64,000 nucleotides of DNA, from NCBI GenBank assembly GCA_001899635.1, contig MKVQ01000001.1, positions 201,441 to 265,440 of the forward strand, given 5' to 3'. The translations under genes and the position numbers were made by a program. Every line of letters begins with the position of its first letter. Within the stretch, counting starts at the first letter, position 1. The notes under the pieces are model-generated. The model ran no database searches. It saw only the letters and a program-made list of their open reading frames with translations, and was not told where the DNA came from. This document shows positions 1 to 64,000 of this stretch, piece by piece. The stretch is from Myxococcales bacterium 68-20 (lineage in GTDB: Bacteria; Myxococcota_A; Polyangia; Polyangiales; Polyangiaceae).

Positions 1-335
1 CTTGGCCGAGGGTGTTCTCTCCCCAGCAGGCGACCTTGCCATCCGCCGCGCGCACCCCGCACGTGTGATTCCCGCCCGCCGCCACGCTCGTGAACGCCTC
101 CGCGCTCGGCCCCGCCGGCGCTTGGCCGCCGCTGTTGTATCCCCAGCAGACGACCTTGCCATCCGCCGCGCGCACCGCGCACGTGTGGTAGTAGCCCGCC
201 GCCACGCTCGTGAACGCCTCCGCGCTCGGCCCCGCCGGCGCTTGACCGTTGCCGTTGTATCCCCAGCAGACGACCTTGCCATCCGCCGCGCGCACCCCGC
301 ACGTGTGAGACGCGCCCGCCGCCACGCTCGCGTAC
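1..335. repeat. 120-bp tandem repeat inside the RCC1 gene
   Basis: Nearly identical 120-bp units start at 1, 121 and 241 (the last is partial). They encode successive RCC1 blades in one frame and differ at only a few positions. This suggests recent unit duplication or gene conversion within the coding sequence. The array may continue left of the window. Confidence 0.9.
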
Positions 336-1291
336 ACGGTTGGCTGCGCGGACGCGGCGCTCGAGACCCCCTCCGCCCACGGGGACGACGCGCGCGCGCG
401 GAAGTAGCGAGGCTCCGTGACCGACGACGTCGCGTCGAACCACACGCGCCCCGTCACGTTCGGGAGATCGCTGTAGCCCCCGTCCGTCGTCCCCGACGAG
501 CGCTGCCACTGGATCGCCAAGAGCTCCAGCCGTCCCACCGCCCGCTTCCCCGTCGCCGGTGCCGATGCGTCGCTCGCGACGTGCCCGGCGCGCGCGCGCA
601 CGCGATACGTCCGGCTCGGCATCGCCCCCACCGTCGGCTCCGCCGGCAGCTCCAGCCGGAGCGCCGAGCGCGCGTCGTCGGGCGTCACCTGCGGTGCTCC
701 GAGGCCCACCGCTGCACGGGGCGCGTCCGCGTCCTCGTACGTCAGCTTCAACCCCGCCGACTTCCACGTAGCGCCCTCGTCGAGGGTCACCTCGTAGTCC
801 GTCACCTCTGCAGACCGACTGCCCGTCGCCGGCTCCGACGCGCGGCTCGTCGACTCTCCGCGCACCGCCGCCACCGTGTACGCGTGGCTCGACGCCTTCC
901 CGTCCACTCCTGACGGCTTCCACGTCACCGTCACCCCCGCCTCGCTCGTCCCGTCGCTCGCGGTCACGTCCAGCGGCGGCGCGAGGGCCGCCGCCCCGGC
1001 TCCCGTGTCGTCGTAGCTCGTCGCGGTCCCCGCCACCCTCGCGAGCTCGCCGCCATCCCGGTACACGACGTACGCCGTTACGCCCGGCCCGGGCGACGGC
1101 GACCACGTCACGCGCACACGTGCTGGATCGTCCGTCGTCGCGCGAACGTCGCGAGGCGCCTCGACGTCGCCAGCGTCGCGCCCCACCTCCGGGCCCGCTT
1201 CGATGGGGCCATCACTTCCGCATCCGACAACCAGCGGCAGCGTGACGGCCAGCACCGTCAGCACGCGTGACACGCTTCCCATCGTCGTCAT
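1..1291 (-). CDS. RCC1-repeat lipoprotein, C-terminus off the left edge
   Basis: The minus-strand frame stays open from the ATG at 1291 to the window edge, so the 3' end is missing. A GGAGGG ribosome site lies about 8 nt upstream. The N-terminus is a lipoprotein signal with lipobox LVVGC. Two stretches resembling fibronectin type III domains follow (TWSPSPGPGVTAY and TWKPSGVDG). Then come at least three 40-residue RCC1-type repeats of the form HTCGVRAADGKVVCWG. RCC1 repeats fold as a beta-propeller. The protein is probably outer-membrane anchored or exported; its ligand is unknown. High confidence on the repeat family, none on function. Confidence 0.85.
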   Translation of the reverse strand, partial: MTTMGSVSRVLTVLAVTLPLVVGCGSDGPIEAGPEVGRDAGDVEAPRDVRATTDDPARVRVTWSPSPGPGVTAYVVYRDGGELARVAGTATSYDDTGAGAAALAPPLDVTASDGTSEAGVTVTWKPSGVDGKASSHAYTVAAVRGESTSRASEPATGSRSAEVTDYEVTLDEGATWKSAGLKLTYEDADAPRAAVGLGAPQVTPDDARSALRLELPAEPTVGAMPSRTYRVRARAGHVASDASAPATGKRAVGRLELLAIQWQRSSGTTDGGYSDLPNVTGRVWFDATSSVTEPRYFRARASSPWAEGVSSAASAQPTVYASVAAGASHTCGVRAADGKVVCWGYNGNGQAPAGPSAEAFTSVAAGYYHTCAVRAADGKVVCWGYNSGGQAPAGPSAEAFTSVAAGGNHTCGVRAADGKVACWGENTLGQ

Positions 1292-1419
1292 GTCTCTCTA
1301 TCCCTCCAGCCAATACGTCGACGCTCGACGAACAGGCGATCGCGGCGCTCTCAGACACGAACCCGTCACGTTTCGGAGCCGGTGCAACGCGGCACCGTAT
1401 CCGATGCCCTCCGCGCTCG

Positions 1420-1735
1420 CCACGGCGCTGTACGCGCCGATCGGCTCTCCCGACGGCTACCGCGCGGGCCGCTGCGCAACCGCCGCGTATCGCTCTGACC
1501 TTTCGGCCATCTGGACGGGGGAGAAGATGGTTCTTTGGGGTTGCCCAGACGCGCAGCGATGCACCGCCGACAATGCGAAGCGACGGCGCCCTCTACGATC
1601 CCGTCGCGGATCGGTGGACGTCGATGACCTCGGTCGGTGCCCCGCTGCCGCGATGGTCGCATTCGGCGCTATGGACCGGGAAGGTCACCGTCGAGACGGT
1701 GCCGTGGGCGGCCGGCAAGATGCACGCGACCCATG
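1420..1735 (+). pseudogene. Kelch-repeat protein remnant, frameshifted
   Basis: Two Kelch-like stretches occur in different frames. SAIWTGEKMVLWG lies near 1500-1540, and ALYDPVADRWTSMTSVGAP followed by WSHSALWTG lies near 1590-1680. A real Kelch protein would carry both in one frame, so there is a frameshift at about 1550. No start region or full propeller is present. It is a fragment of a Kelch-domain protein, with no likely product. Confidence 0.6.
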
Positions 1736-1775
1736 CTGTATCACCCGCTCGGCGACCTACCACGAACCACGTGGC

Positions 1776-1976
1776 TCACCCACAGATTCTGCTCACGAGC
1801 CGGAAGCCCGCCCGCACGTCGTCTCGCGTTTGACGTCGCCCTAGCCAGGGAGCCAGGGCAACGTTCCCGGGGATGTCCCAGTCGACGCGAGCGGCGAACA
1901 AGCTCGTGATCGCCTCGAGGTCCCGATGCGCGAGCGCCTCGGAGAAACGGTCTGCCATCGCTTTCGTTGGCAGCAT
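1776..1976 (-). pseudogene. NTF2/SnoaL-like protein, N-terminal remnant
   Basis: The sequence reads ADRFSEALAHRDLEAIT, then LFAARVDWDIPGNVALAPWLGRR. This matches the start of NTF2-like (SnoaL/ketosteroid-isomerase fold) proteins. The frame stops after about 60 residues, half the usual 120-140, and the C-terminal half is missing. It lies divergently upstream of a TetR gene. Such pairs often have the regulator controlling the neighbour, but this neighbour is broken. Confidence 0.5.
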
Positions 1977-2005
1977 GTGCAAGGAGTCCGTTCGCGCGCG
2001 TTGCG

Positions 2006-2090
2006 TCAGTGCATGGGAGCCGCGTCCACGAATCCCGCGACGGTCTGAAGTCGGCCGTCTTCCGCGACGATCGCGAAGCCGGTGGCGTCC
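2006..2090 (-). pseudogene. possible NTF2-like C-terminal scrap
   Basis: A minus-strand frame ends with FAIVAEDGRLQTVAGFVDAAP before a stop. This resembles the last strand of an NTF2-like protein. It sits upstream of the N-terminal remnant, so the two pieces are in the wrong order to be a single frameshifted gene. It may be debris of a second paralogue. Weak call. Confidence 0.3.
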
Positions 2091-2244
2091 GTCGTTGATC
2101 GTCTGCTCCCGCATCGAGCGGCGATGTGTCGGTATCCGAGGTCTTCCCCGTTGCTTCGCTCCTTGGCGCGAGCGCCTCCGCGCAAGCGAGGGAAAATCGA
2201 CTTACGGGGCGGCATCGACACCGCGCCGCTTGACGCCTGGTTGA

Positions 2245-2266
2245 TTGCATGATGACCATCATGCAA
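2245..2266. promoter_or_regulatory. 22-bp palindrome, likely TetR operator
   Basis: Perfect 10-bp arms (TTGCATGATG and CATCATGCAA) are separated by two bases. The right arm ends on the A of the ATG I chose for the adjacent TetR gene, and the site lies between it and the divergent NTF2-like remnants. Size and symmetry fit a TetR dimer site, suggesting autorepression. This is inference from sequence symmetry and position. Confidence 0.65.
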
Positions 2267-2880
2267 TGGCTCGGTACCCCGCGGGGCACAAGGAAGAGGT
2301 TCGCAAGCGCATCGTCGACGAGGCGGCGGCGGCGTATCGCGAGCATGGGCTCGAGGGAATCGGGATTCAGTCGCTCATGCGTCGGCTCGGGCTCACGCAT
2401 GGCGGCTTCTATGTGCATTTCCCCGATCGCGAGGCGCTCATCGTGGCGGCGCTGGCGCGGGCCGGCGAGCTGGCGGTGGCGCGGTTCCGGTCGGACGCGC
2501 GCGGCGAGGTCGTGTCGTTCGCCGAGTTCACGAAGCGATATCTGAGCGCGGAGCATCGTGATCAGCCGGGCGCGGGCTGTCCGGTCACCGCGCTGGCGCC
2601 GGCGGCGTATCGTCAGCCGGAGCCCGTACGAAGCGCAGTCGCGCTCGCCGCGAGCGGCTTTCTGGATAACGTCGGTCGCGCGATGGCAGTGGACGACGAG
2701 CCCAAGCTCAAGCCCAAGAAGCGGGGGGCGGCGCTGTCCGACGAGGCGATCGCCGTGGGCTGCGTGCTCATCGGGTCGCTCGTGCTCGCGAGGGCGCTCG
2801 GCGATACGCCGCTCTCGGCGCGCGTGCTCGCGGTGGGAAGACGAATCGTGCGTTCGCTGCAATCGGAGGAAATCGAATGA
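2266..2880 (+). CDS. TetR/AcrR family transcriptional regulator
   Basis: The N-terminal helix-turn-helix is at about residues 10-55 (GIGIQSLMRRLGLTHGGFYVHFPDREAL), with the usual FYxHFxxREAL signature. A helical ligand domain follows. I chose the ATG at 2266; an in-frame TTG at 2245 lies inside the palindrome. The stop codon overlaps the downstream beta-ketoacyl synthase start (ATGA), so the two are translationally coupled. The effector is unknown. An acyl compound or an NTF2-protein substrate is possible, given the neighbours. Confidence 0.85.
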   Translation: MARYPAGHKEEVRKRIVDEAAAAYREHGLEGIGIQSLMRRLGLTHGGFYVHFPDREALIVAALARAGELAVARFRSDARGEVVSFAEFTKRYLSAEHRDQPGAGCPVTALAPAAYRQPEPVRSAVALAASGFLDNVGRAMAVDDEPKLKPKKRGAALSDEAIAVGCVLIGSLVLARALGDTPLSARVLAVGRRIVRSLQSEEIE

Positions 2881-4133
2881 GACGAGTCGTGGTCACCGGG
2901 ATGGGCGTCGTGTCACCGCTGGGCGTCGGCGTCGAACGCTCCTGGAAAGCCCTTGTCGAGGGGCAATCGGGAATTCGTCGAATCGAGAGTTTCGACGTCA
3001 GCGACATTCCCACCAAGATCGCCGGACAAGTTCCGCGCGGTGAAGGCGCAGGAGAATTCAATCCACTCTCCCTTGGGCCCGCCAAGGAATTGCGAAGACT
3101 CAGCGACTTCATCCTCTTCGCCATGGCGGCGACGCGGGAGGCGGTCGACCACGCGGGCTGGCGACCCACCGAGGAGTCGGAGCTCGAACGCACGGGCGTC
3201 CTCATTGGGTCGGGTATCGGTGGCGTTTCGCTGATTGCGGAGAATGCCATCAAGCTCGAGAAAGACGGTCCGCGGCGCATTTCGCCTTACTTCATTCCCG
3301 CGAGCCTCATCAACGAAGCGTCGGGTGTGGTGTCGATCGAATACGGGTTTCGAGGCCCGAATCACTCGGTCGTCACTGCCTGTGCCACGGGCGCTCACGC
3401 CTTGGGCGACGCGGCACGGCTCATTGCCATCGGCGACGCCGACGTCATGATCGCGGGCGGCACCGAGGCGGCCACCTGCCGACTGACACTCGCGGGCTTC
3501 TCCCTGATGCGTGCGATTTCGACGTCGTTCAACGACCGTCCGAACGAAGCGTCACGCCCGTGGGATCGCGACCGCGATGGCTTCGTCATCGGCGAGGGCG
3601 CCGGCATGGTCGTCCTCGAAGAGCTCGAACACGCCCGCAAACGCGGCGCGAACATCCTCGCGGAGCTCACCGGCTACGGTCTCTCCGGTGACGCCCACCA
3701 CGTCAGCGCCCCCGATCCCCACGGGGATGGCGCCCGCCGCGCGATGAAGGCCGCCCTCGAGCGCGCGCGCCTCTCACCCGACGCCATCGACTACATCAAC
3801 GCCCACGCCACCTCGACGCCCGTTGGCGACCCGGTCGAGATCGAGGCCGTCAAAACGCTCTTCGGCGACCACGCCCGCGCACTCTCGATGTCCTCCACCA
3901 AGTCCGCCACCGGCCACCTCCTCGGCGCTGCCGGTGCGGTGGAAGCTATCTTCGCCATCATGGCCCTCCGCGAAGGCATCGTCCCGCCGACCCTGAACCT
4001 TCATTCCCCCGACGAAGGCTGCGACCTCGACCTCGTCCCGCGCGAAGCCAAACGCCGCTCACTCCGCCACGTCCTCTCGAACTCCTTCGGCTTCGGCGGC
4101 ACGAACGCCGCGGTGGTCTTCAGCCCGGCGTGA
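2877..4133 (+). CDS. fabF: beta-ketoacyl-ACP synthase II (KAS II)
   Basis: At 418 residues this is the normal length for FabF. It catalyses decarboxylative condensation of malonyl-ACP with an acyl-ACP in fatty acid elongation. The catalytic triad is visible: Cys169 in VTACATGAHAL, His310 in NAHATSTPVGD, and His347 in SATGHLLGAAGA with Lys342. The N-terminal RRVVVTGMGVVSPLG is typical. It is not in a fab operon but coupled to a TetR gene by a 4-bp overlap, so it may be a secondary, regulated synthase rather than the housekeeping copy. The symbol is by family. Confidence 0.9.
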   Translation: MRRVVVTGMGVVSPLGVGVERSWKALVEGQSGIRRIESFDVSDIPTKIAGQVPRGEGAGEFNPLSLGPAKELRRLSDFILFAMAATREAVDHAGWRPTEESELERTGVLIGSGIGGVSLIAENAIKLEKDGPRRISPYFIPASLINEASGVVSIEYGFRGPNHSVVTACATGAHALGDAARLIAIGDADVMIAGGTEAATCRLTLAGFSLMRAISTSFNDRPNEASRPWDRDRDGFVIGEGAGMVVLEELEHARKRGANILAELTGYGLSGDAHHVSAPDPHGDGARRAMKAALERARLSPDAIDYINAHATSTPVGDPVEIEAVKTLFGDHARALSMSSTKSATGHLLGAAGAVEAIFAIMALREGIVPPTLNLHSPDEGCDLDLVPREAKRRSLRHVLSNSFGFGGTNAAVVFSPA

Positions 4134-4163
4134 CTATAGCGGTGCTCACTTGGAGTGACCTCC

Positions 4164-4200
4164 GATTCACGCCCGCCCGTTGGGCGAGCGGGCGTGAATC
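4164..4200 (+). terminator. strong hairpin after the KAS II gene
   Basis: A 13-bp perfect inverted repeat (GATTCACGCCCGC and its complement) encloses 11 nt. It lies 31 bp after the stop of the KAS II gene. It lacks a following T-run, so intrinsic termination is uncertain; it could also protect the mRNA 3' end. Confidence 0.5.
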
Positions 4201-4250
4201 TCCGGTCAAAGCGAGTACGTGTGAGCCGACCGCTTCGAGCTTTCAGGATC

Positions 4251-4269
4251 GGCGCAACTGAGTTGCGCC
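4251..4269 (+). terminator. second hairpin downstream of the KAS II gene
   Basis: GGCGCAACT and its complement surround a single G. No T-run follows, only TTAGTC. It is a possible back-up terminator or simple palindrome; weak. Confidence 0.3.
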
Positions 4270-5142
4270 TTAGTCGCTCCGTTGCCGAGGCGGAAGGGAC
4301 GACGCGGGGCTCCATTGGTGAGTGCAGCGCGATATCCGATTTCCGAACGTCGGAAGCTTCGAAGCGGTGGCCGGGTTCGCCCGATGGTTAGTCGAGCTCC
4401 GGCATCAGGTGATCGAGTGGAGCGCGTTTGGATGTCTCGTCATTGAAGCTCGTCGTGAATGTCGGCCACGACGTGATGGATGCGCGACGCGAGCCATCTG
4501 CGATGGGGTGCGCGAGAGTGTTGCGTTGCCCACGAGGTCTTCGATGCGGTGCCTCGAACGCGCGAGTCCGTGTGTACGCGTGGTACCGCGAGTGGACGGA
4601 GGTGGCGCGCGCGACCATCAAGCGCCGCGACTACCTCATTCGTCTCGGCCTCGCTTCGAGGCGGGCGCCCTCGGACGGCAAGGACACCGTCGCGCCGGAT
4701 ACCGGTGGCGGAGCGGACCCAGTCGACGGCTGACGGACGCATCAACGTGCGGCGTCGGACCGCGAAGGAGCGCCGATCCGGCTCCCGGCGCCGCCGCGAG
4801 AGCCTCCTGCGTGACCGAGAGGCCGTTGGCCTCCGACCGGAAGCCTTCCGGAGCAGTCCGGGTGGCCTCCGACGCGCTAATGAGGCTTTCGAATCCATGA
4901 CTTGGGCCATCCGTCGCGCACCGGAGGGCGCTCCGGGCGCGCCTCCGGGCCTGAATTTCGCGTCGACGGCGTGGGCGCTCGCGCCGGAAGGGCGCGGGGA
5001 GGCGTCGGAAGCCTTGGGGGCGCGTCGGAAGCTCTGTCCGCCGCCGAGCGACCGCGGACTCACGGCGCGAGGCCGTTCATCGCTGTGCTCATCGCGCTCT
5101 CGGCCCGTGCTGTCGGAGCCACGGTGCTGCCTCGCTCCGGCC
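4270..5142. other. gap without recognisable genes
   Basis: The open frames here are arginine-rich or low-complexity on both strands and none matches a family I know. Short GC-rich stretches around 4840-5040 contain repeated TCCGG words. I see no promoter or RNA gene I would support. Confidence 0.5.
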
Positions 5143-8100
5143 TCAGTACTTCGTGCCCTGCCGGATGACCTCGTAGAACTGCTCGAGGCCGCTCTGCGGG
5201 TCGACGAGGAATTCGGCCACGTTCCTGCTGACCGACGCGTAGTCCTTCTGCTGGAGGGTGCCGTCGTACTCCTCGGTCGGATCTTCGCGGTTCACCTCCG
5301 CGATGACGTCGATGAGGACCTCGAGCGGTGCCTGCCCCTTGAACTCGCCGTCCTTGATCGGCGTCACGAGCTTGCCGAGCACCGAGGCGAGGACCTGATT
5401 CGGGTCGACCTCGTTCCGGCAGATCTCCTTCCCGTCTTTGTCGAAGTACTTGCCGCTCATGCGGGCGAGGAGCGCCATCTGAGCGTCGACCAGGCTCTTC
5501 TGGGTCAGCTTGCCCTTCGCGTCGTATTTCGAGCCGTCCACCGCGGCGGCGAGCACCTTGTAGAGCGGCACGAGGTTCTCGTCGTCACGGAGGACCTGCA
5601 CCATGTCGTTCGCGGACGCGAGGACGTTCGCGAGGGCGTCGTTCTTCGAGCTCGAGTCGAGGAGATACTCCATGAGCTTCTCGGTCTCGCGGCGGCCCTC
5701 CGGATCCTCGCGGAGTGCATCCATCATGTCGATCCCCGCGGTCATGAGCGGGCCGGCCATCGACTCCTCGGCCTTCTTCGCCAGCTCCTCGCGCGCCCAG
5801 GCGCACTTCTCGTAGGGTGGAACGAAGGACTTCGGGCAGTGTGCCCACAGCTGCGCGCGGAGCATGTCGACGATGACCGGCGTCATCTTGGCGATGCTGG
5901 GATTGGCGAACGCGGAGTTCGACTTGATCCCCGTCGTGCCGAGGAACTGATCGACGAGCTGCGAGCGGGCGCGACGCCAGTTGGCGCGGCGCTCCTTGTC
6001 GTTCGGGTTCTGCTCCTCGTACTTGTCGAACGCGAGGTCGATCGCGAAGAGCGCGTTCGTCAGGAGGTAGGCCGGCGTCACCTGCGGGACGGTGGTGCCG
6101 TCATTGCGCTTGGTCGTCGTCTGGCCGTTGCGATCGGTGAGCTTGATCGATTTGGCGTAGTCCGGGTCGAGCGCCGCTCGCGCGGCCTGCGCCGCCACGT
6201 CGATGCCGCTGATCGTCTTCACGCCGGCTGCGGTGCAGGCGCCGGTCGCGTCGGTCTCGGTGCAGGTCTTGACCGGCAGGTTCTCGAGCGCCTTGGTGAG
6301 CTCGCTCAGGGCAGGCACGACGTCGGTGGCGAAGGCCTCGGCGATGAGGCCCTCGTAGGAGCCCATGTTCTCGCGCGTGCACTGCTTGTTGTCGGGGAGG
6401 CGGCACTCGTCGACCGTGGTCTCCTGGCCCCCGTAGCGGCGGTAGATCGCCGACGCGAGCTCGATGAAGAGGTCCTCGCGGTTGTGCTTGGCGAACGCGC
6501 CGACGAGCGGCTTCATCGCCGTGTAGAAGCCGAAGTGCTCCCAGGTGAAGATCGTGCTCTTCCCGCGCTCCTGGAGCCACTGTCCCGACGGGCAGTTGCG
6601 GAGACCGCGGACCTTGCCGTCGGAGCGGGCGTCGGGCGCCTCCGGCATCGGGTCGTCGATGACGCGCTCGGGGCACACGCTCGAGCCCATGAAGTCACCC
6701 GAGAGGTCCTGGATGAACGTCTTCGTCTTCGGGTTCTTCGTGTCGTTCCTCGTGTCGAAGAAGACGAGGCGGTTCAGCCACTGAGGTGTCGGCGTGAGGT
6801 TCCGGTTGTTGCCGGTGTCGACGAAACCGAGGAGCCCGCTCGACTCCTCGAGCAGAGTGGTCGTCGCGGCGCCGATCCCGACGATGCCGGTGCGGAGGAG
6901 GTTGTTGCGCAGGTACATCGCGCCGCGCTTGTTCGGCTTCGTGTCGGGATCGTACTGCCAGGCCTCCGCCATCACGTCGACGTAGTAGGCGGCGAGGTCT
7001 TCGATCTTGAAGACCTCGCACTCCTTGTAGGTCCCGGTGATGGGCATCGTCACGTTGATGCCCGCGAGCTTCGCGTGCACCCTCGCGCCGGGCTTGTTGC
7101 AGGCGGTGACGCCGGAGGTGTCGCTGATGAGACCGAGGAAGCGGAAGAGCGCGCTCCGGTTCTTGCCGGTGTAGGGCGTAGCGCGGTCGACCGGCGTCTT
7201 CAGCTCGGCCTTCGATTTGGTCGTGACGTTCCAGGCCGGGCCGTTGATGTCGTTCTCGTCGTAGGTGACCTCGTCCTTGAACTGGGCGTACTTCGAGAAG
7301 ATCGTGCCGAGCTGCTGCGTCTCGGGGGCGGCGAGGGCCCGGAGGAGGTCCTCGAGCAGGCCCGGCTCCTTCGCCAGCTTGGCCATGATCTCGAGGTTCT
7401 CGTCCCAGAACGTCGAGGTGCGGGGGATCGACGCCTCCGGGTGTTCTTTCGCGATGTCGAACGCGGTGTTTAGCGCGCCGGTGAGCCGTGCCATCGGCTT
7501 CGAGCTCGTCGTGAAGAGCTCCTTCACCATTGCGAGCGTCGCGTCGGCGCTCTTGTCGCCGAGGATGGCGCCCATCGCGTAGACGAGGTCGAGCATCGGC
7601 GAGTCCTTGGTGCGGATGCCGTCGTACTCGATCGACTTGTTCTCGTACTTCTTCGACCGGGTCTCGCGCGGACCCATGACGACCGGAAGGCCTCCCATCA
7701 TGTCCATGAGCGTCTCGTGCTTCGCCTCCGGGTCGGAGTTCACGAGCGGCTTCATGTCCTTCATCATCTGCGCGGCGAAGGTGCGGCTCGTGTCGATGTA
7801 CTCGTAGAGCAGCCCATCACCGACGGTGACTCGGTCGTACTTGTCCCGCTTCGCTTCGGGCGAGTTCGGGTACGAGAAGGGCGATGGCGCGACCGAGCCG
7901 TTCGACGTCTTGAAGCGACCGACCGCATCGACGTCGGGGAGGCCGTCCTTGTCGGCGTCGATGAACGGCGAGGGGACGGCTCCGCCGCGGATCATGGCGT
8001 AGCCGCGCGAGTCACGGCGGACGATGAAGCGTGGGCTGCCGCTGACGAAGGCGTCGTCCTCGGCGTAGAGCACCTCCTGCATCATCTCGAGGTTGTCGCG

Positions 8101-9129
8101 CGGTCGCGAGATGACGACGCGTCCGGCGCCGTCCGTCTTGACCGTGAGCAGCTTCGGTTTCGGGTCAGCCTTGGCCGCGAGGAACTCCTCGTGGGCGACC
8201 TCGAGCATCTTGTTGAGCGCGTGATTGCCGGGGCCGGCGATCGGGATGCGGTTGCCGTCGGCGTCGCGCTGCGGGCTCGGCTCGTACGGCTGCGAGTCGG
8301 CCGAGAGCAGGCGGAGGCTAGCGTTGGCGAAGTCGCGGAGGCCGGGGTACGCGACGACGGGCCGGGCGGTGCCGAGCGCGGTGTCGATCGGGCGATAGCC
8401 CTGGCGCGCGCTGATGCGCTGCCACGCTTCCTGCGCCTCGGTGTCCTTCTCGAACTGGGTGATCACCTGCGCGAGCGACCCGGTCGAGTGCGGGAGCGTC
8501 CCGTCGTTGTAGAGGTCGCCCATCCGGCCGAGCATGTCGGCGAGGGCGTCGACGAGCAGGCCTTCGCCGCTCTTCTTCGGGGCGTCGCAGGACTTCGTCG
8601 GGTCGGCGTTGTCGAGGTCCTTGATCGCGATCTTCTCGTCGCCCGGGAACGTCGCGTCGAAGGCGCGGATGAGATCGTCGCGGCGACGCGCTAGCGCCTC
8701 GATCCGTCCGGTCGCCTTCTTGCGGTCCGCCCGCTGCTTCTCGACGCTGACGGGCTTGCCGTTCTCGTCGACGAGGCCGACCGCGATCGGCGGCAGCTTC
8801 GACTCGTCGACGGTGTCGGCGAAGTCCCCGCTGAACGGTTTGTGGCAGATGTCGCGGAACGAAGCGCCCGAGAGGTCCTCGCGGAGCGCTTGAGCGGAGA
8901 CGCGGTCGCAGATGACCCCGAACATCTCCTGGCCGACGGAGGCTCGCTTCGGAAGCGTGCGCTCGGTGTCGAACTCATGGCAACCGGGCGCGAGGGAGCT
9001 GAGCGCCGCGAGGCCGACCACGCCGATCCGAAGGAGTCGCGCGAGGCTGACGCAGCGCGGCGACGTGAGCCGCTGCCGGTGCGCGTGGATGTGCTGACGC
9101 GGATAGCTGGAGGATCGGCTCTCATCCAT
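5143..9129 (-). CDS. giant lipoprotein of unknown function (about 1328 aa)
   Basis: A signal peptide ends at a lipobox (SSLAPGC), so the product is an exported lipoprotein. It is mostly globular, with no repeats or membrane spans. Two Asp-rich loops (DADKDGLPDVDAVG and NREDPTEEYDG) could bind calcium. Cysteines are sparse and mostly lie in short pairs. The frame extends to 9213, but that start would leave only 20 bp to the divergent glmU. I therefore prefer the ATG at 9129, which leaves room for promoters. Large lipoproteins like this are common in myxobacterial genomes. I do not recognise a catalytic domain. Confidence 0.75.
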   Translation of the reverse strand: MDESRSSSYPRQHIHAHRQRLTSPRCVSLARLLRIGVVGLAALSSLAPGCHEFDTERTLPKRASVGQEMFGVICDRVSAQALREDLSGASFRDICHKPFSGDFADTVDESKLPPIAVGLVDENGKPVSVEKQRADRKKATGRIEALARRRDDLIRAFDATFPGDEKIAIKDLDNADPTKSCDAPKKSGEGLLVDALADMLGRMGDLYNDGTLPHSTGSLAQVITQFEKDTEAQEAWQRISARQGYRPIDTALGTARPVVAYPGLRDFANASLRLLSADSQPYEPSPQRDADGNRIPIAGPGNHALNKMLEVAHEEFLAAKADPKPKLLTVKTDGAGRVVISRPRDNLEMMQEVLYAEDDAFVSGSPRFIVRRDSRGYAMIRGGAVPSPFIDADKDGLPDVDAVGRFKTSNGSVAPSPFSYPNSPEAKRDKYDRVTVGDGLLYEYIDTSRTFAAQMMKDMKPLVNSDPEAKHETLMDMMGGLPVVMGPRETRSKKYENKSIEYDGIRTKDSPMLDLVYAMGAILGDKSADATLAMVKELFTTSSKPMARLTGALNTAFDIAKEHPEASIPRTSTFWDENLEIMAKLAKEPGLLEDLLRALAAPETQQLGTIFSKYAQFKDEVTYDENDINGPAWNVTTKSKAELKTPVDRATPYTGKNRSALFRFLGLISDTSGVTACNKPGARVHAKLAGINVTMPITGTYKECEVFKIEDLAAYYVDVMAEAWQYDPDTKPNKRGAMYLRNNLLRTGIVGIGAATTTLLEESSGLLGFVDTGNNRNLTPTPQWLNRLVFFDTRNDTKNPKTKTFIQDLSGDFMGSSVCPERVIDDPMPEAPDARSDGKVRGLRNCPSGQWLQERGKSTIFTWEHFGFYTAMKPLVGAFAKHNREDLFIELASAIYRRYGGQETTVDECRLPDNKQCTRENMGSYEGLIAEAFATDVVPALSELTKALENLPVKTCTETDATGACTAAGVKTISGIDVAAQAARAALDPDYAKSIKLTDRNGQTTTKRNDGTTVPQVTPAYLLTNALFAIDLAFDKYEEQNPNDKERRANWRRARSQLVDQFLGTTGIKSNSAFANPSIAKMTPVIVDMLRAQLWAHCPKSFVPPYEKCAWAREELAKKAEESMAGPLMTAGIDMMDALREDPEGRRETEKLMEYLLDSSSKNDALANVLASANDMVQVLRDDENLVPLYKVLAAAVDGSKYDAKGKLTQKSLVDAQMALLARMSGKYFDKDGKEICRNEVDPNQVLASVLGKLVTPIKDGEFKGQAPLEVLIDVIAEVNREDPTEEYDGTLQQKDYASVSRNVAEFLVDPQSGLEQFYEVIRQGTKY

Positions 9130-9233
9130 CTCTGATCGACTAGACTCGGGCCCCGAGCCTACTCCCATCGAAACCTGCGACGCAGTCGCATAGAAGTCTC
9201 CGTCACCACTCATCGCTTAGCGAAAGGCGCGCC

Positions 9234-10685
9234 ATGTTCGAGAAGACGACCGCCGTCATCCTTGCCGCCGGCCAGGGCACCCGGATGAAAAGCTCCTTGC
9301 CCAAGGTCCTGCACCCGGTCGCGGGTAAGCCACTCGTTCACTATCCAGTTCGCGCGGCGCTCGAGGCTGGATGCGGAGAAGTCGTCGTGGTCGTCGGTCA
9401 CGGCCGCGAAGCCGTTGAAGCTTACCTCGCCAAAGCCTTCGGGGCATCCGGAGAGAAGCCGGAATGGGCCGGCCGGGTGAAGACCGCCGTGCAGAAGGAG
9501 CAGCGGGGGACGGGCGACGCCGCGAAGGCGGGCCTCTCGGGGGTGCGCTCGGAGGCCGAGCGCGTCCTCCTTTTCTACGGGGACGTCCCGATGCTCTCGG
9601 CGGACGACGTCGCCGCGGTCGCCCGCGCGCTCGACGAGGACGAGGAGAAGGCCGCGACCGTCGCGCTCGCGACGTGCACCACCGAAAATCCGTTCGGCTA
9701 CGGGCGCGTGATGCGCGATCCGGAAGGACGCGTCCTCGAGATCCGCGAGCAGCGGGACCTGAAGAGCGACGCCGAGCGCGCGATCAAGGAGTGGAACCCC
9801 GGCATCTACGCCGCGACCCGCCGGTTCTTCGACGACGCGCTCGCGTCGCTCGAGCCGAACAACGCGCAGGGTGAGTACTACCTGACGGACATCGTCGCCT
9901 TTGCGGCCAAGCGCGGCGATCGCGTCGCCGCCGTGCCGTCGAACCCCGACGTGATGGACGGCGTGAACGATCGCGCCCAGCTGGCACTGGCCGACCGAGC
10001 GATGTGCGAGCGCCTCCTCAAGAAGCACCGCCTCGCGGGGATCACGATCCGCGACGGTGCGCGCATCGAGGACGGCGTCGAGATCGGCGCCGACGCCGTA
10101 ATCGAGAGCTTCGCCGTGCTCCGTGGAAAGACGCGCGTCGGCGCCGGCGCGACCATCGACGTCGGGTGTGTCCTCACGAACGCGGACGTCGGTGAAGGGG
10201 TCGCGCTGAAGCCGTACAGCGTCGTCACCGACTCGATCGTGAGGGCGCGCGCCCAGATCGGCCCGTTCTCGCACCTCCGTCCCGAGAGCGACGTCGGCGA
10301 AGAGGCTCACATCGGCAACTTCGTCGAGACGAAGAAGACAAAGCTCGATCGGGGCGCGAAGGCGAATCACCTCGCCTATCTCGGCGACGGTTTCGTCGGC
10401 GAGGGCGCGAACGTCGGCGCGGGGACCATCTTCTGCAACTACGACGGGTTCCAGAAGCACGTCACGCGCATCGGCAAGGGCGCGTTCATCGGGTCCGACT
10501 CGCAGCTCGTCGCGCCGGTCACGATCGGCGACGGAGCGTACGTCGGCACCGGCACCACGGTGACGAAGGACGTCCCCGCGGACGCGCTCGCGATCGGTCG
10601 AGCGAAGCAGGAGAACAAGGAAGGTTACGCCGCGCGCCTCCGCGGCCGGCTGAAGGCGGCGAAGGAAGCTGCAGCGAAGAAGTGA
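9234..10685 (+). CDS. glmU: bifunctional UDP-GlcNAc pyrophosphorylase / GlcN-1-P acetyltransferase
   Basis: This enzyme makes UDP-GlcNAc, the precursor for peptidoglycan and LPS, in the cytosol. The N-terminal uridylyltransferase has AVILAAGQGTRMKSSLPKVLH and YGDVPML. The product-binding EWNPGIYA is near residue 180. The C-terminal left-handed beta-helix acetyltransferase has hexapeptide repeats and the NHLAYLGD catalytic histidine motif, then GAGTIFCNYDG. At 483 residues it has a slightly long lysine/alanine-rich tail. murA lies 2 kb downstream, but a two-component system intervenes on the other strand. Confidence 0.96.
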   Translation: MFEKTTAVILAAGQGTRMKSSLPKVLHPVAGKPLVHYPVRAALEAGCGEVVVVVGHGREAVEAYLAKAFGASGEKPEWAGRVKTAVQKEQRGTGDAAKAGLSGVRSEAERVLLFYGDVPMLSADDVAAVARALDEDEEKAATVALATCTTENPFGYGRVMRDPEGRVLEIREQRDLKSDAERAIKEWNPGIYAATRRFFDDALASLEPNNAQGEYYLTDIVAFAAKRGDRVAAVPSNPDVMDGVNDRAQLALADRAMCERLLKKHRLAGITIRDGARIEDGVEIGADAVIESFAVLRGKTRVGAGATIDVGCVLTNADVGEGVALKPYSVVTDSIVRARAQIGPFSHLRPESDVGEEAHIGNFVETKKTKLDRGAKANHLAYLGDGFVGEGANVGAGTIFCNYDGFQKHVTRIGKGAFIGSDSQLVAPVTIGDGAYVGTGTTVTKDVPADALAIGRAKQENKEGYAARLRGRLKAAKEAAAKK

Positions 10686-10925
10686 CGCGCGGCGCGCCGT
10701 TCTCGGCCTCGGCCTCCGTTCGCGAGCGCCTCGCGCTCGACGTCTGCTGACGGAGGCCCCGAAGGCCCCGCCGGCCTTCGGCTTGCTCGAAGCGTAGCGA
10801 GTGAAATAGTCCGCAACCTGCGCGGGCTCCGGCCGACGGACCTCTTGCCTCGGTGATGCGATGCCATCGCCGAGGCGGGAAAGGCAGGCACGATCGGAGA
10901 ACCTCGCGAACGCATGGGTGTGGAC
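10686..10925. other. glmU 3' spacer
   Basis: No gene is seen. It contains a small palindrome (CGAAGGCC around a short loop, near 10758-10778) and otherwise unremarkable GC-rich sequence. Confidence 0.4.
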
Positions 10926-10964
10926 GGCCCGGGAGCTGGCGCGCTCCCGGGCCGCTCATTTTCC
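10926..10964 (+). terminator. rho-independent-like terminator
   Basis: Ten-bp arms GGCCCGGGAG/CTCCCGGGCC with an 8-nt loop are followed by GCTCATTTTCC. It is oriented to end transcription from glmU before the convergent two-component genes. The 150 nt just upstream could hold a small RNA, but nothing proves it. Confidence 0.6.
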
Positions 10965-10999
10965 TTCGCTCCGTGCTCCAGCCGAACGAGCCGGCGTGC

Positions 11000-11410
11000 T
11001 CACGCCCGCGCGCCGACCGCGAGCGGCAGACAGAAGCGCCGGACCACCGCGAGCAGCTGCGCGAGCCGGATCGGCTTCGCGAGGACCTCGGACGGGGCGA
11101 GGTCGGCGCAGCGCTCCGCGAGTCGATCGGCGGCGCTGAAGACGACCGTCGGGATGCCGCGCAGGGAGCGATCGGCGAGCTGGATCTTCCGGACGTCGTC
11201 TCCGGTCACGCGCGGCAGGTTGAGATCGAGGAGCACGACCGCGGGCCGCGCTTGCCTCATCTGCGCGATGGCGGCATCACCGTCGCTCGCGGTCTTCACC
11301 GCGAAGCCCTCGTCCTCGAGGATCTCGACGATCGCCTCGCGGATGCCGCGATCGTCGTCGACCACGAGGACGTAGGTTCCGGATTCGTCGTCGTTCGCGC
11401 GGCTCATCAT
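11000..11410 (-). CDS. single-domain response regulator
   Basis: At 136 residues this is only a receiver domain. The acidic pocket is VLVVDDDRG, the phospho-acceptor is Asp62 (VVLLDLNLP), and the conserved Ser and Lys are in VVFSAAD and AKPIRL. There is no output domain, so it probably acts by protein contact or in a phosphorelay. Its start overlaps the stop of the upstream histidine kinase by 4 bp, making them a coupled pair. Confidence 0.9.
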   Translation of the reverse strand: MMSRANDDESGTYVLVVDDDRGIREAIVEILEDEGFAVKTASDGDAAIAQMRQARPAVVLLDLNLPRVTGDDVRKIQLADRSLRGIPTVVFSAADRLAERCADLAPSEVLAKPIRLAQLLAVVRRFCLPLAVGARA

Positions 11411-12624
11411 GCCTCCGTGAGGCCGTCCTGGGCGATCGGGAGCTCGAGGGTGAACGTCGAGCCTTTGCCGTTCTCGCTCTCGACGCGAATGGCGCCGCCG
11501 TGCTCCTCGACGATCTTGCGCGTCACCCAGAGCCCGAGCCCGAGCCCGCAGTAGTGATTCGTCGGGACGGCCTGCTCGAACTGTCCGAAGATGCGGGTCT
11601 GGTGCTCACGGGAGATGCCGATGCCGCGATCGCGGACGAACAGCTCGGCGACCTCCTGGCGGCGGTCGATCGCGATCGTGATCGGCTTGCCCTCGCCGAA
11701 CTTGAGGGCGTTCGACAGGACGTTGTCGAACGCCAGGTCGATGCGAAACCGGTTCCAGTGCCCGATCACCTCTTCTCCGTCGACGAGGGTGACGGCCGCG
11801 CCGGCACGCTCGATGAGCGGGCGCGAGCGCTCGATGACGCTGCCGACGATGGAGCGGAGCCCGACGAGGTCACGCGCGCCCCGATGGCCGCCTGCGATGA
11901 GGGTGAGGTCGAGGAGGTTGTTCACGAGCAGCGTGAGCCGGTCGATCTGACGTGACGCGCTCTTCAGCTTCGACGCGAGCTTGGCCGTGTCGACCAAGCC
12001 ATCGCTGTGGTCCGGGATGAGCGCGAGCGCACTCTCGACCTGGAGCAAGAGCGGGGTGAGCGGTGTCTTCAGCTCGTGCGAGGCGATCGCGAGGAAGGCG
12101 TCGCGTGCGCTGACGGCCCGATCGAGCTCGGCGATGCGGCGCTCGAGCTGCTCGTAGAGCTGGATGTTCTCGAGCGCGACGGACGTGCTGTCTGCCAGTG
12201 CCTGCAGGAGCTGGAGCTCCGCATCGGTCGTGCGGTGCGGGGAAGACCAATAGTTGCCGATCGCGCCGATCGGCGCCTTCGTCCGGATGGGCACGATCGC
12301 GAGGCTCCTCACGAACGTGGGCCGGTAGACGTCCGAGGAGACGCGTACGTCGTCGAAGACATCCTCGATGACGATGGGCACACCGGCTCGCATCGCCAGT
12401 CCGCTGACGCACTGGTCGACCGGGAAGCGGCGGCCCTTCCAGAGAGGCGCGATCGTGTCCTCGTCGACGTAGTGGCAGAGGTCGTTCTCGCGGAGGATCA
12501 GCGCCGCGCCGTCGGCGTCGGTGAGGTTGCGCGCGACCTCTCGAACGACCACTCCGACGGCTTCGAGGTCCCGGGCGAGCGAGAGTCGCTGAACGGCTTC
12601 GACGAGTCGAGATACGCGGTCCAT
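11407..12624 (-). CDS. GAF-domain sensor histidine kinase
   Basis: The order is a GAF sensory domain (about residues 15-155), a HisKA helix pair with phospho-acceptor His183 in [12 protein letters not shown], and a HATPase_c domain with [18 protein letters not shown] and [18 protein letters not shown]. No transmembrane segment is present, so it is a cytosolic sensor. The start overlaps no gene upstream. It is cotranscribed with the single-domain regulator that follows. The signal is unknown. Confidence 0.92.
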
Positions 12625-12793
12625 TCCCCCCCTCGGCGCATATCGTCCAGCGGATGGCGCTGCGATTCAAGCCGATGAAGCACGGCCGGAGCGATCTTCC
12701 GGGCAGGGCCTCCGTCGCGGGCGACGCGGGCGGCCGGCCCATCCTCATCCTCTACTTGGCCTCCGCCCAGTATTTTGGCAAAGCTCTCTGCAC

Positions 12794-14080
12794 ATGGACG
12801 CACTTCGGGTTCGAGGAACGGGGAAGCCGCTCGTGGGCAAGGTCCGCATCAGCGGCGCAAAGAACGCCGCGTTGCCCATCCTGTGTGCCACCCTCCTGTC
12901 CGACGGTGCCAGCAAGCTCCGCAACGTCCCCAAGCTCCGGGACATGGAGACGACGTCCGCGCTCCTTCGTTTCCTCGGCCGCGACGTGACCTTCGACGCT
13001 CCCGAGGTGCATGTCGCCGCCGGCTCGAAGGTGAAGCCCGAGGCGCCGTACGAGCTCGTGAAGCAGATGCGCGCGAGTGTGCTCGTGCTCGGACCGCTGG
13101 TCGCGCGCTTCGGTCGCGCGAAGGTCTCGCTCCCCGGCGGCTGCGCCATCGGCGCCCGCCCAATCGACCAGCACCTCAAGGGGCTCGAGGCGATGGGGTG
13201 CGTGATCCGTCTCGAGCGAGGCTACGTGATCGCGGAGGGCCCGGGCGGGGGAGGGCGCCTTCGGGGCGCAGAGGTTTGCTTCGACCTCCCCACCGTCACG
13301 GGCACCGAGAACCTGATGATGGCGGCGGCGCTCGCGAAGGGGCGCACCACGCTCGTGAACTGCGCGCGGGAGCCCGAGGTCGAGGAGCTCGGACGCATCC
13401 TCAACAAGATGGGCGCCGAGGTGAACGGAGCCGGCACGGACGTCATCCACATCGTGGGCGCCGACCGCGGCGAGCTCGCGCCGTTCGACCACGCGATCAT
13501 CCCCGACCGCATCGAAGCGGGGACCTACATGTGCGCGGCGGCGATGCTCGAGGGCGGCGACGTCGTCCTCGAGGGCGCCGAGGTCGGCGATCTCGAGGCG
13601 CTCGCGACGAAGATGCGAATGGCCGGAGTCGAGATCACGACCGAGGGACAGAGCATCCGCGTCCGCCGGACCGGCCCGCTCCGCGCGGTCAACGTGACGA
13701 CGAACCCGCATCCGGGCTTCCCGACCGACATGCAGGCGCAGTTCCTCGCGCTGATGTGCCTCGCTCGCGGCGAGAGCGTCGTCAGCGAGACGATCTTCGA
13801 GAACCGCTTCATGCACGTACCCGAGCTCCAGCGCATGGGCGCGAGCGTCGCGCTCCGGGGCAACACGGCCGTCGTCCAGGGCGTCTCGAAGCTCTACGGC
13901 GCGTCCGTCATGGCCACCGATCTTCGGGCGAGCGCGTCGCTCGTCATCGCAGGTCTTGCTGCCGACGACGAGACCGAGGTCCGTCGCGTCTACCATCTCG
14001 ACCGCGGCTACGAGCGCATCGAGGAGAAGCTCGGCGGTCTCGGCGCCGACGTCCAGCGGGTGAAGGGGGCGGAGTCATGA
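12794..14080 (+). CDS. murA: UDP-GlcNAc 1-carboxyvinyltransferase
   Basis: This enzyme transfers enolpyruvate from PEP to UDP-GlcNAc, the first committed step of peptidoglycan synthesis. Visible are Lys23-Asn24 in [12 protein letters not shown], the PEP-reactive Cys117 in [12 protein letters not shown] (fosfomycin target type), and the [14 protein letters not shown] motif. At 428 residues it is standard length. The stop overlaps the ATG of hisG, so murA and hisG form one coupled unit, an odd pairing of cell-wall and histidine pathways. Confidence 0.96.
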
Positions 14081-14793
14081 GCCCGGCAGGCGCGCCGGTG
14101 AGCGGAGGTCCAGTCTCCACCGGCAAGGACACGCGACCAGCGATCACGATCGCGCTGCCGAAGGGCCGCACGCTCGGTCCGGTCTCGAAGTTGTTCGAGC
14201 GCGCAGGCATGACCGGGGACGCCGGCACCACGCTCGCGAGCGCGCTCGACGACAACAACCGCGCCCTCGTCCGGCGCGCGAGGCTCGGATCCCATCTCGT
14301 CCACCTCCTCCTCTTGAAGCCCGACGACGTGCCGACCTACGTCGAGTACGGCACGGCCGACCTCGGCGTTTGTGGCCGCGACGTGCTCGCCGAGCGCGAG
14401 ATCGACGCGTACCACCCGGTGGACCTCGCCCTGGGACGATGTCGCCTCGTGGTGGCTGGACGCGTCGGCGAGTCGCTCGACACGACCACGCGGATGCCGC
14501 GCATCGCGACGAAGTACCCGCGTACGGCCGCGCGACACTTCGCGCGCCGCGGCGTGCAGGTGGAGATCGTCAACGTGCATAGCTCGGTCGAGCTTGCTCC
14601 GCTCACCGGTCTCGCGGACGTCATCGTCGACCTCGTCGAGACCGGCGCGACGCTTGCGCAGAACGGCCTCGAAGTGAAGGAGGAGATCCTCGCGGTGTCC
14701 ACGCTCCTCATCGCGAACCGTGCGTCCTACAAGCTTCGCTCCGAGCCGATCAGCGCGCTCGTCCGTTCGCTGCGCTCCGTCCTGAACGCCTGA
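14077..14793 (+). CDS. hisG: ATP phosphoribosyltransferase, short form
   Basis: This is the first step of histidine biosynthesis (ATP + PRPP). Core motifs are [29 protein letters not shown] and [14 protein letters not shown]. At 238 residues it lacks the C-terminal regulatory ACT-like domain of long HisG. Short forms of this family work with HisZ, which is not in this window. The N-terminus has about 20 extra residues before the core. The start codon overlaps the murA stop (ATGA). Confidence 0.93.
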
Positions 14794-14917
14794 GCAAAAG
14801 CCGCGTCGAGTCGGCGGCACGCACGCACGCCGCGCTTCGACCTCGTCCGCATTTCTCAGGGCGAGCTGGAGCGGCCCCGCGCTTTGCCAGGTCGCCGCGC
14901 TGCGCTTTGATTCGATC

Positions 14918-15469
14918 ATGACAGTTCAACGCGGGCCGCAGGGCCCTCGCGGGGGCGGCGTGGGGCGTGAGCCACGAGATCGCGTCCGTCCCCTCGACGC
15001 TACGATCCGGCCTGCGCGTCTCGACGACGAGGAGTTCCTCGTCGCGCTCAGCGCGCGTGTCTTTCGTCTCTATTCTCGCGACGCGGGGAGCGCGATGCGT
15101 CGGATGATGCGAAGCCGCACGAGCGAGATCGCCGTCGCCGAGCACGGAGAGACGCGAATGGGCTTCGTCGTCGTCGACATCAAGGCGCTCGGTCGACCGT
15201 TCGGCCCGTTGAAGCGCCCCAGCGTGGCGCACCTCGACGCGATCGCGGTTCGTCCGAACATGTCCAGCCAGGGCATCGGACACCGCCTCCTCGCCCACGC
15301 CGAGAAGGTGGCGCGTGCGCGCGGGGCGGTGTCGCTCTCGCTGCTGACGGCCGAGACCAACACCGAGGCGCAGCGCCTCTTCCGCAGCGCCGGCTTCCAG
15401 GTCCTGGCTCCGTTCGACAACGTGTACGCGGACGGCCAGCGCGCCCTCTCGATGTTCAAGTCGCTCTGA
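14918..15469 (+). CDS. GNAT-family N-acetyltransferase
   Basis: The acetyl-CoA binding loop is AIAVRPNMSSQGIGHRLL (about residues 109-126) and the C-terminal GNAT strand is NTEAQRLFRSAGFQV. The first 30 residues are low complexity; an internal start is possible. RimI-like acetylation of a protein N-terminus or small molecule is plausible, but the substrate cannot be read. Confidence 0.82.
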   Translation: MTVQRGPQGPRGGGVGREPRDRVRPLDATIRPARLDDEEFLVALSARVFRLYSRDAGSAMRRMMRSRTSEIAVAEHGETRMGFVVVDIKALGRPFGPLKRPSVAHLDAIAVRPNMSSQGIGHRLLAHAEKVARARGAVSLSLLTAETNTEAQRLFRSAGFQVLAPFDNVYADGQRALSMFKSL

Positions 15470-15487
15470 CCCGCCTCGCGAGCCGGA

Positions 15488-16156
15488 TCAGGGCGCGCCG
15501 CCGTCGAGCGCGGGGACTCCGTCGCTCCGAGCGGGCGCGTCGAGGCGCACGAGCGGTCTCCACTTGCGAAGGGTCGCGCGGCCGACGCCCTTCACGCGCA
15601 GCAGATCCTCGATCCGCTGGAAGCGTCCCATGCGCTGCCGGAGCGCGATGATCCCCTCGGCGCGCTTCGGGCCGACGCCGGGGAGGCGGCGCAGCTCTTC
15701 CGCGCTCGCGTGGTTCACGTAGACGGGATCCTCCGGGGTAGCACGCGCCGACGATGTCGCCGGCGGCGGGGGAGCCGGAGGCACTGGTGTGGGCGCCGCT
15801 GCGGGAGGTGGTGGAGTGGGCGGTGCGGGCAGCGCCGCGATCGCTCGAGCAGCGAGCGACGCCGCACCTGCATCGGACGCCGATTCGTGGTGGAGCGGGT
15901 TCGCCTGTGCCGGAGCGGCCGTGGCGACCCGGCCGATCCACGCGAGCACGACGAGCCCGACCACGAAGAGGAGGGCTCGGCCGACCAGCCCCGCCCAGGC
16001 CGACGCCCCGACGCTCGCGCGGACGCGGCGGACGAGCTCGCGCACGCGCCCGGAGCGGCGCTCGGGCGGCGGCTCCGACTCTGCTCGTCCGCGGCCAGCA
16101 TCCACGAGCGTCCGGGAGGGCGTCGCGTCACGGTTCATCGGAGCGCGCCCCGTCAT
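15488..16156 (-). CDS. membrane-anchored helix-hairpin-helix protein, ComEA-like
   Basis: One transmembrane helix (ALLFVVGLVVLAWIG) is followed by a Pro/Ala linker and a tandem HhH module. The module has ASAEELRRLPGVGPKRAEGIIALR, then FQRIEDLLRVKGVGRATLRKW. ComEA-type proteins bind incoming double-stranded DNA at the cell surface. I chose the ATG at 16156, preceded by AGGAG, rather than the longer frame. Its start overlaps the stop of the small upstream gene. The YifB-family gene and recA elsewhere in the window fit a transformation role, but that is inference. Confidence 0.75.
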   Translation of the reverse strand: MTGRAPMNRDATPSRTLVDAGRGRAESEPPPERRSGRVRELVRRVRASVGASAWAGLVGRALLFVVGLVVLAWIGRVATAAPAQANPLHHESASDAGAASLAARAIAALPAPPTPPPPAAAPTPVPPAPPPPATSSARATPEDPVYVNHASAEELRRLPGVGPKRAEGIIALRQRMGRFQRIEDLLRVKGVGRATLRKWRPLVRLDAPARSDGVPALDGGAP

Positions 16157-16347
16157 GTCCCGCTCTCCTGCGCGACGGCGCGCGGCTCGACGTCCCGGAG
16201 CTGCAGTGCGCCGTTCTGCGGGAAGGCATCGAGCCTCACGTCGATCGAGCCATCCTTGTTCACGAATCCCACGCCGAGCGGGCGCCACCAGCAACGGCCG
16301 TCGCGCTCGACGATCGTGTAGACGGTCTTCCTCTTCCTCGAATCCAT
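16153..16347 (-). CDS. small conserved hypothetical protein (64 aa)
   Basis: A short basic N-terminus (RKRKTVYTIVER) is followed by a compact beta-rich segment (WWRPLGVGFVNKDGSIDVRLDAFPQNG and LQLRD). The pattern VGFVNxDGSIxVxLDAxPxNGxLQxRD is one I recall from other delta-type proteobacteria, without known function. It overlaps the HhH gene start by 4 bp, so they are likely coupled. Confidence 0.7.
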   Translation of the reverse strand: MDSRKRKTVYTIVERDGRCWWRPLGVGFVNKDGSIDVRLDAFPQNGALQLRDVEPRAVAQESGT

Positions 16348-16619
16348 GACGGGCCTCCTGCGCGGCCGTCTACAAGGCGCGCGCCACGCTCGTGCGCGCG
16401 TGATCACGCGCGTTTGGCGCGCCGCCGATCCGGCCCGGGCCAGATCGGGCCGGCCCCGGGCCACCTCCGATCGCCCGGCTCGGCGCGAGAGCGAAGCGCC
16501 TCGGAACGCTGAGCTCTGCCGGTGCAGACCGCGTGAAATGAGGGGTTTTCCCTTCCTTTGTTCGCCGGTTGCGCTCCGTGGTAAGGCACGTAAGGTTATC
16601 CGGACCGGAGGAGGCTTCG

Positions 16620-17738
16620 ATGAACGACGACGAGAGACAGATCGCACGCATCGAGCGGGAGCTCGCTCCTCGGGCCGACGGCTCGAGCAATGTGGGCCGC
16701 CGCGCGTTCATCGGGACCGCCGCCGCGGTCGCCGCGACGGCAGCGACCCTGACGCCGTCGGACGCGCACGCCGCGAAGAACCCTCCTGTTGCGAAGAACC
16801 TCGCGGCCTCGCCGCCTCCTGGCTTCTCGCCGTTCAACGCGCCGGGCAAGGTCGTCAAGGTCTCGAAGGCCGACTCGCTGCAGGCGAACAAGCTCTATCC
16901 GAAGCCCGACGCGGCCAAGGAGATGCTGACGAAGGCTCTCACCGAGCTCACCGGGAAGCCGGATCTCGTCACCGCCGTCCAGCAGTTCGTCCACAAGGAC
17001 GACATCGTCGTCGTGAAGGTCAACGGCATCGCCCAGTCGCAGATGGCGACGGGCAAGGAGCTCGTTCTGCCCTTCGTCGAGGCGATGATCGAGGGCGGCA
17101 TCAAGCCGGAGAACATCACGCTCCTCGAGCAGTACGCCGGCTTCTTCAACGCGACGCGCATCACGGCGCAGAACGTGCCGGCCGGCGTGAAGATCGCGAG
17201 CCACGCGAACGGCAACGCCACGATGGACGAGCGTCACATTCCGGGTACCGGAACGAAGACGAAGTTCGTGCGCTGGCTCACCGAGGCCACCGCCGCGATC
17301 AACTTCGCGCTCATCAAGGATCACTCGATCTGCGGCTACACCGGCGCGCTCAAGAACATGACGCACGGTTGCACCATCAATCCGCACGACTTCCACGTGC
17401 ACCACGCGAGCCCGCAGATCGCGCTGCTCTACGCGCAGGACGTCATCAAGAGCCGCGTTCGCCTCTGCATCGCGGACGGCTTCAAGGTGATGGCCAACGG
17501 CGGGCCGCTCTACAAGCGCCCCGAGTTCGTGAAGCCGCACGACGCGGTGTACGTCTCGACCGATCCGGTCGCGATCGACACGGTCGGCTGGGATGTCGTC
17601 GAGAAGTACCGCGCCGACTTCAAGCTGAAGACGCTGACTGAAGAGGGCCGCGAGCCGGCGTACATCAAGGCGGCGGCGGACCTCGGCCTCGGCGTCCACG
17701 ATCGCGAGAAGATCGTTCTGAAGGAGCTCACGGTCTAG
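16620..17738 (+). CDS. Tat-exported DUF362 family protein
   Basis: The start at 16620 follows a strong GGAGGAGG site. Residues about 25-55 form a twin-arginine signal (VGRRAFIGTAAAVAATAATL, cleavage after AHA). The mature part matches DUF362-type proteins: VKVNGIAQSQMATGKELV, LLEQYAGFFNATRI, and DPVAIDTVGWDVVEKYR near the end. Tat export suggests folding or cofactor loading before secretion, but no CxxC iron-sulfur motif is seen. The molecular function of the family is not established. Confidence 0.82.
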   Translation: MNDDERQIARIERELAPRADGSSNVGRRAFIGTAAAVAATAATLTPSDAHAAKNPPVAKNLAASPPPGFSPFNAPGKVVKVSKADSLQANKLYPKPDAAKEMLTKALTELTGKPDLVTAVQQFVHKDDIVVVKVNGIAQSQMATGKELVLPFVEAMIEGGIKPENITLLEQYAGFFNATRITAQNVPAGVKIASHANGNATMDERHIPGTGTKTKFVRWLTEATAAINFALIKDHSICGYTGALKNMTHGCTINPHDFHVHHASPQIALLYAQDVIKSRVRLCIADGFKVMANGGPLYKRPEFVKPHDAVYVSTDPVAIDTVGWDVVEKYRADFKLKTLTEEGREPAYIKAAADLGLGVHDREKIVLKELTV

Positions 17739-17941
17739 CCGCGCCGGCGGATCGACTCATCGAACGACGACGACGCGCCGCGGGCCGGGCTCTTCGGAGC
17801 TCGGCCCGACGTGCTTCGGTCCCGTGCGTGCCGAGCCGGCATGTCGAGAAGCAGTGTCTCGTGACCAAGGCGCGCGCAGAGGCGCGAGCGAAGCCCCCGC
17901 TTTCCCCGATTGGCCGCCTGCGTGTCGGCGTATGATGCAGA

Positions 17942-18898
17942 GTGCCCGTGGAGCCGAAGGACAAGACATCGTCGCCGGTCGTGATCGCAGACAAGACCGA
18001 GCGCGATCAGCGTGACGACAGCGGGCGTACGACGCTCCCCGACATCGAGGTCTTCAGCACGACGCCGAAGAGCTCCGATCGCGCGTGCATCGTCGTCATC
18101 TATGGCCCCGAGCTCGGCAAGCGCGCCTCGCTGGGGCACGGCACTTTCGAGGTCGGTCGCTCGTCCCGGTCGGATCTCTGCATCGACCAGGAGAGCATCA
18201 GCCGTCACCACGCGAGGATCAGCTTCGACGGAGAGAGGCACGTCATCGAGGACCTCGGCTCGACGAACGGCACGTTCGTGAACGAGCGGAAGCTCGAGCG
18301 GAGCGTCTTGAACGATGGCGACCAGGTGAAGGTCGGGCGCTCGATCCTCAAGTACATGTCGGGCGACAACATCGAGGCGAACTACCACGAAGAGATCTAC
18401 CGCCTGATGACGATGGATGCGCTCACGCAGACGCACAACCGTCGCTACTTCAACGAGGCGCTCGAGCGCGAGTACCAGCGGAGCCTTCGCTACCACCGCG
18501 CGCTGGCGCTCGTGCTCTTCGACATCGATCACTTCAAGCAGATCAACGACACGTACGGCCACGTCGCGGGCGACAGCGTCCTCCGTCAGCTCGCGCGCGT
18601 CGTGAAGCCGCGCCTCCGCCAGCAGGACGTGCTCGCGCGGGTAGGGGGCGAGGAGTTCGCGGTGCTCCTCCCGGAGGTCGAGCCCGCAGGGGCGCTCGTG
18701 GCCGCGGAGAAGATTCGGCGGCTCGTGGAGAGTGCACGCTTCCTCGTCGACCAGCGGGAGTTCGGCTGCACGGTCAGCGCGGGGCTCGCTTCGTTCGACC
18801 CTCGCCTGACGACGCCGCAGATGCTCTACGAGGCCGCCGACAGGAACCTCTACGAAGCGAAGCGCGGCGGACGCAATCGCGTCGTTGCCGGTAGCTGA
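17942..18898 (+). CDS. FHA-GGDEF diguanylate cyclase
   Basis: The FHA domain is at about residues 48-138 (VGRSSRSDLCIDQESISRHHARI, then DLGSTNGTFVNE) and binds phosphothreonine. The GGDEF domain at about 152-315 has an intact catalytic GGEEF at 235-239, and an allosteric RQQD I-site at 226-229 exactly five residues upstream. It should make cyclic-di-GMP with product inhibition and be recruited by Ser/Thr kinase signalling. The start is GTG. The nearest kinase is at 24162 in this window, but no link is shown. Confidence 0.92.
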   Translation: MPVEPKDKTSSPVVIADKTERDQRDDSGRTTLPDIEVFSTTPKSSDRACIVVIYGPELGKRASLGHGTFEVGRSSRSDLCIDQESISRHHARISFDGERHVIEDLGSTNGTFVNERKLERSVLNDGDQVKVGRSILKYMSGDNIEANYHEEIYRLMTMDALTQTHNRRYFNEALEREYQRSLRYHRALALVLFDIDHFKQINDTYGHVAGDSVLRQLARVVKPRLRQQDVLARVGGEEFAVLLPEVEPAGALVAAEKIRRLVESARFLVDQREFGCTVSAGLASFDPRLTTPQMLYEAADRNLYEAKRGGRNRVVAGS

Positions 18899-18929
18899 CG
18901 AGGCCGAGACGCGTTTCCGCGCCGGCGGG

Positions 18930-20138
18930 TCAGCGATCGCCGGCGTCGGCCTGCGTGCCCGAGTCGGGCGCGCTCGACGCGCCGGCGTCAGCGTCCGGGG
19001 GCGTGACGATGCCGCAGCCGCCACACTCGCGGACCTCCGCGCCCCGCGCGATCCAGATGCGAATGCGCTCTCGCTCCTGGAAAGTGAGCGGCGTGTAGTA
19101 GTACGCCGAGCGAGCCGAGCTGTAGGTCTCGGGCGTGTACGGGTACGGCATCTCGGGCCCGAGGACGTGGTCGCTCAGGATTGCCCGCTCGATGTCGTCG
19201 GGGCTCGTCTGCGCCGGGGCCAGCGTGGCGAACGCGGGGGCAGGGGCGGGGATCGACGGTGCGCCCGGAGGGGGCGTGCACTGGAGCTCCGGCTTCGGCC
19301 CCGCAGAGGCGGGACGCTCTCGTGCGAGCTCCAGCTTGTAGACGAGCCAGCTCGATCCGGGATCGCCCGGCTTGATGATCTCCATGTTCGCCCCGAACAG
19401 GGACGGTGTCGTCTCGGGCGTGTTGGCGCGCCCCGCGGTGTTCGAGCCCTGTGCGACCCGCCCTCGTGCGGTAAGGCGCACTCCCTCGGAGGAGCCCAGG
19501 ACGAGGCTCGAAGCGGCTGAGTCCGACGGGCCATGGCAGGTCGGACTGCTGCACTTCATGAAGAAGAGCGGAAAGACGTCCGCGCAGAAGTCCACCACCG
19601 GCTCGATCTGCGTCTGGTGCGTGGGGGGACCGGCACGGAAGACGATCTCGAGCTTCTGGTTCGCATGCAGTGGCGTGCGGTCGATCGCGCGGAAGCCACC
19701 GAGGTCGCTCTTCGGATCCTTCGGGATCGGGAGCACCAACTTGTAGACCTGGTCCGGCGTCAGCCACGGCCTGCCTGGGCCGTCGGATCCGAGGATCGTC
19801 ACGGTGCGCGCGACGGGATCGTAGACCGTCTTGAGCGCCAGGCTCTCGAGCGGCCTGTTCGTGTTGTCGAGGATGACGTAGGACTGCCGCGTGACCGTCG
19901 ACGGCAGCAAGTACCGATCGAACGCGAGCTGGATGACGCCGTCCGATGGAACGACGCCGTTGTTCGCGTCGATGCTGTTCCCCACGATTGTGATCGCCGG
20001 TCCGAGCGTACGCTGATCGTGCTGCGTACCCTCGATGTCGCACGCGAAGGCGACGGCCGCGAGGGCGAACGCAGATAGAACGGTGACGCGGCGACGGTTG
20101 ATGACGGCTCGCGCTCGAGGCGAGCTGGAGAGCGTCAG
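18930..20138 (-). CDS. lipoprotein with a CX4CH heme-like motif
   Basis: The signal RRRVTVLSAFALAAVAFAC ends in a lipobox. The mature part begins with an Ig-like region, then a domain with FCADVFPLFFMKCSSPTCHG and PGDPGSSWLVYKLEL. This pattern is seen in predicted cytochrome-like exported proteins. The heme motif is CX4CH instead of CX2CH. No ATG, GTG or TTG lies in frame just before the signal. A CTG overlapping the upstream stop (CTGA) or an ATC are the nearest options, so the start is uncertain. It follows the cytochrome genes on the same strand. Confidence 0.72.
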   Translation of the reverse strand: MTLSSSPRARAVINRRRVTVLSAFALAAVAFACDIEGTQHDQRTLGPAITIVGNSIDANNGVVPSDGVIQLAFDRYLLPSTVTRQSYVILDNTNRPLESLALKTVYDPVARTVTILGSDGPGRPWLTPDQVYKLVLPIPKDPKSDLGGFRAIDRTPLHANQKLEIVFRAGPPTHQTQIEPVVDFCADVFPLFFMKCSSPTCHGPSDSAASSLVLGSSEGVRLTARGRVAQGSNTAGRANTPETTPSLFGANMEIIKPGDPGSSWLVYKLELARERPASAGPKPELQCTPPPGAPSIPAPAPAFATLAPAQTSPDDIERAILSDHVLGPEMPYPYTPETYSSARSAYYYTPLTFQERERIRIWIARGAEVRECGGCGIVTPPDADAGASSAPDSGTQADAGDR

Positions 20139-20389
20139 CTCTCTGCGTACATCACGAGCTGCTCCTTCATCACCTGGTCGTTCACGCCCGTGCGGACGTG
20201 GTCCTTCAAGACATCGGCCAGGGTGATGAGGAGATCGTCGACGCCCTTGTCCTCGATCAGCTTCTGGAGAAGCGCCTTCGCCTCGCGGCTGTCGTCGCCC
20301 CGGAGGAACTGACGCACCTGGTCGAGCGAGATCTCTCCCTGGAAGTCCACGTAGATATTGTCCAAGAGGTATCGGACGAGCTCTTTCAT
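20135..20389 (-). CDS. small conserved hypothetical protein (84 aa)
   Basis: It begins KELVRYLLDNIYVDFQGEISLDQVRQFL and is fully helical by composition, with no signal peptide. A GAGGAG site precedes the ATG at 20389. Its stop abuts the start region of the next lipoprotein. I do not recognise the family. Confidence 0.65.
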   Translation of the reverse strand: MKELVRYLLDNIYVDFQGEISLDQVRQFLRGDDSREAKALLQKLIEDKGVDDLLITLADVLKDHVRTGVNDQVMKEQLVMYAES

Positions 20390-20658
20390 GGGGGGTCTCC
20401 TCAGGTAAAGGTCGGCAGGTGCCGGCCGAGCAGCCCATATAGCCACCGGAGGCGTTGTCGCACAACCCAAAACATATGGATTGCGTGGCAAATCCCGCTC
20501 CGACGCCGCGTCTTGTGGGGTTTGCGCGGCCTTGCCGGCTCATCGGACCCGCTCCAACACGGCGTCACAGGCGCGTTTCTGCTGAGTTTCGGGGCGCCTC
20601 ACGGCGGGCGCGTGCGAGCGCGTCAAAGAACGCGTGCGCGGACGCCTTCTGCCGGCCA

Positions 20659-22110
20659 TCACTGGCACCTCTGGAGGACCGGCGCGCCGGGCTCGTGGCA
20701 GACGTAGCAGGGCCTCGGGTTCCGCTTGAGCTGGGTCGCGCACCCGCTCGAAAAGCCTCCACCATGCGGGTTGAAGCCGCCGCCGATGCCCTGGCCGCCG
20801 TGGCAGACGACGCAGTCACGCTCGATGTGGCAGCTAACACAAGCGTTGAGGTTTCGCATCGCCTCGAAGGCGTGGTGCCCCGGACGGCGAGGCGCGTCGC
20901 TCCATTCCTGCCTCGGCGGGTGGAAGCGCCCGGCCTCGCGCGCGGCCGTCGGCCCGCTCATCGAGACGCCGAGGCGCTGGTGGCAGCCCAGGCAGAAGCT
21001 CTGCTCGCGGTGGCAGCTCGTGCACTTCTGGGTGGCGAGCCGTGCCTCGGTCGCGTGCATGTTGAGGTAGTCGGCGGGGTGGATGCTCCGCGGCCGGACG
21101 CGACCGTCGTGGCAGCCGGTGCAGTACTCTTCCTTGTGGCAGTTCGCGCAGAACTGCGAGTCGTTCGCGGCGACGTACTTGTGGCGCTGGATGAAGTCGG
21201 GCGCGTGCTGCGCGTTGTGCATCCAGCGCGGCGGGTTGAGCACGCCGCTCGCGAACGTGGTCTTCAAGAGACCGCCCTCACTCGCGCCGCCTTTGACGTG
21301 GCAGGTATCGCAGCTGCTCTTGGCGTCGCCGCGCGAGACGGAGTCGGGATGCTGATGGCATCCGAAGCAGCCGCGCATCCTCGGCAGCTGATCGCGCGTC
21401 GCGAGCTCGAGCTCGTGGATGTCGCCGTGGCACTGCTGGCAGTTGATGTTCCGCGCCGCGTGCTTCTGGTGGTTGAACACCATGTTCGAGTGCGGGATGT
21501 GGAACTTCGCGACGCGGTTGCCGTCACCGGCCTTGTAGCCGATGTGACAGAAGGCGCACTGGCCGGAGTCGTCGTCGCCCGCCTGGACGTCGTTCAGGTT
21601 CGTGTGGTCGGTGCCGTGGCAGCCGTCGCAGAGCGTCGGCTTCGGCGTGAGCACGTCGTTCACGGACTGGCTCGTCAGCGCTCCGGGGTGGCAGCTCTTG
21701 CACTCGAGCTTCTGCGTGACGACGTGGAACTTGTGGTTGAAGCGGATGGTCAGCTTCTGCGGGGGGTACACCGCGGTCGAGGGGCCGGTGTCCTGCTCGA
21801 ATGCGCCCGGCGGAAGCCACCCGAGCGGGACGCGCGCGTTGCCCGGGAGCGGCGCGAGCCCGGACGTGAACGGAGCCCCCGTCGCCGGAGCGGTGTGCGC
21901 CGGGCCGACGGGCGGTTGCGTCGACGCCGCATCCGAGCCCGCGTCCGCCTGCGTGTCGGTGACCGGTGGAGACTGCCTGCTGGCGCCTTCGCCTTGCGCG
22001 AATGCCGTCCCGATCGCGCCGAACAGCGCGATGACGAGAACGAACAGGGCGCCGAGGCTTCCGCGCCGCGTCTCCTCCGTCGTTTCGTCTTCGTGGGCTG
22101 CCGGATTCAT
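20659..22110 (-). CDS. 13-heme c-type cytochrome
   Basis: After an N-terminal signal/anchor (LGALFVLVIALFGAIGTAFAQ) the protein carries 13 CX2CH heme sites (for example CKSCH, CDGCH, CAFCH, CQQCH, CFGCH, CDTCH, CANCH, CTGCH). Many other histidines can serve as second ligands. It is a periplasmic or outer-membrane electron carrier. The start at 22110 is the ATG before the signal; a longer frame exists. The gene upstream on the same strand encodes a beta-barrel, the arrangement of porin-cytochrome conduits. Confidence 0.9.
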   Translation of the reverse strand: MNPAAHEDETTEETRRGSLGALFVLVIALFGAIGTAFAQGEGASRQSPPVTDTQADAGSDAASTQPPVGPAHTAPATGAPFTSGLAPLPGNARVPLGWLPPGAFEQDTGPSTAVYPPQKLTIRFNHKFHVVTQKLECKSCHPGALTSQSVNDVLTPKPTLCDGCHGTDHTNLNDVQAGDDDSGQCAFCHIGYKAGDGNRVAKFHIPHSNMVFNHQKHAARNINCQQCHGDIHELELATRDQLPRMRGCFGCHQHPDSVSRGDAKSSCDTCHVKGGASEGGLLKTTFASGVLNPPRWMHNAQHAPDFIQRHKYVAANDSQFCANCHKEEYCTGCHDGRVRPRSIHPADYLNMHATEARLATQKCTSCHREQSFCLGCHQRLGVSMSGPTAAREAGRFHPPRQEWSDAPRRPGHHAFEAMRNLNACVSCHIERDCVVCHGGQGIGGGFNPHGGGFSSGCATQLKRNPRPCYVCHEPGAPVLQRCQ

Positions 22111-22174
22111 CGGGTGCGTTCCTGTCTCGGGAGATCGTGAGCGACCGGTCATGGGGCCGACCTGTCGACTCGAG

Positions 22175-23794
22175 CTACTTTGCGAGAGCGATGGTGAGCC
22201 AGAGCATCGCGCGGAAGCGCTGTCCAGCGATGCGGTTCATGTCGTGCTGGAAGTCGGCGAGGACGAGCGAGCGGGGGAACAGTTTGTAGCCCACGCCGAG
22301 GACGTAGCCGAAGTTGGTCGCGTCGCGATCGGTGCGGAGCTTGTCGTTCCACTGCCAGACGCCGGTGCGCGCCTGGAGGACGTAGCGCGTCTCGATCGTG
22401 CGCTCCCCGTAGACGTCCATCCCCACGCGATCGCCGGTGCGATGGACGTCCGCGACGGCGCGGGCGCCGAGGAAGCCCTCGCCGATGCGGTAGCGTCCCG
22501 AGAGGTTCGCGCCGCCCATCGGGTCGATCGCGCTGGTCGGGTAGTAGTTGGCCTCCGACAGCGCGTTCGGCGACGTCTGGAACGCGAGGTCCTTCTCGGG
22601 CTCGGTCTGGACGGTGAAGGCGCGTGCGCGCACGCCGCCCGCGATCCCGAGGCGAGGGGTGGGATCCCACGAGGCGCGGAGCCCGAGATCGTTCATGGGC
22701 ATCGCCATGAAGAAGTTCCAGATCGAGTCGCCGTCGAACGTGGGGCGGAAGTAGTCGTAGTCGAGGCTGAGCGTGACCTTCGGGCTCGTGTACCAGTCGA
22801 GCGACGCGAAGACGTTCCCCATCTGCTTCACGTAGAGGTCGTACGCGAACCCCGCCTTGATGCCGCCGAGCGTGGGTAGGGTCGCGTCGATCGAGTATCC
22901 GAGGCGCTCCTGCGAGATGCGCGTGCCGTCGTAGGTCGCCGGCGAGCGCAGGCCGCTCGCGAACTGAGAGACGTTCGAGGTGCCGGTGTTGTAGACGCGC
23001 CGGTAGGTGAGCCGGCCGTGGAGCCAGGTGACGCCGGCGGACTCGACCGCAGCGCCGATCGCGGGTGCGATGTCGGAAGGCTGGAACGAGGGGTAGAGCG
23101 AGGGATCGCGCTCGTAGCCCGAGCGGTCCCCGCGCCAGACGCCGTCGCGCTCGAAGCGAGACGTCGAGAGGGGGAGGCCACCCCGCTGCTCGAGGCCGCC
23201 GTAGACTTCGACCGCGAAGTAGTACGGCGTCGTGACCTTGACCTGTCCGCCGTCGAACGACCACCAGCCGAGCGAGTCGGTCACGTACTGGCGGCCGAGG
23301 CGGAATCCGAGGAGGCCGTTGAAGAAGCGGCGGCCTTCGATGTAGCCGTACATCAGGTCGACCGGGCCGCGAGAGAAGCCGGGCACGAGGCGGTCCGGCC
23401 GATTGATCGCCGTCTCCTCCACGCTCCCGCCGTAGTCCGCGTCGTAACGGAGGCGCGCGCGAAAGGTGACCGTCGGGGCACGCGGATCGTCGACCTTGTC
23501 GAACAGATCGTAGACGGCGACGCCGAGAGTGGTCGTGAGGCGTCGCCGGGCGATGATGGTCTGCCCGGTCGGGCTCCGCATCTCGTAGAACTGGGCGGAG
23601 GTGTCGCTCGTGATCTCGGCGTCGAGCGGGCGGCTCGCCGGCGCTGCGGCCGCGGTTGACTTCGCGCTCGCGGCGGGCGCCCCGGTCGCCTTCGTCGCTC
23701 CGTCCTGCCCGTGCGCGCGCGCGCTGACGAGCATTCCGGCAGCGAGTGCAGTGCTGCCCAGAAAGACAGCGAAGGAAGGACCTCGAACGCGCAT
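22175..23794 (-). CDS. outer-membrane beta-barrel protein
   Basis: A signal peptide (FAVFLGSTALAAGMLVSA, cleavage near AHG) precedes about 500 residues of alternating polar and aromatic strands (VAVYDLFDKVDD, VTFRARLRYDADY, YMYGYIEGR-type turns). It ends in a terminal strand AMLWLTIALAK. This is typical of a large porin. It is first in a minus-strand row with the 13-heme cytochrome 64 bp downstream, suggesting the barrel houses or docks the cytochrome. It has no heme motif of its own. The MtrB-like role is inference. Confidence 0.75.
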   Translation of the reverse strand: MRVRGPSFAVFLGSTALAAGMLVSARAHGQDGATKATGAPAASAKSTAAAAPASRPLDAEITSDTSAQFYEMRSPTGQTIIARRRLTTTLGVAVYDLFDKVDDPRAPTVTFRARLRYDADYGGSVEETAINRPDRLVPGFSRGPVDLMYGYIEGRRFFNGLLGFRLGRQYVTDSLGWWSFDGGQVKVTTPYYFAVEVYGGLEQRGGLPLSTSRFERDGVWRGDRSGYERDPSLYPSFQPSDIAPAIGAAVESAGVTWLHGRLTYRRVYNTGTSNVSQFASGLRSPATYDGTRISQERLGYSIDATLPTLGGIKAGFAYDLYVKQMGNVFASLDWYTSPKVTLSLDYDYFRPTFDGDSIWNFFMAMPMNDLGLRASWDPTPRLGIAGGVRARAFTVQTEPEKDLAFQTSPNALSEANYYPTSAIDPMGGANLSGRYRIGEGFLGARAVADVHRTGDRVGMDVYGERTIETRYVLQARTGVWQWNDKLRTDRDATNFGYVLGVGYKLFPRSLVLADFQHDMNRIAGQRFRAMLWLTIALAK

Positions 23795-23940
23795 GACTCC
23801 GGCCGCCGCGATTGGCGTCGGGCAGCGCGGCGCCAGCATCGGGGAACCGCTGTGGTCGTGTCAACGGCCGAGGTCCGCTGTCGATGCCGAGGGCGAGGTT
23901 CTCCACCACGCGGCGAAACGCAGCGGTGGTCGAGGTTGGC

Positions 23941-23964
23941 GCCCCAAACTACCCGCAGTGGTGG
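23941..23964 (+). repeat. dispersed repeat copy 1
   Basis: GCCCCAAACTACCCGCAGTG followed by GTGG. A near-identical copy is reverse-complemented at 50527, and a weaker one is at 24071. All are intergenic, next to the starts of regulatory genes. Confidence 0.6.
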
Positions 23965-24070
23965 CCCCGGACCGCCCCCGGACCGCCCCGAACCGCCCCA
24001 GCGGTGCGCCCTTGCGCGCGGGTAGCGCGGGTAACGTAGATCGGGCTCGCCCCCATCTAGCCGCGGTGGA

Positions 24071-24094
24071 TGCCCCAACCACCCGCGGCGGTGC
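24071..24094 (+). repeat. dispersed repeat copy 2
   Basis: GCCCCAACCACCCGCGGCGG is the same word with a few changes, 130 bp from copy 1 and upstream of the Ser/Thr kinase gene. Confidence 0.5.
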
Positions 24095-24161
24095 GCCTTC
24101 GGCGCGCATCGAATTGGTTGACGCATCGCGGCCCTGGGTGGCACGCTTCCTGAGCCGCGGC

Positions 24162-25586
24162 ATGAGCGAAAGCGCACAAAGATATCGCGTCGTCGAGAAG
24201 CTCGAGTCGGGCGGTATGGCCGAGGTGTTTCGCGCGGAGAGCGAGGGCCTTCAGGGCTTCCGCAAGCAGGTCGCGATCAAACGCGTCCTCCCGCACCTCA
24301 GCGAGAAGAAGCGCTTCATCGCGATGTTCCTCGACGAGGCACGCGTCACTGCGCAGCTGACCCACTCGAACTGCGTCCAGGTCTTCGACATCGGCGTCGG
24401 CGACAACGCGTACTTCATCGTCATGGAGTACGTCGACGGAGCGAACCTCAAGTCGATCGCCGAGTCGCTGAAGAAGCAGGGCAAGGACTTTCCGGTCGCG
24501 GCCGCCGCGTTCATCGCCCACGAGATCTGCAAGGGCCTCAGCTACGCGCACGAGCTGACGGACCCGCAGGGGATGCCGCTCAACATCGTCCATCGCGACA
24601 TGTCACCGCCGAACGTCCTCGTGACGAAGTACGGCGAGGTGAAGATCGTGGACTTCGGGCTCGCGAAGGCGAGCTCGCAGCTCGAGAAGAGCGAGCCCGG
24701 CATCATCAAGGGGAAGTTCTCCTATCTCTCGCCCGAGGCGGCGACGGGGCAGGACGTCGACCCCAAGACCGACATCTTCGCGGTCGGCATCATCCTCTGG
24801 GAGCTGCTCGCGGGGCAGCGCCTGTTCCTCGGCGAGACGGACTTCCAGACCGTCAAGAAGGTGCAGCAGGCGCAGGTGCCGCCGATCTCGCAGGTGAATC
24901 GCAAGGTCCCACCGGAGCTCGAGCGCATCGTGAACAAGGCCCTCGCGAGGGACGCGCTCCAGCGCTACCAGACCGCGCGCGAGCTCGGACAGGACCTGAG
25001 CCGCTTTCTCTACGCGTTCGGCCAGCCGATCAGCACGTTCGACGTCGCGACGATCGTGCAGAGCACGATGCGTGAGAAGCAGCGAGTACGCCCGCCGCAA
25101 GGGTCGATCATCGACAAGCTGATCGAAGAGGCGCTCTTCGAGTTCACGTCCCTGAAGGAGGACGGTGCTCCGTCGGAGGGCGCCCTCAAGATCGGCGCCG
25201 CGGCTCCGCTCAACCCCGGCCAGTTCGTCGATCCAACGAACTGGGCGGAGGAGATCGCGATCCAGGAGAAGCGGCCCGCGCAGACCTTCGAGCAGATCCG
25301 CCATTCGCTTCCGGGCGACGTCTTCGAGCAAGGCAACTTGTCGGCGCTCGAAGAGGAGCCGATGCCGTCCTCGGCTCGGCTGCCCCCGCAGTCGGTCCCG
25401 TCGGGGCAGCTCGGGCACGGCTCGACGCCGCCGGGACCTCCGAGCGGCCAGCTCGCGGGGCGCGAATCGTCCAAGACGTCCAAGAGCGGTGGCGGAAGCA
25501 GCGCGGCGATCGGCGTGGTGCTGTTCCTCGTGGTGGCCGCGGCCGCCGGGGCGGCGTGGTTTTCCGGCCTGATACCCCATCAATAG
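24162..25586 (+). CDS. eukaryotic-type Ser/Thr protein kinase, membrane-anchored
   Basis: The kinase domain is at residues 8-290. It has Gly loop ESGGMAEVF, VAIK (Lys40), Glu59, the HRDMSPPN catalytic loop (144-151), DFG at 164-166 and an APE-like LSPEA. These residues indicate an active Hanks-type kinase. A Pro/Ser-rich juxtamembrane region ends in one C-terminal transmembrane helix (AIGVVLFLVVAAAAGAAWF) with almost nothing beyond, so there is no external sensor. The start at 24162 gives the domain directly; the frame is open further upstream. Its substrates could include FHA proteins such as those at 17942 and 50581. Confidence 0.93.
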   Translation: MSESAQRYRVVEKLESGGMAEVFRAESEGLQGFRKQVAIKRVLPHLSEKKRFIAMFLDEARVTAQLTHSNCVQVFDIGVGDNAYFIVMEYVDGANLKSIAESLKKQGKDFPVAAAAFIAHEICKGLSYAHELTDPQGMPLNIVHRDMSPPNVLVTKYGEVKIVDFGLAKASSQLEKSEPGIIKGKFSYLSPEAATGQDVDPKTDIFAVGIILWELLAGQRLFLGETDFQTVKKVQQAQVPPISQVNRKVPPELERIVNKALARDALQRYQTARELGQDLSRFLYAFGQPISTFDVATIVQSTMREKQRVRPPQGSIIDKLIEEALFEFTSLKEDGAPSEGALKIGAAAPLNPGQFVDPTNWAEEIAIQEKRPAQTFEQIRHSLPGDVFEQGNLSALEEEPMPSSARLPPQSVPSGQLGHGSTPPGPPSGQLAGRESSKTSKSGGGSSAAIGVVLFLVVAAAAGAAWFSGLIPHQ

Positions 25587-25623
25587 GTTGATCGCCGACT
25601 GACGCCGATGTAGCTCGGGCTTC

Positions 25624-26391
25624 ATGGGCGTGTCGTTCCGTCGCTCTGTTCTCGTGGTGCTCGCCGGCGCGGGGGCCTCATGTTCCCTCTTCACGTCGAA
25701 CAGCGAGGGCCGGAGCGGTCCGTGTCCGTCGGGGATGGCGTACATCCGACCGGACGACGCGACGTCGCGCGCCTATTGCATCGACAGGTGGGAGGGGTCG
25801 ATCGTCGAGGTCCGCGGGAAGAAGGAGGTTCCTCATCCTCCGTACGAGTCGGTCAAGAACCTCATGGTGAAGGCCGTCTCGAAGCCCGGCGTGGTCCCGC
25901 AGGGCTACATCTCGAAGAACGAGGCCGAGGCTGCGTGCAAGGCGGCGCGAAAGCGCCTCTGCACGGGCGACGAGTGGCAGCTCGCGTGTCGAGGCAAGAA
26001 GCCGACGACGTTCCCGTACGGAGACGATCGCAAGGACGGCTACTGCAACGACTCCGGTCGCGCGCCGCTCGCGAAGTTGAACCCTGGGATGGGCGACGCC
26101 CTCTACTCGTCCTCGGAGGCGCTCAACGATCCTCGGATCAACAGGTCTCCGAACACGGTCGCGAAGACGGGCCAGTTCTCGAAGTGCAAGAACGCCTTCG
26201 GCGTGTTCGACATGGTCGGCAACCTCCACGAGTGGACTGCCGACGTGAACGGGACGCGGGGCGTGTTCCGCGGCGGCTACTACCAGGACACGCGCCTCAA
26301 CGGCGACGGCTGCAAGTACAAGACGGTCGCTCACGACGTGAGCTACCACGACTACTCGACCGGCTTCCGCTGCTGCGCCGACGCTCGCTGA
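25624..26391 (+). CDS. SUMF1/FGE-sulfatase-domain lipoprotein
   Basis: The signal has a lipobox (GAGASC). The domain is of the formylglycine-generating-enzyme fold: NEAEAACKAARKRLCTGDEWQLACRG, FGVFDMVGNLHEWTADV, FRGGYYQDTRL, TGFRCCADA. In this superfamily many exported members are not FGE enzymes but structural or binding proteins. The catalytic copper cysteines cannot be assigned with certainty. It follows the kinase gene by 37 bp on the same strand and may be cotranscribed. Confidence 0.82.
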   Translation: MGVSFRRSVLVVLAGAGASCSLFTSNSEGRSGPCPSGMAYIRPDDATSRAYCIDRWEGSIVEVRGKKEVPHPPYESVKNLMVKAVSKPGVVPQGYISKNEAEAACKAARKRLCTGDEWQLACRGKKPTTFPYGDDRKDGYCNDSGRAPLAKLNPGMGDALYSSSEALNDPRINRSPNTVAKTGQFSKCKNAFGVFDMVGNLHEWTADVNGTRGVFRGGYYQDTRLNGDGCKYKTVAHDVSYHDYSTGFRCCADAR

Positions 26392-26452
26392 CGGAGCGCG
26401 CCGCCCCGCCGCCGGAGTCAGCGGACGGCCTTCGCGGGCGCGCGACGGCTCG

Positions 26453-27172
26453 TCACTGGCAGTCGATCGGGCGGCCCGGTCGGTTCGTGACGGTGCAGGC
26501 CGTCTTGCAGGTGATCGACTTCGTGAAGACGCCGCCCTGGCAGACGAGCTCGGACTTGCCGTCGACGGAGCAGACGACCTGGCCCGGGATCCCGCACGGG
26601 TCGCCGGCGAGCGAGATGGTCAGGTCACACGACGGCGTTTCGCCCTTGTTGTAGCAGCCGTACTGCCCGCGGCATTGGCGGTAGAGCGCGAACTTCCCGT
26701 CGCGGCAGACGACCATGTGCTTCTGATCGCCGCCGCAGGCGACCGCCCCCTGCGTCTTGCACGTGTCGCCGACCTCGGCGATGGACGTGTCGCAGGAGAC
26801 GGTGTGCCCGAGCATCGTGCAGCCCGCCTTGCCACGGCACTCGAGCCAAGGCTCGAACTTGCCGCCCTTGCACGCGACCGCGCGCTTCCCGTCCGGAGAG
26901 CATGCGTATTCGTCGTCCTCGCCGAGGCACGGATCACCTGCGCTGGCGACGGACGTATCGCAGTTCGCGTGGTCCTCGTACTTCGAGCACCCCATCGGTC
27001 CGGCGCAGGCGACTTCGGCAAACGTGCCCCCACGGCAGGCGAGCGCGGTCTTCTTGTCGAGGCAGGTCGACTCGGTCCCCTTGCAGCTCCCGCCCACCTT
27101 CTTCCCGCACGCAGCGGTGAGCACTGACGCAATGGAGAGCGCCAGCACGACGACGATGTGTTTCTTCCTCAT
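26453..27172 (-). CDS. cysteine-rich repeat lipoprotein
   Basis: A lipoprotein signal (SIASVLTAAC) is followed by four repeats of about 50 residues. Each has the form GDxCxxxxxxxCxxDGKxxxxCxxGxFxxxxxCxGxxGC, so there are about 30 cysteines, probably all disulfide-bonded. Surface or periplasmic binding is likely. No known enzyme motif is present. Convergent with the SUMF1-type gene. Confidence 0.75.
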   Translation of the reverse strand: MRKKHIVVVLALSIASVLTAACGKKVGGSCKGTESTCLDKKTALACRGGTFAEVACAGPMGCSKYEDHANCDTSVASAGDPCLGEDDEYACSPDGKRAVACKGGKFEPWLECRGKAGCTMLGHTVSCDTSIAEVGDTCKTQGAVACGGDQKHMVVCRDGKFALYRQCRGQYGCYNKGETPSCDLTISLAGDPCGIPGQVVCSVDGKSELVCQGGVFTKSITCKTACTVTNRPGRPIDCQ

Positions 27173-27218
27173 GGGTGCTCGAAGATCCGGGCTCGTTCCC
27201 TCGCCTGCCGAGGCGGCC

Positions 27219-28526
27219 TCAGGGGCCGTCCGGATCAGGACAAGCGTAGAACGCGCCGAGCACCTTCGTCATCATTGCGGGATCCTTCGCGCCGCCGAGC
27301 TCCCGGATCGAGTGCATGCTGAGCATCGGGTTGCCGACGTCGACGGTGCGGATCCCGAGGAGCGTCGACGTGATCGGCCCGATGGTGCTGCCGCACGGGA
27401 GGTCGGTGCGGTGAGCGTAGTGCTGGACCGGGACCTCGGCCTTCGCGCAGAGCTCGCGGAAGAGGACCGCCGTCGCCCCCGAAGTGGCGTAGCGCTGCTG
27501 CGCGTTGATCTTGATGACCGGTCCGCCGTTGAGCACCGGCTTGTGGCGCGCCTCGTGGCGGCTCTCGTAGTTGGGATGGACCGCGTGGGCCATGTCCGCC
27601 GACACGCAGAGCGAGCCGGCGAGGGCGCGGTGGTAGTCCTCGCGTGATCCGCCGCGGCCGCCGATGATGCGCTCGAGCGCGCGGGGGAGGGACCCGGACT
27701 GGGCGCCGTAGGCGGTCTCGCTCCCCACCTCCTCGTGGTCGAAGAGCGCAACGACGGGGACGACGTCTCCGGCCTGGGCCTCCGCGGCGGCGTCGATGAG
27801 GGCGCGCACGCCGGCGTGGCACATGGCCAGGTTGTCGAGGCGGGCGGAGAAGATCATCTCGCCGTCGCGTCCGCCGCGGGTAGGGGCGACGGTGTCGTAG
27901 AGCATCAGGTCGCTGCCCAAGATCGCTTCGCGCGTCGTCTTCAGCTCCTCGGCGAGGAGCGCGGTCAGGTCTCTGGCGTCGGCGCCCGCGAGCCCGAAGA
28001 TTGGCGCGAGGTGCTCCTGCCGGTTCAGCTTGAGGCCCTCGTTGACCTCCCGATCGAGATGGATCGCAAGCTGCGCCACGCGAGCCATGGGGTTCGTGAA
28101 ACGGACGAGGCGTGTCTCGATGCGGTCGCCCTCACGGACGTAGACGCGTCCTGCGAGGGAGAGGTCACGGTCGAGCCACGAGTTCAAGAGAACGCCGCCG
28201 TACACCTCGACGCCGAGCTGCGCGTAGCCTTCTTTCTTGTACTCGGCGTTCGGCTTGAGGCGGAGGTTCGGGCTGTCGGTGTGGGCCCCGACGATGCGGA
28301 AGCCGGAGATCCGCTTCCCCTCCGGAATGACGAAGGCGAACACGCTCGAGCCTCCGTGCGCGAACGTGTAGCGACCCGGCCGTAGGTCGGTCCAGGGGTC
28401 GGTCTCGGCGATCGGCTGGAAGCCGGCGGCCGCGAGGCGCTCGGTGGCGCTGGCGACGGCGTGGAAAGGCGTCGGGGAGGCCCCGAGGAAGGCGAGGAGG
28501 TCGTCGAGGAACGGATCGTTGGTCAC
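27219..28526 (-). CDS. M18 family aspartyl aminopeptidase
   Basis: At 435 residues this is the family length. Zinc-site motifs are GAHTDSPNLRLKPN (His82), ALFDHEEVGSETAYGAQS and DMAHAVHPNY, with HRTDLPCGSTIGP near the C-terminus. It removes N-terminal acidic residues from peptides in the cytosol as a large oligomer. It has no signal peptide. Start ATG at 28526. Confidence 0.93.
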   Translation of the reverse strand: MTNDPFLDDLLAFLGASPTPFHAVASATERLAAAGFQPIAETDPWTDLRPGRYTFAHGGSSVFAFVIPEGKRISGFRIVGAHTDSPNLRLKPNAEYKKEGYAQLGVEVYGGVLLNSWLDRDLSLAGRVYVREGDRIETRLVRFTNPMARVAQLAIHLDREVNEGLKLNRQEHLAPIFGLAGADARDLTALLAEELKTTREAILGSDLMLYDTVAPTRGGRDGEMIFSARLDNLAMCHAGVRALIDAAAEAQAGDVVPVVALFDHEEVGSETAYGAQSGSLPRALERIIGGRGGSREDYHRALAGSLCVSADMAHAVHPNYESRHEARHKPVLNGGPVIKINAQQRYATSGATAVLFRELCAKAEVPVQHYAHRTDLPCGSTIGPITSTLLGIRTVDVGNPMLSMHSIRELGGAKDPAMMTKVLGAFYACPDPDGP

Positions 28527-28591
28527 GGTGGCCGGATCCTAGTCCGACCCGGCGCTTGCGTGAGAGGCGGAGCGGGGTTAGTAACTCAAAT

Positions 28592-28759
28592 ATGAGTGAC
28601 GAAGTGGACGCGACGCAGGAAATCCCCGTCGAAGAGGACGACCTCCGTGAAGAGCCGGTCGCGATCGATCGCGACGGCCGCCGGCGCGTCACGCCACCGG
28701 TCGGCGCTGCGCTGAGCGTGCTGTGGTGGCCGGACGTGGAGCGCGGCTCGTCGCGCTGA
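28592..28759 (+). CDS. small acidic/basic hypothetical protein (55 aa)
   Basis: A short ORF begins SDEVDATQEIPVEEDD and ends ALSVLWWPDVERGSSR. The acidic N-terminus and lack of arginine run set it apart from shadow frames, and it starts in a relatively AT-rich stretch. The product is not recognised; it may not be real. Confidence 0.35.
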   Translation: MSDEVDATQEIPVEEDDLREEPVAIDRDGRRRVTPPVGAALSVLWWPDVERGSSR

Positions 28760-28799
28760 GCCGCGTCGGCGCCGCGCCCGACGGGCCGGGCCCGTGGCA

Positions 28800-28842
28800 C
28801 AAAATGAAACGACGCTCGGAAGGGGTACTCCCGAGCGTCGTC
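28800..28842 (-). terminator. rho-independent terminator
   Basis: Read on the minus strand, arms CGACGCTCGG/CCGAGCGTCG enclose an 11-nt loop and are followed by TTTCATTTT. It lies 20 bp after the stop of the SRPBCC-tail gene. It has the full stem plus T-run signature. Confidence 0.8.
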
Positions 28843-28861
28843 GCGCCGGCTGCGGGCGCTC

Positions 28862-29635
28862 CTACTTCTTCTTCGCCTTGGGCTTCGCCGCCGCCTTCTT
28901 TGCGGTGGGCTTCTTCGCGGCGGGCTTTGCTGGCTTCTTCGGGGCAGGCTTCGCCGGCTTCTTCGCGGGCGCCGGCTTCGCCTTGGCGGCTACGGGCTTC
29001 GCGACGGCCTTTGCGGGAGTCGCCTTGGTCACCAGCTTTCCCTTGGAAGGCGGCGCTTTCGCGATGACCTTCGTGCTCGGAGCCGGCGCCTTCGCGATGA
29101 CCTTCTTGCTCGGAGGCGGAGCCTTGGCCGCGAGCTTCCCCTTCTTCGGCGTCACTTCCGCCTCCTCTTCTTCCTCCTCCTCCTCCTCGATCGGGGGAGG
29201 CGGAGGCCGCGGAGGCGGCGGCTTGCGCGGGTCGGGCAGGTACTTGCTGAAGAAGGTCCGCATCGGGCCGAAGTACTTCTCGCTCCAGAGCTCGCGGTAC
29301 TTCTCGCTCTGACCCTCCGGGATTTCCGTGTGGAGGATCGTCAGCCGAGTGCTCCCGCCGAGCGCCTCGAAGTGGACCTCCACGCGCGAGTCAGGCTCCT
29401 CGCGAGGAAAGTCGGTCGTGCGCCAGCTCATGACAAGACGTCGTCCAAGGTCGAGGATGACGAGCTTGCCGCTGATGTACCCGTTCCACGTGGTGAACTT
29501 CCCCCCGACCTGCGGGTCGATCTTGGCGACGCCCCCGGTCATCGCGCTGTGCTGCTCGGCATTGAGCCAAGCCAGATACAGCGTCGTGGGAGCCGTCGGC
29601 ACCATCGTCGAGACGCGGATGGCCTCCTTCTTCAT
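28862..29635 (-). CDS. SRPBCC (AHSA1-like) domain fused to histone-H1-like tail
   Basis: Residues 1-130 form a START/SRPBCC fold of the AHSA1 type (TTLYLAWLNAEQHSAMTGG, GRRLVMSWRTTDFP, STRLTILHTEIPEG). A poly-Pro and poly-Glu linker follows. From about 165 on there is a Lys/Ala/Pro-rich tail with repeated KPAKPAxKKP units, like histone H1 and bacterial DNA-binding tails. The fusion suggests a ligand-binding domain delivered to DNA or RNA. It is immediately downstream of the tRNA array on the same strand, so it may be cotranscribed with it. Confidence 0.8.
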   Translation of the reverse strand: MKKEAIRVSTMVPTAPTTLYLAWLNAEQHSAMTGGVAKIDPQVGGKFTTWNGYISGKLVILDLGRRLVMSWRTTDFPREEPDSRVEVHFEALGGSTRLTILHTEIPEGQSEKYRELWSEKYFGPMRTFFSKYLPDPRKPPPPRPPPPPIEEEEEEEEEAEVTPKKGKLAAKAPPPSKKVIAKAPAPSTKVIAKAPPSKGKLVTKATPAKAVAKPVAAKAKPAPAKKPAKPAPKKPAKPAAKKPTAKKAAAKPKAKKK

Positions 29636-29694
29636 ACCCAGCAGCGTAACTCGACCGGCGAAACGGGACCTAAAATCTCGCGCGCGGCGAGCAG

Positions 29695-29780
29695 TGGATC
29701 GGGAGGGAATTGAACCCCCATCGTCATCAAAGAACCTGTTTTACAGACAGGTGCGGCCATCCGATATCCGCCTCCGACCC
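29695..29780 (-). tRNA. tRNA-Tyr (GTA)
   Basis: Last gene of the array. Acceptor GGGTCGG pairs CCGATCC. The D-stem is GCGG/CCGC, the anticodon loop CTGTAAA reads GTA, and a medium variable arm and T-loop TTCAATT follow. CCA is not encoded. Confidence 0.88.
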
Positions 29781-29862
29781 GGAAATGACACTTGGCGCCA
29801 AGCCGAGGCCCGTGGATCGGGCCGATTTTCGGGGCCCTTTCAGCGGGCCCGCTCTTTTCGGG

Positions 29863-29946
29863 CGGAAGTCAGGCGACTCGAACACCATACCTTTCGGTAC
29901 GCACCGGGTAGCGGCCGGGCCCGCGACCATTCGCGGTTTGACTTCC
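29863..29946 (-). tRNA. tRNA-Ser (GCT), C33
   Basis: Acceptor GGAAGTC/GACTTCC with discriminator G as in serine tRNAs, and a long variable arm (GTACC GAAA GGTAT). The anticodon loop is CCGCTAC, giving GCT, but position 33 is C instead of U. Anticodon pair 27-43 and T-stem pair 49-65 are mismatched. Confidence 0.75.
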
Positions 29947-30080
29947 ATAAGCGAGGCTCGGGAGCGTTCGAGCCCACACTGCGGGTGCTCGAGGTGCGAG
30001 CCCCGAGTTGCACCCCCAACACACCGGGGTCGAGGCGGTAGCCTCTGCTCGGGCCGCGCTGGAAATGCGAGGCACGACGG
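29947..30080 (-). other. structured spacer, possible decayed tRNA
   Basis: This 134-nt gap contains several hairpins and a T-loop-like word (GTGCAACTC) next to a GTGTGTT loop that could read His GTG. No consistent acceptor stem closes a cloverlea-type fold. I read it as a decayed tRNA or an unassigned structured RNA. Confidence 0.3.
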
Positions 30081-30153
30081 TACGGGGCGAGAGGATCGAA
30101 CTCTCCTTCTCCTGCTTGTGAGGCAGGCGTCATCACCAGATGACGGGCCCCGC
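30081..30153 (-). tRNA. tRNA-Val (CAC)
   Basis: Acceptor GCGGGGC/GCCCCGT with one G-U, anticodon stem CCTGC/GCAGG with loop CTCACAA, T-arm GAGAG TTCGATC CTCTC. The D-arm is an extended stem with a six-base loop. Confidence 0.88.
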
Positions 30154-30225
30154 ATGAACGGGCGCTCCGGCGGGCCATCGGCGGAGCTGCCGAGTGGCTC
30201 GACCTGCAGACGGGGCACGCCCCGG

Positions 30226-30296
30226 TTCCGGAGGAGGGACTCGCACCCCCACCCCAGCGGTTCAAGGCCGCGGATCCTGCTCCTCTAACCTCCGGA
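30226..30296 (-). tRNA. tRNA-Gln (TTG), C33
   Basis: Acceptor TCCGGAG/CTCCGGA is perfect, with U1-A72 as in glutamine tRNAs. T-arm GGGGG TGCGAGT CCCTC. The anticodon loop CCTTGAA gives TTG but with C33. The D-arm is poorly paired. Only 71 nt. Confidence 0.7.
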
Positions 30297-30300
30297 TCGG

Positions 30301-30369
30301 TCGCTGCGGGCAGAGTCGAACCGCCTGGGCCGCGCGTATGAGACGCGCCCTCCTCCGAGGATCGCAGCG
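30301..30369 (-). tRNA. tRNA-Met (CAT), tiny D-loop
   Basis: Acceptor CGCTGCG/CGCAGCG is perfect; loop CTCATAC reads CAT. The D-arm is CCTC GGAG GAGG, a four-base loop, so the tRNA is only 69 nt. It could be elongator Met or a lysidine-modified Ile tRNA. Confidence 0.8.
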
Positions 30370-30409
30370 ATGGGTGCGCTCTGCATGGAACTTCCGCGAG
30401 CGTCGATGG

Positions 30410-30480
30410 AGCGGTGACCGAGAATCGCACTCGGATCTCGAGCGTGGCGTGCTCGGGTTCTACTGTTGAACTATCACCGC
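30410..30480 (-). tRNA. tRNA-Gly (GCC), C33
   Basis: Acceptor GCGGTGA/TCACCGC and all four stems are perfect (CGAGC/GCTCG, CCGAG/CTCGG). The anticodon loop is ACGCCAC: anticodon GCC with C33. The D-loop AACAGTA lacks GG. Because the fold is otherwise clean, C33 is not a decay effect. Confidence 0.88.
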
Positions 30481-30532
30481 AGGCGGTCGCGCAAGCGACG
30501 CCGGACGAGCCGGACCGCGGTTGCGTGCCTGG

Positions 30533-30606
30533 AGCCGCCCGAGGGAATTGCACCCTCCTCGTTCCTCGCTACCAGTGAGGTGCCCCGCTGTCTGGGCGTG
30601 GGCGGC
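30533..30606 (-). tRNA. tRNA-Thr (GGT)
   Basis: Acceptor GCCGCCC/GGGCGGC, T-arm GAGGG TGCAATT CCCTC, loop CTGGTAG with U33 reading GGT. Pair 31-39 is A-C. The D-loop AGACAGCG lacks the GG pair. Confidence 0.82.
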
Positions 30607-30730
30607 AGATGAGAGATCGCACGTTCCGCGTCGACAAAGGTGTGAAGGCCACGACGGGGCAGGGAGGCCCCGCCGTGGCCCTCACGCGAACGAGCCTTGC
30701 GCCTTCGACCGGTTCGAGCTCGCGGTGCGG

Positions 30731-32335
30731 TCAGGAGATCGAGATCGACTCGATCGCCTGGAGCAGAACGGCTCCGTTCGTCTCGTCCCGGGTGAAGGAG
30801 GCGATGATGTCGAAGGCGGAGTCCGAGAAGCCGCCGACCTCGAGGACGTCGGGGCGCCCGTGCGCCGAGGTGGTCGCGCGGGGCTGGAGGTCGACGAGCA
30901 CGAGCTTCGCGCGCGGGTTCCTCGCGCGAAGGCGGTCCCACTCCTCGATCATCACGGGGCCGCGTGTGCTGCCGTCGTCGCCTCGCCGCCGGAGGTCCAC
31001 CCACGACTCGTTGTCGGACACGAACACGACGAGGTCAGGGGCCTCGCCGCGTGCGTTGAGCCACCGGAGCGGCGCAGCGCAGGACGTCCCGCCGCCCGGG
31101 AGCGACGAGAGGACCTCGGCATTCGTGACCACCGAGTCGAGCGCGTTCAGCCGGCTCGCCAGCGGCAGCGGCACGACGTCGTCCGCGAACGGGAGCACCG
31201 TGGCGCGCTCGCTCTTGCGGAGGAGCGCGGCGGTCACCAGGGCGGCGACGTCGATGCAGCGGACCTTCGAGGTCGTGCTGCCTCGATGACCGGTAACCGG
31301 CGCGTGCATCGATCCGGAGACGTCCGGACAGAGCGCGACGGACCGAGGGACCTCCGGAACGTTCGCCACCGCGTGCTCGATGGATCGAGCGAGCGCGAAG
31401 ACGATCGCGGGCGGCATGCTCGCCGACACGGCGCGGTACGCCGCGAGGAGCTGATACGGGAGCATGCGCGAGAGCCTTACTGCCTCGGGGGCCGAGAGCT
31501 TCTCGGCGACCACGTCGACCATTGCGGGATCGGCGAAGACACCGTGCCGGAAGAGCGTGTCGAGGTTCTGCCGGAGCTGATTGAAGGTCATCGTCTTCGC
31601 CAGCGCGGTCCAGTGCTCGGCGCGCAGTGGGAGAGCGGTGAGCATCTCGAACGGAACGTCGGGCAGCGGCTCACGGTCGTTCTTCTTCCAGGCCTCGAAG
31701 GCCCGAGTGAGCGGTGGGAGCTTCGAGTCGTCCACGCTCCTTCCGATGAGGTAGCCGTAGAGGGCCTCACGGACGGCATCGGCTTCGCCCTCGTCGTTCC
31801 GCGGGGGAGGGCGAACCATCTTGATGACGTCCGACATGGACGGGCTCTGACCGATGGACTGGCGGAAGATGGTCTCGGGGCTCCTCGATGCGAACCACTC
31901 GCGGAGTGTGCGCTTCGGCGCCGAGCCGAACGACTTGCGGCCCGTGACGCCGGAGCGAACGATCCCGACGAAGGTTCGCAGCGCGCGAGCGTCGTCGATG
32001 ACGTGCGGGAACACCCGCTGCATCAGCGCGACGTCGCGGAACGAGAGCCAGGCGACGAGCTGCGCGGGGACGTCCTTCATCCTGCCGTGTTTCCGACAGT
32101 AGATGGCCGTCTTCGCGAGGAGCTCGGGGCGGACCGCGCTCGCGAGTCGAGAGAGCTTGTCGAGCTGCTCTTCGTCCGTGGCGTGGAACCTCCCGTGGAG
32201 GATGCCGGTCACGGCGTACTGCGCCAGCGCGAGCTCGTGCTCGGGCGAGAACGCGTTCGCCGAACCGCCAGCGTCGTCGACGGCGACGGGCTGGGAGGTC
32301 GTGTATTCGTGCTCGAATCGATCGTTGTTCAGCAT
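30731..32335 (-). CDS. Ro60/TROVE-domain RNA-binding protein (Rsr-type)
   Basis: At 534 residues this is the Ro60 length. Residues about 30-335 form the TROVE HEAT-repeat ring (for example YCRKHGRMKDVPAQLVAWLS, then GRKSFGSAPKRTLREWF and YGYLIGRS). The C-terminal vWA domain has MIDAS DVSGS at 338-342, a downstream GGGTS, and VVFVSDNESW. In the family the ring binds misfolded RNA ends and its outer face binds Y RNA; bacterial Rsr assists rRNA maturation and exoribonucleases. Start 32335 follows GGAGAACAGC; the longer frame runs back into a tRNA. It sits inside the tRNA array on the same strand as four Y-like RNAs at 35.9-37.5 kb. Confidence 0.93.
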   Translation of the reverse strand: MLNNDRFEHEYTTSQPVAVDDAGGSANAFSPEHELALAQYAVTGILHGRFHATDEEQLDKLSRLASAVRPELLAKTAIYCRKHGRMKDVPAQLVAWLSFRDVALMQRVFPHVIDDARALRTFVGIVRSGVTGRKSFGSAPKRTLREWFASRSPETIFRQSIGQSPSMSDVIKMVRPPPRNDEGEADAVREALYGYLIGRSVDDSKLPPLTRAFEAWKKNDREPLPDVPFEMLTALPLRAEHWTALAKTMTFNQLRQNLDTLFRHGVFADPAMVDVVAEKLSAPEAVRLSRMLPYQLLAAYRAVSASMPPAIVFALARSIEHAVANVPEVPRSVALCPDVSGSMHAPVTGHRGSTTSKVRCIDVAALVTAALLRKSERATVLPFADDVVPLPLASRLNALDSVVTNAEVLSSLPGGGTSCAAPLRWLNARGEAPDLVVFVSDNESWVDLRRRGDDGSTRGPVMIEEWDRLRARNPRAKLVLVDLQPRATTSAHGRPDVLEVGGFSDSAFDIIASFTRDETNGAVLLQAIESISIS

Positions 32336-32424
32336 GCTGTTCTCCTTTCCGAGCGAGCTCGGTGAGCGTGGGCCGGCCCGCGCGTGCTCGAGCGTGGCGG
32401 CATCGTGTGGTTGTCGAGGCGAGG

Positions 32425-32498
32425 CGTTCCCGACGGGATTCGAACCCGTGTTACTGGGTTGAGGGCCCAGTGTCCTTGGCCGTCTAGACGACAGGAAC
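32425..32498 (-). tRNA. tRNA-Glu (CTC), C33
   Basis: Acceptor GTTCCTG/CGGGAAC, discriminator G, D-arm of the Glu type (GTC..GAC), perfect anticodon stem CTGGG/CCCAG. The loop CCCTCAA gives CTC with C33. Confidence 0.85.
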
Positions 32499-32549
32499 AA
32501 TGAGAGCGACGCGTGCGCGTCGTCGATTGAAGCGAAGGCGGTCGAATGG

Positions 32550-32621
32550 GTGCAGCGGCTGGAGTCGCACCAGCGTCTCGAGCTTATGAGGCTCGCGGGG
32601 TGGCTCCTCCCCCACGCTGCA
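32550..32621 (-). tRNA. tRNA-Met (CAT), second copy
   Basis: Acceptor TGCAGCG/CGCTGCA is perfect, D-stem GGGG/CCCC, anticodon stem CGAGC/GCTCG, loop CTCATAA. Different in sequence from the CAT gene at 30301, so one of the two may be Ile-2. Confidence 0.85.
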
Positions 32622-32657
32622 CAACGGCTGTCGAGACTCGAGAGGCTCGACCGATGG

Positions 32658-32729
32658 CACCTTCGCCGGGAGTCGAACCCGGGAGAGCGAGCTTCGGAGG
32701 CTCGACCCTGATTCCGTCAGGACGAAGGT
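32658..32729 (-). tRNA. tRNA-Arg (CCG)
   Basis: Acceptor ACCTTCG/CGAAGGT, loop CTCCGAA, T-arm CCGGG TTCGACT CCCGG. The D-stem is one pair longer than usual. Confidence 0.87.
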
Positions 32730-32736
32730 GAGCTGG

Positions 32737-32807
32737 TCTCCTCGCCAGGAATCGAACCTGGACAACCGGCTTCGTAGACCGATGCGTGGTGCCACCACGA
32801 CGAGGAG
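32737..32807 (-). tRNA. tRNA-Arg (ACG)
   Basis: Acceptor CTCCTCG/CGAGGAG, loop CTACGAA (A34 as normal for Arg ACG), T-arm CCAGG TTCGATT CCTGG. D-arm GTGG..CCAC. Confidence 0.87.
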
Positions 32808-32825
32808 AGGGAGGACACGACAGGG

Positions 32826-32912
32826 AGGAAGAAAGAGGTCTCGAACCCCACACCCCTTCCGGGGTGCGCTTTGCTTTCGAGGCAAGCCCGGCTCCCAGCC
32901 GGTTTTCCTTCC
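32826..32912 (-). tRNA. tRNA-Ser (CGA)
   Basis: Long variable arm CACCCC GGAA GGGGTG, loop CTCGAAA, acceptor GGAAGGA/TTCTTCC with one G-U. The discriminator is T instead of the G expected for Ser, and the T-stem has a mismatch. Confidence 0.82.
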
Positions 32913-32951
32913 GTGTGCCGCGCAGCGGGCGCGCGCCGGGACGTTGCGTAG

Positions 32952-33024
32952 TGGTCGGTGAGGGAATCGAACCCCCTACGCGAAGTGTTTCAAACTTCCG
33001 CTCTACCAATTGAGCTTACCGACC
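32952..33024 (-). tRNA. tRNA-Phe (GAA)
   Basis: A regular cloverleaf: acceptor GGTCGGT/ACCGACC, anticodon stem GAAGT/ACTTC, loop TTGAAAC, standard D-loop with TTGG, T-loop TTCGATT. Confidence 0.93.
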
Positions 33025-33029
33025 GTGAG

Positions 33030-33116
33030 AGGAAGGCAGAGGAGTCGAACCTCACGCAGGTGCTTCCGCGCGAATCGCGTTCCAGGCGATCTCCGCCCCT
33101 GGCGGATTTGCCTTCC
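33030..33116 (-). tRNA. tRNA-Ser (GGA)
   Basis: Acceptor GGAAGGC/GCCTTCC, anticodon loop CTGGAAC, long variable arm, T-loop TTCGACT. Starts 6 bp from the Phe gene. Confidence 0.87.
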
Positions 33117-33142
33117 ATGTTTGGTGTTCGATCGACGAGTGG

Positions 33143-33217
33143 TCAGGACGGCAGGATTCGAACCTGCGGTCTCCAGTCCCCCAGACTGGCGCTTTTGCCG
33201 GGCTAAGCTACGCCCTG
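33143..33217 (-). tRNA. tRNA-Pro (GGG)
   Basis: Acceptor CAGGGCG/CGTCCTG, loop CTGGGGG in perfect stem CCAGT/ACTGG, T-arm GCAGG TTCGAAT CCTGC. CCA is encoded. Confidence 0.9.
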
Positions 33218-33388
33218 AGACGCCAGGACATACCCGGCTGTGCATGCCGAGACGCGGAGGTCGCGGCCGAGATCGGGGCCTCCACGAAGGAGGACCGAGA
33301 GAATAGGTGGTCCAGTTTCACGTCTTGGACCAGGACGCGGGAGAGTGCGACGACGCTCGGGCCGCCACATCAGGTGCGCGAGCGCGTC

Positions 33389-33922
33389 TCAGGCAGAGAG
33401 CGGAGCCGACGCAGCGTAGCCGTCGCAGTACGGCTGCCAGACATCGGGCATCTCACCCTCGTCGAGACGGACCGGCGGCACGACGGGCAGCGAGGCCGGC
33501 TTCTTCGGCTGTCGAAGCAGCTTCATTCCGGCCTGTTCGGGCGTGCGACTCCCCTTGCGAAGGTTGCAGGCGTAGCAGGAGGAGACGATGTTCTCCCAGA
33601 CGGTCTTTCCTCCCTGAACGCGCGGAATGACGTGGTCGTAGTTCAGCTGCTTGATGGGCTTCTTGTCGCCGCAGTACTGGCAGCGGAACTTGTCGCGCGT
33701 GAAGACGTTCACGCGAGAGAAGCGGACCGACTGCTTCGTCGACACCGACCCCTTCTTCAGGCGAACGACGGCGGGCGCCATCATCGCGACGCTCGGAGCG
33801 CGGAGCTCCGCGTCCCAGGTCTCGATGACTTCGACCTTGTCGAGGTAGGCCAGCACGACGGCGCGCTGCCACGAGATGATCTTGTGGGGCGCCATCCAGG
33901 GCGTCAGCATCAGCGTTTGCAT
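33389..33922 (-). CDS. HNH endonuclease family protein
   Basis: A zinc-type HNH domain is at residues about 75-135: CQYCG, LNYDHVIPRVQGGKTVWEN, and CYACNLRKG. The CxxC...CxxC ligands and catalytic His are present. Flanking N- and C-terminal regions have no second domain. The ATG at 33922 follows GAAGG. It lies inside the tRNA array, same strand. Such HNH proteins are also widespread chromosomal genes, so it need not be a homing enzyme. Confidence 0.88.
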   Translation of the reverse strand: MQTLMLTPWMAPHKIISWQRAVVLAYLDKVEVIETWDAELRAPSVAMMAPAVVRLKKGSVSTKQSVRFSRVNVFTRDKFRCQYCGDKKPIKQLNYDHVIPRVQGGKTVWENIVSSCYACNLRKGSRTPEQAGMKLLRQPKKPASLPVVPPVRLDEGEMPDVWQPYCDGYAASAPLSA

Positions 33923-34052
33923 GGGTCACCTTCTCTTTCTCTTCTTCACGGCTCGATCTCCTTTCGGAGGATTGGGAAGTCGTGCGAGGCACGACGACGG
34001 GAGCTGCTCGAGCAGACGATGGGGTGACCCGGGATCCCGGATGTGCGCGTAG

Positions 34053-34137
34053 TGTCACCGGAGGGACTCGAACCCTCAAACTCACGATGGAGCCCAGCAT
34101 CTCAGGCTGGCGTGTATGCCAATTCCACCACGGTGAC
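34053..34137 (-). tRNA. tRNA-Leu (GAG)
   Basis: Acceptor GTCACCG/CGGTGAC, loop CTGAGAT, long variable arm as expected for Leu, T-arm GAGGG TTCGAGT CCCTC. Confidence 0.9.
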
Positions 34138-34191
34138 GTATCTCGTCCACGTCGCGTCTGCGGGGATGTCGAGGTGTACCCGCGACGTTGG

Positions 34192-34268
34192 TACCGACGG
34201 AGGGATTCGAACCCTCACAACACACAGTTTCTGAGACTGCGGCCTCTACCAGATTGGGCCACGTCGGC
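34192..34268 (-). tRNA. tRNA-Leu (CAG), short variable region
   Basis: Acceptor GCCGACG/CGTCGGT, loop CTCAGAA, D-arm GGCC..GGCC, T-arm GAGGG TTCGAAT CCCTC, CCA encoded. The variable region is only about seven bases, short for a Leu tRNA. Confidence 0.83.
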
Positions 34269-34301
34269 ATGAAGAGCCGCGTCCCGAAGGAACGTGCTCG
34301 G

Positions 34302-34376
34302 TCTGTGCAGGAGGATTCGAACCTCCAATCCCTCCGACCCGAACGGAGTGCTCTAGCCAGATTGAGCCATGCACAG
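34302..34376 (-). tRNA. tRNA-Pro (CGG)
   Basis: Acceptor CTGTGCA/TGCACAG, anticodon stem CTCCG/CGGAG with loop TTCGGGT, T-arm GGAGG TTCGAAT CCTCC. Confidence 0.92.
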
Positions 34377-34416
34377 AGAACGAAGAAGTCGACGGCGAGC
34401 TCGCACGAGCCAGCGG

Positions 34417-34485
34417 TGGACCAGTCGGGAGTCGCACCCGAACCATCTGCTTGCAAGGCAGACGTCTCCCCTCGGAGACAAGCCC
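34417..34485 (-). tRNA. tRNA-Ala (TGC), tiny D-loop
   Basis: Loop CTTGCAA, T-arm TCGGG TGCGACT CCCGA. The acceptor GGGCTTG/CTGGTCC has wobbles and one T-T mismatch. The D-arm is TCTCC GAGG GGAGA with a four-base loop; only 69 nt. Confidence 0.75.
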
Positions 34486-34542
34486 GTAGTGAGCATCGCT
34501 CGCGCGAGGCCCGTGAAGTCGGTGAGCTTGGTGGCTCTCCGG

Positions 34543-34615
34543 TGCGGCGCGCAGGGATCGCACCTGCCTCCTCCTGCTCGTCATGCAGGCGCAGTCGCTA
34601 GACTGCCAGCGCCGC
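34543..34615 (-). tRNA. tRNA-Val (GAC)
   Basis: Acceptor GCGGCGC/GCGCCGC, anticodon stem CCTGC/GCAGG, loop ATGACGA, T-arm GCAGG TGCGATC CCTGC. The D-arm is a five-pair stem with loop CTAGCG. Confidence 0.88.
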
Positions 34616-34628
34616 GCGCCGTTCTTCG

Positions 34629-34701
34629 TGGATCACCTGCGAATCGAACGCAGTGCGGGCTCCGTATCAGAGAGTCCAGGGTAACCAACCCGTCGTGATC
34701 C
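34629..34701 (-). tRNA. tRNA-Ile (GAT)
   Basis: Acceptor GGATCAC/GTGATCC, loop CTGATAC, T-arm CTGCG TTCGATT CGCAG. The D-loop is five bases (TGGTT), and anticodon pair 27-43 is A-C. Confidence 0.85.
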
Positions 34702-34714
34702 GTTCGTGACCTGG

Positions 34715-34783
34715 AGAGCCGAGAGGGGGTCGAACCCTCGCGCGCCGTGTTGCAGACGGCGATCCTCGCCGGAGAATCGGCTC
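34715..34783 (-). tRNA. tRNA-Cys (GCA)
   Basis: Acceptor GAGCCGA/TCGGCTC with discriminator T as in Cys tRNAs, anticodon stem GCCGT/ACGGC, loop CTGCAAC. The D-arm is very short (loop CGGC). Confidence 0.87.
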
Positions 34784-34902
34784 GTGTCGCGAAGGCCTCA
34801 CGACCGCCTCGCGATGAGAGCGCTCGTGAGAGCCGAGAGAGTGGGCGCAGATTCCTCGTGGCACCGACGTCACGTGAAGCGTCGTGTGTTGGGGCTGCGC
34901 GG

Positions 34903-34973
34903 AGCGGACAGAGGGACTCGCACCCTCATTTTCAGTTTGGAAGACTGTGGTCCTACTTTTGGACGATGCCCGC
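34903..34973 (-). tRNA. tRNA-Gly (TCC)
   Basis: Acceptor GCGGGCA/TGTCCGC, loop CTTCCAA with U33, T-arm GAGGG TGCGAGT CCCTC, D-arm GTCC AAAAGTA GGAC without GG. Confidence 0.88.
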
Positions 34974-34979
34974 AGATGG

Positions 34980-35052
34980 TGGAACCGGCCGGACTCGCAC
35001 CGGCAACCTCCTCGATGCCACCGAGGTGCTCTCCTCGCTGAGCTACGGCCCC
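34980..35052 (-). tRNA. tRNA-Ala (GGC)
   Basis: Acceptor GGGGCCG/CGGTTCC, D-arm GCTC..GAGC, anticodon stem CCTCG/CGAGG with loop GTGGCAT, encoded ACCA end. Confidence 0.9.
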
Positions 35053-35085
35053 ATTTCGTATCGTGCACTTTCGTGTTGAGCTGAG

Positions 35086-35156
35086 TGGAGCGACGGGGAA
35101 TCGCACCCCGATCTCTGCAGTGCGAGTGCAGTGTTCTCCTGTTGAACCATCGCCCC
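35086..35156 (-). tRNA. tRNA-Ala (CGC)
   Basis: Acceptor GGGGCGA/TCGCTCC, anticodon stem CTGCA/TGCAG, loop CTCGCAC, T-arm CGGGG TGCGATT CCCCG. Confidence 0.88.
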
Positions 35157-35204
35157 GTCGACGAGCGACGAGCTGCGCGTGACGTCGAGACGCCGGACGC
35201 GCGG

Positions 35205-35275
35205 CGGGCCGCGAAGGAATCGAACCCTCTCTCCGGGTTTTGGAGGCCCGGCCGGTCACCATGACTCTGCGGCCC
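35205..35275 (-). tRNA. tRNA-Trp (CCA), minimal D-loop
   Basis: Acceptor GGGCCGC/GCGGCCC with discriminator G, loop CTCCAAA. The D-arm is GTCA TGG TGAC with a three-base loop, and anticodon pair 31-39 is C-A. Confidence 0.82.
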
Positions 35276-35307
35276 GAGTGCGAGCGATGTTCGGGCGTTC
35301 GGCCCGG

Positions 35308-35380
35308 CGCCTCGTATGGGGATCGAACCCACCTGCACTCCATAGACAGTGGAGCTGCGACCCCAGTCGCATCACGAGGC
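35308..35380 (-). tRNA. tRNA-Asp (GTC)
   Basis: Acceptor GCCTCGT/ACGAGGC, discriminator G, anticodon stem CTCCA/TGGAG with loop CTGTCTA, T-arm GTGGG TTCGATC CCCAT. Confidence 0.9.
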
Positions 35381-35413
35381 TTGAATCGATTCGTCGTTCA
35401 CACGCGGTACTGG

Positions 35414-35485
35414 TGTCCTCGGCAGGAGTCGAACCCGCGTCTGCCGGTTTAGAAGACCAGCGCCTATCCGCTCGGCCACGAGGAC
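35414..35485 (-). tRNA. tRNA-Arg (TCT)
   Basis: Acceptor GTCCTCG/CGAGGAC, loop CTTCTAA, D-arm GCCGAGCGGATAGGC. Very similar to the next Arg gene, so the two probably arose by duplication. Confidence 0.9.
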
Positions 35486-35522
35486 GAAGCTCGAGCCGAC
35501 CCGAGGCGCGCGTGCGCATCGG

Positions 35523-35594
35523 CGTCCCCGGCAGGAGTCGAACCTGCGTTGCCCGGCTTAGGAAACCGGCGCCTCTCCGCTCGGCCACGAGGAC
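35523..35594 (-). tRNA. tRNA-Arg (CCT)
   Basis: Acceptor GTCCTCG/CGGGGAC, anticodon stem CCGGT/GCCGG, loop TTCCTAA, T-arm GCAGG TTCGACT CCTGC. Near-copy of the TCT gene with a changed anticodon arm. Confidence 0.9.
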
Positions 35595-35643
35595 AGCTTG
35601 CTGTCCGCGCGGGCGAGCTCTTCGCGAGCAGGCGCGCGGTCGG

Positions 35644-35715
35644 TGTAGCGTACGGGGATCGCACCCGCCTCCGCTGAGTCACAGTCAGCCCTCGTCACTA
35701 GACGAGTAACGCTAC
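35644..35715 (-). tRNA. tRNA-His (GTG)
   Basis: Acceptor GTAGCGT/ACGCTAC with a G at -1 (35716), anticodon stem GCTGA/TCAGC, loop CTGTGAC. The discriminator is A instead of the usual C. Confidence 0.87.
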
Positions 35716-35800
35716 CACGATGTCATGTCGTCATTTGGTTGAGGTGTGTCAAGGTGTCTATATTTGGAATTGTCGATTCGTTTGGTTGCGACGTGCGTGG

Positions 35801-35872
35801 CACTCCCGGTCGGAATCGAACCGACACCTTCCGCTTGAAAGACGGAGATCCGGACCACTAGATGACGGGAGC
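35801..35872 (-). tRNA. tRNA-Glu (TTC)
   Basis: Acceptor GCTCCCG/CGGGAGT, discriminator G, loop CTTTCAA with U33, T-arm GTCGG TTCGATT CCGAC. It begins 7 bp after the Y-like RNA upstream. Confidence 0.9.
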
Positions 35873-35878
35873 AAGAGG

Positions 35879-36024
35879 GTCGTCCGAGTGAGCAGGCCAT
35901 CGTTCTGATGGCGGCTGGAAATGCCGGTGCCTTGACCACTTGGCTACGACGGCGAAAATCGCCGGCGGTTGGATTCGAACCAACGATCCCATTTGCGTGT
36001 AGGACCTGCTCGGTCGGACGAAGA
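35879..36024 (-). ncRNA. Y-like RNA 4 (permuted tRNA mimic)
   Basis: Order on the minus strand: stem strand TCGTCCG, ACCGAGCAGG, the constant CCTACACGCA, T-arm GTTGG TTCGAAT CCAAC, acceptor CGCCGGC, TTTT-closed turn, acceptor GCCGTCG (one mismatch), D-arm with TGGT, anticodon-like loop ATTTCCA (TTC), a hairpin, then CCTGCTCACTCGGACGA. The ends pair twice (CCTGCTC/GAGCAGG and CGGACGA/TCGTCCG) around an internal loop of the Ro-binding type. Confidence 0.78.
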
Positions 36025-36146
36025 GAGGTGGCTTCGCGAGAGAAGGAGAGGACGCGAGGGTCGCGCATCGCGCGGGCTCGCTCGCGGCTCTCGCGAGGCC
36101 AGATCAGTAGAGTCGGCGTGCCGGGGCAGAGCCGATTCGTGAAAAT

Positions 36147-36353
36147 GTCATCGCCCGAGTGGAGAAACCGGGTGCGTTTTCGTTCCATAAACGAATGCCT
36201 GACCACTAGGCTACCGGCACCGAGAGCTCGGACGATCGGAGGACCGCGAGCGGAGCTCGGCGCAGCGGAGGGCTACGTCGTGCTCGGGGGTACCGGGTTG
36301 GATTCGAACCAACGTTTTGATTGCGTGTAGGGTCTCTTCGGGCGGGCGATGAA
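36147..36353 (-). ncRNA. Y-like RNA 3 (permuted tRNA mimic)
   Basis: Terminal stem CGGGCGATGA/TCATCGCCCG is a perfect 10 bp. The inner helix GGTTTCT/AGAGACC has one wobble. T-arm GTTGG TTCGAAT CCAAC. Acceptor halves GTGCCGG/CCGGTAC are joined by about 70 nt. D-arm GCCTAGTGGTCAGGC, anticodon-like stem TTCGT/ACGAA with loop TTATGGA. It has the same constant words CCTACACGCA and CACTCGG as the other copies. Confidence 0.8.
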
Positions 36354-36518
36354 GCCGTTTCGCGTCGCGAGCGACGCGGAAGTCGAAGCACGGACGAGCG
36401 CCGTGCGGGAGAGGTAGCGCCGGGTCAGGCGGCGAGCCTGCCAGGCGTGGAGCTCAGATGCGAGCTCGGCAAGCTCGGCGTCGATCCGTTGTGCCGGACG
36501 CGCGAGCTGCGAGAGTAG

Positions 36519-36716
36519 GTCTTCACCCGAGTGAACAAGCCTTTGGGGATTCCCATCCTTTTTTAAGGAGCGCCTATACCAGTTTGGCTATCGCCGCGTG
36601 AGGCTCGGTGACTCGAGGAGTCAGCGCGCTTGGGTGACGAGCACCCGGTGCGGCGAGTCGGATTCGAACCGACATGTTCTCGATTGCGTGTAGGGCATCT
36701 TCGGGCGGGTGAAGAA
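36519..36716 (-). ncRNA. Y-like RNA 2 (permuted tRNA mimic)
   Basis: Terminal stem CGGGTGAAGA/TCTTCACCCG is a perfect 10 bp, with internal loop CACT facing CGAAG. T-arm GTCGG TTCGAAT CCGAC. Acceptor GCGGCGA/TCGCCGC is perfect although its halves are in reversed order and joined by about 50 nt with two small hairpins. The D-loop has TGG. The anticodon-like arm (TCCT/AGGA, A-rich loop) lacks U33 and could not decode. The inner helix is weaker than in the other copies. Confidence 0.8.
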
Positions 36717-36841
36717 GATCGATTGGGCTCGCGCGGCGGCTCCGGGCGTGGAGCGCGTGTCACGAATATGGCCGGCGATTGTCGAGCGGCGACGACGCCA
36801 TCGTGTCGCGCGAACGCGAGCCGGAGCTGCGCGGAGAGCGG

Positions 36842-36913
36842 AGCCCGCGTCCGGAGTCGAGCCGGATCCTCCCGGATACAAGGCGGGTGCTCGGCCAGTC
36901 GAGCTCCGCGGGC
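36842..36913 (-). tRNA. tRNA-Thr (TGT)
   Basis: Acceptor GCCCGCG/CGCGGGC is perfect, loop CTTGTAT, T-stem TCCGG/CCGGA. The T-loop begins with C (CTCGACT) and pair 31-39 is C-C. Sister of the CGT gene 240 bp away. Confidence 0.85.
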
Positions 36914-37151
36914 GAGGAGCCTCCTCCTCGGCGCTGCTCGAGCGCCGGAAGAGCCGGCATAGCCGACCGACCCTCGCGACGCGGCGTCTCGACGAGAGGC
37001 CGTATGCATCGCGCCGCGGCGGTGTCGTGCCGCGAGGGCGTTCAGTGTTGGGCTTGCCTGCGGTTCGCGCAAGTCCCTCGCGCCACTTTTTCATGTCGCG
37101 AGGGACGAGAGCGGGAGCGCGGCAAGCGCCGGGCGAATGAGCGAGTGAGGG
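36914..37151 (-). other. 238-nt spacer with a 10-bp hairpin
   Basis: The gap between the two Thr tRNAs holds a perfect inverted repeat, GTCCCTCGCG at 37073-37082 and CGCGAGGGAC at 37097-37106, around a 14-nt loop with a run of five T (A on the transcribed strand). No tRNA or Y motif was found. It could be a processing site or an unassigned small RNA. Confidence 0.4.
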
Positions 37152-37223
37152 AGCCCACGTCCGGAATCGAACCGGATCCTCCCGAATACGAGGCGGGCGC
37201 TCGACCATTCGAGCTGCGCGGGC
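37152..37223 (-). tRNA. tRNA-Thr (CGT)
   Basis: Acceptor GCCCGCG/CGTGGGC with one wobble, loop CTCGTAT, T-arm TCCGG TTCGATT CCGGA. Pair 31-39 is mismatched, as in the TGT sister. Confidence 0.87.
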
Positions 37224-37310
37224 AGGGTGCTCGCGGTGCACGCAGGCCGCGTCCACCGCAGAGTTGCGGAGTGCGAGGCGAGCGCGCCGGCGCGAGCGGG
37301 TGAGAAATTG

Positions 37311-37460
37311 GTTCGTCCGAGTGGAGAATCCGTTGCGATGTGCTCGTGTACGAAACGAGTGCCTTACCGTTTGGCGCGCGGTCCAGCCTTGCGGCTTGGT
37401 GGACCACGTTGGATTCGAACCAACATTGGGTGCGTGTATGGACTCTTCGAGCGGACGAAG
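37311..37460 (-). ncRNA. Y-like RNA 1 (permuted tRNA mimic)
   Basis: Terminal stem CGGACGAA/TTCGTCCG and inner helix GGATTCT/AGAGTCC flank the CACT/CGAAG internal loop. T-arm GTTGG TTCGAAT CCAAC, then acceptor GTGGTCC and ACCA. A hairpin AGCC GCAA GGCT closes the turn, followed by acceptor GGACCGC, D-arm GCCAAACGGTAAGGC and anticodon-like stem CTCGT/ACGAG with loop TTCGTAC. It starts 4 bp from the Asn tRNA. Confidence 0.8.
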
Positions 37461-37463
37461 GGG

Positions 37464-37536
37464 CTCCAGCGGAAGGAATCGAACCTTCGAATGGGCCGGT
37501 TAACAGCCGGCTGCCTGACCACTAGGCTTCGCTGGA
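37464..37536 (-). tRNA. tRNA-Asn (GTT)
   Basis: Acceptor TCCAGCG/CGCTGGA, discriminator G, anticodon stem CCGGC/ACCGG-type with loop TGTTAAC region reading GTT, T-arm GAAGG TTCGATT CCTTC. D-arm GCCTAGTGGTCAGGC matches that of Y-like RNA 3. Confidence 0.88.
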
Positions 37537-37690
37537 ATATGTGCTCGTCACGTACGTACGTGCTGCTGCCGTCTCGACGCGTCCGATCTCTTGCGAGGCG
37601 GAACGACGAAGCGGTCAGCGCGTACGTACGCGACGAGCCTTGGCGCCAAGTTGTCAGAGAGCGAGGGACCCTCGAGTGAGGGGCCGATAG

Positions 37691-37762
37691 TTCCGGGCAC
37701 AGGATTCGAACCTGTCTTTCTGGGTTCAGAGGCCAGTGTCCTGCCAGCTAGACGATCCCGGA
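37691..37762 (-). tRNA. tRNA-Gln (CTG)
   Basis: Acceptor TCCGGGA/GCCCGGA (U1-A72, last pair mismatched), loop CTCTGAA with U33, T-arm ACAGG TTCGAAT CCTGT. Pair 31-39 is C-C. Confidence 0.87.
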
Positions 37763-37830
37763 GCAGGTGACGGCGTGGCGAGCCAGAGAGCGCGCGCACG
37801 TCGCCGGAGCCGCGTCGTTCGACGCAGCGG

Positions 37831-37903
37831 TAGGTCCGGAGGGAATCGAACCCTCACCACCCCGGGTAAGAGCCGGGTGCGCTTCCAGTTGCGCTACGGA
37901 CCT
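37831..37903 (-). tRNA. tRNA-Lys (CTT)
   Basis: Acceptor AGGTCCG/CGGACCT, D-stem GCGC/GCGC, anticodon stem CCCGG/CCGGG with loop CTCTTAC, T-arm GAGGG TTCGATT CCCTC. Confidence 0.9.
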
Positions 37904-38217
37904 ATGAGTAGACGAGTCGTGTCGTGTGTCGGGGAGGTGTTCCTTCGTTCATTGATGCGGTTCGTGCGCGAGCGACGGCCTTGTCGCGTGCGAGACGAAT
38001 CGGCATCAGCAGTGGCCGAAGTGAGAGCGAGATGACTCCGGAGCGACCCATTGCCGAGAGCGGGGATGGAGGGAGAGGAAAGCGCAGTGAGCGCGCGTGA
38101 CGAGGCCGCTCGTCGAGTGCGGCGGCACATGCGCGAGCGATGACTAGCAGAGCGGCGCCACGTGCTGACGTGGCCTTCGGACCGCGTCGATGCTGCATGC
38201 GCGTGGCGCGCGGTGGG

Positions 38218-38290
38218 TGGGACGCGAGGGGATCGAACCCTCATCCCTCGGCTTAAAAGGCCGGTGCTCGGCCGATTGAGCTAGCGTCCC
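38218..38290 (-). tRNA. tRNA-Lys (TTT), first gene of the array
   Basis: Acceptor GGGACGC/GCGTCCC, normal D-arm GCTC..GAGC, loop CTTTTAA, T-arm GAGGG TTCGATC CCCTC. It is the promoter-proximal gene of the minus-strand array. Upstream, TATTCT near 38310 is the only -10-like word and has no good -35. Confidence 0.92.
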
Positions 38291-39303
38291 GTGCGAGCGG
38301 CAAAGAATAGCGTTTGAACGCGCCGCTCACGGGTCAGATACCAAGCTTGAGAAACATGATTGAGTCCTGCGGATAAAGTCGTACTGATCGCGCGCCGTCG
38401 CGGGCGCGCGTGTCTGGGGCATCGGTGCGGGGAGGTGGGCTCGCCCCTTCCTCCTCCGTGCTCGGCTGGAGCCGATCCGGGTGCTCGGGGCCTCCGTCTC
38501 GGCTGGCGCGATCGCCGCGGAAGAGGCCCGCCGCCGTCTCGGTGAAGTCGGCCGTCGAGGACCGCGCATCGCCGATTCGGGGCCCAGAAACAACGAAGGC
38601 CACCTCGGGCGGGAACCCGGGCGGCCTCTACGAACGACTCCGATCGATGGAGACGAAACGAGGGACCGCTAGGGGTCGCCCTCCTCCTGCTTGGCGCGCG
38701 GATTACGCGAACTGCGCGAATGAGGAGCGGCAGCGTGCATGCGGCGATCGGCCTGCTGGAGACCGAAGAGACCGCCAAAGACGATCGACAGAGAGGCCGA
38801 GCTCACGATCGAGCTTGGGCCGTTCGGGCGGGCGAAACCGCCATAGACAGGGCGACCCCACGCGCGAGCCGCCCGTCCTTCGGACGCGAGGCACGCCAAG
38901 CCGTTGCGCCGGAGCGCCTCAGCTGTCGTCCTTTTGTCTCGAAGGGAGAGAATCACGCGGAACTCGCACGCCCGGGGTCTCCGGGACGTGCCTCCATGGT
39001 GGAGAGTCGGTTGCCTTTGGACGCTCCCGGCAGGAGCGGCATTCAAGCTATAGCTCTCGGTTTCGCGCCGCGCAAGGTTTTAAAGCAAAAAAATGTCTCG
39101 AGGGCGGGGAGGATGGCGCGACGAACAAACAAGATTGTTCCGCCGAGCATCGTCGAGCCATTCGGAAAGTGTCGGGCGCCGCGCCGCTTTCCTCCCGCAA
39201 TCGGGGGCCACCACGACTCGAGTTCGCCGCGCGGCGGCTGACATCGCGCAAACTAGCGACGGCATCGACGCTTGCTCGAAGGCGGCGAGGACCACGGCGA
39301 AGG
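38291..39303. other. array upstream region without clear genes
   Basis: About 1 kb of mixed-composition DNA. Minus-strand frames (for example around 38700-39040) are short and arginine-rich and match nothing known. It contains one terminator-like hairpin at 38598-38626. It presumably holds the promoter of the tRNA/Ro60 array. Confidence 0.45.
38585..38626 (-). terminator. terminator-like GC hairpin
   Basis: On the minus strand GGCCGCCCGGG and CCCGAGGTGGCC form a stem, followed by TTCGTTGTTTCTG. The shape is like attenuators ahead of operons. It would stop leftward transcription about 300 bp before the first tRNA, insulating the array or ending a leader transcript. Confidence 0.45.
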
Positions 39304-40116
39304 TCAAGGCCGGGCCGAAGAGGTCGTGCGGCCGGCGGGGGGCCTTACCCGAGCGGGGCGACGCCCGATCTGCAAGATGGTGACGCCCGACAGGATCAGC
39401 GCCATTGCGACGATATCGAGCAATCCGACTGCTTCTCCGGAGATGGCTCCGAGCACCAGCGCGACGACCGGCGGAATATAGGTGGCGCCCGACGCGGCGA
39501 CGGCACCGAGATCGCGCAGAATGAAGTAGTAGAGCAGGTAGGCGAGTCCGATGCCGAGCAGTCCGAGACCGAACACGAGACCAGCGGCCGCCTTCCAGTC
39601 CTCGAGGATCCGGGCCGTGCCTGAGAGATCCGTCAGCGCCAGCAGCATGATGAGGGCGAGCCCCGTCTGCCAGGCGGCCAGAGCCAGCGGCGGAAGGTCG
39701 AGTGGCGAGAGGAACCGGCGAGCGTAGACGAACGACAGCCCGACCGAGAGCGCGCCCGCCAGCATCCACGCTGCGCCCGGCAGTGCCGTCATGCCTGCCC
39801 CTTCTTCCCAGGGGCGTGCGGTGAGGACGATGCCGACGAACGCCACCAGAACGCCGCTACCCATGATGACGTTCGGCCGTTCGTCGTCGAGAAAGAGCAG
39901 CGCGCAGAGAAAGGTGAACAGCGGGATGGAGCCGCTCAACATGCCCGCCATCCCGGAGGGCAACAGGGCCGCTCCCTTGGCGAACGCCAGATAGTAAAAC
40001 GCCGTCGCCAGGACCGACATCACCGCGAAATGCGGAACATGTCGTAGCTGGTCCCGTCGGAGGGCACCGAGACGCGTCGCCGCAAGCACCAGCGGCAAGA
40101 AGCCAAAAGCGACACG
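39304..40116 (-). pseudogene. EamA/DMT-family transporter lacking its N-terminus
   Basis: From about 40116 leftward the frame encodes eight or nine hydrophobic helices of the EamA type (MSVLATAFYYLAFAKGAALLPSGMAGMLSGSIPLFT, then GLAYLLYYFILRDLGAVAASG and PPVVALVLGAISGE). The first helix with the family WGS-type start is absent. Upstream the frame runs into the complement of a LysR gene. It is therefore a 5'-truncated metabolite exporter, probably inactive. Confidence 0.75.
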
Positions 40117-40347
40117 TTCGACGCCGCTCTGGCCGGTCAGGGGGTCGCTCTGGCCTGCCGAGCGTTCGTCGCTCCCGATCTTCGGAGCGGCAGGCTCGTC
40201 CAGGTTTCCGAGCGCGTCTTGACGACCGGATCCGACTACTTTCTCGTGACCCCCGGTCGCGCCAAGCCGCGCGAGGGCGTCCGACAGATCATGCAGTGGC
40301 TCGAGGAGGAAGCGATGCGCGACATCTCCGACGCGCAAACGGACTGA
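40108..40347 (+). pseudogene. LysR-family regulator, C-terminal remnant
   Basis: The frame reads FDAALAGQGVALACRAFVA, DLRSGRLVQVSERVLTTGSDYFLV and REGVRQIMQWLEEEAM. This is the end of a GcvA-type LysR effector domain. The helix-turn-helix and most of the protein are gone. It abuts the truncated EamA gene, so one deletion removed both starts of a divergent regulator/transporter pair. Confidence 0.75.
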
Positions 40348-40366
40348 CCTGTCTGACGAGTTGTCC

Positions 40367-41072
40367 TCAGCGCGTGACGACGAGCGGGGCCGTCACGTTC
40401 GTGAGCGCATCTTGAAGTCCGAAGAATGGCGATGCCTCGACGCGCAGCTCGTAGCGGCCCGCCGGAAGCGGTGCCTCGACGCTCTTGCATGCAGGTGTGA
40501 AGCGAACGAGCCGCGCCTTGTAGCGAAGGCGCTTGGTGAGCGTGCCGCCGGGCGTGAGCACCAGACGGTAATGGGCGCCTCCGCATCCCGTGCCGAATCC
40601 GCAGTGTGGATTGACGAAATCGGCGCGCTTCTTTCCTTGAAAGGCCTGGAGCTCGAGCGACGCGCATCCGGGCTTGAGAACGAGCTCGAGGTCCTCCGTC
40701 GTCGTGTTCGTGAGCGTCAACGCGACGCCGACTTCTTCCCCCGAGCGCACGGACGTTCCATCGATCGAAATCGATGCAGCAAGGCCAGTCAGCGCATGGC
40801 GTGTTGCGGCGCGCGTCGCGCGACAGTCGTCAGGCAGCGCATCGAGCTCGAACGCGCTGCCTCGGCACGCGTCGACCGCCACGGAGGGCGGCGCGCCCGC
40901 GTCGAGCTCGGTCCGCGGCTCCGGCTGCGGCCTCGCCGCCGCCGACCGGAGAGACCTGGATCGTCGGCACGTTTTCGGGCGTCGGCCTTGGGGGAGACGG
41001 CGACGGAGACGCCGCGCACCCGCACGTGAGCGCCAGGGCGAAGAATGCGGTGTGCGTGCAGGATCGGTTCAT
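40367..41072 (-). pseudogene. lipoprotein with a frameshift after the signal
   Basis: A good lipoprotein signal (HTAFFALALTCGC) starts at 41072 in one frame. The mature part lies in another frame (from about 40940): a beta-sandwich-like domain with SVRSGEEVGVALTLTNTTTEDLELVLKPGC and LPAGRYELRVEA. A shift near 40935-40960, in a GGC run, separates them. Either the gene is broken or the reading has an indel. The GTG at 40882 could also start a signal-less product. Confidence 0.5.
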
Positions 41073-41250
41073 CGAACCCGCATCCTAACCGGGCGCCGCG
41101 AGCTCGGTCGCTGTTCGTCTCCGAGCGCCCGGTCGTCCGAGGTTGGCCCATCGGCCGGCCCGAATCGGCCCGGGCCAGGGGCGAGCGGCTCGAAGCCTTT
41201 GGAATCACGCGGACGCGGAGTCGGCATGGTCGTCGCTACGGGGGCTCGTC

Positions 41251-42807
41251 ATGCTGGCGATTGCGCAGAGTGCCGTCCTCGTCGGGATCACGTCGTTCCC
41301 GGTTCGTGTCGAGGTGCAGGCCGAGCGGGGGATCCCGACGTTCGAGCTTGTTGGCCTCGCGGAGGCCGCGGTGCGCGAGAGCCGGGTACGTGTGAAGAGC
41401 GCGCTTGCGGGCGTCGGTGTCGACATCAGCGAGTGCCGCGTCACGGTGAACCTGGCGCCTGCCGACGTGAAGAAGAGCGGCAGCTCGTTCGATCTCGCGA
41501 TCGCGCTCGGCACGCTCGTGGCGCTCGGTGCGATTCCGGAGGAGTCGATCGCGGGCGTCCTTCTGCTCGGGGAGCTGTCGCTCAACGGCGGGATGCAGAG
41601 TCTGCGCGGCGTGGTCGCTCATCTGCTCGGCGCGAAGGAGCGCGGCGTCGTCCGGGCCATCGTCCCGCGTGCGAACGAGCGCGAGGCGGCGCTCGTCGAC
41701 GGGGTGGAAGTGGAGCTCGCCTCGACGCTCGGCGAGATCGTGGACGCGCTCCGTGGCAAGGGCGCGCTACGCCAGCCGAAGGTCGTCGCATCGGCGACCG
41801 TGACGTCGCCGATCGACGATCTCTCCGACGTTCGCGGCCAGCACGGGGCGCGGCGCGCGCTCGAGATCTGCGCGAGCGGCGCGCACAACCTCTTGATGAT
41901 GGGGCCGCCTGGCGCGGGCAAGACGATGCTCGCGCGGCGGCTGCCGGGGATCCTGCCCGCGCTGTCGCGCGAGGAGGCGCTCGAGGTGATCGCGATCCAC
42001 GGCGTCGCCGGGTTGCTCGGGACGACGTCGAGCCTCGTCGTCGAGCGCCCCTTCCGCGCGCCGCATCACACCGCGAGTGACGTGGCGCTCGTGGGCGGCG
42101 GCGAGCACTCGCGTCCGGGGGAGGTGAGCCTCTCGCACCACGGCGTGCTCTTCCTCGACGAGCTGAGCGAGCTGCGACGGACCGCGCTCGAGGCGCTGCG
42201 GCAGCCGCTCGAGGACGGCGTCGTCACGGTCTGCCGGATGCGCATGACGGTGACGTTCCCGGCGCGGCCGATGCTGATCGGCGCGACGAATCCCTGTCCG
42301 TGCGGGAACTACGGCGACGGCACGCCGCGCTGCGGGTGCGGGTTCGAGGCGATTCGCCAGTACCGTCGGCGCCTCAGCGGTCCGTTGCTCGACCGTCTCG
42401 ACTTCCACGTCGTGCTTCCGCGCGTGGATCTCCTCGAGCTGCAGTCGGCGTCGGGCGGGGAATCGAGCGCCGTCGTCCGTGCGCGTGTGGAGGCGTCGCG
42501 CGCGACCCAGCGCGAGCGCTGGCGTCGCGGCGAGGTCTCGGTGCAGGCGAACGCGCACCTCTCGCAGCGCGACGTCGAGCGCGTCTGCGCTCTCGACGCA
42601 ACGGGGAAGGACGTGCTCGCCCAGGCGGTCGAACGTCGCGGGCTCTCGGCGCGTGCCTACGGCAAGGTCCTCCGTCTCGCGCGGACGATCGCCGACATGG
42701 ACGGCGCTACCGCGATCGCGGCGAAGCACGTCATGGAGGCCGTGCTCGGGCGAGTCCTCGATCGCGATCAGACCAACGGGCGGCCGTTCGAGACCGACGC
42801 CGCCTGA
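41251..42807 (+). CDS. YifB/ComM-family Mg-chelatase-like AAA+ ATPase
   Basis: The ChlI N-domain (FELVGLAEAAVRESRVRVKSAL) leads into the AAA+ core with Walker A GPPGAGKT, Walker B VLFLDELSEL, and the CPCGNYGD...CxC zinc loop. The C-terminal helical domain has ARAYGKVLRLARTIAD. At 518 residues it is full length from the ATG at 41251. ComM is a helicase for branch migration in natural transformation. RecA follows 110 bp downstream on the same strand, fitting a recombination unit. Confidence 0.92.
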   Translation: MLAIAQSAVLVGITSFPVRVEVQAERGIPTFELVGLAEAAVRESRVRVKSALAGVGVDISECRVTVNLAPADVKKSGSSFDLAIALGTLVALGAIPEESIAGVLLLGELSLNGGMQSLRGVVAHLLGAKERGVVRAIVPRANEREAALVDGVEVELASTLGEIVDALRGKGALRQPKVVASATVTSPIDDLSDVRGQHGARRALEICASGAHNLLMMGPPGAGKTMLARRLPGILPALSREEALEVIAIHGVAGLLGTTSSLVVERPFRAPHHTASDVALVGGGEHSRPGEVSLSHHGVLFLDELSELRRTALEALRQPLEDGVVTVCRMRMTVTFPARPMLIGATNPCPCGNYGDGTPRCGCGFEAIRQYRRRLSGPLLDRLDFHVVLPRVDLLELQSASGGESSAVVRARVEASRATQRERWRRGEVSVQANAHLSQRDVERVCALDATGKDVLAQAVERRGLSARAYGKVLRLARTIADMDGATAIAAKHVMEAVLGRVLDRDQTNGRPFETDAA

Positions 42808-42918
42808 GCCTCAGCGATTCGGCGCGCGGTCGCGCCCTCGGTTCGAATCCGCACGCGTCGCGATCGCCGGCGATGCGCGCACCGGAATGTCCTCGGCGAA
42901 CGAAGGAGACGAAGGAAC

Positions 42919-43947
42919 ATGCTCGAGCAGCTCGCAGAGAAGATGAAGGTCCTCAAGGGCGTCGTGGTGTCCGTGGAGAAGCAGTTCGGAAAGGGCGCCA
43001 TCATGTCGCTCGGCGACGAGGGAGCGCTCGAGGCCGTTCCGACGATCCCCACCGGCTCGCTCGCGCTCGATCTGGCCACCGGTGTCGGTGGCTATCCGCG
43101 CGGCCGCGTCGTCGAGGTGTATGGCCCGGAGTCGAGCGGGAAGACGACGCTCTCGCTCCACGCGATCGCGCAGGCGCAGCGGAACGGCGGCGTGTGTGCG
43201 TTCATCGACGCGGAGCACGCGTTCGACGTGGCATATGCGCGGTCGATTGGCGTCGAGACGGACAAGCTCCTCGTGTCGCAGCCGGACACGGGCGAGCAGG
43301 CGCTCGACATCGTCGACGTCCTCGTGCGCTCGGGGGCGGTCGACCTGGTGGTCGTCGACTCGGTCGCGGCGCTCGTTCCGCGCGCGGAGATCGAAGGCGA
43401 GATGGGCGACAGCCACATGGGTCTCCAGGCGCGTCTGATGAGCCAGGCGCTCCGGAAGCTGACGGCGATCGCGCATCGAACGAACACGACGATCATGTTT
43501 ATTAACCAGCTTCGGCAGAAGATTGGCGTTACGTTCGGCAACCCGGAGACGACGACGGGTGGCAACGCGCTCAAGTTCTACGCGTCGATGCGTCTCGACG
43601 TGCGCCGGATCGGTCAGGTGAAGGTCGGCGACGAGCTCGTCGGTGGCCGGACGCGAGTCAAATTGGCCAAGAACAAGATGGCCCCGCCGTTCTGTGAGGC
43701 GGAGTTCGAGATCCGCTACGGCAAGGGCGTCGACGGGCTGAGCGAGCTCATCGACCTCGGTCTCTCGCGCGGTCTGATCGAGAAGAGCGGCAACCACCTC
43801 TCCTTCGCGGGGACGACCCTCGGCAACGGCCGCGAGCGCTCGCGCGAGACGATCGCGGGGAGCCCCGAGCTGCAGACGACGCTACGCCAGGCCATCCTCG
43901 CATCGGGGCCGGTGCGGCCGGGTCGCCGCGCCGAAGGCGAGGCGTAG
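42919..43947 (+). CDS. recA: recombinase A
   Basis: The core strand-exchange ATPase. [12 protein letters not shown], Walker A GPESSGKT (69-76), [30 protein letters not shown] and the L2 region [30 protein letters not shown] are all intact. At 342 residues it is standard. A GAAGGA site precedes the ATG. The last 70 codons and the downstream DNA exist in a decayed second copy at 46645. Confidence 0.97.
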
Positions 43948-44090
43948 CGCACGGGCCCGTCGCTTGATCGAACGACGGGCCCCCGCTCGAGGAGTAGCCC
44001 CTCGGGCCAGACACGGGGCGAGGCGGCTCTTCTCGGTTCCCCCCGCCGAGAAGACGCTGCCTCGCCCCTCCGAGCAGCGGTGAAGGCGAG
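43735..44090 (+). repeat. recA 3' end duplication, copy A (intact side)
   Basis: The recA terminal codons, the following hairpin and about 110 bp beyond recur at 46645-46985 with scattered substitutions and small gaps. This copy belongs to the intact gene. Confidence 0.8.
43953..43982 (+). terminator. hairpin after recA
   Basis: Perfect 10-bp arms GGGCCCGTCG/CGACGGGCCC with loop CTTGATCGAA, a few bases after the recA stop. No T-run. The hairpin is partly preserved in the duplicated copy at about 46856. Confidence 0.55.
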
Positions 44091-44154
44091 TACCGCCCAT
44101 CGACGGACAGGAAGCGGGCTTCGGCGACGATGCTCTCGTCAGTTCGTGGGAGGA

Positions 44155-44780
44155 AGGACGTTGGACGAGGGGAGGTTCTGCGGCACCGATCCGGTCGCCT
44201 TGCATCCGGTGCAGCTCCACTACGACGGCCGTGGTCGCATCGACCAGATCACGCATGGATCACGCGTCTACACGACGACCTACGCGATGACTGCACGTAC
44301 GACGCGCAGCACTGGCAGGTCACGCATGGCGGCTCCTCTTCGCGTATGGACGGAATGGCGAAGAAGACCGACGCTGCCACGTTCGCCGAGACACTGTACA
44401 GCTACGATGCACACGGCAACCTTCGCACGGTCACGCGTCCAGCACCGCTGGCGGTGATAGACTACGTCATCGATGGCCAGAACCGGCGGATCGGTAAGAA
44501 GATCGGTGGCAGCCTCGAGCAGGGATTTCTCTATGGCGGCTCGCGGAGCTCGACGCTACCGGAGCCGTCGTCTCGCGCTTCGTACGCGAGCGGCGGTCAC
44601 GCGCTGGACTTCATGATGAAGGGCGGTGCGACGTACCGATTCGTCAAGGACGACCTCGGCAGCCCGTGCCTCGTCGTCGATACGTCGGCGGGTGCACGCG
44701 CCCAGCGATGCGCGCGGCCGACGGAGGCGATGATTGGAGACGTGTTGCGGCGAAATCCAGTGAAAGGCTATGAATGGTGA
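44155..44780 (+). pseudogene. RHS/YD-repeat protein remnant 1
   Basis: YD-repeat words lie in more than one frame: HYDGRGRIDQITHGSRVYTTTY near 44219-44280, then YSYDAHGNLRTVTRP, IDGQNRRIGKKIGG and FVKDDLGSPCLVVDTSAGA. It is the core end of an RHS polymorphic toxin, frameshifted and without the N-terminal shell. The tip domain is almost fully deleted and ends RRNPVKGYEW-stop. The last codons overlap the start of the next lipoprotein. Confidence 0.72.
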
Positions 44781-45409
44781 CCCGGTTGCAGGCGGTCGTC
44801 GTTGCGGTAGTCGGTGCTCTCATCTCGTGCAAGAGGAGCGAGTCCGACCGCGACGGTGGTGCCCCGTCCAGCGTTGACGTGCGTCCTGTCGCGACATTGA
44901 TTGAAGCAGGGCCGCGCACCGTCAGAGGAGTTGGTTACGTTTCGGGGTGTATTCGTGAGGCCGAGCGCGACCACGCCTTTGTCTACGATGACCACGGGAT
45001 GAATAGGTTTTGTGGCTTCGGGCTTGAGTTTTCCTCTGCCAAACCCTTGCTGGTCTTAGAGGAGGAGAGGGCGGCTCCGGGTTGGGAGGCACTCAACTGG
45101 AAGGTGGACATCGGTGGGAATCGAGTGCTGTTTCGGCTGGATTCCGATTGGTCCGATTTTCGGGCGGAAGGGTTTGAGGCGGCCGACATAGCTGAAGTTG
45201 AGTTTAAGTATGTCAAGGGGCGAGTGGCGAAGAAGATGCGCGGCGCGCGGATGCGAGTGAGGACAGACCTGTTGTCTCGTGAGCAGGCGGTGCATCGAAG
45301 AGTGCATGTGAGTTACGATTGTCGACCTTCGGAGTGTCTCGAGTACGACCGTCTTCTCAGTACGATACGTATTCCATTTGCCGAGCGAGAGACCGACTCG
45401 GGACGGTGA
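44774..45409 (+). CDS. lipoprotein A, paired with an RHS tip
   Basis: A short lipoprotein signal (VVAVVGALISC) is followed by a soluble domain with GWEALNWKVDIGGNRVLFRLDSDWSDF and KYVKGRVAKK. Its ATG lies inside the final codons of RHS remnant 1 (GAATGGTGA). The paralogue at 45748 starts in exactly the same way. AT content is higher than its neighbours, suggesting transfer. Position suggests an immunity or accessory protein for the lost toxin tip; the family is unknown. Confidence 0.7.
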   Translation: MVTRLQAVVVAVVGALISCKRSESDRDGGAPSSVDVRPVATLIEAGPRTVRGVGYVSGCIREAERDHAFVYDDHGMNRFCGFGLEFSSAKPLLVLEEERAAPGWEALNWKVDIGGNRVLFRLDSDWSDFRAEGFEAADIAEVEFKYVKGRVAKKMRGARMRVRTDLLSREQAVHRRVHVSYDCRPSECLEYDRLLSTIRIPFAERETDSGR

Positions 45410-45418
45410 CCGCCCTCC

Positions 45419-45754
45419 CGCGGCGAGCGATCCGATCGATCGACCTGATGGCGGCTGGTCGCACGCCCATCACCTTGATGCTCGACATGAGCCGGTCACG
45501 CGTGGCGGCTCCTCCTTCGCGTACGGACCGAACGGCGAACTGGCGAAGAAGACCGACGCTGTCACGTTCGCCGAGACGCACAGCTACGATGCACACGGCA
45601 ACCTTCGCACGGTCACGTGCCCAGCACCGCTGGCGGTGATAGACTACGTCATCGACGGCCAGAACCGGCGGATCGGTAAGAAGATCGGTGGCAGCCTCGA
45701 ACAGGGATCGACCAAGTTCTGCGGCGCAACCCGGCCAAGGACTACGAATGGTGA
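45419..45754 (+). pseudogene. RHS remnant 2
   Basis: It repeats the words of remnant 1: GSSFAYGPNGELAKKTDAVTFAET, SYDAHGNLRTVTCP, VIDGQNRRIGKKIGGSLEQG. It then jumps directly to a tip ending RRNPAKDYEW-type sequence in a shifted frame. It is about 90% identical at DNA level to remnant 1 over 200 bp. It separates the two paralogous lipoproteins. Confidence 0.7.
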
Positions 45755-46395
45755 ACAGCGTTGCCGCCGCACTCTGGCTCATGTTGGCGGCGTCGTGCCG
45801 TAGCCCATCCTGCGCGAGAGCAGCGGAGCAGCCCCCGATGCAAGAAGCTGGGGTGGGAGGCGATTCGAGCGACGGCGCGGCGAACTCGCCGGAGGAGTCG
45901 CTCAGCCGCTATCAGTCGGGTTGCGTGCGCGATGCAGTTCCCGGGCAGGCGTTCACATACGTAGAGGACGGGCTCACGCGGTTCTGTAGCTTCGGGCTTG
46001 AATTTTCCGCAGCAGCTCCGGTGCGCGTGATCGAGCAAAACTTGAGTATCGAGGGGTGGGAGGCGCTCGATTGGCTCGTTGAGGTCGGTACGACAAAGGT
46101 ATCGTTTCGGTTGGACTCGGATTGGACGAACTTTTCGGAAGAAGGTTATCGGGAGCCCGAGATCGAACAGGTTGAGTACGCACACGTGAAGGGCAGGATT
46201 GCGAGAAAGCGAACTGGAAGAACAACACGCGTAGCAACGGACCTTGTTGCGCTTGAGCGCGATGTTATCTATCGCCGCGTTCATGCGCGGTTCGAGTGTG
46301 GGTCGACCGCGTGCGCTGAGCTGGACGCGATGCTCAAGACAATTCGTGTCCCGTTGGTCCGCCCCAGTAAGCGCCGGGGCGACGCCGGACGATGA
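45748..46395 (+). CDS. lipoprotein B, paralogue of lipoprotein A
   Basis: The signal VNSVAAALWLMLAASC has a lipobox. The domain matches lipoprotein A: SGCVRDAVPGQAFTYVEDGLTRFCSFGLEFS, GWEALDWLVEVG and FRLDSDWTNFSEEGY. The ATG lies in the same GAATGGTGA overlap with the RHS tip upstream. Codon use is less GC-biased than the core genes. Probably immunity-like; not recognised beyond the paralogy. Confidence 0.7.
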   Translation: MVNSVAAALWLMLAASCRSPSCARAAEQPPMQEAGVGGDSSDGAANSPEESLSRYQSGCVRDAVPGQAFTYVEDGLTRFCSFGLEFSAAAPVRVIEQNLSIEGWEALDWLVEVGTTKVSFRLDSDWTNFSEEGYREPEIEQVEYAHVKGRIARKRTGRTTRVATDLVALERDVIYRRVHARFECGSTACAELDAMLKTIRVPLVRPSKRRGDAGR

Positions 46396-46644
46396 CCCCG
46401 TGCGGCTCTGGCTGTCGCGCGGCGCTCGGGGACATTGCGGGGGCGGTAAGGTTCAGGCTCGCACCGAGGAGGCGTCGACGCATTCCCATCCCGACGAGAA
46501 GGCGTAGTCGACCCACGTGACCGACTACGCCTCAGATGCGGCTGCCAGGTGCGGAATCAGAACGGCTAAGGAGATCGAGGACGGCTCAAGAACCCGGCCG
46601 CGATCCGGTCCCGGGTCGGCGTCCCCGTGAACCTCCGGCCGGCC

Positions 46645-46985
46645 ACGTCACACCTCATCGATCTCGGGCCCTCGCGCGGGCTGGTCGAAAGGAGCGGCAA
46701 CCACCTAGCCTCGCCGGGACGACGGTCGGCAACGGCCACAAGCGCTCGCGCGAGAGGATCGCGGCGAGCGCCGAGCGTCCAGAGGACGCCACGCCACGCC
46801 ATCCTCGCATCGGGGCCGGGGCGCCGCGCCGAAGGCGAGGCGTAGCGCACGATGCCCGTCGCTTGATCGAACGACGGGCCGCCGGTCGAGGCGTAGCCCC
46901 CCGGCTGAGACTCGGGGCGAGGCGGCTCTTCTTGGTTCCCCCGCCGAGGAGAGCTGCCTCGCGCTCGGGCGCATGGGTGGAAGGG
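46645..46985 (+). pseudogene. decayed copy of the recA 3' end (copy B)
   Basis: This segment matches the last codons of recA (LIDLGPSRGLVERSGNHLASPG), the stop, the following hairpin word CGTCGCTTGATCGAACGACG and the GAGGCGGCTCTTCTTGGTTCC stretch that follows recA. It carries small indels. It marks a 2.9-kb segmental duplication or the far end of an insertion at recA. Confidence 0.8.
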
Positions 46986-47430
46986 GAGCATGGCCCGTCT
47001 ATGACCGGACATCAGAGTCGGCGGTCGATCCGGCCATCACGTTGGTATCAATGAGCGGAACTGGCTTTACGTTCGGGGACGATCCGTCTACCCACCAGCT
47101 CACGTCGATACGCGATGAAGCAAAGACGAGAGACGGAGCAGTCGTGCCCCCGGTACCATAGCGAGCATGGAAGAGGATGAGCTGCGGAGAAAGTTCGCGG
47201 CTATGGCTGGGCAGAGCTACTCAGCGCTGAAGAACAACTGCACTGAGCCGGGTAGAGCGCGGGGTGTCGTCGGCTGGTCGACGCGATCCGGCGCTCAGCG
47301 CTCTGCTGCCCACCGGCGCGGAGTCTCAACGACATCGCCATCGGGCAGACGTGTCATCCAGGCTCGGCCCGCTCGCCGTTCGGTCCTCCGTGATCGATTG
47401 CTGCTCGGATAGCTTCTGGAGCATGTACTG
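46986..47430 (+). other. possible toxin-tip debris
   Basis: Short plus-strand frames read SGTGFTFGDDPSTHQL and then EEDELRRKFAAMAGQSYSALKNNCT before degrading. The NNC context is seen in some papain-like or NlpC-like exported domains, but the piece is too short to assign. It lies between the recA copy and a small lipoprotein, the slot a toxin tip would fill. Confidence 0.3.
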
Positions 47431-47715
47431 ATGCGTTCGACAAAATGGGTTATCATCGCATCTGGAATTGTACTGTTCGCGTGCCGAGGGGACGCGAGGG
47501 TGACCGGTCGCGACGCGTGGATCCATGACACGGAATCGGAATGCGGTGGCTCTTGGAAGCCGGGCAAAACGGTCGTAGTGTCTAGCGGATCGAGTGTGGA
47601 GGTTCTGGCGGAAATTTCGCAGAAGGAGCGCCTTTGCTTGCGCGTTAGGTGGCAAGGTCGGGTCGGCTACGTGGATGCGCATGATGCCGCGATCAAGCCG
47701 CTCGCGTCCAAGTGA
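47431..47715 (+). CDS. small lipoprotein with SH3-like fold (94 aa)
   Basis: Signal TKWVIIASGIVLFAC with lipobox, then about 75 residues with SSGSSVEVLAEISQKERLCLRVRWQGRVGYVDAHD, a bacterial SH3-like pattern. It is unrelated in sequence to lipoproteins A and B but in the same kind of slot between RHS scraps. Relatively AT-rich, so likely acquired. An immunity role is possible. Confidence 0.6.
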   Translation: MRSTKWVIIASGIVLFACRGDARVTGRDAWIHDTESECGGSWKPGKTVVVSSGSSVEVLAEISQKERLCLRVRWQGRVGYVDAHDAAIKPLASK

Positions 47716-47853
47716 ACGGCACGTCGTTCCGACTGCGGAGAAGCGGAAACCTGTAGCGAGTATGAGGAACCCCGATTTGTGAGTTTGCAGATCCGCCTCT
47801 GCCAGTAAGACCTCGGGTCCTGGGCTCGTTACGACGCGCAGGACCGGCAGAAG

Positions 47854-48065
47854 ATGCTCGCCGGCAGCTCCTTCGCGTACGGACCGAATGGCGAGCTGGC
47901 GAAGAAGACCGACGCTGTCACGCTCAGCGAGACACTGTGCAGCTGCGATGCACACGGCAACCCTTCGCACGGTCACGCGCCCCGCAGCGCTGGCGGTGAT
48001 AGACGACGTCATCGACGGTCAGAACCGGCGGATCGGCAAGAAGATCGGTGGCGGCCTCTCTTCGG
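47854..48065 (+). pseudogene. RHS remnant 3
   Basis: Third copy of the same fragment: GSSFAYGPNGELAKKTDAVTLSET, then after a one-base shift RTVTRPAALAVIDDVIDGQNRRIGKKIGGGL. It is followed by nothing recognisable up to the SDR gene at 48326. Confidence 0.65.
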
Positions 48066-48325
48066 CGGTCGGACGCGAGCGGAGCGTGCCGTCTGACCGG
48101 CAGCCGGCGGGCCTTCCGGACGCACCCAGCGGCGGTCGGTGATGCCGACACCTTCCGTCGCAACGAGCGACGTCCGCCCCTGACGCGGCAGGCGGAGCGG
48201 AGGGCGCACCTACGGGCGCCCGACCCGATTCGGCCGCCAGAGCGATCGCTCGATCGACGGACCGGCCGCGCGACCAGCTGAGCCGGCTCGGCGATCGATC
48301 TCCACCCGAGAGGTCACGGCCGAGC

Positions 48326-49252
48326 ATGAGCGACGGCGGCACCGTTCTTGGTTTTCCGGCCTGCATGAGGAACGTGACGCGTCACGACCCGAGAGCCCAG
48401 GCGAAGCGTCCGGCGTTTCGCGACACGACAGAGAGCGCTCCGGGCCGCGAATCGCGGACGCGGGACAAGCACGAGCACGGTGAAGAGAGCTACCGCGGGC
48501 ATGACAGACTGACCAACCGTGTGGCGCTCGTGACGGGCGCGGACAGCGGCATCGGTCGCGCGGTCGCGGTCGCCTTCGCGCGCGAAGGAGCCGACGTCGC
48601 GATCTCGTACTTGAACGAGCACGAAGAAGCGAAGGTCACCGAGCGCCTCGTGACGGCCGCCGGGCGTCGCGCGCTGCTCATCCCGGGGGATCTCTCCGAG
48701 CGCTCGACCTGCGACCGCATCGTCGATGCCACCGTCGGCGCGTTCGGACGGATCGACATCCTCGTCAATAACGCCGCCTACCGGGGCAGGGCCGTCGAGA
48801 AGTTCGAGGAGATCGACGACGACCGCATCGAGCAGGCGTTCCGTATCAACGTCATCGCCATGTTCCATCTCGTCCGACGAGCCCTCCCGCACATGCGCGA
48901 GGGCTCGTCGATCATCAACGTCGCCTCCATCCAGGCGTACCACCCCTCGGCCGCCATCCTCGACTATGCCGCGACGAAGGGCGCGATCGTCACCCTCACG
49001 AAGGGCTTCGCCGAAGAGGTCATCAAGCGAGGCATCCGTGCGAACGCGATCGCGACGGGCCCCGCATGGATACCGCTCGTCGTCGAGCCGTTCCCGAGGG
49101 CGGAGGGGAGGTCCTTCGTCGAGCGGTCACCGCTGGACCATCCCGCTTCGCCCGCCGACATCGCGCCCGCTTTCGTGTTCCTGGCGTGCGACGAATCGCG
49201 TTACGTCAACGGCGAGGTCCTCGGGCTCATCAGCGGTACGTCGGCGGCCTGA
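48326..49252 (+). CDS. short-chain dehydrogenase/reductase
   Basis: A 65-residue polar leader precedes the Rossmann fold. NAD(P) binding is VALVTGADSGIGRAVAVAFAREG, then DILVNNAAYRG. The catalytic Ser lies in INVASIQAY and Tyr/Lys in DYAATKGAI. The C-terminal pattern (GPAWIPL, then AFVFLACDESRYVNGEVL) is that of the YhxC/YdaD-like SDRs with long N-termini, often stress-linked. The substrate is unknown. Confidence 0.88.
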   Translation: MSDGGTVLGFPACMRNVTRHDPRAQAKRPAFRDTTESAPGRESRTRDKHEHGEESYRGHDRLTNRVALVTGADSGIGRAVAVAFAREGADVAISYLNEHEEAKVTERLVTAAGRRALLIPGDLSERSTCDRIVDATVGAFGRIDILVNNAAYRGRAVEKFEEIDDDRIEQAFRINVIAMFHLVRRALPHMREGSSIINVASIQAYHPSAAILDYAATKGAIVTLTKGFAEEVIKRGIRANAIATGPAWIPLVVEPFPRAEGRSFVERSPLDHPASPADIAPAFVFLACDESRYVNGEVLGLISGTSAA

Positions 49253-49278
49253 GAGCGCGCAGAGCGCGCCGCGCACGG

Positions 49279-50289
49279 TCATCTGCCGGCGGCGGCTTCG
49301 TCCTGCTTGTCCCACCGCGCCTTGAGCCACGGGTACATCGTCTCGCCCATCGCTTGGAGCTGCTTCACGTGGTCGGAGGCCTGTGTGCCTTCGAAGCCGC
49401 GGATGTGGAAGCTGCCCTGATCGACCGCATAGAACTGATGCATCTCGCGCGGGCCGGTGGCGATGGACGGGGTCTTCTCCATGTCGATCATCGCGAGCAG
49501 TTTCGCGACACATTCCTGCACGCTCGGGTAGGGGCCCGTCGGGATCGTCGTGTGCGTGATCGCGAAGAGCTTCTCGTCGCGACGGGCCGCCTCGGCGAAT
49601 CGGGCGAACTTCTCGAGCCCGCGCGTGTTCACGGTGCGCTTCTTCGGATCGGTGAAATGAGTGAAGAAGCCGTCCGCGAGGAGCACCGCATCGACGCGCG
49701 GCGTGAAGGTCTCGGTGAGGACTCGCGCGATCGAGCTGAAGCCCGCGCTCCACGCCGAGAGGGCGATGCGACGGAGCTGGGCTCCCTCAGCGTGGCCGCT
49801 CTGCGCGACCTCGGCCTGCGTATCCGCGAGGAGTTGGTCGAACGCCGCCGGGCTCTTGAACGCGTTCGAGTATGGCTCGGTACCTGCTCCGAGGTTGACG
49901 CTCACGACGACGACGTTGAGCTTCGCGTGCTCGATGTTCGCCTGCTGCCATCGGCCGTCGCCGTGGAAGTGGACGATGAGATCGTAGCCGCCTCGCTTGG
50001 CCACGAACCAAGGCGGGATGAACAGCTCCGCGCCGCGTCCGATCCGCGCGCGATACCCCGTCGCGGTCTCGATCTGCTTCGGTGTCTCGACCTCGGAGGC
50101 GCGTGGCGCTCGCTCTGCCTTGCTCGCGGACCGCGCTGGCGGAGGTATCGGCTGGTCGCGCGAGCACGCATCGAGCGCGATGAGGAGCGCCGCGAGGCTC
50201 GCGATGTACGTGGTCCGGAGTGCGGCTCGCTTGACCGTGCAGAATGCAATATTCCGATGGCGGAAGAGAGCATGGGCGGCCGGGCTCAT
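49279..50289 (-). CDS. alpha/beta-hydrolase-like lipoprotein
   Basis: A signal with lipobox (LAALLIALDAC) precedes an alpha/beta fold: YDLIVHFHGDGRWQQANIEHAK (oxyanion HFHG), nucleophile elbow SAWSAGFSS, and a C-terminal His region DHVKQLQAMGETMYPWL. It is similar in plan to exported esterase or depolymerase-type proteins. I chose the ATG at 50289; the frame extends to a TTG at 50316. Convergent with the SDR gene. Confidence 0.75.
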   Translation of the reverse strand: MSPAAHALFRHRNIAFCTVKRAALRTTYIASLAALLIALDACSRDQPIPPPARSASKAERAPRASEVETPKQIETATGYRARIGRGAELFIPPWFVAKRGGYDLIVHFHGDGRWQQANIEHAKLNVVVVSVNLGAGTEPYSNAFKSPAAFDQLLADTQAEVAQSGHAEGAQLRRIALSAWSAGFSSIARVLTETFTPRVDAVLLADGFFTHFTDPKKRTVNTRGLEKFARFAEAARRDEKLFAITHTTIPTGPYPSVQECVAKLLAMIDMEKTPSIATGPREMHQFYAVDQGSFHIRGFEGTQASDHVKQLQAMGETMYPWLKARWDKQDEAAAGR

Positions 50290-50526
50290 CGGACTTTTCC
50301 CGTGTGCTTTCAACAAAGCGCCGGTCTCTGAGTGACCGAGGCAGCAGGGTGATGGACGCCTGACTCAGGCGACTGCTCACGAGACTCGGTGCGAATCTGA
50401 AATTGTGACGGATCTTCGAGGGGAATCAAGTGCGCGGGATACGGGCATCACCCTTGCCTGCGCACATTCGACCATGCCCAAGGATGAGATCGCCCTTCAC
50501 GGGCAACTCAACGCGGGCCGAAGGCC

Positions 50527-50549
50527 CACCACTGCGGGTGGTTGGGGCG
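50527..50549 (-). repeat. dispersed repeat copy 3
   Basis: Reverse complement of the word at 23941 with one or two changes (GCCCCAACCACCCGCAGTGG). It lies about 30 bp before the start of the sigma-54 activator. Confidence 0.6.
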
Positions 50550-50580
50550 CGAGCCCCAAATTTCTCCCGAGTGGAAAGGC

Positions 50581-52320
50581 ATGCGCACTCCCGAACCGCC
50601 CACCAGAGACGACTCCGATCCCGTGCACGGACCGGACCCTCTCACGAGAGACCGAATGGCCCATCCGAAGATGCCCGCTCGACTCCAGAGCCCGTCTGCT
50701 CCCATCGCGCCGATGGCGCCGCAGGTCCCGCAGGCCGGAAGGAGCGCGTCGGGGATCGCGCCGCGGAGTCCGCAGGCGCCGCTGCCACCCTCGGTACCGC
50801 CGCCGCCGCCACTGCCCGCGAACTTCGGCGCGAGCGCGACGAGCTCGCCGGTGAGCAAACCCACTGGGCAGCCTGCGGCGAGCGCCTCGGCGAACCCGAC
50901 GCTCCCCGACATCGAGCTGGATCGGCCGACGGGCAAGAGCATCCACACCGTCCGCCAGCTGATCGAGACCGTCGCGGTCCCGCGCATGTCGCTCTCGGTG
51001 GAGCGCGAAGGCGGGATGCCCGTGCAGCGGACCATCGTCCACGACGGCGACCTCTGCAAGATCGGCTCGCATGCTTCGAACGACATCGTCCTTCGCGATC
51101 CGATGGTCTCGCGCTTCCATTGCCGCCTCGTCCGCGAGGACGGCGTGTGGCGGCTCCGTGACTCGGGCTCGATGAACGGAACGAAGCTCGACGGCGTCCG
51201 CATTCGCGACGCCGACATCGTGGAGGGCGGCGTCCTCACGATTGGCGATTCGGTCGTCCGACTCCGCGCCGGTGCTCCGCAGAAGGAAGACATCGTGCCG
51301 ATGCTTCCGTCGTTCGGCGCGCTCGTCGGGACGAGCATGCCGATGCGGCGGATGTTCGGTCTGCTCGACAAGATCGCGCAGAGCGACATCAACGTGCTGA
51401 TCGAAGGTGAGAGCGGAACGGGCAAGGAGCTCGTCGCGACCGAGATCATGCAGCGCAGCTCGCGTGCGGACAAACCGTTCGTCGTCGTCGACTGCGGCGC
51501 GATCAGCCCGAGCCTCGTCGAGAGCGAGCTCTTCGGCCATGTCCGCGGCGCGTTCACCGGAGCCGATCGCGATCGCATGGGCGCATTCGAGGCGGCCGAC
51601 GGCGGCACCGTCTTCCTCGACGAGATCGGCGAGCTGCCGCTCGAGCTCCAGCCCAAGCTCCTTCGCGCCCTCGAGGCACGCGAGATCCGCCGCGTCGGCG
51701 AGACCCGCGCGCGCCGCGTGAACGTCCGCGTCATCTCGGCGACGAATCGCGACCTCGAGCGCGAAGTCAACAAGGGGCGCTTCCGCGAGGACCTCTACTT
51801 CCGCCTCGCCGTCATCAGCGCGCGAGTGCCTCCGCTCCGCGAGCGGCTCGACGACCTCCTCGTCCTCGTGCGGACCTTCCTCCAGCAGCTCGGCGTGCCG
51901 GAGGAGGAGCGCCTCTTCCCGCAGCCGGTCCTCCAGGAGATGTCGAAGCACGACTGGCCGGGGAACGTGCGCGAGCTACGCAACTACGTCGAACGGAGCG
52001 TCGTGCTCCAGTCGGCGAGCCCCACGCTCCGTCGTGGACAGGGCGCTGCGCCGCCCGCAGCGGGGCCGATCAACGGGATCGATCTCTCGGTCCCCTTCCG
52101 CATCGCGAAGGACTCCGTCATCGACTCCTTCGAGCGCTCGTACCTCTCACAGCTCCTCGAGGCCGCCGGCGGCAACATGAGCAAGGCCGCTCGCATGGCC
52201 GGAATGGACCGCATGTATCTCCATCGGCTCGTGCAGAAGCACGGGCTTCGCAGCGGGCGCGGGCAGGGCGCCAGCGGGGAGCATCAGGCGATCCGCGTCG
52301 GACCGATGCTCAAGGACTGA
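50581..52320 (+). CDS. FHA-domain sigma-54-dependent activator
   Basis: A Pro-rich leader of about 100 residues precedes an FHA domain (KIGSHASNDIVLRDPMVSRFHCRL and DSGSMNGTKLDG). Next is the AAA+ domain with GESGTGKE, the sigma-54 contact loop GAFTGA, GGTVFLDEIGEL and the HDWPGNVRELRNYVE region. A Fis-type helix-turn-helix ends the protein (GGNMSKAARMAGMDRMYLHRLVQKHG). It should activate RpoN promoters in response to phospho-threonine signalling. The start follows GGAAAGG. Confidence 0.93.
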   Translation: MRTPEPPTRDDSDPVHGPDPLTRDRMAHPKMPARLQSPSAPIAPMAPQVPQAGRSASGIAPRSPQAPLPPSVPPPPPLPANFGASATSSPVSKPTGQPAASASANPTLPDIELDRPTGKSIHTVRQLIETVAVPRMSLSVEREGGMPVQRTIVHDGDLCKIGSHASNDIVLRDPMVSRFHCRLVREDGVWRLRDSGSMNGTKLDGVRIRDADIVEGGVLTIGDSVVRLRAGAPQKEDIVPMLPSFGALVGTSMPMRRMFGLLDKIAQSDINVLIEGESGTGKELVATEIMQRSSRADKPFVVVDCGAISPSLVESELFGHVRGAFTGADRDRMGAFEAADGGTVFLDEIGELPLELQPKLLRALEAREIRRVGETRARRVNVRVISATNRDLEREVNKGRFREDLYFRLAVISARVPPLRERLDDLLVLVRTFLQQLGVPEEERLFPQPVLQEMSKHDWPGNVRELRNYVERSVVLQSASPTLRRGQGAAPPAAGPINGIDLSVPFRIAKDSVIDSFERSYLSQLLEAAGGNMSKAARMAGMDRMYLHRLVQKHGLRSGRGQGASGEHQAIRVGPMLKD

Positions 52321-52338
52321 CGGTCGCCTGAAGCTCGC

Positions 52339-53970
52339 TTACCGCTTCTTCGGACGGACGACCGAGAGGACGAGGGTGAGGTCGCTCTTCCCGAGCTCGC
52401 CCATGACGACGAGCGAGACGACGTACGTGAGCGAGACCGCAGGCGCGACGAGCAGCGTGACGACCTTCCCGAACCGCGGAAGGTAGAGCCCGAGGATCGT
52501 CGTCCCGGCGATGCACGCGCCGACACGAAGCGCGGTCTTGAGCGGGACGAACGCGCCCGCGGTCTTTCGCGCGGCGGTCACGCCGAACACGAGCGACACG
52601 CCGAGCGCACCGGCTGCCGCCGTGGCTGCGGCCATGATCTGCGCGTGACCGAACGGTGCGTTCGGAACGAGCACGACGCTGGCGGTGACGAGGAGCGCGA
52701 GCGCGAGCGCCGTGAGGCTCATCGCGGTACGCTCGCGGCCGAGGCTGACGAGGATCGTCGTTGCGAGGCCGAGCATCGCGAACGCCGACTGACCGAGCAC
52801 GAGGACGCGCAGGGCAGGGGCGCCCGAGGCCGCGATCTCCGCGTTGTACGCGAGTCGGATGAGCGACTCGGGCATGGCGACGATCACTGTCACCATGAGG
52901 CCGCACACGATTGCGCCGATGCGCGCGCCGCGCGAGACGAGCTCGGCGACCCGCGCGTCGCCCTCTTCCTGCTTCGCGCGTGCGAGCATCGGGAAGAGCA
53001 CCTGCGTGACGCTGAAGAGCAGCTGGTAGGGGAGGAACGCGAACAGCTGGCAGGCGCGGTAGACGCCGACCCACTCGTTCGCCGCTGTCGACGGCTCGGC
53101 GGCGACTCCGCCCGGCGTGAGTGGCGAGGGCACCGCCGCCGCCGCGAGCGAGAGGTAGCGGCCGAGCATGAAAATGTCGGCCTGCATCAGCCCGTTCACG
53201 AAGAGCTGCGCGAGCATCACGGGCACGACGAGCTTCACGTAGGCGCGCACCTCGGGCACGCCCGAGGGCCGCGCGCCGGCGAGTGCCTTGCCGGTGCCCG
53301 TCCACCGGAGCGCGAGGAGCAAGATGCCGATCGCCGCCATGACCGCGCCCGCGGTCGCGCCGAGCATGCCCGGCAGCGTGCCTGCCGCCTCCGCGATGCC
53401 ACGTGCGTTGCGCGCGAAGAACCAGCCGAAGCCGAGCATGCCGGCAGTGCGGAGCGTCGCGGCGACCATGTCGAGCGTCGCCTGCTTCGCGAACATCCGC
53501 CGGCCGTTGATGTACCCGACGAGCGGTGCGTAGATGCCGTACGTCGCGAGGACGCCGCCCATCGCCACGATCGGAGCGAGGATCTCCGGGGCGCTCTGGA
53601 AGTGAGCCACCACTGGGGCCGCGACGACGAGGAGCCCCGTCGCGACCGCGGCGATCGCGACGTGCGCGCGGAGGGTGGCGCGGAGCGCTTCACGCTCGAA
53701 CGCTCCGGCGGCGGCGACCGTTCGGCTCACGCCCTGCGTGGAGCTGGCGACGATGACGTTGTTGAAGACGTTCGAGACCGCGAACACACGCGCGAGCGCG
53801 CCGTAGTCCGCGAGGCCGATCGCGCGGGGAAGCAGCGCTTGCTGGACGAGACCCGTGACGATGAAGAAGACCTTCGCGGCGAGGACGGCAAGACCTCCTC
53901 GTCCGGCGCGCTTCTGCTCTTCGTCGGCCCCTGCTCGAGTCGTGTTGGTTTCGGTGTTCGTGTCCGTCAT
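52339..53970 (-). CDS. polysaccharide flippase / MATE-like membrane protein
   Basis: At 543 residues it has 12-14 hydrophobic helices. The N-terminal part reads GLAVLAAKVFFIVTGLVQQALLPRAIGLADYGALARVFAVSN, the pattern of the Wzx/MurJ-like oligosaccharide flippase superfamily. An exported-glycan or lipid-linked sugar substrate is likely. The start overlaps the stop of the upstream lipoprotein by 3 bp. Confidence 0.85.
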   Translation of the reverse strand: MTDTNTETNTTRAGADEEQKRAGRGGLAVLAAKVFFIVTGLVQQALLPRAIGLADYGALARVFAVSNVFNNVIVASSTQGVSRTVAAAGAFEREALRATLRAHVAIAAVATGLLVVAAPVVAHFQSAPEILAPIVAMGGVLATYGIYAPLVGYINGRRMFAKQATLDMVAATLRTAGMLGFGWFFARNARGIAEAAGTLPGMLGATAGAVMAAIGILLLALRWTGTGKALAGARPSGVPEVRAYVKLVVPVMLAQLFVNGLMQADIFMLGRYLSLAAAAVPSPLTPGGVAAEPSTAANEWVGVYRACQLFAFLPYQLLFSVTQVLFPMLARAKQEEGDARVAELVSRGARIGAIVCGLMVTVIVAMPESLIRLAYNAEIAASGAPALRVLVLGQSAFAMLGLATTILVSLGRERTAMSLTALALALLVTASVVLVPNAPFGHAQIMAAATAAAGALGVSLVFGVTAARKTAGAFVPLKTALRVGACIAGTTILGLYLPRFGKVVTLLVAPAVSLTYVVSLVVMGELGKSDLTLVLSVVRPKKR

Positions 53971-55142
53971 CGGAGCCGGGAATGGTCCGCCGCACGGAGT
54001 GCGACGGGACGCTGGGGCAGGTCGATCGTCCGACCGGACCTCGTGAGCGTGCAGCGATCCGTCCGCGTCAGCACGTGGACGGCGTAGCCGGTGCCGCCCC
54101 GCCGGCGGTCGCCGACGTAGAGGCGGTCGCCTCGCCAGGCGAGCCCCTGGAGATCGTAGCCGGGGGTCGGCCCGAGGATGGGCGCCTGGAACGTCGAGAG
54201 GACCTCACCGCTCTCGGGATCGAACGTGACGACCGAGGTCGGGTTCACGTCCGGCTGCGGGCCGGCGACGATCGCCGCACCGCAGCCGTCCGTCACGGCG
54301 ATCTCGGCGACGCTCCCGCCGAGGTCGCGCTCGCGGACGAGGAGCCGCGAGGTCGACGTCGCCGTGTCGAAGCGCTCGATGCCGGCCAGCTCTTCGTCGT
54401 CGGCGTCGAAGTTCCCCGGCATGGCCATGAAGAGCGCGCCGGCGAGCTCCGACATCGGGTTGAACGGGTTCCTGCCGACGAGGTCGAACGTTCCGTCGAC
54501 CGAGCGCGTCGCGACGTCGATGCGCAGCATCTGCGAGGTCTGCTTCGATCGCAGGAGGTCGTTGTCGTCGAGTCGCTCGAGCGTGACGAACGCCTTTGCG
54601 GCTCCATCGATGACGACGACGCGCACCGCATCGGCCTGCGGATTACCGTCCGCATCGAAGGGGGACAGGTCGATCGAGTGCGGCTCGAGCTCGCCGTCCT
54701 TGAAGAACGCGATGCGAGCTGCATCGTAGAGCGGAACGACGACCGTCTCATCGGGCGCCGCCGCCGCGTCGTGAGGGTTCGCCGCGCGCCTCACGCCGCT
54801 CACCGGATCCGTCGGTCCGAGGGAGGCGACGCTCATCCGCGAGAGCGGCCTGCCGCACGAGGTGTCGACCTCGAAGAGGAGATCGTTGTCCCGCGCCAGG
54901 AAGAACGCGCGGCCGTTCGCCAACGCGAGCATCGGATCCGTGCCGAGGTCCGAACCGCGGGCACACTCGCCCGGGGCGCCGCAGAGCGTGCTGGAGGAGT
55001 AGTCGCTCGCAGCCACGATGAGCTCCACGCCCTCGCATGATGTCGCCCCGGAAGAAGGCGCCTCGCTCGAGCTGCACGCCGGCGCCGTCGCGAGCAGGGC
55101 AGCGAGCGCAGGAAGAGGTAGAGCGAGGAGGGGAGACCTCAC
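53967..55142 (-). CDS. beta-propeller-like lipoprotein
   Basis: Signal ALLATAPAC with lipobox. The 360-residue mature part has repeats of about 45 residues with hydrophobic strands, for example RAFFLARDNDLLFEVDT, KAFVTLERLDDNDL and YVGDRRRGGTGYAVHVLTRTD. This suggests a propeller. No catalytic motif. Coupled to the flippase gene by overlap, so it may work at the envelope in the same pathway. Confidence 0.72.
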   Translation of the reverse strand: MRSPLLALPLPALAALLATAPACSSSEAPSSGATSCEGVELIVAASDYSSSTLCGAPGECARGSDLGTDPMLALANGRAFFLARDNDLLFEVDTSCGRPLSRMSVASLGPTDPVSGVRRAANPHDAAAAPDETVVVPLYDAARIAFFKDGELEPHSIDLSPFDADGNPQADAVRVVVIDGAAKAFVTLERLDDNDLLRSKQTSQMLRIDVATRSVDGTFDLVGRNPFNPMSELAGALFMAMPGNFDADDEELAGIERFDTATSTSRLLVRERDLGGSVAEIAVTDGCGAAIVAGPQPDVNPTSVVTFDPESGEVLSTFQAPILGPTPGYDLQGLAWRGDRLYVGDRRRGGTGYAVHVLTRTDRCTLTRSGRTIDLPQRPVALRAADHSRLR

Positions 55143-55157
55143 GCCCGGAGTTCTACC

Positions 55158-55688
55158 TCACTGCAACCGGTTCCGGTCGATAAGCTTTCCCTCCGGGGTC
55201 ATCCCGGCCTTCTTCCACCGATCCTCGTCGGTGAGGCCGGGCTCTTCCGGAGCGGGAGTCACGTCGTCGATCACCATCTGGCTGCGATACTCGCCCGCGA
55301 TCGCAGGTCGTCGGATCTCGATCGTGAGCCTCTTCGACGGATCCTTCGTCACCACGACCTTCTCGAAGCGCGTCTCGCTCGCGCCAGAAGAGCTCGTCCC
55401 CTCGGTCACCCGTGCGCGGACGAAGCTCGCGAGCTCTTCCTGAGTGTGGGTCGAGGCGACGTGGACGCTGCCGGCGAAGCGCGCCTTGACGGTCGCGTGG
55501 AGGGGGAGGGGGAGCGTGAAGGCATGGTCCCGCCCTTCTGCGATCTCGCCCGGGGCGAGGCGATCGGCGCTCGGTGCGGCAGAGGGAGCCGGCGTCGGGG
55601 GAGCCTGCTCCTTCCGCTTGCACGCCGAGGCGCTGCTCAGCGCGAGCGACGCGAGCGCGATGGCGATCAGTCGACGACGAGCGCCCAC
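55158..55688 (-). CDS. lipoprotein at the end of the minor-pilin operon
   Basis: A GTG start at 55688 lies inside the last codons of the PilY1-like gene. Signal IALASLALSSASAC with lipobox, then Pro/Ala linker and an alpha/beta domain with SFVRARVTEGTSSSGASETRFEKVVV. At 176 residues it is unassigned. The 22-bp overlap makes coupling with the pilus genes likely. Confidence 0.7.
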   Translation of the reverse strand: MGARRRLIAIALASLALSSASACKRKEQAPPTPAPSAAPSADRLAPGEIAEGRDHAFTLPLPLHATVKARFAGSVHVASTHTQEELASFVRARVTEGTSSSGASETRFEKVVVTKDPSKRLTIEIRRPAIAGEYRSQMVIDDVTPAPEEPGLTDEDRWKKAGMTPEGKLIDRNRLQ

Positions 55689-58600
55689 GCGTTCACCGTC
55701 GTCGAGATGCGCGGCAGCGGTCGCATGGACGACATCGCCGTCGCGGACGGCGGGAAGCCGTTCTGCGGCAGTCCCGCCTTGCTGACGCCGTAGGTGAGAT
55801 TGAACTGGCTCGGCGTCAGCTCCTGGAACCCGGTAGTCCCGGTGCCTTCGCCGACGTCTCCGATCATGGAGCAGGCTTGCGTCGGCCGGAGGGTGACGCC
55901 CGTGATGACGTGACCCGCGAGCGCGCCGACGACATCCTCCTTCTTGTCGAGCGAGCCGGAGCTGCATACGCCCGTCGCGGTGACGTTCGCGCACCACATT
56001 GGTTGGCCGCCCGGCAGCGTTCCCGTCCCGTCCGGCGTCACGTAGTTGAGGCCCCAGAGGCGCGCGACACCCGCGTTCTCGCACTGATTCGGCGCAGGCA
56101 CGTGGGGGGCGAACGTCGCGAAGTAGAGCGTGCGATCGAACACGGTCATCGGACCCGTCACCAGCTCGCCGTTGTCGAGCGTCTCCACCCATCGGGTCTG
56201 AGCGCGTGGAGGAATGGTCCCGGTGGGACGCCCCTCGAGGATGGACCAGACGTAGTTCTTCTCGCCGTTGCGGTAGACGATGTTCTCCTGATCGCCGGTC
56301 GCCGCGTTGATCACGAGAGCACCGCCCGTGTCGAGCGAGATCACCGGAGTGATCTGGACGGGCTGGCTCTCCGCGGGGTTCGTTCCGAGGATGAGGTCGG
56401 CGAAGAGCATCGCCTTCCACTGCGCCGGATCCTTGCTCGTGACGTCGATGCGCCACATGGTTCCGTCGGCGTCGCCGACGAACACCTTCTGCGCGACGGC
56501 GCCGACGGTCTGCGGATAGACGACCGGCGTGCCGACCATCGGTGAGTCGAACGGCGTCGGCGTGACGACGCCCGAGGCCCAGATCCGGTCGGGGGTGTCA
56601 TCGCGGCGGCCGAAGTGACGGAGGATCTCTCCGGTGTCGAGGCGGACGATCGTGATCCCGCGCCCGGGCACCGCGGCGTTCGCGGTGAACGAGGTCGCGT
56701 CGGTGCTGCAGTTCTGCGCCCACCTTCGGACGGTGCTGCGATAGCCGCGCGCGGTGTCGTGCGCGAGATCGGCGAGCGCCGCCGACCGGTTGCAGCTCGC
56801 GCCTCGCACCGGCGTCCCGTCGATGCCGCCCGGAAGGATCGCGACGCCCACCTGGCGCTCCCCCGTCGAGGTCTGGAGCTGGAGCGTCGTGATCGCCGGC
56901 GTCCCCGTGTTGCGGCCGAAGAGGGCCACCATCTCGGTGCCGTCCTTGGCGCGACGCACGACGCGGGCGGGATCGTTGGGGCCGTTCGACGGTACGTCCG
57001 TGAGCTGCCAGAGGAAGTGCGGACCACGCCGCGCCGCGGTGCCCTGCCCGTCGTAGTCGCCGGCGCCGGCCTCGTCCAGGCTGTATGCCGACGGAGACTG
57101 GTAGCCGGTGGCGCCGCCCGAGTTGAGGCACTCGCCCGCGATCGCCCCAGGCTGGGCCTGGGCGTTGCAGTCCGAGTCGGTGACGTTGACGCCGTAATAA
57201 CCGCCGCCGGAGACGCCCAGACCGGCGACGAGCGTGGTGTGCCACTTCGCTCCCGGTGACGTGCCGCCGCCGACGTCGAGGTCACCCGGAGCACGATCCC
57301 AGACGGTGTCTTTCACGACGGGTGTCCCGTCGAGCAAGATCTGGTTGCCGGAGGGATAGTTGCTCGCGAGTCGCGGAAGGACGGCGGGCGGGATGAAGGA
57401 CCAGAGCTCGTGGTGCCCGGCGGCGGCGGTCTCGACGGCCTTGAAGGCGTGAAGGACGCCGTCGGTCGTCGCGGCGAAGAGGGTCGGCTTGCGCCCCGCA
57501 CGCTTCGCCTGGAACGCGCGGTATCCCGCGTCGCGCAGGAGGCCGTCGGGCGGGCCGTTGACCACGGGGTTCGCGCGGAAGATCGCGCCGAGAGGAGCGC
57601 AGTCCGGGACGCAGACCTGGCCGGGGATCGTCGCGCAGCCGCTCGGATCGGAGACATCACACGCGGCGTTGCTGATCGAGCATCGTCCCGCCGAGGCGGA
57701 GCCAGCGAGGGACTTGCAGCGAACGTTGAAGTCGTACGAGGTCGTTCCGCCACCGGGAACGGTGCCGGTCTCGTTGATCGCACCGAAGTGGGCGGTCGCG
57801 AAGCCCATGACGACGCGCGAGCACGCCTCGCCGGCGTCCTGATCGAGCGCAGGGATCTCCACCGTCCCGCTTCCGATGCCGCTCGCCGCACGACCGCGCT
57901 TGCACGTGTAGCGATCGATGTCGAGCGCGAGCCGCATGTCGTTCGCGTTCCAGAGGTCCCAGTCCCTGGCGCCGCGCTCCGTCCCACGATAGGCGGGCAC
58001 GCCGTCCGTGGTCGTGGCGGCGAACGGGCGAACGGTGCGCGCCGCGTCCACCACCCCGGAGGCTCCCGGCACCCGCTCCGGCACCATCGTGATGAAGAGC
58101 CGGTTCGCGGCCCCCTGCGCCGCGAGGTTGATCGCCATGCTGTCGCCGGCGGTGATCGACGGGTCCTGCAGATTGGCCTTGAACGGCGTGCCGCCGCAGA
58201 CCGAGCGTTCGCGCCGGATCTCGCCGGACCAGGGCTTCTGCGCGTTCGGGATGAACGAGGCGAGGTACTGCGCGGTCGTCGCGCCTGCGTTGACGCCTGC
58301 CGCCGAGTAGACCGCCGGCGTGAACGCCGGGACCGTGCGCGTGGCGACCGACTTCGTGATCGACGCGAGAATGCGTCCGAACGAGAGGTTGATGTCCGCC
58401 TGCGATTCGGCGAAGAACGGCCCGACGGCAGGCGCCGAAGCCGGTGCCGAAGCGCCTCCCGATCCCTCGTACGCGATGCGGTTCAGCTCGCAGCACGCCT
58501 CGGCGGTCGAGCCGGGCGGAGGTGCCGTCGCGCAGGCCGCCGCCATCGCCGTCGGATTGTTCCCGACGCCGTTGTACCAGGCCTTGCAGTTGTTCATCCC

Positions 58601-60037
58601 CGGGACGTTGTACGGGGCAGGGAAGCCGTCGCCGCCGGTGGTGCTCGTGCCGTTGACCGAGAACCCGATGACGAACGTCGTGACTCGACGTGCCGGGTCC
58701 GCGTAGAGCGCCGCTGCCGTCTGCGCGGCGGTCTGCGGGAACGGACACCGGCCGCCCGGTCCCTGACAGGCGGGGCGAAGGTTCAGGTTCGGGGCGCCGT
58801 CCGTGAGGAGGATGATGTACTGCTCGCGGCAGTTCGCCGTCGCGACGTACGCGTCCGCCTTCGGACCGTTCTGGTGGTACCAGAAGTAGTCGCGCGCATC
58901 GTCCATCATGCCGTCGATCGGCGTCGCGCCGTAGGGACGGCTCGACAAGAGGACGCGCTGGATCTGCTCGTTGACCCGCTGGATGTCGAGGAGCGTGGCG
59001 TCCTCGCGCGGGAACTCGACCATGCGGCCTTCCCACGGCGGTGCACCGGCGTGCCGTGCGCCGACCTCGAACGCCTGGCTCGGAGGCGCGCAGAGCTCGG
59101 GGAGGCCATCGGCGGCGCCCGGAAGGAGCGTGCTCAGGCCGTAGGCCGGGTTGGACGGATCGCGCCTGTAGCTCCACAGACCGAGGAACGGAAGCGTGGT
59201 GCCGGACGCGGTCTGAACCGAGCCTTGCGGCGGCCACGACCCGCCGTTGACGCCGATCTCGGCGCTCTCGTCGTTGTCGAACGTCATCAGGCCGAAGCGC
59301 ACGTAGTCGCGAGCGGCGTCGAGCTGACCGTCAGGTGCCTGATCGAAGACGCACGAATAATTGCCGAGCGGCGAGGAGAGCGCCGAGTTCGCTGCGTACT
59401 GCGACTGCATGTACGAGTAGCTGGCGGAGACGAGCGCGTCGTCGGGAAAGTCACGGACGTCGCCGCCTTGTCCCGCGGCCGCCGCGTACCCGAGCGACGT
59501 CGGACCGACGCCGGTCGTTCCGCTCGCCGCGCCGGGCAGGCGGTGCGGGCCGATCGCGCATACCGAGCCCCCGTTCGCGGTCGAGCCGGAGAGCGGGCGA
59601 TGGTAGGGCAGGAAGTAATCCGTATCGTACGGGCTGACGCCGGCGATCTTGTACTCGTTCCGGAACGCGTTACCGGCGGCGGACGAGGAGCGATTCATCG
59701 CGGCGCAGCTGTAATACGGCTGCATGTTGCCGGTGAGCGCCTGGAGGAGCATGCCCCAGCGGTTGGGGGTCGACTCCACGCCCGGATTGCACGCGTTCGT
59801 GAGACCGGTGCTGCCCGTCGAGTTGTCGGCCGGGAGCGAGCCGTCCGTCATGCGCTCCATCGAGCCCGACGTGTCGACGAGGAGCAGGACGTTCGGCATC
59901 GGCTTCTGCGTCGCGCTGCTCTGCGCATGGGCATCGCGCGACACGACGAGCGACGCACCTGCGCCGAGGAGGGCCAGCGTGAGGATGCCGCGAGAGGTGC
60001 CACGGCGAAGTGCTCGAGGGTTCGGATTCGCTCGCAT
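55667..60037 (-). CDS. pilY1: PilY1-like pilus tip protein with vWA domain
   Basis: At 1456 residues. A signal peptide (TLALLGAGASLVVSRDAHAQ) precedes a vWA domain with MIDAS DTSGS near residue 55. The C-terminal half has the PilY1 beta-propeller: KVFVGDADGTMWRIDVTSKDP, LFAATTDGVLHAFKAVE and VLPRLASNYPSGN. PilY1 sits at the type IV pilus tip and acts in adhesion and mechanosensing. The ATG at 60037 follows GGAGG. It lies downstream of four prepilin-type genes on the same strand. Confidence 0.9.
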   Translation of the reverse strand: MRANPNPRALRRGTSRGILTLALLGAGASLVVSRDAHAQSSATQKPMPNVLLLVDTSGSMERMTDGSLPADNSTGSTGLTNACNPGVESTPNRWGMLLQALTGNMQPYYSCAAMNRSSSAAGNAFRNEYKIAGVSPYDTDYFLPYHRPLSGSTANGGSVCAIGPHRLPGAASGTTGVGPTSLGYAAAAGQGGDVRDFPDDALVSASYSYMQSQYAANSALSSPLGNYSCVFDQAPDGQLDAARDYVRFGLMTFDNDESAEIGVNGGSWPPQGSVQTASGTTLPFLGLWSYRRDPSNPAYGLSTLLPGAADGLPELCAPPSQAFEVGARHAGAPPWEGRMVEFPREDATLLDIQRVNEQIQRVLLSSRPYGATPIDGMMDDARDYFWYHQNGPKADAYVATANCREQYIILLTDGAPNLNLRPACQGPGGRCPFPQTAAQTAAALYADPARRVTTFVIGFSVNGTSTTGGDGFPAPYNVPGMNNCKAWYNGVGNNPTAMAAACATAPPPGSTAEACCELNRIAYEGSGGASAPASAPAVGPFFAESQADINLSFGRILASITKSVATRTVPAFTPAVYSAAGVNAGATTAQYLASFIPNAQKPWSGEIRRERSVCGGTPFKANLQDPSITAGDSMAINLAAQGAANRLFITMVPERVPGASGVVDAARTVRPFAATTTDGVPAYRGTERGARDWDLWNANDMRLALDIDRYTCKRGRAASGIGSGTVEIPALDQDAGEACSRVVMGFATAHFGAINETGTVPGGGTTSYDFNVRCKSLAGSASAGRCSISNAACDVSDPSGCATIPGQVCVPDCAPLGAIFRANPVVNGPPDGLLRDAGYRAFQAKRAGRKPTLFAATTDGVLHAFKAVETAAAGHHELWSFIPPAVLPRLASNYPSGNQILLDGTPVVKDTVWDRAPGDLDVGGGTSPGAKWHTTLVAGLGVSGGGYYGVNVTDSDCNAQAQPGAIAGECLNSGGATGYQSPSAYSLDEAGAGDYDGQGTAARRGPHFLWQLTDVPSNGPNDPARVVRRAKDGTEMVALFGRNTGTPAITTLQLQTSTGERQVGVAILPGGIDGTPVRGASCNRSAALADLAHDTARGYRSTVRRWAQNCSTDATSFTANAAVPGRGITIVRLDTGEILRHFGRRDDTPDRIWASGVVTPTPFDSPMVGTPVVYPQTVGAVAQKVFVGDADGTMWRIDVTSKDPAQWKAMLFADLILGTNPAESQPVQITPVISLDTGGALVINAATGDQENIVYRNGEKNYVWSILEGRPTGTIPPRAQTRWVETLDNGELVTGPMTVFDRTLYFATFAPHVPAPNQCENAGVARLWGLNYVTPDGTGTLPGGQPMWCANVTATGVCSSGSLDKKEDVVGALAGHVITGVTLRPTQACSMIGDVGEGTGTTGFQELTPSQFNLTYGVSKAGLPQNGFPPSATAMSSMRPLPRISTTVNAWALVVD

Positions 60038-60048
60038 ACGTCCTCCAA

Positions 60049-60780
60049 TCACTGCCGGAAGTACGGGCCGACGGTGAGACGGCCGCGCCCCTGCGCGATG
60101 CTCTCTGCGGGAGTGGTCGACGCGGCGACTGGGGTCGCTGCATTCTTCATGTCGACGAAGGTCGTGACGGTGACCTGGGTGAAGGTGAAGCGATCGTTGA
60201 GCCCGGTGCCGGGGGGCGGCGGTATGTCGACCGGGTTGGTGACCTCGACTCGCACGTACGCGCGCTGCGGGACGTCACCGAAGCTCTGGGGACTGAACGT
60301 GGTCTGCGTCGTTCCGTCGAGCGTCCACGGGTTCACGTTCTTCGCCATGTGCTGCATCTCCGCGACGCTCCACGAGAGGCACGCCTGCGCTCCGCGGAAC
60401 TCCGCGTTCGTTCCGGCGTTGAACGCGTTTGCCGTCTTGCAGTTCGTTGCCTGGATGTCGGTGCCCGCGCCCGTTCGACCGGACTGCATCGCCTTGACGA
60501 TCTCGCCGGTGGTTCCCGGAGTGAAGGTCTCCGCGGTGAGCACGAGCGCGTGCTCGGCCGCGCTCTGCGCCTGCGCGGACTGGCGCAGATGGCCCGCCGA
60601 CCGGATGTCGATTGCCGTCGCGCTCAGCCCGTAGATGCCCATCGCGGCGAGGAGCCCGAGGGTGATCGCGACGATGAACATCGCCGCGCCGGCGCTGTCA
60701 CGACGCGCGCGTGCACGAGCGAGCGCTCCGCGACTGCGCGCCGACACCGAGGGAGAGCTGGGGGGGCTCGCGATGCGCAT
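60049..60780 (-). CDS. pilX: PilX-like minor pilin assembly protein
   Basis: The N-terminal helix AAMFIVAITLGLLAAMGIYGLSATAIDIRSAGHLRQSAQAQSAAEHAL is the PilX pattern: a hydrophobic start, then Ala/Gln-rich helix. It lacks a clear G/FTLxE prepilin site. Start at 60780 overlaps the pilW stop by one base. PilX helps initiate pilus assembly with PilV, PilW, FimU and PilY1. Confidence 0.8.
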   Translation of the reverse strand: MRIASPPSSPSVSARSRGALARARARRDSAGAAMFIVAITLGLLAAMGIYGLSATAIDIRSAGHLRQSAQAQSAAEHALVLTAETFTPGTTGEIVKAMQSGRTGAGTDIQATNCKTANAFNAGTNAEFRGAQACLSWSVAEMQHMAKNVNPWTLDGTTQTTFSPQSFGDVPQRAYVRVEVTNPVDIPPPPGTGLNDRFTFTQVTVTTFVDMKNAATPVAASTTPAESIAQGRGRLTVGPYFRQ

Positions 60781-62087
60781 CAGTAGTTCGCCCTTGCCTG
60801 GTTGAGGAGAGCCACTTCCGAGATCACGGTTCGAACGCGCGCCCAGTCCGTACACGGCTCAGGCCCCATGCAGTAGCGCGTGATGTACGGCGGCCCTGCA
60901 CTCGTCGGCAGGTCCGCCCGGCGGTCCGGGAACGGCGTCCGGAAGGCGAGTCGGTAGCGGACCGAACGAATCCGTTGCGGACCCATGTTCTGGAGCGACG
61001 CTGCCCCCACCTGGCCGGCCCACGTCGCGAAGAGCGCATCATCCGATTCGAAGTTGGCGTTGACGGTGGTCGGCGGGGCGCCAGGGACCGAGCTGTCGAC
61101 GAAGAGGCCGAACTTCATGTCGACCGCGTGCTCCGCAACCACCTCGGGCGCGCCGACGGGCAGACTGTTCGCGGCCAGCACCTGGCGGTACAAGTTGAAC
61201 TTGTTCGTGCCTGTCCCTTCGAGCACCGGATCGAGGCGACGCGGCTCGTTCTCGACCCCGAGAAACCAGCGCACCCGCTGGATGGGCGCGATCGCCACCT
61301 CTTCCATCACGCGCGCGCCGCACACGTCCCCGAGCGTCGCTTGGGTGGTCAGGATCCCATCGCTGCCGGAGCCTTCGAGCTGGAGGAGGACCGACTCGGG
61401 CTGGGTGGGGTCCGGGGCGACGCCGCAGACGGTCAGGTAGTGGAAGCATCCACGCATATCCATGACCTGGACGGCGTAGAGCATGCCGGGCACCGGCGGG
61501 CTCATCCGCAGGCCGGGCATGAACGCGACCTCCGTCATTGCCTGGCGCCCCGCCGCATCGGCCGCTCCGTTGAAGAGGCGGCGCACGGCGGGATCCGCCT
61601 GTCCGCTCAGGCGCACGACGGTGCCGCAGCCGCCGCCGGCGTCCACCATGAACTGGCCACGGTAGACGTCGTCGGTCGTCAGGTTGCCGGCGATCTGGAG
61701 CTCGTGGGGCGAGAGGCCGTTCCGCAGCGTGTACGCGTGCCCCCGAACGCTCGCGTCGGCCGGCAGGATGCGGATCCCCTGGAGGTCCTGGAGCGCGGGG
61801 ATGCGGTAGGGCTGTCCCACCGCGCCCGGGATCCTCGCGATCCTCGGATCCCACTGGATGTTCGGCGTCGACATGTACGAGGCCCGCGAGAGGTCGTTGC
61901 GCAGCCGCTCCGACGCCGCGCGCACGCTGGCCTCGACGCCGGAGATCCGCGCTTGCTCGTAGAAGGTCGTCGTCGCCGTGCGCGCGAGCGCGACCGCCGC
62001 GAGGGCGATGATGAGCCCCATCACCAGCGAGACCATCAGCTCGACGAGCGTGAAGCCTCGGCTTCGGACGAGTGCGCGCCGCTTCAT
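60780..62087 (-). CDS. pilW: PilW-like minor pilin
   Basis: Prepilin peptidase site RG|FTLVELMVSLVMG with Glu at +5, then a 400-residue globular part with the IDVEN-type C-terminal fold typical of PilW. Start ATG at 62087 overlaps the pilV stop (ATGA). Part of the priming complex of type IV pili. Confidence 0.87.
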   Translation of the reverse strand: MKRRALVRSRGFTLVELMVSLVMGLIIALAAVALARTATTTFYEQARISGVEASVRAASERLRNDLSRASYMSTPNIQWDPRIARIPGAVGQPYRIPALQDLQGIRILPADASVRGHAYTLRNGLSPHELQIAGNLTTDDVYRGQFMVDAGGGCGTVVRLSGQADPAVRRLFNGAADAAGRQAMTEVAFMPGLRMSPPVPGMLYAVQVMDMRGCFHYLTVCGVAPDPTQPESVLLQLEGSGSDGILTTQATLGDVCGARVMEEVAIAPIQRVRWFLGVENEPRRLDPVLEGTGTNKFNLYRQVLAANSLPVGAPEVVAEHAVDMKFGLFVDSSVPGAPPTTVNANFESDDALFATWAGQVGAASLQNMGPQRIRSVRYRLAFRTPFPDRRADLPTSAGPPYITRYCMGPEPCTDWARVRTVISEVALLNQARANY

Positions 62088-62749
62088 GGCGTGGGGGTTC
62101 CTCCGGGCGCGGGCGTGGGGTTTCCTCGAAGAGCGGTGGTCACGTTGACGAAGTGGTAGTGGTTGCGCTCCGCCGCGGAGGTGACGTCGAGGTTGGCGCA
62201 GTTCGGCGGGCCGTACTCGAGCCGCGACCACACCACCCGGATCTCCGCGCGGATGATCGCCGTCGGGTTCACGCCGCTGCCGCTGTTCGCGATCCAGGCG
62301 AGCCTGTAGTGAACGCAGAAGGCGCGGTCGTCCGAGGCCGGGTCGATGTCGCGACCGAGGAGATCGAAGGCCGCCGAATACCCCTCCATCGCGGGGCCAG
62401 CAATCGGGACCCGCCACGCGTCGTCGATGTTCGCCGCGTCGAGCCACAACGTGTTGTCGATGTTCGAGGTCGTGACCAGGCTGTTCGGCTCGGTCCAGGC
62501 GAGCGAGTCGCGCTGGAGGCGGTGCTGCCACTCGCGCGCGATGTTCGTCGCGATGTCGAAGTTGCGCGCGTCGGCGCCGCCCTGGATCGTCACGCGCTGC
62601 ATCCCGATCACGCCCGCGGCGCCGATCGCGAAGAGCGTCATCGCGCTCAGGACCTCGACGACCGTGTAGCCGCGCCGGCTGCCAAGCGAACGGGAGCGTG
62701 CGTCAGCGGAGCCGAGCTTCGCGCAGGAACGAGGAGCGGTGTTCTTCAT
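62084..62749 (-). CDS. pilV: PilV-like minor pilin
   Basis: Prepilin site RRG|YTVVEVLSAMTLFAIGAAGVIG, 221 residues, with a basic 26-residue leader. Overlaps both neighbours (fimT stop and pilW start). Minor pilin of the assembly-initiation complex. Confidence 0.87.
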   Translation of the reverse strand: MKNTAPRSCAKLGSADARSRSLGSRRGYTVVEVLSAMTLFAIGAAGVIGMQRVTIQGGADARNFDIATNIAREWQHRLQRDSLAWTEPNSLVTTSNIDNTLWLDAANIDDAWRVPIAGPAMEGYSAAFDLLGRDIDPASDDRAFCVHYRLAWIANSGSGVNPTAIIRAEIRVVWSRLEYGPPNCANLDVTSAAERNHYHFVNVTTALRGNPTPAPGGTPTP

Positions 62750-63492
62750 GGCGTGTCCGACCTCAGCCTTGGCGCGCCGCCGCCGGCGATCACGACACGG
62801 CGCCGGAGACCGACGCCGGCGCCTCCCGTGTTGCGCCGGATCTGTGCCTCCGCGATGCCGTTGAACGGCGCCGACGCAACCATCATCGCGACTGCCGCCG
62901 CGGCGTTAGCCCCGGAGCCGACGTACGTGACTCCGGCCGGGGTGATGCAGATCGCGATCGCCGGCGTTCCGAGCATCGGCGAGCCGACCGGACCATCGCC
63001 GATCACCAGCGTGGTGCGCACGTCCATGTCGACGTTGATGCCGCCGAGATTCAGGTCCACGTGGTCGATGAAGCGGGACCGGTTGTCGGCCATCAAGGCA
63101 TTCGTCGGGAAGGCGCCGGCGAGCTCGGGGATGGCCGTGGTCCACTGACCGAGGCCCCTGCAGGACGCGACCGGGTTCGGGCCGCTGGGGGGCGCCGCTC
63201 CGTCGAGCGCCGAGTACAGGCGAATGACCCCGCGTCCGCCGGTTCCGCCCGTCAGGATGGCGAGGTGCGCGGACCCGGTCCCGGCGGCGCGCGACCGACC
63301 CTGGACGAGGATTTGCTGATACTGCCGTGCATAGTCGAACGCCGCGCGGTCGTTGCGAGCCTCCACGAAGGAGGGGACGGCAAGGAGCGCGATGAGCGAG
63401 ATGAGCATCACCACGACCATCAGCTCGATGAGCGTGAAGGCTCGGCTCGCAAGCCTCGCTCGGGTACGACGGAGTGCTCCTCGCTTGACCAT
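62746..63492 (-). CDS. fimT: FimT/FimU-like prepilin, Ala at -1
   Basis: First gene of the operon. The leader is KRGALRRTRARLASRA followed by FTLIELMVVVMLISLIALLAVPSF. The cleavage-site residue is Ala instead of the Gly that prepilin peptidase normally needs. The C-terminal GspH/FimT domain follows. Coupled to pilV by a 4-bp overlap. Confidence 0.85.
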   Translation of the reverse strand: MVKRGALRRTRARLASRAFTLIELMVVVMLISLIALLAVPSFVEARNDRAAFDYARQYQQILVQGRSRAAGTGSAHLAILTGGTGGRGVIRLYSALDGAAPPSGPNPVASCRGLGQWTTAIPELAGAFPTNALMADNRSRFIDHVDLNLGGINVDMDVRTTLVIGDGPVGSPMLGTPAIAICITPAGVTYVGSGANAAAAVAMMVASAPFNGIAEAQIRRNTGGAGVGLRRRVVIAGGGAPRLRSDTP

Positions 63493-63716
63493 GACGCGCT
63501 GCCCCGGAGCGGCAAAGCAAGGTGCGTGCCCCGAGCTCCGCCCGTAGGGGATGGGAACTGCGCGGGATTTTGGGCTGGAGGCGCTCCCCCTACGTCGAAT
63601 CCTTTGCGGGGGTACGAAAAAAGGTTCGAGTCGGCCGGAAGCGCTTCGGGCGCGCCGGCCCTACCAGGAATGCGCGGCTCGCATCGGCAACCACTCTTCC
63701 GGTATGAACACGCCCC

Positions 63717-64000
63717 ATGTCGTCCCGCTCGTTCGTCGCTTCCGTCCTCCTCCTCTCTGCTGCTTGCGCGTCGTGCAAGGACGACAAGCCCCGGTCGGAC
63801 ACGCCTCCCCCGCCTCCCCCGGAGGCCCCCGTCGCAAAGGCAGGCGCCTGCAGCGGCGGCGGTGGTGAGCTCAGCGATGCGATCTCGGCTCCCTTCTTCG
63901 CCAAGACGGCCGGCGGCTACTGCGTCGATCCCCAGGGCGAGATCAAGACGTACGGCGAGAAGGGCAAGCTCTCGATGGACGAGGTCTGCACGACCGCGTT
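63717..64000 (+). CDS. lipoprotein, cut by the right edge
   Basis: ATG at 63717, signal ASVLLLSAAC with lipobox, then a Pro-rich stretch and GGGGELSDAISAPFFAKTAGGYCVDPQG. The frame runs past the window end. Divergent from the pilin operon, with 225 bp between them for promoters. Unassigned. Confidence 0.65.
   Translation, partial: MSSRSFVASVLLLSAACASCKDDKPRSDTPPPPPPEAPVAKAGACSGGGGELSDAISAPFFAKTAGGYCVDPQGEIKTYGEKGKLSMDEVCTTA

Follow-up and report, generated by a model that had tools for sequence, protein, structure and literature searches.

Y-like RNA elements laid out as circularly permuted tRNAs, with anticodon-like regions, in a tRNA array of a Myxococcales bacterium

Introduction

The bacterial Y RNA YrlA contains a T-arm, an acceptor-like helix and a D-arm, which are described in two papers (PMC11472068, PMC8394870) as a tRNA mimic that is circularly permuted relative to tRNA. 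PMC8394870 and PMC7790460 add that YrlA tethers Rsr to PNPase, and that RtcB/Rsr operons are linked to tRNA damage. At the junction of permuted tRNAs, PMC3978253 gives the bulge-helix-bulge motif as 3-4-3. For mycobacteria and phages, PMC12803027 presents tRNA array units as an extra clustered set of tRNAs with a proposed anti-defence role.

Here, we analyze four elements situated in a tRNA array within a 64,000-nucleotide stretch of the genome of Myxococcales bacterium 68-20, which we call the window. We establish their structure, their covarying relatives, their kinship to YrlA, their synteny and their co-occurrence with a vWA protein. We consider it moderately likely that they are YrlA-type Y RNA genes in which the tRNA mimic is extended to a permuted whole tRNA, displayed on a Ro60-like protein.

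Results and Discussion

Positions 37459 to 35880 of the minus strand contain the four elements, each with the same order: closing stem, spacer, T-arm, 3' acceptor strand and linker, followed by the 5' acceptor strand, the D-arm, the anticodon-like region and the second strand of the closing stem. In copy 1 (37312..37459), the closing stem is formed by 37459-37452/37319-37312, the T-arm by 37424-37408, and the 3' and 5' acceptor strands by 37407-37401 and 37384-37378; between the latter is a linker of 16 nt (37400-37385) with the first letters ACCA, and the D-arm (37375-37361) is followed by an anticodon-like arm (37359-37343, loop TTCGTAC). Copy 2 (36520..36715) has its closing stem at 36715-36706/36529-36520, its T-arm at 36673-36657, its acceptor strands at 36656-36650 and 36597-36591 with a 52-nt linker, its D-arm at 36588-36572, and an atypical anticodon region. 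For copy 3 (36148..36352), the corresponding parts are the closing stem at 36352-36343/36157-36148, the T-arm at 36313-36297, acceptor strands at 36296-36290 and 36220-36214 with a 69-nt linker, the D-arm at 36211-36197 and the anticodon-like arm at 36195-36179 (loop TTATGGA). Copy 4 (35880..36021) has the closing stem at 36021-36015/35886-35880, the T-arm at 35984-35968, acceptor strands at 35967-35961 and 35953-35947 joined by a loop of 7 nt, the D-arm at 35944-35929 and the anticodon-like arm at 35927-35911 (loop ATTTCCA). The spacer between closing stem and T-arm is CTACACGCA-like, with ATACACGCA in copy 1.

A first-pass annotation had interpreted these elements as Y-like RNAs with the architecture of a circularly permuted tRNA. 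All the strings and pairings it quoted are present in the sequence, and the interpretation is supported. The swapped acceptor strands pair at 7/7, 7/7, 7/7 and 6/7 positions in copies 1 to 4. The 3-bp D-stem is complete in all four copies, and the stem at the anticodon position has 5/5, 3/5, 5/5 and 4/5 pairs. The closing stem, called the handle below, consists of an outer helix with 7/7 pairs in every copy, an inner helix with 6/6, 4/6, 6/6 and 6/6 pairs, and a 6x6 internal loop with NCCGAN opposite NNCACT in all four copies (CTCGAA in copy 1), a form that is common in the relatives. We take this loop to be of the Ro60 type, the motif being that of eukaryotic Y RNAs.

Minimum free energy (MFE) folds recover the T-arm, the swapped acceptor and the closing stem in all four copies, with z values of -3.61, -4.33, -5.13 and -4.55 and none of 200 shuffles of each copy folding equally well. 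A tRNA-like anticodon hairpin appears in the folds of copy 1 only, plus copy 4 with three anticodon-stem pairs; in copy 3 the hairpin has 7 bp and a 3-nt loop, and in copy 2 a 5-bp hairpin with a 4-nt loop replaces the anticodon arm. The copy 2 fold also has another D region, the D-arm given above being assigned by pairing alone and absent from this fold.

In the chance test, sites with a T-arm, a swapped acceptor and a D-arm were scored for a stem with 7/7 Watson-Crick pairs after CACT. The real window has this stem at 4 of 10 minus-strand sites and at none of 3 plus-strand sites. Sixty Markov-1 copies of the 64 kb yielded 277 sites with the arms, and 300 Markov-1 copies of the 8.8-kb array region yielded 178, in both cases none with the stem. 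On reversed sequences, our structure scanner returned one match in 502,905 bases. The null copies and the reversed-sequence scan rule out chance or a tandem-tRNA artefact as the source of the elements. In the non-permuted order, no tRNA is called at the four elements by ARAGORN or Rfam.

The array itself spans 29694..38290 on the minus strand, with 32 ARAGORN calls and an additional tRNA-Thr(TGT) found by Rfam only (36842-36913, minus strand). It encloses, on the same strand, an HNH endonuclease gene (33389..33922), homologues of which accompany such RNAs in several relatives and in one viral contig, and a Ro60/Rsr homologue (30731..32341) with TROVE and vWA_Ro60 domains. The latter matches the 2nvo profile with an E value of 1e-25 over nearly the whole profile, and it matches the NCBIfam Rsr model far under the equivalog cut-off. 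The array looks like an accessory set, because the genome has 71 Rfam tRNA matches, of which 24 lie in the array and 47 elsewhere, and the 19 best scores all belong to the latter.

Copy 1 abuts the 3' end of tRNA-Asn (37461..37537, minus strand) with a gap of about 2 nt, and copy 4 is 7 nt from tRNA-Glu. Six of eight loci from the genus run Lys-Lys-Gln-Asn, RNA, Thr (L095 and L096 deviate), and one, L092, has three such RNAs in a row between Asn and Thr. Of seven laid-out arrays that hold tRNA-Asn, six have the RNA stem beginning 2-4 nt after it; in the seventh, L096, there is no such RNA directly after tRNA-Asn. The RNAs would probably be freed from the array transcript by tRNA-processing enzymes, since copies 1 and 4 lie so close to tRNAs, and the short spacing in the genus loci suggests the same. 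The presence of the copies within a tRNA set, which had been put forward as the new feature, turns out to be common to genus mates at the same place. Other members of the family, however, are located beside an operon with a vWA gene (see below) or in stretches without any tRNA (L179, L099, L102).

The nearest known kin had been named as YrlA, and this is supported by relatives rather than by the copies themselves: the Rfam YrlA model RF02553, which had been expected to detect them, does not match the four window copies even at E<=10. With a gathering score of 69 bits, its threshold is passed by three relatives near Ro60 (G040, 72.9; G002, 70.6; G035, 70.1 bits), all without an anticodon arm. 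Scores under it are obtained for members of the CACTCG family in Myxococcaceae, both with the arm (L225, 35.8; L205, 24.3 bits) and without a full arm (L216, 34.7; L220, 28.4 bits); such sub-threshold matches carry little weight, given that 13 of 14 control genomes match at E<=1. At 14 loci with Ro60 homologues of 49-56% identity (L007-L020), there are at least two tRNAs in 11, one in two and none in L017. Seven of 14 larger Ro60 regions (L034-L047) contain YrlA-like RNAs with a T-arm, a swapped acceptor, a short loop and a D-arm, in which the structure scanner found no anticodon arm; in the other seven it found no YrlA-like RNA.

When 13 cores (12 of them distinct, with copy 4 among them) are aligned, 13 of 16 pairs show changes on both sides, and the covariation score is reached by none of 500 shuffles, for cores that were preselected for pairing. 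The initial alignment had 16 cores, from which L035, the first L038 core and copy 1 were taken out ahead of pair counting, their acceptor strands having been misplaced by MAFFT. Copies 2 and 3 were not part of it at any stage, and no counts were drawn from the MAFFT alignments A1-A3. The YrlA-core model, R1, gives 44.5 bits for copy 2, 37.7 for copy 1 and a partial match of 19.9 for copy 3, copy 4 being a training member. This model is not specific alone, because a tandem-tRNA site at 35547-35462 scores 37.1 bits, near copy 1, and the R1 tally of 151/183 genomes was discarded as a count for the same reason.

We now consider the extended family. The pattern ACACGCA-gap-T-arm occurs at 42 sites in 22 of 183 genomes of the order, compared with 4 sites in 4 genomes for the reversed pattern. 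A stricter pattern is found in 54 stretches among 84,980 species, 44 of them with Myxococcota taxa in the title, and in 11 viral stretches, of which L247 and, by eye, L240 were accepted as members. A BLAST search of phage records with copy 2 gave only three short matches. Of the 109 distinct sites with the motif, a T-arm, a swapped acceptor and a D-arm could be parsed in 84, and 61 of these carry CACTCG downstream as well as GG in the D-loop; the 25 unparsed sites and the 23 parsed ones lacking CACTCG or the D-loop GG were left out of the counts. Some of the unparsed sites look real by eye (the first sites of L138 and L147, and L240).

At the exact tRNA position, 42 of the 61 RNAs have an anticodon stem with at least 4/5 pairs, compared with a mean of 3.4 and a maximum of 10 in 200 shuffles. 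The handle, whose pairing was no selection criterion, is paired in 89.7% of cells in its outer helix and 94.3% in its inner helix across the 61 (shuffles: 71.6 and 78.1). The paired percentages of the T, acceptor, D and anticodon stems of the 42 are partly given by construction, because these were selected for pairing. In all six helices of the 42, these four selected stems and the two of the handle, the cells with changes on both sides exceed those of every one of 500 shuffles; in the anticodon stem, such changes occur at all five pairs, in 95 cells (shuffle maximum 44).

These numbers bear on a rival explanation, namely that the elements are ordinary YrlA RNAs in which the anticodon-like hairpin is incidental, the T/D domain and the handle are what matters, and the partner is the array Ro60. 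It is in line with the hairpin-free relatives near Ro60, three of them above the YrlA threshold, with the lack of a hairpin in 19 of the 61 motif-bearing RNAs and of a normal one in copy 2, and with the encoding of Ro60 in the same array. An incidental hairpin is hard to reconcile with its exact placement, its tRNA-like loop and the changes on both sides at all its pairs, and we regard this explanation as rather unlikely, also in view of the co-occurrence discussed below.

Another possibility is that the elements are debris, i.e. degenerating tRNA halves within a decaying array. The array tRNAs do score below the best ones elsewhere in the genome, 35 of 381 array tRNAs lack U33, and the anticodon arm of copy 2 is degenerate. 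Order and spacing are nevertheless conserved in genus mates, the handle and the cores covary, and none of the 60 null copies reproduces the elements, which makes debris extremely improbable.

We next examine whether a working tRNA is made. Upon in silico rotation with an artificial variable loop, 41 of the 42 RNAs are called as tRNAs by ARAGORN, versus 1 of 42 unrotated; copies 3 and 4 are called, the single uncalled RNA is copy 1, and copy 2 is outside the set. In the control, joining halves taken from two RNAs still gave a call in 50 of 125 cases. The near-complete cloverleaf would fit permuted tRNA genes giving working tRNAs, with the ends joined after the handle is cut and the acceptor loop opened by RNase P and tRNase Z. 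Permuted tRNAs matured that way are known from algae and one archaeon. This scenario also draws on the ACCA after the acceptor in copy 1, the linkers that begin with ACC (9/42), the four RtcB-type ligase genes in the window's genome, and the tRNA-like loop signature. In the folds and alignment columns, however, the junction is a stem, an internal loop and a stem, and by inspection no 3-4-3 bulge-helix-bulge is seen.

The anticodons argue in the same direction. Those of the 42 are widely spread, with three stop anticodons and eight with A34 (8/42, versus 15/381 array tRNAs), and they mostly differ at the same array position. The RNA after tRNA-Asn has CGT in the window and in G137 (by eye), CAA in G138, GTC in G136, TTT in G139 and no arm in G135, and the second-to-last RNA before Glu has ATG in the window, GTG in G135 and ACG in G137; the exception is the last RNA before Glu, with GTC in three of four genomes. 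Decoding is unlikely because the anticodons look arbitrary, and we consider the formation of working tRNAs from these genes very unlikely. A decoding-related role is still conceivable, because the anticodon loop keeps the tRNA rules (U33 in 34, R37 in 38 and A38 in 33 of the 42) near the levels of the array tRNAs (346, 371 and 244 of 381); U33 is accordingly a weaker argument against decoding than we had hoped. One ordinary array tRNA, in L098, has the stop anticodon CTA. An assignment of copy 3 to His from its G-1/C73 pair was dropped, the same pair occurring with many other anticodons. When the rotated RNAs were searched by BLAST against the array tRNAs for a parent isotype, one database entry (ARAGORN Asn(att), L093) was itself found to overlap a permuted RNA.

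A related option is that the RNAs act in two pieces: cleavage of the acceptor loop by RNase P and tRNase Z would yield a nicked tRNA with true 5' and 3' ends, maybe charged, whose variable arm is the handle held by a Ro60-like protein. The 7-bp acceptor, the ACC starts just mentioned and the long linkers of copies 1-3 are compatible with such cuts. Linkers of 3-9 nt, as present in 30 of the 42 (7 nt in copy 4), resemble closed loops instead, and ACCA begins only 2 of the 42, so that we find this option quite unlikely.

It remains to discuss the protein partner. Some of the RNAs are located just upstream of a gene for a vWA protein of about 585 aa, followed by genes for a 315-aa protein, a JAB protein, a small protein and a ThiF/E1-like protein. 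In 15 of the 54 named stretches, many of which are short, the vWA gene starts at most about 530 nt downstream of the motif site. The motif sites of L212 and L214, which are among the 15, gave no convincing swapped tRNA. The vWA domain is C-terminal, and no Pfam TROVE match was found in the protein (L175, L179). For its AlphaFold model (mean pLDDT 80, pTM 0.47), the ten best PDB matches in Foldseek are all Ro60/TROVE, with a best E value of 8.9e-9 and TM-scores of only 0.29-0.35 by query length. VIA-align gives a Z of 13.5 over 417 residues with an rmsd of 9.5, tied with vWA-only chains, and a profile comparison with Ro60 is weak, at 6% probability. The JAB protein is above the Pfam cut-off in L179 and below it in L200 and L206. 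The product of the small gene, which ends near RPKVPFG, is putatively ubiquitin-like, as judged from its place and its end; its L176 copy has no Pfam match. An E2-like assignment of the 315-aa protein, considered for its DAGICL motif, is unproven, with nothing at E<=0.001 in Foldseek.

In the window's genome, the five operon genes follow one another in order on the same strand (L251:6199-10548). Neither here nor in the genus mates L252-L255 and L257 did the scanner detect such an RNA in the 1.2 kb preceding the vWA gene, and because of this the partnership in the window's genus rests on co-occurrence. The vWA protein (E<=1e-50) is present in 20 of 183 genomes and in 17 of the 22 genomes with the RNA pattern, where 2.4 would be expected (no phylogenetic correction). 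Ro60 is present in 51 of 183 genomes at E<=0.001 and in 27 at E<=1e-50, and in 7 and 6 of the 22, with 6.1 and 3.2 expected, respectively. Across the 183 genomes, the presence of the RNA is thus seen to track the vWA protein and not Ro60, which also speaks against ordinary YrlA RNAs with the array Ro60 as partner. The protein at 30731 was correctly recognized as a Ro60/Rsr homologue, but, given these counts, it is not necessarily the partner. PF05731 was found to be insensitive as a Ro60 detector, as it missed the 72%-identical Ro60 of G137. Five pattern genomes have no vWA match: G143 is 72% complete and has Ro60, the site in G058 keeps the CACTCGGG end and does not parse, and the sites in G035, G059 and G179 are not member-like.

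Returning to the explanation that we favour, that of YrlA-type RNAs with an extended mimic, the mimic would comprise T-arm, acceptor, D-arm and anticodon arm in permuted order, in degenerate form in copy 2, and the RNAs would not be decoding tRNAs. The closing stem with its NCCGAN/NNCACT loop would be the handle for a Ro60-like protein, and the predicted fold and the co-occurrence suggest that this could be the array Ro60, the vWA operon protein, or both. On this protein, the mimic may be displayed to tRNA-handling enzymes or tRNA-cleaving nucleases, serving as a tether, a gate or a decoy in the quality control of tRNAs or the damage response. The retained anticodon stem and loop signature suggest that the RNAs are read by a factor that acts on the anticodon arms of tRNAs. 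By analogy with the known roles of YrlA and of RtcB/Rsr, our best guess is that they act in tRNA damage or quality control.

A more elaborate version, which we think unlikely, is an RNA-damage alarm. In that case, mimics with many anticodons would be baits on the Ro60-like protein, a nuclease cut would switch on the E1/JAB/ubiquitin-like module, and the array would replace the tRNAs. If it were true, the trigger would be a toxin or phage nuclease cutting a bait.

Conclusion

The favoured reading would take the tRNA mimicry of Y RNAs beyond a partial tRNA to a nearly whole one, in a family with dozens of members and freely varying anticodons. Co-occurrence ties this family to a second, predicted Ro60-like protein that is encoded with putative ubiquitin-like machinery, which offers a concrete setting for asking what the bacterial Ro60/Y RNA particle does and why tRNA arrays carry such RNAs. 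Since Y RNAs that resemble tRNA more than Salmonella YrlA does are mentioned in reviews, Y RNAs with an anticodon arm may already be in print. A literature search for 'circularly permuted tRNA' and 'Y RNA' found no paper, the central Y RNA papers lying outside its reach.

Compared to the array units of mycobacteria and phages, the window array is likewise a cluster of tRNAs that supplements those elsewhere in the genome, and differs in including Ro60 and permuted Y-like RNAs. The elements share with circularly permuted tRNA genes the 3' half ahead of the 5' half and a cloverleaf on rotation, whereas the Y-type handle, the junction without a visible bulge-helix-bulge and the non-conserved anticodons set them apart. 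With YrlA (RF02553; Salmonella YrlA, PDB 6CU1), they have in common the permuted T-arm/acceptor/D-arm mimic, ends that pair as a putative protein-binding stem and a Ro60 homologue encoded nearby. Unlike YrlA, they possess an anticodon-like arm, which is degenerate in copy 2, carry long acceptor linkers in three copies (16, 52 and 69 nt) and are located in a tRNA array. The vWA protein may resemble Ro60/Rsr (PDB 2nvo, 1yvp), its predicted fold matching Ro60 first in Foldseek, and departs from it in having no Pfam TROVE match and in being encoded with the 315-aa protein, JAB, the putative ubiquitin-like protein and ThiF/E1. What distinguishes the system is the anticodon arm with seemingly arbitrary anticodons and the second, predicted Ro60-like protein.

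We turn here to the von Willebrand A (vWA) operon, which consists of genes for a vWA protein with a fold predicted to be Ro60-like, a 315-aa protein, a JAB protein, a small putative ubiquitin-like protein and a ThiF/E1 protein. It is found in the window's own genome (contig C9; locus L251, 6199-10548), in a relative (L200, 3187-7191) and at four further loci (L193, L213, L219 and L230). In several myxobacteria, the permuted tRNA-like RNAs lie immediately upstream of this operon; in the window's genus, the two are at separate places.

Further permuted tRNA-like RNAs are present in two genus mates (L093, 13198, plus strand; L096, 8804, minus strand), located 0.7-0.9 kb downstream of Ro60, with anticodon loops of Asn (GTT) and Tyr (GTA) type and a GTCAC-type 3′ motif. 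At the corresponding place in the window, no such RNA was found by our scanner, which searches for a T-arm, a swapped acceptor and a D-arm. Elsewhere in the window's genome, a YrlA match of 37.7 bits, below the threshold, was obtained at contig C19, 140846-140932, which is possibly a separate Y RNA. The same genome has four RtcB-type ligase genes, on contigs C43, C52, C49 and C4 (five matches, two of which are pieces of one frame).

In the L093 array, the ARAGORN call tRNA-Asn(att) overlaps a permuted RNA, and such RNAs are thus open to mis-annotation as odd tRNAs. In the window, tRNA-Thr(TGT) at 36842-36913 was assigned by Rfam (40 bits), with no call by ARAGORN.

Related RNAs are also found on viral contigs. 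The 136-kb contig IMGVR_UViG_3300025536_000012, with 35 tRNAs within 9 kb, carries at 3600-3790 a permuted tRNA-like RNA with an anticodon arm (loop CTATTAA), which was read by eye and left unparsed by the script. On the 275-kb contig IMGVR_UViG_3300029258_002750, the related RNA is without the anticodon arm, and a Ro60 homologue (37.5% identical) is encoded near it.

The tRNA array of the window also includes an HNH gene (33389-33922), homologues of which are close to permuted tRNA-like RNAs in several genomes; a partial homologue is encoded on the 136-kb viral contig. Compared with models of defence systems, this gene gives weak matches, of the PtuB/PDC type.
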